Below, one piece after another: positions 1 to 37,438 of a stretch of DNA of 37,438 nucleotides (positions are counted from its first letter, which is position 1; each line of letters starts with the position of its first letter). The notes below the pieces were generated by a model that worked only from the letters and a program-made list of their open reading frames with translations, was not told the DNA's origin and ran no database searches. The position numbers and the translations under genes are program-made. Source of the DNA: Opitutus sp. GAS368 (GTDB lineage Bacteria; Verrucomicrobiota; Verrucomicrobiia; Opitutales; Opitutaceae); the NCBI GenBank assembly GCA_945871085.1, contig CAMBVX010000022.1, positions 1 through 37,438 of the forward strand. The letters are read 5' to 3'.

Positions 1-1203
1 GCCCTGCTCGCGTGGCTCCTCTTCCACCGCGCCCCTGCGCCCACGCCATCGGCTCTCGCACTCAACGCGCCCGCGCACCCACCCTCGGCCGCGCCCGCTC
101 CCACCAAAGCCACCACCGTCGCCTCCGCCCGCTCCGCCACCGATTCGCACGCCGCACTGCGCGACCGCCTCCTCGCCCTCGGCCTCCCGGCCGAAGCCGT
201 GCGCGCCGCCATCCGCGCCGTCATCGAGGCTCCGCGTCGCGCCCGCGATCGCGACCTGCGCGCCGCCACGCCCCCGCTGCCTTGGTGGCAGGGTCTCCAC
301 GGCTACCGCGTCACCCCGGAACAGGAGAACGACCTGCGTGGCCTCCGCACCGCGGAGCGCGAAGAAATGACCCGCCTCTTCGGCCGCGCCGGTGCGCTCA
401 CTGCGGCCGAGCTCGAACCGTATCTGTTTCTCCCGCCCGACCGCGCCGCTGACCTCGCCGCGCTCGAGCGCGACTACACGGACCTCCGTTTCCAGCTCAA
501 CCAATCCGTCCCCGGTGATCCGACCGCCGCCGCCGACCGCCGGCGTATCTTGGAAAGCGAATACGCGCGCGATCTCGCCGCGCTCCTCACCCCCGAGGAA
601 CGCACCGCCCGCGAACTCCGCACCTCCCCCACCGCCCAAAAACTCGCCACCCGCCTCGCCTCTTTCGATGGCACCGAGGCGGAATTCCGCGCCGTTTACG
701 ATCTCCAGAAATCCTTCGACGAAAAATTTCCCTCCACCGGCATGACCGTCGTTCTGACCGGTGCCGAACCGCGCACCCTCGCCGAGGCTAAACTCTCCGA
801 AGACCTCCGCGCCGCCCTCGGTGCCGACCGCTACGCCGCGTGGCAATTGGCCCAACGCGAAGACTACCGCACCCTCGTCGATCTACAGCGCCGCTTTGCG
901 CTTCCGCCCGCGACTGTCGACGCCTTGACCAAATTTCCGCTCGAGACGAGCGCCGCGTCGGGCCGCATCGCCGCCGATACCAGCCTCAACTCCCAGCAGA
1001 AAGTGGACGCGCTCAAAGCCCTCGCCCACGAGACCCGCAACCAGGTGCGCACCACCCTCGGCACCCATCTCGGGGACGCCTACCTCGCTTCCGGAGGGGC
1101 CCACTGGCTCTCCAGCCTCGACCGTGGCGGCAGCTTTTCCTTTTCGCCCACCGGCGCCGTTTCGAGCCGCTCTGTGACAAATCGCCCGCCTCCCCCAAAA
1201 TAA
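1..1203 (+). CDS. Hypothetical membrane-anchored protein (5' end outside window)
   Basis: The frame is open from base 1 to the TAA at 1201-1203, so about 400 residues are visible and the start lies upstream of the window. The first visible residues (ALLAWLLF) look like the end of a transmembrane anchor. An Ala/Pro/Thr-rich linker of about 50 residues follows, then a charged, probably helical domain rich in Arg, Glu and Leu, including LTPEERTARELRTSPTAQKL. This architecture suggests a single-pass inner-membrane protein with an exported domain. I do not recognise a family or active site. It lies 45 bp upstream of the polyphosphate kinase gene on the same strand and may share its transcript. An internal ATG at 199 would remove the anchor and is unlikely to be the true start, because the codon use is continuous upstream of it. 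Confidence 0.7.
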   Translation, partial: ALLAWLLFHRAPAPTPSALALNAPAHPPSAAPAPTKATTVASARSATDSHAALRDRLLALGLPAEAVRAAIRAVIEAPRRARDRDLRAATPPLPWWQGLHGYRVTPEQENDLRGLRTAEREEMTRLFGRAGALTAAELEPYLFLPPDRAADLAALERDYTDLRFQLNQSVPGDPTAAADRRRILESEYARDLAALLTPEERTARELRTSPTAQKLATRLASFDGTEAEFRAVYDLQKSFDEKFPSTGMTVVLTGAEPRTLAEAKLSEDLRAALGADRYAAWQLAQREDYRTLVDLQRRFALPPATVDALTKFPLETSAASGRIAADTSLNSQQKVDALKALAHETRNQVRTTLGTHLGDAYLASGGAHWLSSLDRGGSFSFSPTGAVSSRSVTNRPPPPK

Positions 1204-1248
1204 CTCCCGAGCCTCGACAACCCCTGCGCCTCTCGCCACCTCTCTCTC

Positions 1249-2730
1249 ATGGCGAAGGCAAACGGCGCGACGCGCCTCCCAAAAAAAGACTACGAGGCCC
1301 GCGTGCCCACGCTCCGCGGTGCGCTCGTGCAGATGCAGGTCGCACTCCAGCAAGCCCCGTTTCCCGTGCTCCTCGTCGTCGCCGGCGACGAGGCCTCCGG
1401 CAAGGGCGACGTCGTCAATCTCCTCAATGCCTGGCTCGACCCGCGCGGCGTCGAAACCTTTGCGTTTCACCAGCCCACCGACGAAGAGCGTGAACGCCCA
1501 CCGATGTGGCGCTACTGGCGCTGTCTTCCGCCGCGCGGTCGCATGGCGATCTACGCGGGCGGTTGGCACGCCGAAGCGCTCCGCACCGACCCCCGCACGC
1601 CGCGCGAAATTGCCCATTTCACCGCGACCCTGAATCGTCTCGCCCATTTCGAAGGACTCCTGGCCGATGGGGGGGCCCTCATCGTCAAAGTTTGGCTGCG
1701 GCTCTCGAAGGATGCGCAACACGCACGGCTGCTCGCCCTGGAGAGCGATCCCGATACCGCTTGGCGCGTCACCGCCGACGATTGGCAGCACCACCGCGAC
1801 TACGAGCACCACGCCCGCCTCTCCGAACAGATGCGGCGCGCCACGCACCATCCCGGCGCGCCGTGGCACGTCATCGACGCCACCGATCCCCGGGCGCGCA
1901 ACCTCGCCGTCGGCGAGTGCGTGCTCGCGGGTTTCCGCCAGCATCTGGCCGCGCGATCGAAAATCGGACCCGCCACCAAGCCCGCACGCACGATCGCCCT
2001 GCGTCCCGCCGGTCGCCGACGCCTCCTCGCACTCCGCCTCGATCAGCCCCTCTCCGAAGCCGCCTACGGGGAAAAACGGGACAAATGGCTCGGCCGCCTC
2101 CACCGCGCCGTGCGCACCGCCGCCGCGCGTGGGCGCTCGATCGTGTGGGTCTTCGAGGGCTGGGACGCCGCCGGCAAGGGCGGCGCGATCCGCCGGCTCA
2201 CGAGCGCCCTCGACGCCCGCGATTTCCGTGTGATCCCCATCGCGAAGCCCACGGACGAGGAAAAAGTGCACCACTACCTCTGGCGCTTCTGGCGCCACGC
2301 GCCCCGCGCCGGCCGCGTCACGATTTACGATCGCTCATGGTATGGCCGCGTACTCGTCGAACGGATCGAAGGCTTCTGCCGCGACGCCGAGTGGCGCCGC
2401 GCCTACGCGGAGCTGAACGACTTCGAGGCCCAACTCACCGCGCACGGCATCATCGTGTTGAAGTTCTGGCTACACCTCTCGAAGGCGGAGCAATTGCGAC
2501 GTTTCCGCCACCGCGAGGAGACCGACTACAAGCAGCACAAGATCAATCCCGAGGATTGGCGCAACCGCCGCAAGTGGGCCGCCTATGAGACCGCCGTCGG
2601 CGACATGCTCGCGCTCACCGACCGGCCCACGGCTCCCTGGCACCTCGTGCCCGCCGATAACAAACGTTTCGCCCGGCTCGAAATCCTCAAGACCTCCTGC
2701 AAACAAATCGCCGCCGCGCTTGAATCGTGA
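1249..2730 (+). CDS. pap: Polyphosphate:AMP phosphotransferase (PPK2 class II, tandem domains)
   Basis: This 493-residue protein has two PPK2 domains in tandem, the arrangement of class II PPK2 enzymes (PAP), which phosphorylate AMP to ADP with polyphosphate in the cytoplasm. The N-terminal half has a Walker A-like loop at about residues 45-53 (AGDEASGKGD). The C-terminal half has the canonical loop at about 301-311 (EGWDAAGKGG) and the lid-type motif DRSWYGRVLVERIEGF near residue 365. The length matches known PAPs of about 475-500 residues. In this class the C-terminal domain is the catalytic one and the N-terminal copy is degenerate. ATG at 1249 is taken as the start, since the protein begins normally there; no Shine-Dalgarno is obvious. 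The pairing with the unknown upstream gene is not informative. No polyphosphate synthase (ppk1) or ppx gene is in the window. Confidence 0.93.
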   Translation: MAKANGATRLPKKDYEARVPTLRGALVQMQVALQQAPFPVLLVVAGDEASGKGDVVNLLNAWLDPRGVETFAFHQPTDEERERPPMWRYWRCLPPRGRMAIYAGGWHAEALRTDPRTPREIAHFTATLNRLAHFEGLLADGGALIVKVWLRLSKDAQHARLLALESDPDTAWRVTADDWQHHRDYEHHARLSEQMRRATHHPGAPWHVIDATDPRARNLAVGECVLAGFRQHLAARSKIGPATKPARTIALRPAGRRRLLALRLDQPLSEAAYGEKRDKWLGRLHRAVRTAAARGRSIVWVFEGWDAAGKGGAIRRLTSALDARDFRVIPIAKPTDEEKVHHYLWRFWRHAPRAGRVTIYDRSWYGRVLVERIEGFCRDAEWRRAYAELNDFEAQLTAHGIIVLKFWLHLSKAEQLRRFRHREETDYKQHKINPEDWRNRRKWAAYETAVGDMLALTDRPTAPWHLVPADNKRFARLEILKTSCKQIAAALES

Positions 2731-2735
2731 GTGCG

Positions 2736-2963
2736 CGGGCGAGCCCGATTGCTCCTACTACCAACGTCTCGTGATATTTGGATGATAGTCGAAACACCCA
2801 CTCGCTCACATTCGCAGCTACCAGCAGTCAAAAACTCAAATGACGTTGGTATAAGTGGCGTTCAAGCTGAGCCCAATGACGGTCTTTTGCCGGAGCCTGC
2901 TGGCAGGCGATGCAGAATCTAGAAATTGCCTGCAAGCAGACGCCTACCCTCACGCTGGTGAGG
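2736..2963. repeat. Cluster of short hairpins between convergent genes
   Basis: The 240-bp gap between the convergent pap and histidine kinase genes holds no gene but several inverted repeats. CGGGC/GCCCG lies near 2737-2748 beside GCTCCTAC, which is the complement of GTAGGAGC and is also seen at 22731. TACCAACGTC (2759-2768) is mirrored by GACGTTGGTA (2842-2851). GCCTGC-tg-GCAGGC occupies 2895-2908, and CCTCAC-gctg-GTGAGG occupies 2948-2963. The last lies 7 bp past the kinase stop and may help end transcription, but it lacks a T tract. The mixture looks like REP-type repeat debris. Confidence 0.6.
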
Positions 2964-2970
2964 CTCAGCT

Positions 2971-5613
2971 TCACTCCGAATTGGACTGAGATTTATCCGC
3001 GTTCTTCCGCCCGGTGTGGAAGCGCTGCAAGGCACCCTCGAGGTCGGTCAGCTTGAGCGGTTTGGTCAGGTAGTCGTTCGCACCCGCCACCCGGGCCCGC
3101 TCCCGTTGATCGTCCCGGGCATCGGCCGTGAGGGTCGCAATCCACACCGTCTTCGCTGCGGGGCCTGCCTTCCCAGACCGAATTTCCGTGATGGCCGCCA
3201 ATCCGTCCAACTCCGGCATGTGCAGATCCATCAACACGACGTCGTAGGCGGCCCCGTCGCGCGACAGTTCCTCGACGGCGCGACGGCCGTTCTCCGCCAT
3301 GCTCCACTTACAACCGAGATTGGTGAGGACCTTCCCCATGAGCCGTTGGTTGACCGCGTTGTCCTCGACCAGGAGCACCTGCAGCGCGTGGTGCGGCGCC
3401 GGCGCCGGTGCCGCCGGCGCGGGTTTTCGCGTTTCGCTCAGCAAGCCAAAGAGCGCGGCTTGGTGCACCGGCTTGTTCAACAGCAGACAGAAATGGGCGT
3501 GCAACGCTTGGCGGCGTTCGGTCGACAACGACAGCGACACGAGCCCAAACGTCTTCTCCGGCGGCAGCCCCAGGGGGCGCGCATTGGGTGCGGTGAGCAC
3601 ACGGGCCAGGGCGTCGTCGACCTCCACGAGGGCGTTGTCCCACTCGCCTTCCCGTAACTCCGCCGCGTCGTCTACCTCGGTCAAGTTCACCCGCCACCGG
3701 CGGGCGAGGCAGGCGAGTTCACGGCGCATGCTCCCGGGGCGGGCCACGAGCGCCAGCCGCCGTCCCGGCAGGCCGGGCGCGGGCTGGGCGGGCACGATGA
3801 CGGGCACGCGTAGTGAAAATGAAAACACGCAGCCGTGGCCCGGTTCGCTGGTGAATGAAACTTCACCGTTCAACCGCTGCATGATGTTGCGGCAAATCGC
3901 GAGGCCCAGGCCCGTGCCGCCAAATTTCCGGGTACTCGTCCCATCGATCTGACTGAACGGTTTGAACAGTTTTTCCGATTGGTCGGGCGCAATCCCGATC
4001 CCCGTATCGCGCACGGAAAATTTGAGCACGACCGTGTCGCTCACCGCCGCCAGCGCGGTCGCGCCCGGCGTATCGACCGGCCGGGCCGTCGGCTCGGGCG
4101 CGAGCGTGACCGTGACCTCCACTTCACCGCGGTCCGTGAACTTCACTGCATTGTTCACGAGGTTCATGAGTACTTGGCGCAAGCGTCCGCCATCGACGAG
4201 GACGGCGGCCGGCACGTCGTCGTCGATCCAGTGCAGCATCTCGATCTTCTTGGCCGTCGCCACCGTCGCAAACAGGTCGAGGGCCTCCTCCACGCACTCG
4301 CGCGGATCGCACGGAGCCGGCTCCAGCGCCAGTTTACCCGACTCGATGCGCGCGTAGTCGAGGATGTCGCCCGTCAGCTGGATGAGCGCCTCACCTCCCG
4401 TGCGGATCGTGTGCACAAATTCGCGCTGCTCGGCGGTCAGGGGCGTATCCAGCAGCAGGTTCGTAAAACCCACGATGCCGTTCAGCGGCGTGCGCACCTC
4501 GTGACTCATCGTCGCGAGAAATTGCCCTTTGGCGCGGTCCCCGGTTTGGGCCTGATCGCGGGCCTCCCGCAGCTCGGCCTCCTTGCGTTTGAAATCCGTG
4601 ATATCGTCGAACACGGCGACATAACAAGAGATGCTCCCATCGCGGTGTTTGACCGGCGTCACCACCCCACGAACCGGATACACGGCGCCGTCTTTGCGCC
4701 GGTTGGACCACTCGCCCTCCCACGCCCGCCCGGCCCGCACGGTCGAGACCATCTCCGCCAGGATCTCGGAGGGCGTTTCGTCCACTTGAAAATCGCGCCA
4801 CTTGTGGCCGATGAGTTCACGGCGGGAATACCCCATTTGTCGGCACAGCCCCCGGTTCGCATACTCGATACAGCTATCCAAATCGACGACCAGGAGCGCC
4901 GAGTGGCTCTGCTCCATCGCCTCCGAAAGATTGCGGATCGCCTCCCGTTGCTCGAGCTGGCGGCGCATCACCAACAGCGCCCCGAAGGGAATCCCCAGCA
5001 ACATCCACAGGTAAAACGCCCGCTGAAATGCGGCCGACCACAAACCGCGGCTCCAGTCCGCCGCGTCGATATCCATCCCCACGATTTGCCGGCTGGACTC
5101 CCCCGGTTTCCCGGCCGGCGCGGAATCAATCGGGGCATAGCCCGTAATCCAGACGCCGAAATCGTCCTGCAAAGGCCCTTCCGTGGCCGCCATCCCTGTA
5201 CGCAAAATCGCCTGCAGGCCCGGTGATTCCGCCGCCTGGGGAAAGTCGTCTCCCGGCAACGACTCATCTTTTGCGCCCGGTTTCGCCGAATCACCGAGGT
5301 AGCTCACTTGGCCCGTCTCCGGCCGCGAGCGGAACACATACACGAAGCGCACGCGCGGGTTCACCGCCTGCAAATCAATCAGCCGCCGCTTCATCGCCGC
5401 GTAGAGGGGACTTTGCCCATCGGCCCGCGCCCCGGCCAGCTTCCGCAGTTCCGGCCCGTCGAAGACCACCGCACATCGCTTGGCGGCGTCGATCAGTTCC
5501 GCCGTCTTTCGTGATTCCTCGCTGCGGTAGCCGAACCCACCGGCGACCACGCCGACCAGCGCGATCAACACCCACCCGGCGGCAATTTTCGATTTACTCA
5601 GATGGAGAGACAT
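2971..5613 (-). CDS. Hybrid sensor histidine kinase (TM sensor-PAS-HisKA-HATPase-REC)
   Basis: An 880-residue membrane sensor kinase. The order is: first TM segment (about 10-30); a periplasmic sensor region (about 31-200, family not named) containing RVRFVYVFRS; a second TM (about 205-225); a PAS domain (about 240-350) ending in VAVFDDITDFKRKE; a HisKA domain with phospho-acceptor His371 in FLATMSHEVRTPLNG; an HATPase_c domain with NNAVKFTDRG, DTGIGI and GGTGLGLAIC (about 480-600); a receiver-like stretch without a clear phospho-Asp (about 615-725); and a C-terminal receiver with phospho-Asp796 in VVLMDLHMPELDG. The ATG at 5613 is chosen because it puts the TM segment at the N-terminus. An upstream in-frame start (5703) would add 30 residues that overlap the terminator of the SWIB gene. 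No partner regulator is adjacent, so the output is unknown. It may pass phosphate to a distant phosphotransfer protein. Confidence 0.93.
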   Translation of the reverse strand: MSLHLSKSKIAAGWVLIALVGVVAGGFGYRSEESRKTAELIDAAKRCAVVFDGPELRKLAGARADGQSPLYAAMKRRLIDLQAVNPRVRFVYVFRSRPETGQVSYLGDSAKPGAKDESLPGDDFPQAAESPGLQAILRTGMAATEGPLQDDFGVWITGYAPIDSAPAGKPGESSRQIVGMDIDAADWSRGLWSAAFQRAFYLWMLLGIPFGALLVMRRQLEQREAIRNLSEAMEQSHSALLVVDLDSCIEYANRGLCRQMGYSRRELIGHKWRDFQVDETPSEILAEMVSTVRAGRAWEGEWSNRRKDGAVYPVRGVVTPVKHRDGSISCYVAVFDDITDFKRKEAELREARDQAQTGDRAKGQFLATMSHEVRTPLNGIVGFTNLLLDTPLTAEQREFVHTIRTGGEALIQLTGDILDYARIESGKLALEPAPCDPRECVEEALDLFATVATAKKIEMLHWIDDDVPAAVLVDGGRLRQVLMNLVNNAVKFTDRGEVEVTVTLAPEPTARPVDTPGATALAAVSDTVVLKFSVRDTGIGIAPDQSEKLFKPFSQIDGTSTRKFGGTGLGLAICRNIMQRLNGEVSFTSEPGHGCVFSFSLRVPVIVPAQPAPGLPGRRLALVARPGSMRRELACLARRWRVNLTEVDDAAELREGEWDNALVEVDDALARVLTAPNARPLGLPPEKTFGLVSLSLSTERRQALHAHFCLLLNKPVHQAALFGLLSETRKPAPAAPAPAPHHALQVLLVEDNAVNQRLMGKVLTNLGCKWSMAENGRRAVEELSRDGAAYDVVLMDLHMPELDGLAAITEIRSGKAGPAAKTVWIATLTADARDDQRERARVAGANDYLTKPLKLTDLEGALQRFHTGRKNADKSQSNSE

Positions 5614-5701
5614 GGGGTAGGGCACGAAACAAAGCCGCGGCGCGCCCGCGCGCAATGCCGAAGCCGACCCGCCAGCCAGTTCGCGCGGCCCGGTCGCGCA
5701 C

Positions 5702-5735
5702 AAAAAAACCGCCGCGGAAAAATCCGGGGCGGTTT
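5702..5735 (-). terminator. Rho-independent terminator of the SWIB gene
   Basis: Read on the minus strand, AAACCGCC (plus 5728-5735) pairs with GGCGGTTT (plus 5706-5713). A shorter inner GGA/TCC stem lies between them, and the hairpin runs into seven T residues (plus 5702-5708). It lies 19 bp past the SWIB stop codon and upstream of the histidine kinase, so it should separate the two minus-strand genes. Confidence 0.88.
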
Positions 5736-5753
5736 GAAAATGAAACAGGCGAC

Positions 5754-6026
5754 TTACTTCGCGACGTGACCGGAGACGAGCTTGGTCATCTCGAACATCG
5801 AGACGGCCTTCTTGCCACCGAAAACGACCTTCAACTTGTCGTCGGCATTGATCTGGGTGCGGACCTTCTTGTCCTGCAGACCATTCTTCTTGATGTAAGC
5901 CCAGAGCTTCTTGGTGAGCTCGGTGCGTGGGAGCGGGGCTGCACCAACGACGGCCGCGAGAGCGGCGTCTGGCGTGACCGGTTTCATGAACGCTGCGTTT
6001 GGTTTACGTGCTGCTTTTTTAGCCAT
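5754..6026 (-). CDS. SWIB/MDM2-domain protein
   Basis: A 90-residue basic protein consisting almost entirely of one SWIB domain. A short Lys/Ala-rich tail (MAKKAARKPN) is followed by PLPRTELTKKLWAYIKKNGLQ and ends with the typical VFGGKKAVSMFEMTKLVSGHV. The SWIB fold is best known from eukaryotic chromatin remodelling. In Chlamydiae and Verrucomicrobia it occurs as small stand-alone proteins or fused to topoisomerase I, where a chromosome-associated role has been proposed. The function here is inferred, not shown. ATG at 6026 fits the family start. A GTG at 6062 would add 12 residues. The gene stands alone, with its own terminator (5702-5735) and a structured leader (6050-6076). Confidence 0.93.
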   Translation of the reverse strand: MAKKAARKPNAAFMKPVTPDAALAAVVGAAPLPRTELTKKLWAYIKKNGLQDKKVRTQINADDKLKVVFGGKKAVSMFEMTKLVSGHVAK

Positions 6027-6049
6027 AATGTTATTTTTGTTGGGTTTTT

Positions 6050-6076
6050 CCTCTAGGAACACGCCCGTTCTAGAGG
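6050..6076 (-). promoter_or_regulatory. Leader hairpin upstream of the SWIB gene
   Basis: On the minus strand CCTCTAGAA (plus 6068-6076) can pair with TTcCTAGAGG (plus 6050-6059, one bulged base) around an 8-base loop. The 3' arm holds AGAGG, the most Shine-Dalgarno-like sequence before the gene, although it lies about 22 bases from the ATG. A second direct copy of CCTCTAGAA lies at plus 6112-6120. The structure is seen in the sequence; a control function is only a guess. Confidence 0.35.
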
Positions 6077-6130
6077 GAAAAACGCCCCCTTGCCTAGGAG
6101 AATCTTCAACTTTCTAGAGGCATTTTCCTC

Positions 6131-7966
6131 TTAGGCGCGCTCGTCCACCTGCACAAACTGCCGGTAAAGGGCCGCGTAATGCCCCCCGCGATCGAGCAAT
6201 TCAGGGTGCGTGCCCCGCTCAATCACCCGTCCTTGGTCGAGCACGAGCACCAAATCCGCGTGACGAATCGTCGAGAGCCGATGCGCCACCACAAAGCTCG
6301 TGCGACCCCGCAACAGCGTGACGAGCGCCTGCTGCAAGCGCGCTTCGGTGAGCGCATCGATCGAGCTCGTCGCCTCATCGAGGATCACTAACCGCGGATC
6401 GGCCAGTAGCGCCCGCGTGAAACACACGAGCTGGCGCTGGCCGACCGACAGCCCCGCGCCGCGCTCGCCCACGGCGGAGTGCAGCCCTTGCGGCAACGCT
6501 TCCAGCAGATCCAGACAGTCGAGTTGTTGCGCGGCCGCGCGCACTTCGTCCTCCGTCGCCTCGGGCCGCGCGAGCCGGATGTTTTCCAGCACCGTGCCGC
6601 TGAAGAGGAAATTCTGCTGCTGCACCATCCCCATCTGGCGATGGAGCGAATCACTCGTGATCGTCCGCACTTCGCGTCCGTCGATGAACAACTCACCCCG
6701 GGTCGGCAGATAAAATTTCGCCGCGAGGTTGACGATGGAACTTTTGCCGCTGCCCGTGTGGCCCACGAGCGCCACGGTTTGCCCGGGCTCCGCCACAAAA
6801 TTCACGTCGTGCAACACCAGTCGCTGCGGATCGTAGCCAAAGGAAACGTGACGGAATTCCACCCGCGCACCGTGGCCCGCCACCCGCGGCCAAGCCACGG
6901 CAGCGGGCGCATCCTCCCAGTCCGGCTTCGTATCGATCAGCCGGAAGACCCGCTCGGCCCCCGCCATCGCCACCAGCGCCTGATTGTATTGGTTGCCGAT
7001 GACCGCAATGGGCGAGAAGAAGAAATTCGAGAGGAAGAAAAAAGTGATGAGCGCGTCCACCGACATCGCTCCTTCAAACACGCGCCAGCCGCCGAAGAGC
7101 AAGAGAATGGCCACGAAGAACTGGCTGTTGAGCTCCAGCAGCGGCGTGAGTTTCGCCGACGTGCGCGCGAGCGCCATGTTGTAGCGCGAATGGTCCGCGA
7201 GCAGACCACGAAAGAGTCCGGCATTCGTCGCCTGCCGCACGAAGCCCTGGGTCACGCGTATCCCATTCACGGATTCTGCCAACGTCGCCGTCACGCGGCT
7301 AAAGCTCTCCTGCGAGGCGCGCGTCAGGTGACTGAGTCGCGAGCGGAAATGCCGGTTTGCGCTCCACAGCACCGGCGCGAGTCCCGCGACCACGAGGAAC
7401 AACACCCAGTCGCAGCGCAGCATGACAATCGCCGTGAAGACCATCTGACCAAACTGGATCGCGCTCACGAACATCACGTCCTGAATGCCCACCCGCAACG
7501 CCTCCACGTCACTCGTCACGCGACTGATGATGCGCCCAATTTTTACGCGGTGAAAAAAGCTCATCGGTTGCCGCTGCGTCTTCGCAAAGATCTCGGCGCG
7601 CAGTCCGTTGACCACCGTCTCGCCAATCTCGAGCGCGTAACGTTGGCGCCAATGAAACAGCACGTCCGTGCTGAGCGCGAGCAGCCCGTAACCGAGCACC
7701 GCCCACGGGAGCACCCCAATGTCGTGCCGCGCGATCGGGCCGGAAATAATCGTCGCCGAAGCCCAAATGAGTGCCGGCAACTGCGCCGACCGAATCACGG
7801 TGAGGACGAGCAAAACCTTCAGCTTGTGCTTCGCCGGCCGAGCGTAGGTGAACATGCGCCGGATCAGCCCCCACTCGAGCGGCTTAAATTGCTCGGCATC
7901 CTCGTCGTCCTCCAGCGGACGGCGCACGAGCCCGAGATCACTGACCTTGGCGGGGATCTCGCTCAC
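6131..7966 (-). CDS. ABC exporter half-transporter, subunit with consensus Walker B
   Basis: A 611-residue half-transporter with an N-terminal six-helix ABC exporter membrane domain (about 50-340) and a C-terminal ATPase. Walker A (VGHTGSGKSS) is near 400, the signature is LSVGQRQL near 508, and Walker B (VILDEATSSID, with catalytic Glu) is near 527. The signature deviates from LSGGQ, and its neighbour has a deviating Walker B. Together they fit a heterodimeric exporter of the BmrCD/TM287-288 type, in which this subunit's own Walker B serves the consensus site while its signature faces the degenerate site. The start is GTG at 7966, preceded by a good Shine-Dalgarno (GGGAGG), which is rare in this window. 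It follows the second subunit on the same strand after a 163-bp gap holding a long hairpin. The substrate is unknown; lipids or drugs are usual for the family. Confidence 0.92.
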   Translation of the reverse strand: MSEIPAKVSDLGLVRRPLEDDEDAEQFKPLEWGLIRRMFTYARPAKHKLKVLLVLTVIRSAQLPALIWASATIISGPIARHDIGVLPWAVLGYGLLALSTDVLFHWRQRYALEIGETVVNGLRAEIFAKTQRQPMSFFHRVKIGRIISRVTSDVEALRVGIQDVMFVSAIQFGQMVFTAIVMLRCDWVLFLVVAGLAPVLWSANRHFRSRLSHLTRASQESFSRVTATLAESVNGIRVTQGFVRQATNAGLFRGLLADHSRYNMALARTSAKLTPLLELNSQFFVAILLLFGGWRVFEGAMSVDALITFFFLSNFFFSPIAVIGNQYNQALVAMAGAERVFRLIDTKPDWEDAPAAVAWPRVAGHGARVEFRHVSFGYDPQRLVLHDVNFVAEPGQTVALVGHTGSGKSSIVNLAAKFYLPTRGELFIDGREVRTITSDSLHRQMGMVQQQNFLFSGTVLENIRLARPEATEDEVRAAAQQLDCLDLLEALPQGLHSAVGERGAGLSVGQRQLVCFTRALLADPRLVILDEATSSIDALTEARLQQALVTLLRGRTSFVVAHRLSTIRHADLVLVLDQGRVIERGTHPELLDRGGHYAALYRQFVQVDERA

Positions 7967-7983
7967 GGGCGGCCCTCCCTGAA

Positions 7984-8097
7984 AATCGTTCTCGTTCTCT
8001 TAATCGTTCTCGTTCTCCGGCCCGTGCTCATTCTCCTGCCGTCGGTCGATCCTCTCGGGGGGAGAGAACGATTAAGATTAGGAGAACGAGAACGATT
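7984..8097. repeat. Long GTTCTC-rich hairpin between the two ABC exporter genes
   Basis: A 16-bp perfect inverted repeat pairs 7984-7999 (AATCGTTCTCGTTCTC) with 8082-8097. Inside it, a second 12-bp repeat pairs 8000-8011 (TTAATCGTTCTC) with 8064-8075, with a 6-base bulge on one side. The loop spans 8012-8063 and repeats the GTTCTC motif. It has no T tract and does not look like a simple terminator. A similar pyrimidine-rich hairpin is found at 17982-18035. Confidence 0.8.
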
Positions 8098-8129
8098 CGG
8101 AGGGTGAGCTTTCACGCGTTGAGAAGAGT

Positions 8130-10001
8130 TCACGCGGCACCTCCCCTGAGTTTCAACTGCTGCAGCTCGCGTCCGTCCACCAGTTGCAGGTCGGCCACCC
8201 GCAAATAGGGACCATCCTCTTGCATGAGCTCTTCATGCGTGCCGCGCTGCACAATGCGTCCGTCTTCCATCACGAGGATAAAGTCCGCCCGGCGCAGCGT
8301 GCTCAGCCGGTGCGCGACAATAAACGTCGTGCGCCCTGCAATCGCCCGGTCGAGGGCCTCAAAAATCTCGTGCTCCGTCTCGCTGTCGATCGCCGCCGTC
8401 GGATCATCCAGCAGGAGAATCGGGGGTTCCAACAAGACGGCGCGCGCGATCGCGAGGCGCTGACGCTGGCCGCCGGAGAGCGTGTTGCCGCTCTCGCCGA
8501 GCACGGTGTCGTAGCCTTTCGGCAGGCCCACAATAAAGTCGTGCGCGGCCGCGATGCGCGCGGCCTTCTCAATCTGCGCGGGCGTCGCCTCCGGGTGACC
8601 AAACGCGATGTTCGACGCCACGGTGTTCGAGAAGAGAAAACTCTCCTGAAACACCAGGCCGATATTGCGGCGCAGATCGTCGAGGTTGAGCTGCCGCGCG
8701 TCGCTGCCGTCGAGCAGCACCCGCCCGGAGGTCGGGTCGAAGAAGCGCGGAATCAAGCTCATCAGCACGCTCTTGCCGGCACCGGTGGCCCCGAGGATCG
8801 CGACGCACTGGCCGGGCTGCACCGTGAGATTGATGTCACGCACCACCGCTTCGGCCCCGTCGTAGGTAAAGGAAACGTTTTCGAACCGCACTTCGCCGGT
8901 CAGCTTCGGACGGCGCAGCGCATGCGGCGCGCTCTTCACCTCGACGGGCGCATCGAGAATTTCAAACACCCGCCGCGCACCGATCAGCGATTGCTGCACG
9001 CTGTTCACAATATTGGCGACGTTGTTGATCTGGCCGGAAAATTGTTCGAGCAGGCCGGCAAATACGATCAGCCCCGTGCCGAACGGCAGCCGGTCATGCG
9101 CCACGAGCCAGCCCCCGTAGCCAAGCAGCACCATGATATTGATGCGCGTCAGGAAACCGATCGCCGGGGTGAACAGACTCAACCGCCAAAAAATTCCGCG
9201 CTGCTGGTCAAAACACGCTTGGTTCGCAGCCTCAAATTTCGCGCGGTCTTCGGCCTCGCGCCCAAATCCTTTCGTCACGGCGATGCCCTGAATACTCTCG
9301 GCCAGCGTCTGCACCATCCGTTCGACGAGCGTCCGGTTGTGCGCGTATTCGGGCTGAATTTTCCGCGAAAACCAGGCGGACATCAGCCACAGCACCGGCG
9401 TGGTCGCGAGACACGCCAACGTCAGGCCCGGATGCAGACTCGCCATATAGATCACATAAACCGTCAGCGAAATCACCATGATCACACTCTGCATGAGCAC
9501 CTGATCGACGAACATCCGCACCGCCTGCACATCACCCGTCACCCGCGTGATGATCGAACCCGTGGAGTTGGCGTCGAAAAAACGGAAACTCAGTCGCTGG
9601 AGTTTTTCGTAAACTTCGCCCCGCAAATCGACGACGAGTTTCTGCTGGACGAGCACATTGATCGAGATGGCGTAAGTGTAGTTGAGCAGCGCGCGACCGA
9701 GCGCGAGCACGAGAATCAAACCGGCGAGGAGGCTGAGCACGTGCAGCGGCGGCCCGTCGGCCGGAAGTGAATGATGGAGTGGGTTCGCCCCGAGCGGCGT
9801 GCCGTCCATTTTGTGCCGGATATAGTCGATGCCCAGACCGGTGAAACTGAGTCCGACAATGCCCATCGTAAGTAACGCGAGCTGGATGCCGAGCACCGCC
9901 AGGCAGTGGAGCCGGTAGCGCCAAGCCAGCCCGAACAGCCGCCGGATCAGCACCCAGTTCGAGGGCGCAGCGGCGGGCGTGGACTGGGACGGACGGGACA
10001 T
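8130..10001 (-). CDS. ABC exporter half-transporter, subunit with degenerate Walker B (Asp for Glu)
   Basis: A 623-residue half-transporter with six membrane helices (about 30-330) and a C-terminal ATPase. Walker A (ILGATGAGKS) is near 402, a consensus signature (LSGGQRQRLAIAR) is near 507, and Walker B reads ILLLDDPTAAID near 528. The usual catalytic Glu after the Walker B Asp is Asp here, which I confirmed in the codons (GAT GAT). In heterodimeric exporters this substitution marks the subunit that holds the degenerate site, and the neighbour at 6131 has the matching degenerate signature. ATG at 10001 is chosen because the membrane domain begins soon after it. Upstream in-frame sequence back to 10295 is repeat-containing intergenic DNA. 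This is the promoter-proximal gene of the pair. Confidence 0.92.
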   Translation of the reverse strand: MSRPSQSTPAAAPSNWVLIRRLFGLAWRYRLHCLAVLGIQLALLTMGIVGLSFTGLGIDYIRHKMDGTPLGANPLHHSLPADGPPLHVLSLLAGLILVLALGRALLNYTYAISINVLVQQKLVVDLRGEVYEKLQRLSFRFFDANSTGSIITRVTGDVQAVRMFVDQVLMQSVIMVISLTVYVIYMASLHPGLTLACLATTPVLWLMSAWFSRKIQPEYAHNRTLVERMVQTLAESIQGIAVTKGFGREAEDRAKFEAANQACFDQQRGIFWRLSLFTPAIGFLTRINIMVLLGYGGWLVAHDRLPFGTGLIVFAGLLEQFSGQINNVANIVNSVQQSLIGARRVFEILDAPVEVKSAPHALRRPKLTGEVRFENVSFTYDGAEAVVRDINLTVQPGQCVAILGATGAGKSVLMSLIPRFFDPTSGRVLLDGSDARQLNLDDLRRNIGLVFQESFLFSNTVASNIAFGHPEATPAQIEKAARIAAAHDFIVGLPKGYDTVLGESGNTLSGGQRQRLAIARAVLLEPPILLLDDPTAAIDSETEHEIFEALDRAIAGRTTFIVAHRLSTLRRADFILVMEDGRIVQRGTHEELMQEDGPYLRVADLQLVDGRELQQLKLRGGAA

Positions 10002-10402
10002 GCGAATCGCCACCCTACGCGCACGATCCGACGGCGCACGTATTTTTTTCCGAACCTGGGCCGGGCGCAGGTCACGTTCTTGCGCGTTCGGCGCACTGCC
10101 TGGGAAGGGCGCTGGCCATTGTGGGGCTGGGCTTATCCCCCTCGGCATTAACCTCACGCCATGGCCCTCGTGTTTGCCCTTGCGAGGGAGGCTCTGCCGA
10201 CCGCGGCAACCCAACTGGATGGCTTCGTCAGTGCACTCCGGCTCGTGAACACAAAGGATTGGTCCTGGCGAAGGTGCCCAAGCGACTGCGGCCATCCCAG
10301 TTTGTCATCGCGCGGAGCGAAGCGACGTGGCGATCCCTCTGGAATTTCAGCTGGCTTGCCACAGTCGGCCAGCCTCCTTCGCAATGACAAGCGGTGCCAC
10401 CA
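10002..10402. other. Intergenic region with no gene, containing a dispersed repeat
   Basis: This 401-bp stretch separates the ABC exporter pair from the secreted protein gene at 10403, both on the minus strand. I see no credible coding sequence. The promoter for the exporter genes should lie in the part next to 10001, but no convincing -35/-10 pair stands out. The distal part holds the repeat described at 10301-10391. Confidence 0.6.
10301..10391. repeat. Dispersed repeat of the TGTCATTGCGAGGAGCG type
   Basis: TTTGTCATCGCGCGGAGCGA at 10301-10320 is followed by AGCGACGTGGCGATCC. The element closes with CGCAATGACAA near 10380-10390, which is complementary to its beginning apart from one base. 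A related copy (TGTCATTGCGAGGAGCGCAG) is at 25114-25148. Similar sequences occur between genes in many bacterial genomes. I infer a mobile or REP-like repeat. Confidence 0.65.
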
Positions 10403-11068
10403 CTATCTACGCTGCGCCGGCTGCTGGCCGGCGCTGGGCAAGTTGGGCGGCGGCTGGCGCGCCTGCATCTGCTGCTGTTGCATCGCTTGCTGTAACTGCT
10501 GGTGAGCCGGTGTCGGCGGCTGATTGATCTGCTGCGACGCCTGCTCGCGCAGCGCCCGGCGACGAGCGACTTCCGAGGCCACGGCCTCGAGCCGGCGCGC
10601 TTCATCGGCCGGCGTCGGGTTGACCACTACGGCCTGCGTGACCGCCTGCGGCAAATTGGTCATTTGAGGTGGAGGCGGCGGGATATTTTGCATCGCCGAA
10701 CCGGACGACACCACTTTCGACACCCGCTGGGCCAACGTCAGCGTCCGCCCCTGGTGTTCGATCACGAGAGTCTCACTGGCGGACGTAAACTGTTTGGCCA
10801 CCACGTCGAGGGTGGCGTCACGCTCGTTGAGCTTCACCCACACCCCGGATTTGCGCGCCGGATCATACAGGCGAAACCGCATCCCCTCGGATGTCTCCAT
10901 GAAGCCGCGAAACTCAATCGGCGCACCGACGGCCGGCACATTGGCCGCCGCCGCAGAAGGTGGCATGAACGGTGACGCTGACGGTTGCGCCGCCGATTCG
11001 ACCGCAGCCAATCGCCCCAAACCCACGAGGGCCAAACAACGGAGAGACATCAGAGTGCGGGGAGACAT
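10403..11068 (-). CDS. Secreted hypothetical protein with Gln-rich tail
   Basis: A 221-residue protein with an N-terminal hydrophobic segment ending near the AESAAQPSAS-like region (VESAAQ), consistent with a signal peptide and export. A compact domain of about 90 residues follows (GAPIEFRGFMETSEGMRFRL, then WVKLNERD and LTLAQRVSKV), which looks like a small beta domain. The C-terminal third is Pro/Gln-rich and predicted to be disordered (QQAMQQQQMQARQPPP). I do not recognise a named family. It resembles small exported proteins linked to secretion or pilus systems, but that is only an impression. ATG at 11068 is the first start giving a signal-like N-terminus; a second ATG at 11050 is also possible. 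It lies downstream of the broken mgtE gene on the same strand. Confidence 0.75.
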   Translation of the reverse strand: MSPRTLMSLRCLALVGLGRLAAVESAAQPSASPFMPPSAAAANVPAVGAPIEFRGFMETSEGMRFRLYDPARKSGVWVKLNERDATLDVVAKQFTSASETLVIEHQGRTLTLAQRVSKVVSSGSAMQNIPPPPPQMTNLPQAVTQAVVVNPTPADEARRLEAVASEVARRRALREQASQQINQPPTPAHQQLQQAMQQQQMQARQPPPNLPSAGQQPAQRR

Positions 11069-11139
11069 GGCGCAGAGCGTGAAGTGATAGGACGCCCGCC
11101 CACGGCGTCAAGTGACGGGAATTTTCGCGGGAGTCTTCG

Positions 11140-12509
11140 TCACAGCAACGTTCCGCGCATGATAAGATAGGCCACGCTGAAATAGCTGATCAGCCCCGTC
11201 CCATCGACGAGCGTCGCGACCAACGGCGCGCTCGAAGTCGCGGGGTCGAACCCGAGGCGTTTTAGCACCAGCGGGAGCATCGAGCCCAGCAAGGAAGCCC
11301 AAAGCACGAGGCCCACGAGCGCGAGTCCGACGGTGAGGGCCACGAGCATCCAGTCGGGTCCGTAGACCGAGGAAAACATCGACCAAATCCCGATGCGCAA
11401 AAAGCCGATCGCGCCAAAAATCAAGCCCAGGGCGGCGCCCGCCGCATGATTCTCCACCCGTCGCGCAACGGAAATTCGCCCAGCGCCAGCGCGCGAATGA
11501 CCAGCGTCGCCGCCTGCGAGCCCGCATTGCCGCCGGAGCTGATCTCCAGCGGAATAAAGAGCGAAAGCACGACGACCTTCTCCAACTCACCCTCGAAATA
11601 ACCCATCGCCGTCGCGGTGAACATCTCGCCCAAAAACAGCACGACCAACCAACTCGCCCGTTTTTTCACCATCCGCGACAGCGCGAGGGTCGTGGAGGGT
11701 TCATCGAGAGCCTCGCTGCCGCCGAGCTTTTGGATGTCCGCGGTCGCCTCTTCATCCGCCACATCGAGCATGTCGTCGATCGTCAGAAGGCCGATGATCC
11801 TCCGATTTTCATCCGTGACCGGCAGCGCCACCCGGTCGAATTTCCGCAACAAGCCGGGCGCCTTCTCACGGTCGTCCAACGGCGAGAGCATCGTAAAATT
11901 GCCGGCGAGCAGCGCCGCCACTGTGGCGTCGGGCGCCGCAAGAAGGAATCGCCGCACCCGCACATCGTCGATCAGCTGCCCGTCGGCCTCGACCCCATCG
12001 ACCAGGTTGAGCGTCTCGCGGTCGTAACCGTGCTCCCGGATAGAATCGAGCGCCTCGCGCACCCTCCACTCTGCGCGTACCCCAACAAAATCCAGCGTCA
12101 TCATTCGGCCTACGCTGTGCTCGGGATACACGAGGAGCGCCGGCGCGACCTTTCGCTCGTCCGGGGGTCAGCCTCGCCCGCATCTGCATCGCCACGTCGA
12201 GCGCCAGTTCGTTGAGAAACGCCGTGCGCTCATCGGGCGGCAGGGCGTTCAGCAACCCCGCCGCCTGCGCCTGCGTGAGCATCTTCAGCAGCTTCTTCTG
12301 CGCCTTGAGCGGACCGCAGGTAAAGATCGTCGCCTCGAGTTCACGCGACCCCACGCGAAACAAAGCCGCCAACTCCTCCACCGACAGCTCGGCAATCAAC
12401 GGCGCAAGATCAGCTGGCAACCACGGCTCCAGATATTTTTTAGGGCCCCGAGAGCCTTGCGGGCGAGGCGTGCCGTGATTTCGGCTTTGACGTTGGGCTG
12501 AGCGGACAT
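11140..12509 (-). pseudogene. mgtE: MgtE-type magnesium channel, three reading-frame breaks
   Basis: Pieced together from three frames, this encodes a near full-length MgtE (about 455 residues). It has an N-terminal domain (KYLEPWLPADLAPLIAELS), two CBS domains (including RRIIGLLTIDDMLDVADEEA) and a membrane domain with the hallmark IPLEISSGGNAGSQAATLV. Break 1 is at the A run at plus 12436-12441, where MSAQPNV...LGALK would need one more A to continue into KYLEP. Break 2 is at the G run at plus 12163-12167, one base too many between RARLTP and DERKVAPALL. Break 3 is near plus 11440-11450, between RDGWRIMRR and GAALGLIFGAIGF, where about four residues also seem to be missing. No in-frame stop or large deletion was seen. 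It is either a recent pseudogene or local assembly error. In an intact form it would be a Mg2+-gated inner-membrane Mg2+ channel. Confidence 0.85.
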
Positions 12510-12614
12510 GGCGCGCAGACCCGCCCACCGCCCCCAAATTTTAATCACCGCAAACCGACGTCGCCAAATTTTTCGGCCTTGGAGCTTTTCCTTCCTGCTG
12601 CCAGAACACCGGTC

Positions 12615-13571
12615 ATGCGCCGCCCACTCTTCCCTCTGACCGCCGCCGCGCTCGCGCTCCTCGCTCTCGCCGCCTGCTCCCGCCCGGCCCCGGTCGGCTG
12701 GCAAGGTTATCTCGAAGGGGACTTCGTCTATGTCGCCTCCCCCCTCGCCGGCCGGCTCGAAACGCTCGCGGTCATCAAAGGTGCGCGGGTCGCCGTCGAT
12801 GCCCCGCTCTTCACCTTGGAACGGGCCAATGAACTCGCCGCCCAACGCCAGGCCACCGACCAACTCCACGCGGCCCAAGCCCGCCTCGCCGATCTGAAAA
12901 AAGGTTCGCGCCCCAGTGAACTCGCCACCCTCGAAGCCCGCCTCGCCCAAGCACGCTCCAGTGCCGAGCTCTCAAAACTCGAACTCGCCCGCCAAGAAAA
13001 TCTCTTCCAGACGAACGTCATTGCCGCCGCCGACATCGACCGCGCTCGCCTCACCCACGAGCGCAACACCCGCGCCATCGACGAACTCGCTGCGCAACTC
13101 ACCACCGCCGGCCTCGGCGCGCGCAGCGATGCCCTCGCCGCCGCCGCCGCCGAGGTCAGCGCCGCCACCGCCGCCCAGGACCGCACCGACTGGAACGTCA
13201 CCCAAAAATCCCAGTCCGCGCCCCGCGCCGCCCTCGTCTACGACACCCTCTACCGGGAGGGCGAATTCGTCGTCGCCGGTCTGCCCGTGGTCGCCCTGCT
13301 GCCACCGGAAAACATCAAGGTCCGTTTCTACGTCGCCGAGTCCGACTTCGCCGCACTGCAAGCCGGCGACACCGTGCGCATCGCAATCACCGGCCGCCCA
13401 CCCCTCGCAGCGCGTATCAGCTACCTCTCGCCCAAGCCTGAATACACGCCACCGATTCTCTACAACCGTGAGAACCGCGCGAAACTCGTCTGGCTCGTCG
13501 AAGCCCTTTTCACCGACTCCGCCGCCGCCCGCGACCTCCACCCCGGCCAACCCGTCGACGTGCAAAAGTAG
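12615..13571 (+). CDS. HlyD/YbhG-like membrane-fusion lipoprotein
   Basis: A 318-residue periplasmic adaptor of an ABC-2 efflux system. It begins with a lipoprotein signal (LALLALAAC, Cys21), followed by a biotinyl-lipoyl-like hairpin half (FVYVASPLAGRLETLAVIKG). A long Ala/Gln/Glu-rich coiled-coil region spans about 70-195, and a beta-barrel-type domain (VRFYVAESDFAALQAGDTV) follows. The order adaptor, ATPase, permease matches ybhG-F-S of E. coli. ATG at 12615 is preferred over an upstream start at 12579 because it gives a clean lipoprotein signal. It is transcribed divergently from mgtE, with 105 bp between the starts, so both promoters must lie there. It is followed by the ATPase after 45 bp. 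Confidence 0.9.
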   Translation: MRRPLFPLTAAALALLALAACSRPAPVGWQGYLEGDFVYVASPLAGRLETLAVIKGARVAVDAPLFTLERANELAAQRQATDQLHAAQARLADLKKGSRPSELATLEARLAQARSSAELSKLELARQENLFQTNVIAAADIDRARLTHERNTRAIDELAAQLTTAGLGARSDALAAAAAEVSAATAAQDRTDWNVTQKSQSAPRAALVYDTLYREGEFVVAGLPVVALLPPENIKVRFYVAESDFAALQAGDTVRIAITGRPPLAARISYLSPKPEYTPPILYNRENRAKLVWLVEALFTDSAAARDLHPGQPVDVQK

Positions 13572-13616
13572 GGCCGAGGCTTTGACCCGCCCTCCGCGCC
13601 ACCGCCACCGTCGCCC

Positions 13617-14567
13617 ATGTCCGACCCGATCGCTCCCCTCTCTTCCCCCTCCGACTTCGCGATCGACGTCACCGGCGTCACCAAACGTTTCGGCGCCAAG
13701 ACCGTCGTCAACGCGATCGATCTCCGCGTGCGCCGCGGCGAGATCTACGGTTTCCTCGGTCCCAACGGCAGCGGGAAAACCACGTTCATCCGCATGCTCT
13801 GCGGCCTGCTCACCCCCGACGCCGGCTCGGGCACGTGCCTCGGTTACGATGTCCGCAGCCAACAAGCCGACATCAAACGCCACGTCGGCTACATGACGCA
13901 AAAATTCAGTTACTACGAAGATCTGAGCATCCGCGAAAACCTCGATTTCATCGCCCGCCTCTACGACGTCCCCGACCGCCGCGCCGCCATCCAACAGAGT
14001 CTCGAACGCCTCGGCCTCACCAACCGCAGCCACCAACTCGCCGGCCAACTCTCCGGCGGTTGGAAACAGCGCCTCGCCCTCGCCGCCTGCCTGATCCATT
14101 CGCCGCAACTGCTCCTCCTCGACGAACCCACCGCCGGCGTCGACCCCAAGGCCCGCCGTGAATTTTGGGATGAGATTCACCGCCTCGCCGCCCAGGGCCT
14201 CACCGTGCTCATCACCACGCACTACATGGACGAAGCCGAGCGCTGCCACCGCCTCGCCTATCTCGCCTACGGCAAACTCCTCACCCACGGCACGCTCGCC
14301 GACGTGCTTGCGAGCGCCCGCCTCACGACCTGGACGGTCACCGGTCCCGGCCTCCTCGATCTCGCGCAAAAACTCCGCGGCCTTCCCGGCATCGAGCAAG
14401 TCGTCGCCTTCGGCACCACCCTCCACGTGAGCGGTCGTGACGCCACCGCGCTCGAAGCCTCGCTCAACTCCGTCCGCGATCCGCGCCACGAATGGAAAGA
14501 AATCCACGCCGGCCTCGAAGACGTGTTCATCAGTTTAATGGACGCCGCAAAGGACAATTTCGCATGA
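13617..14567 (+). CDS. ABC transporter ATP-binding protein (YbhF-like, single NBD)
   Basis: A 316-residue cytoplasmic ATPase that powers the ABC-2 exporter of this operon. Walker A is GPNGSGKTTF (about 43-52), the signature LSGGWKQRLALA (near 145), Walker B LLLLDEPTAGVD (near 165) and the H-loop ITTHYMDEAE (near 200). All catalytic residues are present. E. coli YbhF carries two fused ATPase domains; this protein has one and so would act as a homodimer. It starts at the ATG at 13617, 45 bp after the adaptor gene. The permease gene follows after 151 bp, a gap filled by a large inverted repeat. Confidence 0.94.
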   Translation: MSDPIAPLSSPSDFAIDVTGVTKRFGAKTVVNAIDLRVRRGEIYGFLGPNGSGKTTFIRMLCGLLTPDAGSGTCLGYDVRSQQADIKRHVGYMTQKFSYYEDLSIRENLDFIARLYDVPDRRAAIQQSLERLGLTNRSHQLAGQLSGGWKQRLALAACLIHSPQLLLLDEPTAGVDPKARREFWDEIHRLAAQGLTVLITTHYMDEAERCHRLAYLAYGKLLTHGTLADVLASARLTTWTVTGPGLLDLAQKLRGLPGIEQVVAFGTTLHVSGRDATALEASLNSVRDPRHEWKEIHAGLEDVFISLMDAAKDNFA

Positions 14568-14578
14568 ACCCCCTCCGA

Positions 14579-14707
14579 GGTAGCGCGAGGCTTCAGCCCG
14601 CGTCCGCGTTCGCCACCGCCCGCGCCCGCGCCGCCCGGGCCCGCGCCCACCACCCCGCGTCCGCCCGCGCCATCCGCCCACCACGCGGGCTGAAGCCTCG
14701 CGCTACC
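14579..14707. repeat. Perfect 25-bp inverted repeat inside an ABC operon
   Basis: The left arm 14579-14603 begins GGTAGCGCGAGGCTTCAGCC. The right arm 14683-14707 is its exact reverse complement over all 25 bases. The 79-base loop is GC-rich with repeated CGCCCGCG-like blocks. It begins 12 bp after the ATPase stop and ends 11 bp before the permease start. Its arm starts GGTAGC, like the hairpin at 36087, which suggests related REP/MITE-type elements. Confidence 0.88.
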
Positions 14708-14718
14708 CCCAGCCACCC

Positions 14719-15852
14719 GTGAAACGTTTCACCCTCCATCGCCTCTGGGCCATCGTGCTCAAGGAGTTTATCCAGATGAAGCGCGACCGCGTGACCTTCG
14801 GCATGATGGTCGGCATCCCGCTGATGCAGCTCATGCTCTTCGGCTTCGCGATCAACTCCGACCCGAAGCACCTGCCGACCGCCATCCGCGCCGCCGACCA
14901 AGGGCCCTTTGCGCGCACCCTCGTCGCCGCGCTGCGCACCAGCGGTTATTTTACGCTCACCCACGAAGCCGCGACCGAAGCGGAAGCCCGCCGCCTCCTC
15001 CAACTCGGCGAAGTGCAGTTCGTGATCAACATCCCCGCAGATTTTTCCCGCCGTCTCCTCCGCGGCGAACGCCCCACTCTGCTCATCGAAGCCGACGCCA
15101 CCGATCCTTCCGCGACCGGTCCCGCCCTCAACGCCGTGCGCGCCATCGCCGACCATGTGCTCGACCGCGACCTCACCGGCCCGCTCGCCCGCCTGCGCGC
15201 GAAATCAGGCCCGATCGATCTCCAGCTCCACGCCCACTACAACCCCGAGAACATCACCCAATACAACGTCGTGCCCGGCCTCATGGGCGTCGTGCTCACG
15301 ATGACGATGGTGATCATCACCGCCCTCGCCATCACCCGCGAACGCGAACGTGGCACGATGGAAAATCTCCTCTCCACCCCGGTGCGACCCTTCGAGGTCA
15401 TGCTGGGGAAAATTCTCCCCTACATCGTGGTCGGCTACATTCAGGTGACCCTCATTTTGGTCGCATCCCACTTCGTGTTTCACGTGCCGATGATCGGCAG
15501 TCTGCTGCTGCTCTACGCGGTGTCGTTCCTCTTCATCGCCGCCAATCTCGCGATGGGTATCACATTTTCCACGCTCGCGAAAAACCAACTGCAAGCGGTG
15601 CAGATGGCGTTCTTCTTTTTCCTGCCATCGATCTTGCTCTCGGGTTTTATGTTTCCCTTTCGCGGCATGCCCGAGTGGGCGCAATGGGTCGGCTCCATTC
15701 TCCCCAACACCCACTACCTCCGCATCGTGCGCGGTATTTTATTAAAAGGAAACGGCCTCGCCGAAATCACCCCGCACCTCTGGCCGCTCCTCGCGTTCCT
15801 CGTCGTCGCGATGGCCCTCGGCGTAAAACGCTACCGGCAGACGCTGGATTGA
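14719..15852 (+). CDS. ABC-2 type permease (YbhS/YbhR-like)
   Basis: A 377-residue inner-membrane protein of the ABC-2 family. An N-terminal helix (about 25-45) is followed by an extracytoplasmic domain of about 130 residues, then five membrane segments in the C-terminal half. It contains the family-typical ITRERERGTMENLLSTPVRP stretch just after the second helix. With the adaptor (12615) and ATPase (13617) it would form an efflux pump for an unknown substrate. Only one permease gene is present, against two in E. coli ybhGFSR, so it may act as a homodimer. The start is GTG at 14719, directly after the inverted repeat. Translation of this gene may therefore depend on read-through of a structured RNA. 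Confidence 0.92.
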   Translation: MKRFTLHRLWAIVLKEFIQMKRDRVTFGMMVGIPLMQLMLFGFAINSDPKHLPTAIRAADQGPFARTLVAALRTSGYFTLTHEAATEAEARRLLQLGEVQFVINIPADFSRRLLRGERPTLLIEADATDPSATGPALNAVRAIADHVLDRDLTGPLARLRAKSGPIDLQLHAHYNPENITQYNVVPGLMGVVLTMTMVIITALAITRERERGTMENLLSTPVRPFEVMLGKILPYIVVGYIQVTLILVASHFVFHVPMIGSLLLLYAVSFLFIAANLAMGITFSTLAKNQLQAVQMAFFFFLPSILLSGFMFPFRGMPEWAQWVGSILPNTHYLRIVRGILLKGNGLAEITPHLWPLLAFLVVAMALGVKRYRQTLD

Positions 15853-15876
15853 TTCTACAGCGCGCTTGACCCCTGT

Positions 15877-15893
15877 GCGGTGAGTAATACCGC
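15877..15893 (+). promoter_or_regulatory. Possible autoregulatory operator of the MazEF-like pair
   Basis: GCGGT (15877-15881) and ACCGC (15889-15893) form an inverted repeat centred on GAGTAAT, 12 bp before the antitoxin ATG. A TTGACC lies at 15866-15871 and a TAATAC at 15885-15890, but their 13-bp spacing is short for a sigma-70 promoter. MazE-type antitoxins usually bind such palindromes. Weak evidence. Confidence 0.35.
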
Positions 15894-15904
15894 TCTTACC
15901 CGCC

Positions 15905-16141
15905 ATGCAGACCCTCTCCGTTAGTAAACTCACGAGCAAAAGCCAGGCGACCATCCCCGGGCGTGTGCGTGAGAAACTGCGGCTCAAACCGGGCGACTCC
16001 GTCGCGTTTAAGTTCCGCGACGGCCACATCTTCCTCCAGAAAGCCCGGCCCGCCGACCACGTGTTCGCCAAAGCCGTGGTCGAAACGCTGAGCGACGAGT
16101 GGCATTCGGCCAACGACGAGCGCGCCTACCGTGACCTTTAA
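15905..16141 (+). CDS. MazE/AbrB-family antitoxin
   Basis: A 78-residue protein with an N-terminal SpoVT/AbrB swapped-hairpin domain (SKLTSKSQATIPGRVREKLRLKPGDSVAF), followed by a short acidic helical tail that should bind and neutralise the toxin. It would bind its own promoter, possibly the palindrome at 15877-15893. Its last 11 bases overlap the GTG start of the PemK/MazF gene, the tight coupling typical of type II toxin-antitoxin modules. The sequence is full length for the family, with no sign of decay. Confidence 0.9.
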   Translation: MQTLSVSKLTSKSQATIPGRVREKLRLKPGDSVAFKFRDGHIFLQKARPADHVFAKAVVETLSDEWHSANDERAYRDL

Positions 16142-16469
16142 GGCCTTCGAGGTCGTCGTCGTCCCATTTCCCTTCACGGACAGCGCGGCGACCAAGCGGC
16201 GGCCCGCGCTCGTGCTCTCCGCGCAGGGCTTCAACGACCGCGCCGCGCACCTCGTGCTGGCGATGATCACGAGCCACGAAAACCGCGGCTGGCCGCTCGA
16301 CGTGACACTGCTCGACCTCAAGGCGGCCGGGCTGAGTCACCCTTCGGTGGTGCGGATGAAGATCTTCACGCTCGACGAGCGCTTTGTGCTGCGAAAGGCA
16401 GGTGCGCTGGCCGCTCCTGACCGCGCAGCCGTCCGCCGCACGCTCGCGATGCTGCTGCCAGCAGATTGA
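16131..16469 (+). CDS. PemK/MazF-family toxin (endoribonuclease)
   Basis: A 112-residue toxin of the PemK/MazF family, which cleaves mRNA at short sequence motifs. The N-terminal beta strand with VVVVPFPFTD, then KRRPALVLSAQGFN and the later SHPSVVRMKIFTLDE, match the family core. The Arg in KRRPAL and the Ser/Thr region of the SHPS segment are in the positions usually linked to catalysis. The start is GTG at 16131, overlapping the antitoxin by 11 bp. Length and motifs are intact, so the pair is probably functional. The stop codon runs directly into a REP-like hairpin at 16469. Confidence 0.9.
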   Translation: MTFKAFEVVVVPFPFTDSAATKRRPALVLSAQGFNDRAAHLVLAMITSHENRGWPLDVTLLDLKAAGLSHPSVVRMKIFTLDERFVLRKAGALAAPDRAAVRRTLAMLLPAD

Positions 16470-16558
16470 AGTGCCAAGGGCATGCCAGCCCGGGTTGCTC
16501 CGCGCGCCAATGGGGCAGTCTCGGATTGCCGGCGGGCCGCCGTTCCGACGAAACGGCG
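16469..16558. repeat. REP-like hairpins after the toxin gene
   Basis: AAGTGCCAAGGGCATGCCAG starts at 16469 and closely matches AAGTGCCATGGGCTTTCCAG at 35860; both carry a GGGC/GCCC stem just after a stop codon. A second hairpin, CGCCGTT (16538-16544) with AACGGCG (16552-16558), follows. The region separates the convergent toxin and mscS genes and may end transcription. No gene is seen here. Confidence 0.6.
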
Positions 16559-16600
16559 TTTGTCACCCTTCAACCTGCGGATGCGCCGCTTGAGCGGAGC

Positions 16601-17881
16601 TCAGCCCTTGCCGCTCACCAACGCCTTCGCCACCGGTCCTTCGAGGTGCATCACCGAAGTAGGGAACGCAAACGAGAGCCTCCGCGCCGCCACCGCGCGC
16701 ATGATCGCGAGGTTCACGCGCTGCCTCAGCGCCAAGCCTTTTTGAAAATCGGCCTCGCGGCTCGCATAAACCACCCAGACATCGAGCGACGACGCGCTTA
16801 GATCGCGGAAAAAAACCATGACCGAAGTCGGATCGATCTCCAACTCCGCCGACAGGATTCCACGGAAGTCTTCGACGATGGCCGCGAGCTGGTCCGGCGT
16901 GGTGTCGTAAGTCAGGCCGATCACCTGCTCGACGCGCCGCTGCGTAAAACGCGAGAGATTCACAATCGCCTCGGACGACACCATCTTGTTGGGCATGACC
17001 ACGAGCGATTTGTCCACGAGCCGGATCTTCGTCGAACGCAGCCCGATATCCTCGACCGTACCGGTGTGCGCACCGATCTTCACCGTCTCGCCGATCTTAA
17101 ACGGCTGGTCGATGGCGACGACGATGGAGCCGAAGAGATTCGCGATGGTGTCCTGCGCCGCGAGCGCGAAGGCCAGGCCGCCGATGCCGAGACCCTGCAA
17201 AATCGTCGAGACGTTATAGCCGAGGCTCTGGACCGTCATCAACGTGCCGACGACCACGAATACCGCGATGAGCGATTTTTTGATCCACGGCATAAAGGCC
17301 GCGATGCCCATCTGCTTCTCCTTCGCGAGCTCGGCCGCATGATCGATGATCGCATCGAAGGCCCGCAGCAGGCCCCAGAACATCACCAGAGAAAACGCCA
17401 CCGTCGAGCCGGCCGCGATGCTATGGTCCGCGGTCGCGGAGAGCTTCAGCACCTTCAACGCCGCAAAGATACCCGTCACCATCACGAACGTCGCGACGGG
17501 TGATTCCATCGCCGGGAAGAGCTTGTCGTCGAGCGTCGTCGCCGTCTTCGCCGCGAGCTTCTTGAGTTGGTTGAAGAAAATCGTCGTCAGGAACCGCCGC
17601 AGCAAAATCGCACACACGAGAAAGACCGCGCTGATCACATAGTGGGTCGCCGTATTGCCGCTGCTCGTGACATTGAAGAGTCGCAAGATGACATCGACGA
17701 TGTGCTCCAGCAGATCCGGCGTCCGCACGTCGGCGCGGCCGGTCGCCACCGCGGCGGCGGCCGCGGTGCGGGTCGCCTCTGCCACGTCGGCCGCCGTCGT
17801 CGCGGCCGGTTGGGCCACCGCGCCAAGCGTGGAAATCAGCAGTGCCAGCGTGGTGAACCAGAGTCTGAAAAAATGTTTCAT
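16601..17881 (-). CDS. MscS-family mechanosensitive ion channel
   Basis: A 426-residue small-conductance-type channel. The signal-like N-terminus (MKHFFRLWFTTLALLISTLG) is followed by an Ala-rich stretch and about four membrane segments. The pore-lining helix and the start of the beta domain read LQGLGIGGLAFALAAQDTIANLFGSIVVAIDQPFKIGE, the MscS hallmark. The cytoplasmic alpha/beta domain follows, with STKIRLVDKSLVVMPNKMV. It would open under membrane tension to release solutes on osmotic downshift. ATG at 17881 is chosen for the signal-like start; an in-frame TTG at 17899 would add six residues. It is transcribed divergently from the terC-like gene, with a long hairpin in the shared upstream region. 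Confidence 0.93.
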   Translation of the reverse strand: MKHFFRLWFTTLALLISTLGAVAQPAATTAADVAEATRTAAAAAVATGRADVRTPDLLEHIVDVILRLFNVTSSGNTATHYVISAVFLVCAILLRRFLTTIFFNQLKKLAAKTATTLDDKLFPAMESPVATFVMVTGIFAALKVLKLSATADHSIAAGSTVAFSLVMFWGLLRAFDAIIDHAAELAKEKQMGIAAFMPWIKKSLIAVFVVVGTLMTVQSLGYNVSTILQGLGIGGLAFALAAQDTIANLFGSIVVAIDQPFKIGETVKIGAHTGTVEDIGLRSTKIRLVDKSLVVMPNKMVSSEAIVNLSRFTQRRVEQVIGLTYDTTPDQLAAIVEDFRGILSAELEIDPTSVMVFFRDLSASSLDVWVVYASREADFQKGLALRQRVNLAIMRAVAARRLSFAFPTSVMHLEGPVAKALVSGKG

Positions 17882-17981
17882 CGATGGCCTGCGACTCAAC
17901 GGCCCGCTCCCGGTGTGTCAAAGCGGTTTGGCAGCGGCGACGGGTCGATGTCGCTTTCGCTCCCAGCAATCGTGCTCTCTC

Positions 17982-18035
17982 CTCGTTCTCTTTCTCTCCC
18001 GTCGGAAAACCCTGACTAAAGAGAAAGAGAGCGAG
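17982..18035. repeat. GTTCTC/GAGAAAG hairpin in a divergent promoter region
   Basis: CTCGTTCTCTTTCTCT (17982-17997) pairs with AGAGAAAGAGAGCGAG (18020-18035) over 16 bp, with one G:T mismatch. The loop is 22 bases. Further AGAAAAGAGAAAG sequence follows. One strand is nearly all pyrimidine. It lies between the divergent mscS and terC-like genes and resembles the larger hairpin at 7984-8097. Confidence 0.75.
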
Positions 18036-18142
18036 AAAAGAGAAAGATCGGAAAAACGATTTTCACACCGTCCTGGGTTGGCCGGCCCCCTCCGCACTCC
18101 CCGCTTGCCCGCCGCGCCCTGAGCCGACCAAGCTCCGCGCCC

Positions 18143-19093
18143 ATGTTTCCGTTCCTCGCCGCCATCGACGCCATGCCCCTCTGGGCGTGGGGTGCATTCT
18201 TCCTCTTCATCACCGCCATGCTCGCGCTCGACCTCGGCGTGTTCCAGCGCGACTCCCACGTCGTCTCCATGAAAGAGGCGCTCGGCTGGTGCGCAGTCTG
18301 GGGCACCCTCGCCCTCGCATTCGGCGGCGGCGTCTGGCACTTCCGCGGACCCGAACTCGGCCAGCAATTTCTCGCCAGTTACATCATCGAGCTCTGCCTC
18401 AGCGTCGACAACGTCTTCGTCTTTATCCTTGTCTTCGCCTACTTCAAAGTCGCACCACGCTACCAACACCGCGTGCTCTTCTGGGGCATCATCGGCGCAG
18501 TCGTCATGCGCGCGGTCTTTATTTTAGTCGGGGTCAGCGTCATCGCGCGCTTTCACTGGGTGCTCTACATCTTCGGCGCCTTTCTCGTCTACACTGGCGT
18601 GAAGATGGCCCTCCCCAGCAAAGACGCCGAAGTCGATCCCGAGCACAACGCCGCCGTCCGCCTCTTTCGCCGCTTCTTCCCAGTCGCCCCGCACAACGAA
18701 CACGGCCACTTCTTCACGGTCCACCAAGGCCGCCGGATGGCCACGCCGATGTTCATCGTGCTGATCGTGATCGAGACCACCGATGTCGTCTTCGCCCTCG
18801 ATTCCCTGCCCGCCGTGCTGGCGATCACGAAGGACAGCTTCGTCGCGCTCACCTCGAACATCTTCGCGATCCTCGGCCTGCGCTCGCTCTATTTTGCGCT
18901 CAACGGCATTATGGGACTCTTCCGCTACCTCAAGGTCGGCCTCGCCGTGATCCTCGTTTTCATCGGGCTGAAGATGCTGGTCGAACACTGGGTCAAGATC
19001 ACCACCGGCACCTCCCTGCTGGTGATCGGTGCCGTGCTCACCACCTCGGTGCTCATGTCGTGGTTGATCAAACCGGAGCTGAAAAAACGCTAA
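18143..19093 (+). CDS. TerC/Alx-family membrane protein
   Basis: A 316-residue inner-membrane protein of the TerC family, close in length to E. coli Alx (about 320). About eight or nine hydrophobic segments are present. The two family motifs with conserved acidic residues are ELCLSVDNVFVF (about 91-102) and VIETTDVVFALDSLPA (about 210-225). TerC/Alx proteins are linked to metal handling: Alx acts in manganese export, and others load metal onto secreted enzymes. The substrate here is not determinable. The start is the ATG at 18143. I looked for a yybP-ykoY-type manganese riboswitch upstream and did not recognise one; a pyrimidine-rich hairpin is there instead. The gene is convergent with the DCC-family gene. 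Confidence 0.93.
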   Translation: MFPFLAAIDAMPLWAWGAFFLFITAMLALDLGVFQRDSHVVSMKEALGWCAVWGTLALAFGGGVWHFRGPELGQQFLASYIIELCLSVDNVFVFILVFAYFKVAPRYQHRVLFWGIIGAVVMRAVFILVGVSVIARFHWVLYIFGAFLVYTGVKMALPSKDAEVDPEHNAAVRLFRRFFPVAPHNEHGHFFTVHQGRRMATPMFIVLIVIETTDVVFALDSLPAVLAITKDSFVALTSNIFAILGLRSLYFALNGIMGLFRYLKVGLAVILVFIGLKMLVEHWVKITTGTSLLVIGAVLTTSVLMSWLIKPELKKR

Positions 19094-19161
19094 CCACAGA
19101 TTTCACCGCTGGACCCGGATGCAGAAAATTTCGTTTCCGCGCGAATCCGTGAAATCCGTGG
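19094..19161. terminator. Inverted repeat between convergent genes
   Basis: CCACAGATTTCAC (19094-19106) starts right after the terC-like stop and is mirrored by GTGAAATCCGTGG (19149-19161), with one G:T-type mismatch and a 42-base loop. It lies between two convergent genes, so it may end transcription both ways. The sequence CGTGAAATCCGTGG is a widespread dispersed repeat in Verrucomicrobia-like genomes, so a repeat element is equally likely. Confidence 0.5.
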
Positions 19162-19181
19162 ATCAAAAACCCGGGTTCGCT

Positions 19182-19625
19182 TCACTCCATAAACCGCGCC
19201 GCCCATTCCGCCCGCGCTAGCGGCCGCGCCCGCCACTCGCCAAAAATCCGGTAGCGCCACCGCGCGACCAGTCGATAACCCGCGTCGCGCCATTTCGAAG
19301 GGAACACGGCGAGCAAGCCCGCGCAGACCCGCGCGACGCCGGCCACCGTGCGCAGCGCCGCGATCACGCCGTCGGTCCGGAGCAGATAAACATTTCCCTC
19401 CCGCCCATGCCAGTCCGGCACGAACACCAGCGAATCAAAATCCTCCGTCGGCAATCCGGTCGCCCGCAAAAAACCCTGCGCCGCCGGACCCTGCAACGGC
19501 GCATATCGTAGCCGCCCACCCCTGTCGATCCGCAGCAAGATCCGCACGATGCGCTGGCACAGCCCGCACCCGCCGTCGAACAGCAGCACAGGGCCGGAGG
19601 CGGAGGATTGCGGTGACAACGACAT
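19182..19625 (-). CDS. DCC-family thiol-disulfide oxidoreductase-like protein
   Basis: A 147-residue protein of the DUF393/DCC family. The defining motif near the N-terminus is VLLFDGGCGLCQRIV (CxxC at about residues 19-22), followed by LRYAPLQGPAAQGFL and a C-terminal WRYRIFGEW, all typical. The CxxC suggests a redox role, but the substrates of the family are poorly known. ATG at 19625 gives the standard length; upstream in-frame sequence is intergenic. It is divergent from the TonB-dependent receptor, 343 bp apart, and convergent with the terC-like gene. Confidence 0.88.
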   Translation of the reverse strand: MSLSPQSSASGPVLLFDGGCGLCQRIVRILLRIDRGGRLRYAPLQGPAAQGFLRATGLPTEDFDSLVFVPDWHGREGNVYLLRTDGVIAALRTVAGVARVCAGLLAVFPSKWRDAGYRLVARWRYRIFGEWRARPLARAEWAARFME

Positions 19626-19968
19626 TGTAGACGGACTCCACCCTGCGCCAATCGCCCTGGAAATGAAAGCCCGGCCACGTTTTCTTCCCCAGCTCGGGCC
19701 GCCCACCAAAATCGGACGCATCTGCCGGGTGGCGGTCGCCGCAGTGGCCACACGGCCGACGGACCGGCGACACTCTTGTCGCCATCCTTGGGCGGCTGGC
19801 GAGCCGCCCCTCCGCGCGAAGTGCCCACCGCGCGCGTTCACCACAAATCGCCCTCGACGCCTGCCGCTACGCACCACACTGTTACCTCGGCCCACTCCGC
19901 GCGGCACGGAAACTGCGCTCCAGCGTTGGAGACGCTCTTCCGCTCCCACCATCCTACGCTTGTTCGCC
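19626..19968. other. Divergent intergenic region with two REP-like hairpins
   Basis: This 343-bp gap lies between the DCC-family gene and the TonB-dependent receptor. No gene is convincing. Two perfect stem-loops sit next to each other: GGCGACA-ctct-TGTCGCC (19766-19783) and GGGCGGCT-ggcg-AGCCGCCC (19790-19809). Both have 4-base loops, and they look like a paired REP unit. Promoters for both genes are expected but not recognisable. Confidence 0.65.
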
Positions 19969-22662
19969 ATGACCATGACTACCCGATCCCACTCCGCGCA
20001 CCGCCTCACGCTCGCCCTGTGCACCCTCCTCACCAGCACGCTGCTCCCGGCGCTCGCCCTCGCGCAGACCGCCCCGGCCGCGTCGTCAACGATCCCGGCC
20101 GCTGCGACCTCAAAAACCACCGCCGAAAGCGAAGCCGTCAAACTCTCCGTCTTCACGGTCTCCGAGGACAAAGACCTCGGCTACGAGTCGATGCAAACCA
20201 CCTCCGGTATGCGCACCGCGCAGGAGCTGAGGAACGTCGCCAACTCCATCTCGATCATGAACTCCCAGTTCATCGAGGACCTCGGTCTCACCACGATGGA
20301 AGAGATGTCCACCTGGATGGTTTCCGGCGAATCCAACCCCGACCCCAACGCCCTCGTGCAGAGCCGCGTCATCCTCCGCGGCGTCCCCAACGCCTACGCC
20401 CTCCGCAACGGCTGGATCTGGTATTCCCCGATGGACGCGTTCTCCACTGAGAAAGTCGAAGAGCTGCGCGGTCCGAACGCCTTCCTCTACGGCGAAGCCG
20501 ACGTCGGCGGCGCCAACAACCAGATCACCAAACGCGGCCTCCTCAGCCGCGATCTCACCCGCGCCAAAATCATGACCGGCAGCAACAACCTCCTCCGCGG
20601 CGAACTCGATTTCAACCGTCGCCTGATCAACAACAAACTCGCCGTCCGCCTTGCCCTGGTAAACAGCCACAACGACTCCTGGCTCAACAACGTCCGCCGC
20701 GATTTCAGCGGCATCTACAGCGCGATCACCTACCGCCCGGCCCGGCAAACGATGATCACCGTGATGGCCGAACACGACCGCACCGCCGCCGTGCTCTCGC
20801 AAGGCATGATGATCGATGCCTTCTCCCGCCCCAACACCGCCACCCTCGGTGCCGTCGGCTACGTCTACAACACCGCACTCGGCACCGGCTACCGCGCCCA
20901 AGGCCGCGTGATCAGCACCGGCGCGGGTATCGCGGTCGCAGATCCCGACCTCATTCCCAAACGCACTCAGACCAACGGCCCCAACGCCACCTACAACAAC
21001 GCGACCACATCCGTCACCCTCGAGGTCAACCAAGACATCGGCAAGAATCTCCACCTCCAGCTCAGCGGAAACTTCTATCAGCAAAACCTCGAGAGTTGGG
21101 GAGCCACTGCCCGCAACATCACGCGCGACCGCAGCCCACTCCTCGCCAACGGCCAGGCCAACCCGTATTTTAATGAGCTCTACACCGAGTATTTCCGCAC
21201 CCATGCCTACAACGGCAACACCGTGCGCGATATCCGCTTCTCCGCCGTCTACGACCTGAATTTCAAGTGGATGAAGCAACAGTTCATCGCGAATGTGCAG
21301 CAACACCAGGACACCCCGGGGCAGAAAAAAGCGAAATTCGCCGAGTATCTCGATCCCACGAATCCCAACTGGGTCGGCACCCTCAATCCCGCGATCACGC
21401 AGGCCGCCTTCGTCGCCAACCGCACCGCCTTCACGAACAATCGCTTCACCCGCCGCTATTATTTACGCGACGGCCTCGATTCTTCCCGCACCGCCGATCT
21501 CGGACCCGTCTCCGGCGTCTCCGCCTACTATCCCGATTTGTCCAACGCCGTCGCCGCCACCGGCCAATTCATCGACCGCCGTTTCTACACGCCGTCGTGG
21601 GGCGTCGGCGCTTCCGGCTCCTATTTCAAAGACCACCTCTTCACGATGATTGGCTACCGTCAGGACAAATTTAACATGAAGACCACGCGCGGCATGGTGC
21701 GCGCCCAAAAGGAGTGGGAGGTCGACTACCTCGACGCGTTCAACACCCCCGCCCAGCAATTCGTCCGCTACAAAGTCGACGGCGCGAACTACGGCGGCGT
21801 GCTCCGCTTCAACGACATGTTCGCCATCGGCTACAACTACGCCCAGTCCTTCCGCATCTCCGTCGGCCAAGGCAATGCGACCTTCAACGCCGGCGAACTG
21901 TCGAGTATCCCGGTCGGCGAGGGCCGCGATATCTCCGCCCGCTTCACGCTGCTCCAAGGCAAACTCGAGCTGAACTACGTCAATTATAACAACTTCACGC
22001 CCAATGCCCGCTTTGCCGTGCCCGGCGTGACCGCGGCGTTTCGCGACGAGATGGCCACTAACTTCGGCAGCGGGTTCGACGTCACCGCCACCGGCGACTA
22101 CCAGACCACGCGCACCAAGGGCAACGAAGTCGCGGCCATCGCCAACCTCACCCGCAACTGGCGCCTGAGCGCTTCTTATTCGGACAACGACGTCGCCAAC
22201 GTCGACCGCGTGCCGATCCTCAAAGAGTTTCAGGCCGAAGGCAAAGCCCTCAACAAGCCGACGCCCCTCCTCAACGATCTCATCTCCACCGTGCCCGAAG
22301 GCGTGCCCAACGGCGGCTTCACCAAGGCCCGCGGAAACCTCGTGAGTCGCTATGCCTTCTCCCAAGGCACCCTGAAGGGCTTCGCGATTGGTGGCGGTGC
22401 CAACTGGCGCCTGCGTACCTACCGCGGCGCGGTCAATCTCACCGGCGCCGCAGGCGCGGTTTCGACCAATCTCTATTCACCGGCCTACACGCTCTACAAT
22501 ACATTCTTCAGCTACAACCGGAAGGTCCTCAACCGTAACACGACCTTCCAGCTCAACGTCGATAATCTCTTCGACCAAGACTACTACCGCTCCGCCGCCA
22601 TCGGCTCCGCCTCGTGGGGCGATCCGCGCTCCTACCGCCTGACGGTCTCGACCGATCTCTGA
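19969..22662 (+). CDS. TonB-dependent outer-membrane receptor
   Basis: An 897-residue outer-membrane receptor. A signal peptide (HRLTLALCTLLTSTLLPALALA) is followed by an Ala/Thr-rich linker. A short segment reads AVKLSVFTVSEDKDLGYESM, and the plug domain follows (about 70-190, with SRVILRGVPNAYALRNG and VEELRGPNAFLYGEADVGG). The remainder is a beta barrel ending GDPRSYRLTVSTDL. The VFTVSEDKDLGY lead and the absence of an N-terminal carboxypeptidase-like domain are typical of receptors in Opitutaceae. The final residue is Leu rather than the more usual aromatic. The substrate is unknown, and no adjacent ExbBD, TonB or glycoside hydrolase gene helps. ATG at 19969 gives the signal peptide; upstream in-frame sequence to 19549 overlaps the oppositely oriented DCC gene. 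Confidence 0.93.
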   Translation: MTMTTRSHSAHRLTLALCTLLTSTLLPALALAQTAPAASSTIPAAATSKTTAESEAVKLSVFTVSEDKDLGYESMQTTSGMRTAQELRNVANSISIMNSQFIEDLGLTTMEEMSTWMVSGESNPDPNALVQSRVILRGVPNAYALRNGWIWYSPMDAFSTEKVEELRGPNAFLYGEADVGGANNQITKRGLLSRDLTRAKIMTGSNNLLRGELDFNRRLINNKLAVRLALVNSHNDSWLNNVRRDFSGIYSAITYRPARQTMITVMAEHDRTAAVLSQGMMIDAFSRPNTATLGAVGYVYNTALGTGYRAQGRVISTGAGIAVADPDLIPKRTQTNGPNATYNNATTSVTLEVNQDIGKNLHLQLSGNFYQQNLESWGATARNITRDRSPLLANGQANPYFNELYTEYFRTHAYNGNTVRDIRFSAVYDLNFKWMKQQFIANVQQHQDTPGQKKAKFAEYLDPTNPNWVGTLNPAITQAAFVANRTAFTNNRFTRRYYLRDGLDSSRTADLGPVSGVSAYYPDLSNAVAATGQFIDRRFYTPSWGVGASGSYFKDHLFTMIGYRQDKFNMKTTRGMVRAQKEWEVDYLDAFNTPAQQFVRYKVDGANYGGVLRFNDMFAIGYNYAQSFRISVGQGNATFNAGELSSIPVGEGRDISARFTLLQGKLELNYVNYNNFTPNARFAVPGVTAAFRDEMATNFGSGFDVTATGDYQTTRTKGNEVAAIANLTRNWRLSASYSDNDVANVDRVPILKEFQAEGKALNKPTPLLNDLISTVPEGVPNGGFTKARGNLVSRYAFSQGTLKGFAIGGGANWRLRTYRGAVNLTGAAGAVSTNLYSPAYTLYNTFFSYNRKVLNRNTTFQLNVDNLFDQDYYRSAAIGSASWGDPRSYRLTVSTDL

Positions 22663-22670
22663 TGTCGCCC

Positions 22671-22706
22671 AAAAAAACGCCGGGGCCGCGAACGCGGCAC
22701 CCGGCG
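22671..22706 (-). terminator. Rho-independent terminator of the Hsp20 genes
   Basis: On the minus strand CGCCGGG (plus 22700-22706) pairs with CCCGGCG (plus 22678-22684). An inner CCGC-GAAC-GCGG stem lies between them, and seven T residues follow (plus 22671-22677). It is downstream of the Hsp20 gene at 22762 and 8 bp beyond the stop of the oppositely transcribed receptor. Confidence 0.88.
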
Positions 22707-22730
22707 GTGCGACGACGGCATCCTCCGTCG

Positions 22731-22755
22731 GTAGGAGCCCGCTTGCGGGCGATTC
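22731..22755. repeat. GTAGGAGC-type REP hairpin
   Basis: GTAGGAGCCCGCTTGCGGGC (22731-22750) holds the stem GCCCGC-tt-GCGGGC. A related element on the other strand (GTAGGAGC plus a CGGGC/GCCCG hairpin) is at about 2735-2759. It sits between the Hsp20 gene and its terminator. Confidence 0.65.
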
Positions 22756-22761
22756 GATAAG

Positions 22762-23166
22762 TTAGCTCACCGCGATCTTGCGCGGCTTCGCGGCCTCGTG
22801 TTTCGGCAACGTCACGCGGAGCACGCCATCGCGTAGCGCCGCCACGATCTTGTCGGCATCGATGGCATTGTCGTGCGTGAGCACGAGTTCGTAGGCTGCG
22901 TCCGCGCTCTCGCGATACACCGCCGTCCAAGCCTCGGGACGCTGCCATGCGCGGCGTCCCACGACCCGGACTTGGTTTTCATCGGCGGTGATTTCAAGAC
23001 CGTCCCTGGTCACACCGGGCAGGAAGACGGTGACCGCATACACGTCGGCCGCCTCCTTGATTTCATAGGTTGGTTTCACGGTCGTGCCGAGTTCAGCGGC
23101 CGGAGGACAAGCGCACGACTCGGTCTGGCGCGCGAATGATGGAATGAGATTTTGAATCAGTGACAT
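22762..23166 (-). CDS. Hsp20 family small heat-shock protein
   Basis: A 134-residue small chaperone. After a short N-terminal region (SLIQNLIPSFARQTESCACP, with two closely spaced Cys) comes the alpha-crystallin domain: YEIKEAADVYAVTVFLPGV, then AYELVLTHDNAIDADKI and the closing GVLRVTLPKHEAAKPRKIAV, which contains the G-V-L family motif. It lacks a C-terminal IXI extension, as many bacterial members of this type do. It would hold unfolded proteins in the cytoplasm. It follows another Hsp20 gene on the same strand with a 58-bp gap, so the two are probably co-transcribed and end at the terminator at 22671. ATG at 23166 fits the family; the open frame upstream overlaps the other gene and is a shadow. 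Confidence 0.93.
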   Translation of the reverse strand: MSLIQNLIPSFARQTESCACPPAAELGTTVKPTYEIKEAADVYAVTVFLPGVTRDGLEITADENQVRVVGRRAWQRPEAWTAVYRESADAAYELVLTHDNAIDADKIVAALRDGVLRVTLPKHEAAKPRKIAVS

Positions 23167-23224
23167 AGTCGTAAGAATTGAGGGTGATTGGTTGAGTGGG
23201 GAACGGGTGAGAACGCGTCGCGGC

Positions 23225-23686
23225 TCACTGCACCGCGACGGTGATTTTCTTCGGCGCGGCCACCTCGCGTTTTGGCAACGTGACTGTGAGGACGCCGTTT
23301 TCGTAGACCGCCGCGATCTTGTCGGTCTGCACTTCGTCGTTGAGACGCAGCGAACGATTGAACGCGAAGGACTGCTCGGCCTGGCCCTCCGCAGCCGGCG
23401 TCTTGCGCGTCGCCCCAATGGAGAGGAAGCCGTCGACGACTTCGACGCTGATATCGTCGCGGCTCACTCCGGGGAGTTCCACGCGGACGTAGGTGTTGGC
23501 CTTGTCCTCGTAGAGATCGACGGGCACGCGCGCCGTAGACGCGGCGGCCCCGGCAAGTTCACCGAGCGAAGCGGTAAACAAGCGGTCGATCTCGGTCTCA
23601 AGACCGGACCACGGCGACGATGCAAAGCGGCCCGAAAAAGGAGTCAGGCTGCGAGAGGATGGAGAGGAATAACGAACGAGTCTCAT
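23225..23686 (-). CDS. Hsp20 family small heat-shock protein
   Basis: A 153-residue small chaperone. The N-terminal arm (MRLVRYSSPSSRSLTPFSGR) is followed by FASSPWSGLETEIDRLF and an alpha-crystallin domain. The domain has PVDLYEDKANTYVRVELPGV, FNRSLRLNDEVQTDKI and YENGVLTVTLPKRE. It is the first gene of a two-gene chaperone operon, and the two products differ enough to form distinct or mixed oligomers. ATG at 23686 is preferred, with GGAGA about 10 bases upstream as a ribosome site. An in-frame start further upstream would add 17 residues. No clear CIRCE heat-shock operator was found upstream. Confidence 0.93.
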   Translation of the reverse strand: MRLVRYSSPSSRSLTPFSGRFASSPWSGLETEIDRLFTASLGELAGAAASTARVPVDLYEDKANTYVRVELPGVSRDDISVEVVDGFLSIGATRKTPAAEGQAEQSFAFNRSLRLNDEVQTDKIAAVYENGVLTVTLPKREVAAPKKITVAVQ

Positions 23687-23922
23687 GGTGATGGTCTCCG
23701 TTGGGAGGTGATTTTCTGGTTGGATGATTGCACTCACTTACGAGCACCTGCCTGTGCATACGCGGTGCCGTCCGTGGGCTTCAGGCCAAGTCCCGCACCC
23801 ATCGGCACTTGGTCGCTCCGCACCCAACTGCGCTGGGAAATTTCGTCGCTCCCTGTGCCGTCTCACTTGGGAATTTTCGTCGCGACTCCGCTGCGGTCGT
23901 GGTGTCTTCTCCGGTTTTTCGC

Positions 23923-25104
23923 ATGACCTTCGACTTCGATACCGCCATCCCACGCGCCCAGACCGACTCCCAGAAATGGCAGAAATACGCCGGCCGCGAT
24001 ATTCTGCCCATGTGGGTCGCCGACATGGATTTTAAGTGCGCCCCCGCCATCCTCGCCGCCCTGCACGAGCGCGTGGACCACGGCCTCTTCGGCTACTCCC
24101 GCCCCGTCAAGTCCACCGTCGACTCCGTCGTGGCCGCCCTGGAGCGCAACTACGGCTGGAAAATTGACGCCTCCTGGATCGTCTGGCTCCCCGGTCTCGT
24201 CGTCGGCCTTAACGTCACCGCCCAAGCCTTCGCCGCGCCCGGCGACGAAGTCCTCACGCTCTCTCCGGTATATCCGCCGTTCATGTCCGCGCCGAAAAAT
24301 TCCGCGCGCGCCTCCGTGAATGTTCCCTTCGAGCTCTCCCCCGGGAGCGCGAGCGGCCCGCCCGCCTCGGGTGCCTGGACGATCAACTGGGACGCCCTCG
24401 AGCGCGCCGTCACCCCGCGCACGAAACTTTTTTATCTCTGCAATCCCCACAACCCCCTCGCCCGCGTCTGGCGTCGCGAGGAACTCGTGCGCCTCGCCGA
24501 TTTCTGCGTGCGCCACGGCCTCGTGCTCTGTTCCGACGAGATTCACTGCGACCTCATTCTTGATCCTGCGCTACGCCACATTCCCACCGCGCTCCTCTCG
24601 CCCGAAATCGCCGCGCGCACGATCACGCTCATGGCGCCGAGTAAGACCTACAACGTCCCCGGCCTCGGCACCTCGTTCGCCATCATCTCGGACCCCGCGC
24701 TGCGCACCCGCTTCGTCCGCGCCACCGCCGGCATCGTCGCCGAAGTGAACAACCTCGGCTACGTCGCCTGTGAAGCCGCCTACCGCGACTGCGAGCCTTG
24801 GCGCCAAGCCCTCCTCACCTACCTCCGCGGCAACCGCGACCTCCTCCTCGCGACCGTCGCCCGCGACCTCCCCGGTATCGTCATCGAGGCCCCGATCGAA
24901 GCCACTTACCTCGCATGGCTAAACATCTCCGCCCTTGGTCTCGCGGACCCCATCGCCCATTTTGAGGAACACGGCGTCGGCCTGAGCGAGTGCGCGTATT
25001 TCGGCGCCGCGCGCGGCACCTACGTCCGCCTCAACCTTGGCTGCACGCGCGCCACGCTCATCGAAGCGTTGCGCCGCATGAAGCTCGCCCTCGCCACCCG
25101 CTGA
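23923..25104 (+). CDS. PatB/MalY-type PLP-dependent C-S lyase (aminotransferase family)
   Basis: A 393-residue class I/II aminotransferase-fold enzyme of the PatB/MalY group, which cleaves cystathionine or cysteine conjugates to thiol, pyruvate and ammonia. Typical features are the N-terminal ILPMWVADMDFKCAPAI, LFYLCNPHNPLARVW (the family's NPHNP motif), CSDEIHCDLIL (PLP-binding Asp), and SKTYNVPGLGTSFAII with the PLP Lys at residue 241. Full length for the family. ATG at 23923 gives the standard MTFDFDTAIPR start; the open frame upstream to 23728 has no family support. It is divergent from the Hsp20 operon. Cystathionine beta-lyase in methionine synthesis is the likeliest role, but other substrates are possible. 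Confidence 0.93.
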   Translation: MTFDFDTAIPRAQTDSQKWQKYAGRDILPMWVADMDFKCAPAILAALHERVDHGLFGYSRPVKSTVDSVVAALERNYGWKIDASWIVWLPGLVVGLNVTAQAFAAPGDEVLTLSPVYPPFMSAPKNSARASVNVPFELSPGSASGPPASGAWTINWDALERAVTPRTKLFYLCNPHNPLARVWRREELVRLADFCVRHGLVLCSDEIHCDLILDPALRHIPTALLSPEIAARTITLMAPSKTYNVPGLGTSFAIISDPALRTRFVRATAGIVAEVNNLGYVACEAAYRDCEPWRQALLTYLRGNRDLLLATVARDLPGIVIEAPIEATYLAWLNISALGLADPIAHFEEHGVGLSECAYFGAARGTYVRLNLGCTRATLIEALRRMKLALATR

Positions 25105-25113
25105 ACGCCGGCG

Positions 25114-25148
25114 TGTCATTGCGAGGAGCGCAGCGACGCGGCAATCCA
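25114..25148 (+). repeat. Dispersed repeat TGTCATTGCGAGGAGCG
   Basis: TGTCATTGCGAGGAGCGCAG (25114-25133) is followed by CGACGCGGCAATCC. It is a clear relative of the element at 10301-10391 and lies 10 bp past the PatB-like stop. No matching inverted end was found nearby, so this copy may be partial. Confidence 0.65.
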
Positions 25149-25214
25149 TCACTCCTTTCCCAGCGCGCCAGCGCTCCGCCACTCCTCGCTCCGCGCCCCG
25201 TTCCGCTTCCTCCC

Positions 25215-25718
25215 GTGCAACACCTCCCTCGCCTTCTATTCTTTACCGCGACCTTCACCGCGCTCGCTCTCGCCGCGGGGCAATACAGCTCTTTGCCCGC
25301 ACGGGTCGCCACCCACTTTGGCTCCGACGGACAGCCCAACGGCTGGCTCTCCCGCGACGCCCACACGCTCGGCCAGCTCGGTATCTCGCTCTTTGTCGGC
25401 GGCCTGTTTTTCGCGCTCACCCGTTATCTGCCCCGCGTGCCCGAACGCTTCGTCAACCTGCCCCACCGCGACTACTGGCTCGCGGCGAAACGCCGCGCCG
25501 AAACTTTTGCGTGGCTCGGCGCGATGCTCTTCTGGCTCGGCACTCTGCTGCAGAGTTTCCTCGCCTACGTTTTCCATGAAGTCTGGCGCGCCAACCTGAT
25601 CACACCGCCCGCACTCCGCCTCAACTCGCTCTGGCTCCAGCTGAGTCTCTTCATCGTCACCGTCGGCCTCGTCATCACGCTCCTCTTCCGTTTTCGCCGA
25701 CCGGAGGGCGGCCGGTGA
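25215..25718 (+). CDS. DUF1648-like membrane protein
   Basis: A 167-residue protein with four hydrophobic segments. After the first TM (about 5-22) comes the motif LPARVATHFGSDGQPNGWLS, characteristic of DUF1648 (an extracytoplasmic loop seen in SdpI-related membrane proteins). Three more TM segments follow (about 53-72, 100-120 and 140-160). The biochemical role of the domain is not established; SdpI of Bacillus uses related modules for immunity and signalling. GTG at 25215 puts the first TM at the N-terminus; the longer upstream frame overlaps the PatB-like gene and the repeat at 25114. It is followed by a toxin-antitoxin pair after 39 bp. Confidence 0.8.
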   Translation: MQHLPRLLFFTATFTALALAAGQYSSLPARVATHFGSDGQPNGWLSRDAHTLGQLGISLFVGGLFFALTRYLPRVPERFVNLPHRDYWLAAKRRAETFAWLGAMLFWLGTLLQSFLAYVFHEVWRANLITPPALRLNSLWLQLSLFIVTVGLVITLLFRFRRPEGGR

Positions 25719-25723
25719 GGCCG

Positions 25724-25729
25724 TTGACA
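25724..25729 (+). promoter_or_regulatory. Possible -35 box of the PIN toxin-antitoxin pair
   Basis: A consensus TTGACA lies 29 bp before the antitoxin ATG and 5 bp after the preceding stop. No good TATAAT-like -10 is found at 16-18 bp, so the promoter call is weak. Confidence 0.3.
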
Positions 25730-25757
25730 CTCCGACCTGTTTCTCCACGTTGCCGGC

Positions 25758-26024
25758 ATGACGCTCACCCTCCAACAATTCCGCCGCAGCTTCGGAAAAG
25801 CCCGTCGGGCCGCCGCCGCCGGCGACGAGGTTATTGTTACCGGCAGCGCAGGGGCCTCCTACGTATTCAAAGCCACCTCGGCGCCCAGGCTACCAGCAAA
25901 AGCCAAGACGTTTGGGGAGATGGCGGGGCATCACTTCGGCTGCATTGACAGCGGATTGGGCGACCTCTCGACCAACAAAAAATACCTCGCGGACTTCGGG
26001 AAGAAGAGCATGGGCCGGAGATGA
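25758..26024 (+). CDS. Putative antitoxin partner of the PIN toxin
   Basis: An 88-residue small basic protein. The N-terminal half (MTLTLQQFRRSFGKARRAAA, then GDEVIVTGSAGASYVFKA) resembles the Phd/YefM-type antitoxin layout, in which a small domain binds DNA and a flexible tail binds the toxin. The tail contains FGEMAGHHFGC and DLSTNKKYLADFG. The GDEVIVTG segment could also suggest an AbrB-like fold. The family is not certain, and the call rests mainly on context. Its TGA overlaps the ATG of the PIN-domain gene by 4 bp (ATGA), as in vapBC operons. Confidence 0.75.
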   Translation: MTLTLQQFRRSFGKARRAAAAGDEVIVTGSAGASYVFKATSAPRLPAKAKTFGEMAGHHFGCIDSGLGDLSTNKKYLADFGKKSMGRR

Positions 26025-26434
26025 TCACGCTGCTGGACACCGGCCCACTGGTCGCGTTACTCGACGTCCGGGATCAACATCACGACTGGGCCACGACGGA
26101 ACTTGGCTGCCTCCCTGGCCCATTCGTCACGCGCGAAGCCGTCATCGCGGAAACAAGTCAGCTGTTGATCGCCCATAGCACCGCTTTTTGGCGGGTGCTC
26201 GCGATGATGCGCGATGGATCGCTCGAGGTGGCTCAACACTTGCCGAAGGAAAGTCTCCCTTTGGAAAACCTGCTCCGTCGCTACGCCCCCCGGATGGATT
26301 TCGCCGACGCCTGCATGGTGCGTTTGTCCGAACTGCATCCGCAGGCCCGACTCGCGACGCTCGACTCCGACTTTTCCTTCTACCGGCGCCACGGTCGCGA
26401 GCGCATTCCGCTCCTCGCCCCGTTTGCCAAATAG
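26021..26434 (+). CDS. PIN-domain toxin (VapC-like ribonuclease)
   Basis: A 137-residue PIN-domain protein. The four acidic positions expected for Mg2+ binding are visible: Asp6 in MITLLDTGPLVALLD, Glu in TREAVIAETSQLL (about 44-47), Asp in MDFADACMVRLSE (about 96-99) and Asp in ATLDSDFSFY (about 116-118). The toxin should cut RNA, usually tRNA or rRNA in VapC proteins. Translation is coupled to the antitoxin by an ATGA overlap at 26021-26024. The gene is intact. The dus gene begins 7 bp after its stop, so the toxin may share a transcript with a tRNA-modifying enzyme. Confidence 0.9.
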   Translation: MITLLDTGPLVALLDVRDQHHDWATTELGCLPGPFVTREAVIAETSQLLIAHSTAFWRVLAMMRDGSLEVAQHLPKESLPLENLLRRYAPRMDFADACMVRLSELHPQARLATLDSDFSFYRRHGRERIPLLAPFAK

Positions 26435-26441
26435 CCGCCCC

Positions 26442-27554
26442 ATGCGCCTCGGGCCCTACGAACTTTCGTCGAACCTCTTTCTCTCGCCGCTCGCGAGCTA
26501 CACCAATTTGCCCATGCGCGTGACCGTGCGCGAACTCGGCGGTCTCGGTTGGGCCACCACAGATCTCGTCAACGCCCGCTCCCTCCTCGAGCGCAATCCC
26601 ACCGCGCTCAAGCTCGTCGCGTCGTCACTGGAGGATCGCCCGATGGCCATCCAACTCTTCGGCAGCGTGCCCGAGGAAATGCGCGACGCCGCCATGATGT
26701 GCCAGGAACTCGGCGCCCAGTCCGTCGACATCAACATGGGTTGCCCCGTGAAAAAAGTGACGAAGATCGGCGGCGGCTCCGCCATGATGACCGAGCTCGA
26801 CAAGACCGCCGCCCTCGTGCGCGGCATGATCGACGCCGTGAAAATCCCCGTCACTGCCAAGATGCGCCTCGGCTGGGACGAAGAGAATCTCACCGCGCCC
26901 GATCTCGCGCGCGTGCTTGAAGGCGTCGGCGTCGCCGCAATTTTTGTCCATGGTCGCACCCGCGCGCAGGGTTTCGCCGGTCGCGTCAATCTCGCCGGCA
27001 TTCGCGCGGTCGTGGAGGCGGTGAAAACCATCCCGGTCATTGGTAATGGCGACGTCACGACGCCGATCGCCGCCAAACACATGCTCGACGAAACGGGTTG
27101 CGCCGGCGTGAGCATCGGCCGCGGTGCCTTCTACGATCCGTGGATTTTTCGCCGCACCGAGCATCTGCTCCGCACGGGCGAACTCCTGCCCGAACCCGAT
27201 TTCACCGAGCGCCTCCGCGTGCTCCGCCGACACTTCGAGCGCTACTGCGAATTCTTCGGCGAGGAGTACGGCTGCCGTCTTTTCCGCAAAGTTGCGCCGT
27301 GGTATGCCAAACGTTTCGGACCCTCGAAGCCCTTCAAACGAAGCATTCTCGCCCTCTGCACCCGCGCCGATTTCGAGACGGCGATCGCCGAGTATTTGGC
27401 GTGGCGCGCGCAGTTCTGCGATGAGCACGGCGCGCTGAAGGACAAATTTCAACCCGAGCCCATGGTCGCGTCGTTCATGCGCGATCCCAACGCCGCCGAC
27501 ATTTTTGACCGCGACGCCATCCCTGTGCCCAAGGGCGCGATCGACACGTGGTGA
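26442..27554 (+). CDS. dusB: tRNA-dihydrouridine synthase (DusB-like)
   Basis: A 370-residue FMN-dependent enzyme that reduces uridine to dihydrouridine in tRNA. It has a TIM barrel with LSPLASYTNLPMRVTVRELG, the active-site Cys101 in DINMGCPVKKVTKIGGGSAM, the flavin/phosphate-binding VHGRTRAQGF and IGNGDV, and SIGRGAFYDPWIF. The C-terminal helical tRNA-binding domain contains RLFRKVAPWYAKRF. Motifs fit DusB better than DusA or DusC. ATG at 26442 is only 7 bp after the PIN toxin stop, suggesting co-transcription. Convergent with the tricorn protease gene. Confidence 0.93.
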   Translation: MRLGPYELSSNLFLSPLASYTNLPMRVTVRELGGLGWATTDLVNARSLLERNPTALKLVASSLEDRPMAIQLFGSVPEEMRDAAMMCQELGAQSVDINMGCPVKKVTKIGGGSAMMTELDKTAALVRGMIDAVKIPVTAKMRLGWDEENLTAPDLARVLEGVGVAAIFVHGRTRAQGFAGRVNLAGIRAVVEAVKTIPVIGNGDVTTPIAAKHMLDETGCAGVSIGRGAFYDPWIFRRTEHLLRTGELLPEPDFTERLRVLRRHFERYCEFFGEEYGCRLFRKVAPWYAKRFGPSKPFKRSILALCTRADFETAIAEYLAWRAQFCDEHGALKDKFQPEPMVASFMRDPNAADIFDRDAIPVPKGAIDTW

Positions 27555-27609
27555 GCCATCACCTTTCGCGTTCCCTCCGCCCAAGCTGGCGCGTGGCGGC
27601 GACCACGCG
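27550..27609. terminator. Short hairpins between convergent dus and tricorn genes
   Basis: GGTGA-gcca-TCACC overlaps the dus stop codon (about 27550-27563), followed by TTTCGC. CGCGTGG-cggcga-CCACGCG lies at 27590-27609, 9 bp from the tricorn stop. Neither has a strong T tract, so terminator function is tentative. Confidence 0.4.
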
Positions 27610-27618
27610 CGTGGCTGG

Positions 27619-30600
27619 CTACGGCTTTTGCGCCGGCCAACGCGGGGTGTATTTTGGATACGGCGGAATCGGATAATCCTTCGGCGGATTTTTCTTCAGC
27701 TCCGCCAGCACGATTTCGACGCCTTTTTCGAGCTGCGGATCGCGACCTTGGCGGACGAGTTTCGGGTCGTGGGCCACCTCGACGTCCGGGGCGATACCGA
27801 CGTTTTCGACCGCCCACTTGCCGTTGAGATCGTAGAGAGCCATGTGCGGCGCGGTCACGGTGCCACCGTCGATGAGCACCGGGTAGCCGCCAATACCCAC
27901 GAGGCCGCCCCACGTGCGTGTGCCGACGAGCGGGCCGGTGCCGGCCTTGCGAAAATACCAGGGCAACGCGTCGCCACCGGAGCCCGCAAATTCATTTATG
28001 AGCATCACCTTCGGCCCGAAGATCGCCGCGCCCGGTGAGTCGTTCACGGCGCCTTCGCGCGTGACGATGCGGGTGCGCAGCGGGCGGTTCAGGTAGTCGA
28101 CGATATAGTCGGCGAGCTGGCCGCCACCATTGAAGCGCTCATCGATCACCGCACCTTGCCGACCGACCTGCGCGAAAAAGTAGCGGTTGAAGCTGGTGTA
28201 GCCAGGCATCGCGGTGTCCGGCACGTAGACGTAGGCGATCTTGCCGCCACTGAGTTCGTCGACCTTGCGGCGGTTGCCTTCGATCCACGCGAGGTTGCGC
28301 AATGCAGACTCGCTCGCGACCGGCACAACCGTGACGTCGCGCGCTCCCGCGCCAGCGGCGTTCGGGCCGACGCGCAACACCGTCTGCTTCGACACGGTGC
28401 CGGCAAAGAGACTGAAAACCTCTTCGTTCGCCCGCAGTTCGCGGCCGTTGACGGCGAGGAGAAACTCGCCGGGCTGCACATTGACGCCTGGCTGCGTGAG
28501 CGGGGCCTTGGCGGACGGGTTCCAGTTCTCGCCATCAAACACGCGGGCAAACTGGTAGCGGTCGCCAACGATTGTGTAGTCGGCACCGAGGAGGCCGACC
28601 TTGATTTCCTTCATCTCGGGTCGCGCGCCCCCCGCGACATACATGTGCTGGATGCTGAGCTGGCCGAGCATTTCGGCGAAGAGGTAGTTGAGATCGGCGC
28701 GGCTCGCGATGCCGTCGAGGAACGGCGCGTAGATGCGCTCCGCCTGTGCGAGATCGATGCCGTGGTAGCCGGCGTCGTAGAAAAAATCGCGCTCGATGCG
28801 CCAGACTTCCTTGAACATCTGGCGCCACTCGGCGCGCGGCTCGACCCAGACTTCAAACGCCTCGAGCTTGAGGGCGCCCTCGCCGGCTTTCGGCGCCTTG
28901 TCGGCCCCCCCGATGAACCATTTCGCATCGGCTTTCCAAAGCATCTTCTCGCCCTTGGCCGCGAGATGAAACTCCTCGACGCCATCGAGAATCTTTTCCG
29001 TCTTGCGCGTCTTGAGATCGAAGCGTTGCAACGCGGACTTCGCGCCGCCCTCGCCGCGACCATCGGCAATCTGCGGGCCTTCGAGCACGTAGACGATGCC
29101 TTCCTTGCCGGCCGTGAGCGGGCCGTAATTTTTTTCCGGCAACGGCAGCGTGATGATGCGCTGGCTGAGACCTTCGAAATCAATGACGACCTTGCCGGGC
29201 TTCTGGTCTTTTTCCTTCGCCGTATCGGTGGCGGGCTGCGGGTCCGCTTTCGCGACAGCGTCAGCGGCGGGTTTGTCGGTATCGGCGGGCTTGTTGGCCT
29301 CCGCGATCTTCGGATCGGGGTCAGCCTTCTTCCCGGTTTCCTTTTCCTTGGCGTCGTCTTTCTCTTCGTCGCTCTCCGGGGCGAGCGGCGAGGGAAGATT
29401 TTTCGCGAGCACGGCGAGGTAGACGGCGCGCGTCACCGGATGCGCGTTCGAACTCATGTTGAAACCCACGGAGCTCAGGCCGAGGTCGGTGCTGGCGGTG
29501 AAATAGAGGTATTTGCCGCTCTTGTCCCAGCTGGGTGAGCGGGCGTCGCTCATGCCATCGGTGAACTGCGTGACCTTCGCTGCCTCGAGCGAATACACAA
29601 AAATGGCGCGGTGGTTGTTCGGCAGCTGCTTGGGGTAGGCGAGCCATTTGCTGTCGGGCGACCAGGCGATGGTGATGCCGCGACTGCGCACGTCCGCGTC
29701 GAACTTTACCGGCTGGCCAACGGCGAGATCGAGGAGCCAGAAACTGCCGCGTTTGTCGCTGTAGGCGATCTGCTGGCTGTCGGGCGACCAACAGAGGTTG
29801 TAGAAAAACGTGGGCGCGGGCCCGAGATCGATTTTCCGCACAACGCCGAGACCCGTCTGGTCGCGGAGGTGCAGCGCGTATTCACCCGACGCGTCGGAGA
29901 AATACGCGAGCGTCCTGCCATCCGGTGACCAGGCCGGATCGCGATCGGCGATGGCGGGGGTGCGGGTCAGGTTGCGCATATCGCCCTTTTCGGCGGGCAC
30001 GGTGACGATCTCGCCGTGCGTCTCGAAAACCGCGCGCGCGCCCGTCGGTGAAACGGCGGCGTGCGACAATTGCCGGGCAACAATTTTTTCAAAATGCGGG
30101 CGCGTCTGCGGCAGATCAGCGGAGAGGCGCACCGGCACGGTGCGTTCGCGGCCACTCGCGAAATCAAACACATGCAGCGAGCCGAACTGCTCGTAGACAA
30201 TGGCGCCGGGGCCGGCGGAGGCTGATTTCAGATCGAAGCCTTCGTTTTTCAAGAGCGAGGTCACGGCGCGGCTCTTCACGTCGTAACTGAAAAGCGTCGT
30301 GGCACCGGCCCGATCGGAGAGGAAATAGACTTTGTCGCCGACCCACAGCGGGTTGAAGTCGTTCGAGTTTTCGCGGGGGATGGGCGTGATCGCCGAGTCG
30401 GCGAGCGAGGCGATCCAAATGGGAGAGGTCTTGCCGCCACGATAATTCTTGATGGCGATATGGGCATCGCCCGCGCCGCCGCGGCGGTTCCACGTGGGCA
30501 CGTAGGCCAGCTGCGCAGCGTCGGCCGAAAAGGATCCCTGTACACCCATCGGGAGGGGCACTTCCGTCGGGAACCCACCGTCGATCGAAACGGTGAAGAG

Positions 30601-31011
30601 TTTTTCAAAGCGCGAGTAAGCTTCGCGCGAGGAACGGAAGAGGAGGCGCTTACCGTCGGGCGTCCAGGCGAGCGCGACGTCGGTGCCCGGGTGCATGGTC
30701 AGTCGGCGCGGTTCGCCGCCGGCAGCCGGGACCACGTAAACGTCCTCATTGGTGTCAAAATTTCCGGTGAACGCCACCTGTGTGCCGTCAGGGGAAAACA
30801 ACGGGTTGCTCGCCGGGCCGGGATCGCCGACGACGAGCCGGCGGGCCTCACCACCTTCACGGGCCACGATCCACAGACTCCCGCCATAGGCGAACGCGAT
30901 CTGGGTCTTGCTCAGCGTGGGCGACTGCAACAGCAGTGGCACCGGGGGCTGGGCCAAGAGGGTGCTCGCACCGACAGATGCGACGAGGAAGAGCAGCGCT
31001 AGTTTTTTCAT
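27619..31011 (-). CDS. Tricorn-type protease (S41 family, beta-propeller)
   Basis: An 1130-residue secreted peptidase of the tricorn family. A signal peptide (MKKLALLFLVASVGASTLLA) leads into the N-terminal propeller modules with TolB-like repeats (LFSPDGTQVAFTGNFDTNED, AWTPDGKRLLFRS, CWSPDSQQIAYSDKRG). A Lys/Glu/Asp/Pro-rich low-complexity linker follows at about 530-620. Then come a core domain with the catalytic His789 (LSIQHMYVAGG), a PDZ domain (GVNVQPGEFLLAVNGRELR) and the C-terminal S41 domain with nucleophile Ser1011 (EFAGSGGDALPW) and VENVGIAPDVEV. Length matches the family. Tricorn of archaea is cytosolic; the signal peptide here implies a periplasmic or outer-surface role, as in other Bacteria. 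ATG at 31011 gives the signal peptide. It is divergent from the marC-like gene. Confidence 0.94.
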   Translation of the reverse strand: MKKLALLFLVASVGASTLLAQPPVPLLLQSPTLSKTQIAFAYGGSLWIVAREGGEARRLVVGDPGPASNPLFSPDGTQVAFTGNFDTNEDVYVVPAAGGEPRRLTMHPGTDVALAWTPDGKRLLFRSSREAYSRFEKLFTVSIDGGFPTEVPLPMGVQGSFSADAAQLAYVPTWNRRGGAGDAHIAIKNYRGGKTSPIWIASLADSAITPIPRENSNDFNPLWVGDKVYFLSDRAGATTLFSYDVKSRAVTSLLKNEGFDLKSASAGPGAIVYEQFGSLHVFDFASGRERTVPVRLSADLPQTRPHFEKIVARQLSHAAVSPTGARAVFETHGEIVTVPAEKGDMRNLTRTPAIADRDPAWSPDGRTLAYFSDASGEYALHLRDQTGLGVVRKIDLGPAPTFFYNLCWSPDSQQIAYSDKRGSFWLLDLAVGQPVKFDADVRSRGITIAWSPDSKWLAYPKQLPNNHRAIFVYSLEAAKVTQFTDGMSDARSPSWDKSGKYLYFTASTDLGLSSVGFNMSSNAHPVTRAVYLAVLAKNLPSPLAPESDEEKDDAKEKETGKKADPDPKIAEANKPADTDKPAADAVAKADPQPATDTAKEKDQKPGKVVIDFEGLSQRIITLPLPEKNYGPLTAGKEGIVYVLEGPQIADGRGEGGAKSALQRFDLKTRKTEKILDGVEEFHLAAKGEKMLWKADAKWFIGGADKAPKAGEGALKLEAFEVWVEPRAEWRQMFKEVWRIERDFFYDAGYHGIDLAQAERIYAPFLDGIASRADLNYLFAEMLGQLSIQHMYVAGGARPEMKEIKVGLLGADYTIVGDRYQFARVFDGENWNPSAKAPLTQPGVNVQPGEFLLAVNGRELRANEEVFSLFAGTVSKQTVLRVGPNAAGAGARDVTVVPVASESALRNLAWIEGNRRKVDELSGGKIAYVYVPDTAMPGYTSFNRYFFAQVGRQGAVIDERFNGGGQLADYIVDYLNRPLRTRIVTREGAVNDSPGAAIFGPKVMLINEFAGSGGDALPWYFRKAGTGPLVGTRTWGGLVGIGGYPVLIDGGTVTAPHMALYDLNGKWAVENVGIAPDVEVAHDPKLVRQGRDPQLEKGVEIVLAELKKNPPKDYPIPPYPKYTPRWPAQKP

Positions 31012-31153
31012 GAAAAGGGGAGCCGGGGAGCAGACGCCCATCCCACGGGAGCCAGGCGGGGGAGGTGCCGGGGAGCGAAGCACACGCCCTCGCGATGGAA
31101 ACACCAAAAGCGCCCGCCTTGCACTGGCGGCCCTCGCCGGCGAACTTCCCCGC

Positions 31154-31834
31154 ATGTCCAACGTCTCTCACTTCTGGGAGCTCATCCTCGGCACGGTCAT
31201 CGCGCTGTTGCCGCTCATCAATCCCCTCGCCACGGCGCCGACGTTTCTCGCCATCACTGAGGGCGACACGCGCGAGCGGCGGCTCCAACAGCTGCGCATG
31301 GCGTGTGTTTACATGGTCGTCATCCTCGTGAGCTTTCTCGTGGGCGGACGGTTGATCATGGGATTTTTCGGCATCTCGATCCCCGGCCTGCGCATCGCCG
31401 GCGGCATGCTCGTGGCCGGGATCGGTTCCGCCATGCTCATGGCTCCGCCGCGCGATCCGGAAAAAGAGGACGCCGTCAACGCCGCCGCCCGCGCGAAACG
31501 CGACGTCGCTTTCTCGCCGCTCGCGATGCCGATGATGAGCGGTCCCGGCTCCATCGCCGTCACGATCGGTTTTACTTCTCTCTCCACCGGTTGGCTCGAC
31601 TACGTGGCGATTATCCTCGGGATCTTGATCGTCGCGCTTATCACCTACGGCACGCTGCGCCTCTCGGAGCGCGTCGTCGGTGTGATCGGTCTCAACGGCA
31701 TGAACGCGCTCTCGAAAGTCATGGGGTTTCTCATCCTCTGTATCGGTATCCAGTTTGTCGTGAACGGCGTGCTCGGCATCGCGACTGATCCCGCGGTGAT
31801 CAAGCTCATCCGCGACGCCGCCCTCGCGAAGTAG
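31154..31834 (+). CDS. MarC-family integral membrane protein
   Basis: A 226-residue membrane protein with six hydrophobic segments, matching the MarC family in length and layout. Characteristic motifs are the N-terminal LLPLINPLATAPTFLAITEG, the loop with RDVAFSPLAMPMMSGPGSIAV and the C-terminal LNGMNALSKVMGFLILCIGI. MarC was once thought to confer multiple antibiotic resistance, but this was not upheld and its function is unknown. ATG at 31154 is chosen over an upstream frame. It is divergent from the tricorn gene (142 bp between starts) and convergent with the RLKPRL-repeat gene. A short CCGCGC-acc-GCGCGG stem lies in that gap (31858-31872). Confidence 0.93.
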   Translation: MSNVSHFWELILGTVIALLPLINPLATAPTFLAITEGDTRERRLQQLRMACVYMVVILVSFLVGGRLIMGFFGISIPGLRIAGGMLVAGIGSAMLMAPPRDPEKEDAVNAAARAKRDVAFSPLAMPMMSGPGSIAVTIGFTSLSTGWLDYVAIILGILIVALITYGTLRLSERVVGVIGLNGMNALSKVMGFLILCIGIQFVVNGVLGIATDPAVIKLIRDAALAK

Positions 31835-31893
31835 CTCCTCACATGAAGTTCGCACCGCCGCGCACCGCGCGGATCGCACGCGGCGCGTTTGGC

Positions 31894-33564
31894 CTAATAT
31901 TTTCTGGTCACAACCGCGCCTGACTTGTCCTTGAAGACCAGTTGCTTCTTCTCGGAGTCAATGCTCGCGAACACGACTCCGAGCGCGGAATCCACCACAT
32001 CGCCCGCGCGGGCGAGACGGCTGTTCAAGATGATCTTCGCCGGTGTGCCTTGGATGACACCCGTGATTTTTACGTTGGCCACGAAGGTGCGGAAAGCGGG
32101 ACTCGCCTCCGCCACCGCGGCGACCTCCGAACTCGTCGCCGAGACCCCGGGCGCGAGCGTGGCCGACGCGGTGGCCGCCGGCTTGTTCGCCATGACGGCA
32201 CCTTTCGCGTTGCTAACTGCACCCGCATTTCCCGCCGTCGACCTGTCCACTGCCGGCCTCTCCGGCACCTCCTGACCCGCGAGGGCGTCGACGCGCGACT
32301 GTCCGCTGGCGGCACGCACCGCGACCGCGTCCTGCGCTTTGTTGATCGCATTCACCGGTGCCTGCGCGAGCGCGTTCATCGTGTCCGAAGGAGTGAGCGG
32401 CGCGGCGGCTTTGGTCGCGGCACTGGACGTGACCGGGGCGGTCGGCGTCGCGGCGTCAGCCACGGGTGCCACCACGACCGGCTTGGGCTTCACCACGACT
32501 GGCGGCGGCGGCGGGGGCGGCGGTGAAATCAATGTGGTCCACGCAAAATATCCGCCCACGCCCAGCACGAGCAGCGCGGCGACGCCGGCCAGCATCACGT
32601 TTTTCTTCAAGGCCGGGCGTTTCTTCGGGACGAGCGGAGCCGACTGCTCCTCCACGGGCGCCTCTGCGGGGACTGCGATGTGCGGGATCGGCGGCGCGGT
32701 GTGACCCGTGGCGGCAGGCGCGACCATCGGAAACGGCGGAGGCAGTTTTGGCGCGGCCGGCGGCGGGGGCGCACCTTCGGCGCCACCCGCTGCGCTCGGG
32801 GGCGGCGGAAGCGCGGACTTCGGTTTCCCCAAACCGGGCGGCGGCGGAAAATTCGGGCCGGGCGGTGGTGGCGCGGCTGGAACAGTCGGTGCCGCGCCGG
32901 CGGCGGCCGTAGCTGGCACAGGCGGTGCACCCACCTTGGCCTTCAGCTTAAATTTCACGCCTTCGCCCGCCGGCGCTGGCGCCACCGCGGGTGCCGGCGT
33001 CGAGGGCGTGGCCACGCTCTCCACCGGCGCGGGTGCCGGCACTGCGGCCGGTTCCGGCGTGATCGGTACAACCGGGAGCTCGATCGCCACCGGTGGCGGG
33101 GTCTCGGGCGCTGCCATCGGCGCTGACACCGGACCTGCACCCGCATCCGCCCCAGCGACCGGAGCGACCACCCGGGGCTTGAGTCGTACGCGAGGTGCCG
33201 CCGCCGGGGTCGCACTCTCGCCCTCGACGATCGGCGCGATCACGGGGGCCGCCGGGGCCGGAATAATTTCCGCAACCGCAACCGCAGGCGCGGGCTCCGG
33301 CGAAACCGGAGCCGGTGGCGGTGGCGGGGCGACCTCGATGGGCGCAGTCGCCACGACCGCCGCAGGTTCCGTCGTCGCCAAGCTCGGAGTGAGGCGCGGC
33401 TTCAAGCGCACCTTCGGCGGCTCGGCCTCGGCCGGAGGCGGCGCGACCGGAGGCGGCGGGGGCGCAGCCGCGGCGGGAGCGGCGGGCGGAGTGTCCGACT
33501 CAGCAAGTTTCAGCCGCGGTTTTAGACGCAACGCGGGGGGCGGAGTCGATGGCTCTTCACTCAT
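31894..33564 (-). CDS. Pro/Ala-rich single-pass membrane protein with RLKPRL repeats
   Basis: A 556-residue protein that I cannot assign to a family. The first 315 residues are Pro/Ala/Val-rich and punctuated by four basic motifs: LRLKPRLK (12-19), VRLKPRL (52-58), VRLKPRV (126-132) and VKFKLKAKV (203-211). One TM segment follows a KKRPALKKN stretch (about 323-345), so the N-terminal part should be cytoplasmic. After a Pro/Val linker the exported C-terminus (about 495-556) has a compact domain, VKITGVIQGTPAKIILNSRLARAGDVV. This resembles the GspB/PilP-type beta domain of secretion and pilus systems. That resemblance is by eye only. ATG at 33564 gives a normal start; the upstream frame is intergenic. 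Divergent from a small lipoprotein gene. Confidence 0.8.
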   Translation of the reverse strand: MSEEPSTPPPALRLKPRLKLAESDTPPAAPAAAAPPPPPVAPPPAEAEPPKVRLKPRLTPSLATTEPAAVVATAPIEVAPPPPPAPVSPEPAPAVAVAEIIPAPAAPVIAPIVEGESATPAAAPRVRLKPRVVAPVAGADAGAGPVSAPMAAPETPPPVAIELPVVPITPEPAAVPAPAPVESVATPSTPAPAVAPAPAGEGVKFKLKAKVGAPPVPATAAAGAAPTVPAAPPPPGPNFPPPPGLGKPKSALPPPPSAAGGAEGAPPPPAAPKLPPPFPMVAPAATGHTAPPIPHIAVPAEAPVEEQSAPLVPKKRPALKKNVMLAGVAALLVLGVGGYFAWTTLISPPPPPPPPVVVKPKPVVVAPVADAATPTAPVTSSAATKAAAPLTPSDTMNALAQAPVNAINKAQDAVAVRAASGQSRVDALAGQEVPERPAVDRSTAGNAGAVSNAKGAVMANKPAATASATLAPGVSATSSEVAAVAEASPAFRTFVANVKITGVIQGTPAKIILNSRLARAGDVVDSALGVVFASIDSEKKQLVFKDKSGAVVTRKY

Positions 33565-33661
33565 GCGCGACAGCAAAGTGAAATTTCGTCGCGGCGCGAA
33601 AACAAAAAGTTTCCCTCGCCGTCCCTGTTCCCCACCACCACGTTCGCGGCCCCATTCTCTT

Positions 33662-33922
33662 ATGATCCCACGCCTGTCGCTCACCTGCCTCTGCCTCGCC
33701 GCCCTGTTGACCACAGGCTGCCTCTTTTCGAAAAAATCGGCCGAGCCCAAGGAAAACCCCGCGATCGCCGGCTCCGTTGAAGAAATTTTTAAGGTCCGCT
33801 GGATCGACAAACGCGCCGCCGAGCTCACCGCGCAGGGCAAAACCGCCGACGCCGCCCGCACGCTGGCGACGGGCGAGTTTCGTGAGCGTTATTTGTTCAA
33901 CGCCACTCCGCAAAAAAAATAA
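33662..33922 (+). CDS. Small lipoprotein, hypothetical
   Basis: An 86-residue protein with a lipoprotein signal (MIPRLSLTCLCLAALLTTGC, lipobox LTTGC, Cys at 20). It is followed by SKKSAEPKENPAIAGSVEEI and a charged helical stretch (FKVRWIDKRAAELTAQGKTA) ending RYLFNATPQKK. It should be anchored in the outer or inner membrane. No family recognised. ATG at 33662 is correct because it gives a full lipoprotein signal; a much longer open frame upstream is only the complement of the Pro-rich gene. It shares a 97-bp divergent promoter region with the RLKPRL-repeat gene, which may mean a joint role. Confidence 0.85.
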   Translation: MIPRLSLTCLCLAALLTTGCLFSKKSAEPKENPAIAGSVEEIFKVRWIDKRAAELTAQGKTADAARTLATGEFRERYLFNATPQKK

Positions 33923-34029
33923 TCTGCTCGGGTCGACCCGCGCCACGGCCCGCACCATCTCTCGCGCCGCCCACGCACAGCACCGGCCCGGACCTTGCCC
34001 CCGTCCCACCGTCGTCCCACCGTCGCCGC

Positions 34030-34944
34030 GTGTCCCTCCCGGCCCCTTCCGCTCCCGCCGCTGCGCACCCCTCCGCCAAGGCGGGGGCGATCGCGTCGAC
34101 TATCTGCTACTTCGCCTGGGGTCTCGTTCCGCTCTACTGGAAACAGCTCGCTAGCATCCACCCCGTCGAACTCATCGCACACCGCCATGTGTGGTCGCTC
34201 GTCTTGGTCTGCGGTCTGGTCCTCGCCCAAGGCTCGTTCGGTCAGGTTCGCGCGGCACTCAACACTCCCCGCTCACTGGGCTTAAATTTCCTCAGCGCCA
34301 CGCTGCTCACCGCCAATTGGCTGATCTACATTTGGGGCGTCAACACCGGCCACGTGATCGAGTGCAGCCTCGGCTACTTCCTTGTGCCCCTCCTCAATGT
34401 CGCCCTCGGACGCTGGATTCTCCACGAGCAACTCCGCCGCCTGCAGTGGATCGCCATCACCTTGGCCGCACTCGGCGTCGGCGTGATGATCGTGCAGCTC
34501 GGCCGCCCACCGTGGATCGCCCTCGCCCTGGCCGCCACGTGGACCGCTTACGGTTTCCTCCGGAAAAAATCCCCCCTCGGCTCCCTCATCGGACTCACGG
34601 TGGAAACGCTCCTCCTCGCCCCGCTCGCCGGCGCATTTCTCCTCTGGCAATACCACACCGGCGCCGGCGCACTCGGCCGCGTCGATGTCGCGACCCACGT
34701 CCTCGTACTCAGCTCGGGCGTGATCACCGCTGTCCCGCTGCTGCTCTTCGCCTTCGGCGCGCGCCGCATCCGACTCTCGACGATGGGCCTGCTCCAATAC
34801 CTCGCGCCCACCGTGCAATTTGCGCTCGGCGTGTGGGTCTACCACGAACCGGTCTCGCGCGAACGCCTGCTGGGTTTTGCCTTCATTTGGGTCGGCCTCG
34901 CGCTCTACACCGCCGACAACCTCTGGGCGCAGCGGGAAAAATAA
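34030..34944 (+). CDS. rarD: RarD-like EamA-family transporter
   Basis: A 304-residue membrane protein with about ten hydrophobic segments. The N-terminal GAIASTICYFAWGLVPLYWK, ELIAHRHVWSLVLV and the later TANWLIYIWGVNTGHVIECSLGYF are strong RarD hallmarks, as is LLQYLAPTVQFALGVWVYHE near the end. RarD belongs to the drug/metabolite transporter superfamily; it was named for chloramphenicol sensitivity, and its substrate is uncertain. The start is GTG at 34030, 107 bp after the small lipoprotein. The gene is intact. Confidence 0.93.
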   Translation: MSLPAPSAPAAAHPSAKAGAIASTICYFAWGLVPLYWKQLASIHPVELIAHRHVWSLVLVCGLVLAQGSFGQVRAALNTPRSLGLNFLSATLLTANWLIYIWGVNTGHVIECSLGYFLVPLLNVALGRWILHEQLRRLQWIAITLAALGVGVMIVQLGRPPWIALALAATWTAYGFLRKKSPLGSLIGLTVETLLLAPLAGAFLLWQYHTGAGALGRVDVATHVLVLSSGVITAVPLLLFAFGARRIRLSTMGLLQYLAPTVQFALGVWVYHEPVSRERLLGFAFIWVGLALYTADNLWAQREK

Positions 34945-35030
34945 TCCGCCGTATTCGCCCGCCAAACCCCGCTATCGCCGTCACCGCTGCCACGAAGCGA
35001 CGTCTTGCCTGCCTTCACCACCCTTTATCC

Positions 35031-35849
35031 ATGAAAAAAACCCGCTCCGTTCTCTCCGCCCTCCTCCTCGCCGCGCTGTTGCCGCTGGCCTTCGCCCAAA
35101 CGCCCGCCCCAGCGCCGGCCCCCGTCACGTCCATCAAGAAAGTCGACGCATCGGCGGCGATCGCCAAGACCATGCCCGACGGGTCGCCCAACGCCCCCTT
35201 CCACAAATCCCACGAGGCCTTCCTCGCCCGCGGCAAGGCCGGCCCCGTTGGTCTGCTCTTTATTGGCGACTCGATCACCGCCGGCTGGGCTAGCACGGCG
35301 CGCACCCACATCTGGGAATCCTATTACGGCCAATACCAACCCGCCAACTTCGGCATCGGCGGCGATCAAACCCAGCACGTCATCTGGCGCATCGAAAACG
35401 GTGAACTCGCCGGCCTCACCCCGAAAGTCACCGTCCTCATGCTCGGCACCAACAACACCGGCGCCGCCCCCACCGGCCACACCATCGCGGAAATCGCCGC
35501 CGCCGACAAAAAAATCGTCGAGCTGATCCGCGCCAAAATCCCCGGCACGAAAATCCTCCTCCTCGCCATTTTCCCCCGCGGCGCCCGCAAAAATCCGCAG
35601 GGTATCATCACCGATTCCGCGATCACCGACGCCGCGCGCCGCACCGAGATCATCAACGCCGTCAACGTCGAGCTCGCCAAACTCGACGACGGCGTAAACG
35701 TCCGCTACCTCGACATCAACGCCTCGTTCGTCGGCCAAGATGGCAAGATCCCCTTCGCCCTCATGCCCGACCAGCTCCATCCGAACACCGCGGGCTACCA
35801 ACTCTGGGCCGACGCGATGAAGCCCCGGCTGACCGAGATGATGAAGTGA
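35031..35849 (+). CDS. Secreted SGNH/GDSL-type hydrolase
   Basis: A 272-residue secreted esterase/lipase-like enzyme. The signal peptide is MKKTRSVLSALLLAALLPLA..FAQ, followed by an Ala/Pro linker. Catalytic blocks are LFIGDSITAGW (nucleophile Ser81), NFGIGGDQTQ (oxyanion Gly), LMLGTNNTG (oxyanion Asn) and MPDQLHPNTAGY (Asp247 and His250). This order matches the platelet-activating-factor acetylhydrolase beta-like subgroup, which often acts on acetylated sugars in environmental bacteria; the substrate here is unknown. ATG at 35031 is the only start giving the signal peptide. It is 86 bp after rarD, and a hairpin follows its stop. Confidence 0.93.
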   Translation: MKKTRSVLSALLLAALLPLAFAQTPAPAPAPVTSIKKVDASAAIAKTMPDGSPNAPFHKSHEAFLARGKAGPVGLLFIGDSITAGWASTARTHIWESYYGQYQPANFGIGGDQTQHVIWRIENGELAGLTPKVTVLMLGTNNTGAAPTGHTIAEIAAADKKIVELIRAKIPGTKILLLAIFPRGARKNPQGIITDSAITDAARRTEIINAVNVELAKLDDGVNVRYLDINASFVGQDGKIPFALMPDQLHPNTAGYQLWADAMKPRLTEMMK

Positions 35850-35859
35850 GATTTGAGCC

Positions 35860-35886
35860 AAGTGCCATGGGCTTTCCAGCCCATGG
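35860..35886 (+). repeat. REP-like hairpin after the SGNH gene
   Basis: CCATGGGCT-ttcc-AGCCCATGG (35865-35886) is a perfect 9-bp stem preceded by AAGTG. The whole unit closely matches 16469-16493. It could also act as a weak terminator for the hydrolase gene, although only a TTTA follows. Confidence 0.7.
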
Positions 35887-35896
35887 TTTATGGATC

Positions 35897-35995
35897 ATGC
35901 TCAAGCGCACCGTCCTCCCGGCCAAAGACGCCGCTGGCAACGCGACGACCAGGACCACGGCGGTCTTCGTGCCGAAGAATCAAAACGGCCAATAA
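35897..35995 (+). pseudogene. C-terminal remnant of a secreted Ig-like-domain protein (32 codons)
   Basis: An ATG at 35897 opens 32 codons ending in TAA at 35995. The peptide (VLPAKDAAGNATTRTTAVFV, then PKNQNGQ) looks like the last strand of an Ig-like/PKD-type domain, where DAAGN is common. The frame is followed 26 bp later by a strong intrinsic terminator. It may be the surviving 3' end of a deleted gene, with the REP-like hairpin marking the break. A true small gene is also possible but no Shine-Dalgarno is seen. Confidence 0.45.
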
Positions 35996-36021
35996 TCGAC
36001 CGCCCATCTCGCTTCTCGCGC

Positions 36022-36052
36022 GAGCCCGCCTTCACCGCCGGGCTCTCTTTTT
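36022..36052 (+). terminator. Rho-independent terminator
   Basis: GAGCCCG (36022-36028) pairs with CGGGCTC (36039-36045) around a 10-base loop, followed by TCTTTTT. It is one of the clearest terminators in the window. The only coding frame it could serve is the 32-codon remnant just upstream, or the SGNH hydrolase further back. Confidence 0.85.
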
Positions 36053-36055
36053 GTG

Positions 36056-36066
36056 ATACCAACGTC
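36056..36066. repeat. ATACCAACGTC motif copy
   Basis: This 11-mer recurs in reverse orientation at 2842-2852, and 10 of its bases recur at 2759-2768. It lies between the terminator and the 25-bp hairpin. It may be the edge of a dispersed element. Confidence 0.4.
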
Positions 36067-36086
36067 CTTTGAACGCTGGACTTTTT

Positions 36087-36144
36087 GGTAGCCGCGAGCG
36101 CCAGCGAGTGGACGGATCACCACTCGCTGGCGCTCGCGGCTACC
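36087..36144. repeat. Perfect 25-bp hairpin with 8-base loop
   Basis: The left arm 36087-36111 begins GGTAGCCGCGAGCGCCAGCG. The right arm 36120-36144 is its exact reverse complement over 25 bases, around the loop ACGGATCA. Flanking GGACTTTTT and CAAATCAAAGTC suggest a further imperfect extension. Cruciform- or REP-like; the GGTAGC end is shared with the element at 14579. Confidence 0.9.
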
Positions 36145-36740
36145 CGGCAAATCAAAGTCTGAAGCTTTTGGGCGATTGAGATAAATCCCGTCGCGCCCAG
36201 CGGTCGCTGCGCGACCCGCATGGGTCAAACCCACGTCAGCCGTTGGTCTCACTCACCCAGCGGGCCCTCGGCTCTTGCGGATCGTTTACCTCAAACGACG
36301 CTATCGCCCCCTGACCGCGCGGACAAAATCGGCCGCACTCGCGATCGACTCGCGCCGCGTAGTGATCGCGGCTGGGATGGGCGCATCTGATCCACGCACT
36401 CCCGGTCTCGGGGAGCGGCGTGGCGTAGGCGCAGTCGGTTCCACAGGGCAGGGAAACCCCCGCGAGAAAAGATCCATTAATTACGCTCACGGCGGAGGTC
36501 ATATCGTTTTGGTTGAACGCCAACGCTTGGGCCGTGGCCGACGCCACGCAGTCCCTTGTCGATCGGTCGAAGCCGCCGAGGCGTGCGGGTGAAACATCAA
36601 CCCATTCGCGGCCCACGCCGTGCGGCTCCGGCCAGCCGTCGGCGACACCGCAACCAAGCCCATGATCCCGTGGTGGCGAAATCGCGCGGCGCGACGGTGA
36701 GCGCTCGGTGACCCACCCCGGGGCGTCGCGCGTGCCGCCA
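36145..36740. other. About 600 bp without a convincing gene
   Basis: Open frames of up to 126 codons exist on both strands (for example minus 36236-36616), but none has a recognisable motif, a clear ribosome site or the codon pattern of neighbouring genes. The sequence may be the decayed 3' part of a former gene downstream of the cytochrome, but I cannot show this. No RNA gene was recognised. Confidence 0.5.
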
Positions 36741-37187
36741 TCACATACCCATGGGGGTCTCGAAGAGGGGCTCGAGTGTCGTGTAGCGGGGCTGGAGGAA
36801 CGTCACCAAGTCGATCAGCTGCTGGACCGTCATCACCTCGTTGACCGGGCGCATCGGGGACTTCTCCATTTTCCGCCACTGTTCCATCGTCAGCTTGCCC
36901 GATAGACTAGCGCCCGGGTGGACGATCGCCGTCAGCAAATCGCCGTAAGTCCGCAGCCGCCCCACGGCCCCGCCCAAGGCGAGCGTCTGGTCCGCCGGTG
37001 CCGTGGGCTTTGGCAGCTGCACGCCGTCGACGGTGTGGCAAGTGACACATTTTAGGGCGACAAACGCCGCTTGACCGTTGGCGGCATTTCCCGGCGGCAG
37101 GGAAAAGGCCCGCGTTGACTTCAAACTTTTTTCGCAACCCGTGGCGAGTAACACGAGGGCGGCGAGGGAAATGATGATGGTTTTCAT
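36741..37187 (-). CDS. c-type cytochrome lipoprotein
   Basis: A 148-residue monohaem cytochrome c. A lipoprotein signal (MKTIIISLAALVLLATGC, Cys18) is followed by the haem-binding motif CVTCH (Cys47, Cys50, His51). A C-terminal helix, MTVQQLIDLVTFLQPRY, is typical of class I cytochromes. A Met in KSPMRPVNEVM is a candidate distal ligand. It should be an envelope-anchored electron carrier, perhaps serving an oxidase or dehydrogenase encoded further upstream on the minus strand. ATG at 37187 has a clear AGGAG ribosome site 7 bases before it, unusual in this window. Confidence 0.92.
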   Translation of the reverse strand: MKTIIISLAALVLLATGCEKSLKSTRAFSLPPGNAANGQAAFVALKCVTCHTVDGVQLPKPTAPADQTLALGGAVGRLRTYGDLLTAIVHPGASLSGKLTMEQWRKMEKSPMRPVNEVMTVQQLIDLVTFLQPRYTTLEPLFETPMGM

Positions 37188-37279
37188 GATACGCTCCTGG
37201 GTTTTGGGTTGGATGGCTGTGGTCGGATTGACCCTGGATCGACGGTGAGCCGGCGGCGAAACCGGACTGGAAAAAGAGT

Positions 37280-37438
37280 TCAGTTGCCGTGAGCGCGCCC
37301 CCGGACCCGTTGCAGCCGCTCACCGGCAGCGACCGAGACCCGGCCATCGGACCGCTGGCCGCGAGCGTGAAACCGATGGCCGGGATCGCTTTGATGCTGG
37401 GCCAGCGTGCGGGCGATGGTTTGCTCGGGCGGTGTGAC
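37280..37438 (-). CDS. Possible 3' end of an unidentified gene
   Basis: On the minus strand a frame is open from the window edge to a TGA at 37280-37282, giving 52 residues (PPEQTIARTLAQHQSDPGHR, later GRVSVAAGERLQRVRGR). Codon third positions are GC-rich like nearby genes. It would precede the cytochrome gene by 92 bp. No family can be named from this tail. Another open frame overlaps it, so the call is weak. Confidence 0.35.
   Translation of the reverse strand, partial: VTPPEQTIARTLAQHQSDPGHRFHARGQRSDGRVSVAAGERLQRVRGRAHGN

Follow-up and report, generated by a model that had tools for sequence, protein, structure and literature searches.

The window (the whole stretch of DNA analysed, 37,438 nucleotides) is contig C22 of a draft genome of 7.37 Mb in 630 contigs from Opitutus sp. 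GAS368, an organism whose habitat we guess to be fresh water; plasmids gave no match to the window. It carries an mgtE gene, for a magnesium channel, beside a divergent gene for an HlyD-type membrane fusion protein. This copy was compared with nine members of the genus, its own genome included, among which G002 provided the intact MgtE reference (373 residues, cut at a contig end). The features of the locus are the following.

12509-11140, minus strand: very probable mgtE pseudogene, from the ATG at 12509-12507 to the stop TGA at 11142-11140
12615-13571, plus strand: HlyD-type membrane fusion protein gene, intact and divergent, marking the locus
10403-11068, minus strand: downstream neighbour, intact, 221 codons
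12509-12438, minus strand: 5' piece of mgtE, first 24 residues (tblastn with G002 MgtE)
12163-12441, minus strand: in-frame piece with the MgtE_N domain (Pfam PF03448, 1.4e-11)
11439-12164, minus strand: in-frame piece with CBS and the start of the membrane domain (PF00571, 4.9e-8; PF01769, 5.6e-7)
11140-11445, minus strand: in-frame piece with the remainder of the membrane domain (PF01769, 2.7e-19)
12436-12442, minus strand: lesion 1, one base lost between CCT and AAAAAA (DNA alignment)
12161-12167, minus strand: lesion 2, one base gained, CCCCCGG (tblastn and DNA alignment)
11434-11444 (near 11439), minus strand: lesion 3, a 13-base deletion (DNA alignment)

An intact mgtE has approximately 460 codons, and the window copy, interrupted by three indels, offers no single open frame for the full protein. 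The G002 protein matched the window in four collinear segments with three changes of frame (residues 1-24 at 12509-12438, 24-116 at 12441-12163, 116-357 at 12164-11439 and 360-373 at 11445-11404). The frame that begins at the ATG runs into a stop at 12398-12396, after 37 codons. At lesion 3 the 13 bases are absent, relative to related genomes, after ATGCGGCG (about 11439), and the frame upstream of this point stops at 11423-11421. The original prediction, which described an mgtE split by three frame changes, is confirmed by these four tblastn pieces and by the three indels in the DNA alignment, and the frame change with about four missing residues that it reported at the third break corresponds to the 13-base deletion. 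For the second break it proposed a C5 run with one base too many; one base is indeed extra, but it may be a G rather than a C because three of the four aligned relatives read CCC before the GAC at this site, with CCT in G002.

In twenty-six other genes of the window (approximately 9,200 codons), the examined stretches are open; they are the parts aligned to relatives and not entire genes. These genes were picked by hand, 25 from the listed alignments to relatives and one (15905-16138) from the list of open reading frames. Since they are open, three frame changes in a single gene are more than chance. A second candidate for a frameshifted gene near 5760-6115, presumably SWIB-like, was rejected, as its frame is open and the second match lies upstream of its start; manual inspection assigned the remaining frame-change matches in the window to shadow frames, tandem paralogues or adjacent genes. 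The region 15905-16466 contains a gene which we take to be AbrB-like and an overlapping second gene, a pair that is conserved in G001 and, from its sequence, is perhaps a toxin-antitoxin system.

The order of genes around mgtE (msbA-like, the 221-codon gene, mgtE, hlyD, ABC genes) is conserved, and the 221-codon neighbour had no Pfam match. The hlyD gene of this locus is present in eight of the nine genus members, the window's own genome included, and G004, a genome 83% complete, gave only a weak hlyD match. Related hlyD genes were found at 14 named loci, 12 of which are MAGs whose titles name Opitutae, Opitutus, Opitutaceae or Verrucomicrobia; the two least similar belong to Desulfovibrionaceae and Hyphomicrobiales. 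Outside the genus, an intact mgtE adjoins hlyD in L003, L005, L010, L067 and L072 (L003 and L072 may be one record), no mgtE was found beside hlyD in L070, L071, L073, L074 and L075, and the flank of L069 is too short to judge its presence.

Within the genus, mgtE is undamaged through codon 373 in G002 and through codon 140 in G005, the points at which these contigs end, and the contigs of G001 and G003 end within hlyD, with mgtE beyond reach. Three other members have lost the gene in different ways. G006 has an internal, out-of-frame deletion of about 0.7 kb with AGG aligned to the start codon, G007 retains only degraded ends with CGG in the start position, and in G008 mgtE is gone from the locus. 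Neither lesion 1 nor lesion 2 of the window occurs in G006, in which the place of lesion 3 is itself deleted, and the window copy lacks the large deletion of G006. Compared with the G006 deletion, the one in G007 starts far closer to the beginning of the gene; at the opposite end G007 retains, as judged by eye, a few bases that are deleted in G006, so that the two would be separate events. A tree built on five neighbour genes, with DNA as well as with protein sequences, groups the window with G001, G003 and G008, and G006 with G007, each with 100% support; the placement of G002 versus G005 is uncertain. As no lesion is seen to be shared, at least two inactivations of mgtE in the genus look independent on these alignments, and an earlier cause common to them may have left no trace.

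Several further observations concern this region and its surroundings. The mgtE remnant of G007 (L058 14850-15300, contig C9) carries 44 polarised changes versus 8 in the G006 remnant over 296 aligned bases, roughly five times as many; of those in G007, 28 are T to G, T to C or the complement of one of these. The contigs L033, L061, L062 and L063 (from G002, G005, G003 and G001, respectively) all end inside mgtE or the 5' part of hlyD, a clustering that perhaps reflects strain variation at the locus. Two families of dispersed repeats were examined as a cause of the mgtE deletions and rejected, as both lie outside the gene. The first is a REP-like palindromic repeat at 36056-36188 with perfect 25-base arms (36087-36111 and 36120-36144), found at 92-98% identity in at least 42 further places of its own genome and once in G006, and probably undercounted because 40 of 195 candidates were scored. 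The second, of approximately 90 bases at 10300-10391, has at least 60 matches in its own genome, itself included, and some of these matches lie on both strands of one place. Apart from the self-match, identities are 72-94%, with 40 of the 126 candidates scored.

The window gene also bears a load of missense changes. Invariant columns were defined as those in which at least seven of nine intact orthologues are present and all alike, each orthologue being tested against the remaining ones. The window copy differs at 26 of 249 such columns. G002 differs at 0 of 201, and the eight remaining orthologues differ at 1-16 of 254-269; the value of 16 of 269 belongs to G011, which is intact but more distantly related. 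The altered residues occur in every piece, all along the gene. It had been claimed that all MgtE domains were present and well conserved in an otherwise healthy gene. The Pfam domains are indeed found, in the order N, CBS, membrane across the second to fourth pieces and all over the Pfam cut-off, but with this number of changed invariant residues the gene is not healthy.

Rates of change point in the same direction. In three-taxon comparisons with five outgroups, replacement change was 0.077-0.083 on the window branch versus 0.023-0.029 on that of G002 (2.7-3.6 times higher), whereas synonymous change was similar (0.245-0.301 versus 0.226-0.281), and the bootstrap intervals of the replacement difference excluded 0 in all five cases. 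With G005 as the sister (138 codons) the direction was the same but the difference weaker, one of the five intervals reaching below 0. In the five neighbour genes, the ratios of replacement change between the window and G002 were about 0.7-1.7 (outgroups L067 and L071). Selection is therefore relaxed on the window branch of mgtE and not on the neighbour genes, an effect that is weaker with G005 as the sister. By a rough estimate, the gene would have been free of constraint during approximately the final fifth of the branch that follows the G002 split; this date is rough because synonymous change is near saturation. The split between the window and G008 falls at 0.62-0.83 of the same branch by synonymous change, and it is on the rough date of the window inactivation that the loss in G008 is counted as a third inactivation.

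The changes at the first and second codon positions of the window mgtE include an excess of A:T to C:G (21 of 63, versus 33 of 239 in the neighbours; Fisher p 0.0007). At the fourfold sites of the neighbours where the compared genomes agree, 1018 are G or C versus 9 that are not. Because these sites are nearly all G or C, unconstrained sites should drift to G/C, and the excess is likelier to come from released sites drifting in this way than from base-call errors. A base-call error motif behind the changes was sought by eye and rejected, with no common context or clustering seen. At the fourfold sites of the window branch, exchanges between C and G, in either direction, number 181 versus 51 for C to T and G to A.

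The window mgtE thus bears disabling lesions relative to intact orthologues, and it is very probably a real pseudogene that arose by ordinary gene loss. On this reading from comparative sequence data, the ancestral mgtE would have stood divergently beside hlyD, as it does in relatives today, and in the window lineage its function would have been lost and two one-base indels, the 13-base deletion and many missense changes would have gathered. Reading from the ATG would yield approximately 37 residues, and we infer that the gene gives no MgtE product. The loss was probably tolerated because a CorA magnesium transporter remains. CorA (PF01544) scores over the cut-off in all nine genus members and, in a wider set of 57 genomes, in 35, with MgtE (PF01769) found in 32. 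As all nine members keep CorA, redundancy probably permits the loss of mgtE. Among bacterial Mg2+ transporters, CorA and MgtE are described as primary, and the majority of bacteria as possessing several transporters (PMC5122736). Nor is altering MgtE necessarily costly, as a missense change in mgtE of Vibrio cholerae shortened the generation time by roughly 6% under laboratory conditions (PMC10127744).

The strongest alternative is that the organism has an intact mgtE and that errors of sequencing or assembly, in a region that assembles poorly, produced the three indels. The fragmented state of the draft would favour such errors, as would the four congener contigs which end in mgtE (G002, G005) or 5' hlyD (G001, G003), and the A:T to C:G excess could also stem from base-call errors. 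However, no other broken gene was seen among the 26 others examined on the same contig, lesion 3 is a deletion of 13 bases and no homopolymer miscount, and the A run at lesion 1 has the same length as in two relatives that are in frame. The missense changes at invariant sites are spread along the whole gene, and related genomes carry large deletions at the same locus. We consider this explanation unlikely. The original prediction had left the choice between pseudogenisation and local assembly error; the differing damage in congeners, the changed invariant residues and the raised replacement change favour the former and make the latter less likely. That the pieces function as separate short proteins is highly improbable: Pfam domains are still recognised in those of 93, 242 and 101 residues, but the membrane domain is interrupted and lacks some residues, every piece has altered invariant residues and related lineages delete the gene.

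Least probable of all, to the point of being negligible, is a programmed -1 shift used to make MgtE, which had been offered as a possible explanation of the first break. In its favour, an A-AAA-AAT heptamer is correctly placed in the reading frame, and slipping back one base on it leads into KYLEPW. The frame change and slippery site are not conserved, as G002, G005, G006 and G031 are all in frame at this position. At the A run, G002 and G005 read GAAGAAATAC and GAAGAAGTAC (TTG AAG AAA TAC and TTG AAG AAG TAC, respectively), and G006 and G031 share the six A's (TTG AAAAAA TAC), none of them with a change of frame. Since in-frame relatives also have six A's, the A run of the window is not shown to be short, and a homopolymer miscount behind lesion 1 was set aside as unneeded. 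Judging from the alignment, the Leu codon may instead have lost its third base; loss of an A would mean that this codon was CTA, which accounts for 11 of 1013 Leu codons among the remaining window genes taken. The 91 bases from the slippery site onward fold only slightly better than shuffled sequences (z -1.53, with 16 of 200 shuffles equally good), and a literature search found nothing joining mgtE with programmed frameshifting. The product would still be broken by lesions 2 and 3 downstream, so programmed slippage explains nothing.

Gene loss being the preferred reading, the genus most likely shows the loss of mgtE caught at different stages. It is possible, and we put it forward tentatively, that repeated, independent losses of the gene are under way at one conserved locus (in the window, in G008 and in the G006/G007 pair), perhaps reflecting a burden of MgtE in the habitat besides the redundancy with CorA, in which case the contig ends could mark polymorphic populations. 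A literature search by title found no report of mgtE decay in Opitutae. The analysis removes a candidate for programmed frameshifting and offers a clear example of the decay of a primary magnesium channel across several related lineages that retain CorA. In annotation, the mgtE pieces are best marked as one pseudogene.

Compared with known systems, the window gene keeps the domain order of an MgtE channel (PF03448, PF00571 and PF01769), and its pieces are 71-82% identical to G002 MgtE (58% over the first 24 residues), with intact close orthologues at 68-87%; it differs from such a channel in lying in several frames, with three indels and 26 invariant residues changed. Programmed -1 frameshifting uses sites of the form X-XXY-YYZ, and the window heptamer has this shape in the right frame, but such a shift is not needed in the in-frame relatives, the RNA from the site onward folds only slightly better than shuffles and the window has two extra lesions. 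The indels, missense load, raised replacement change and deletion in relatives are those of a bacterial pseudogene, or of gene loss in progress, and from this known kind we see no difference.
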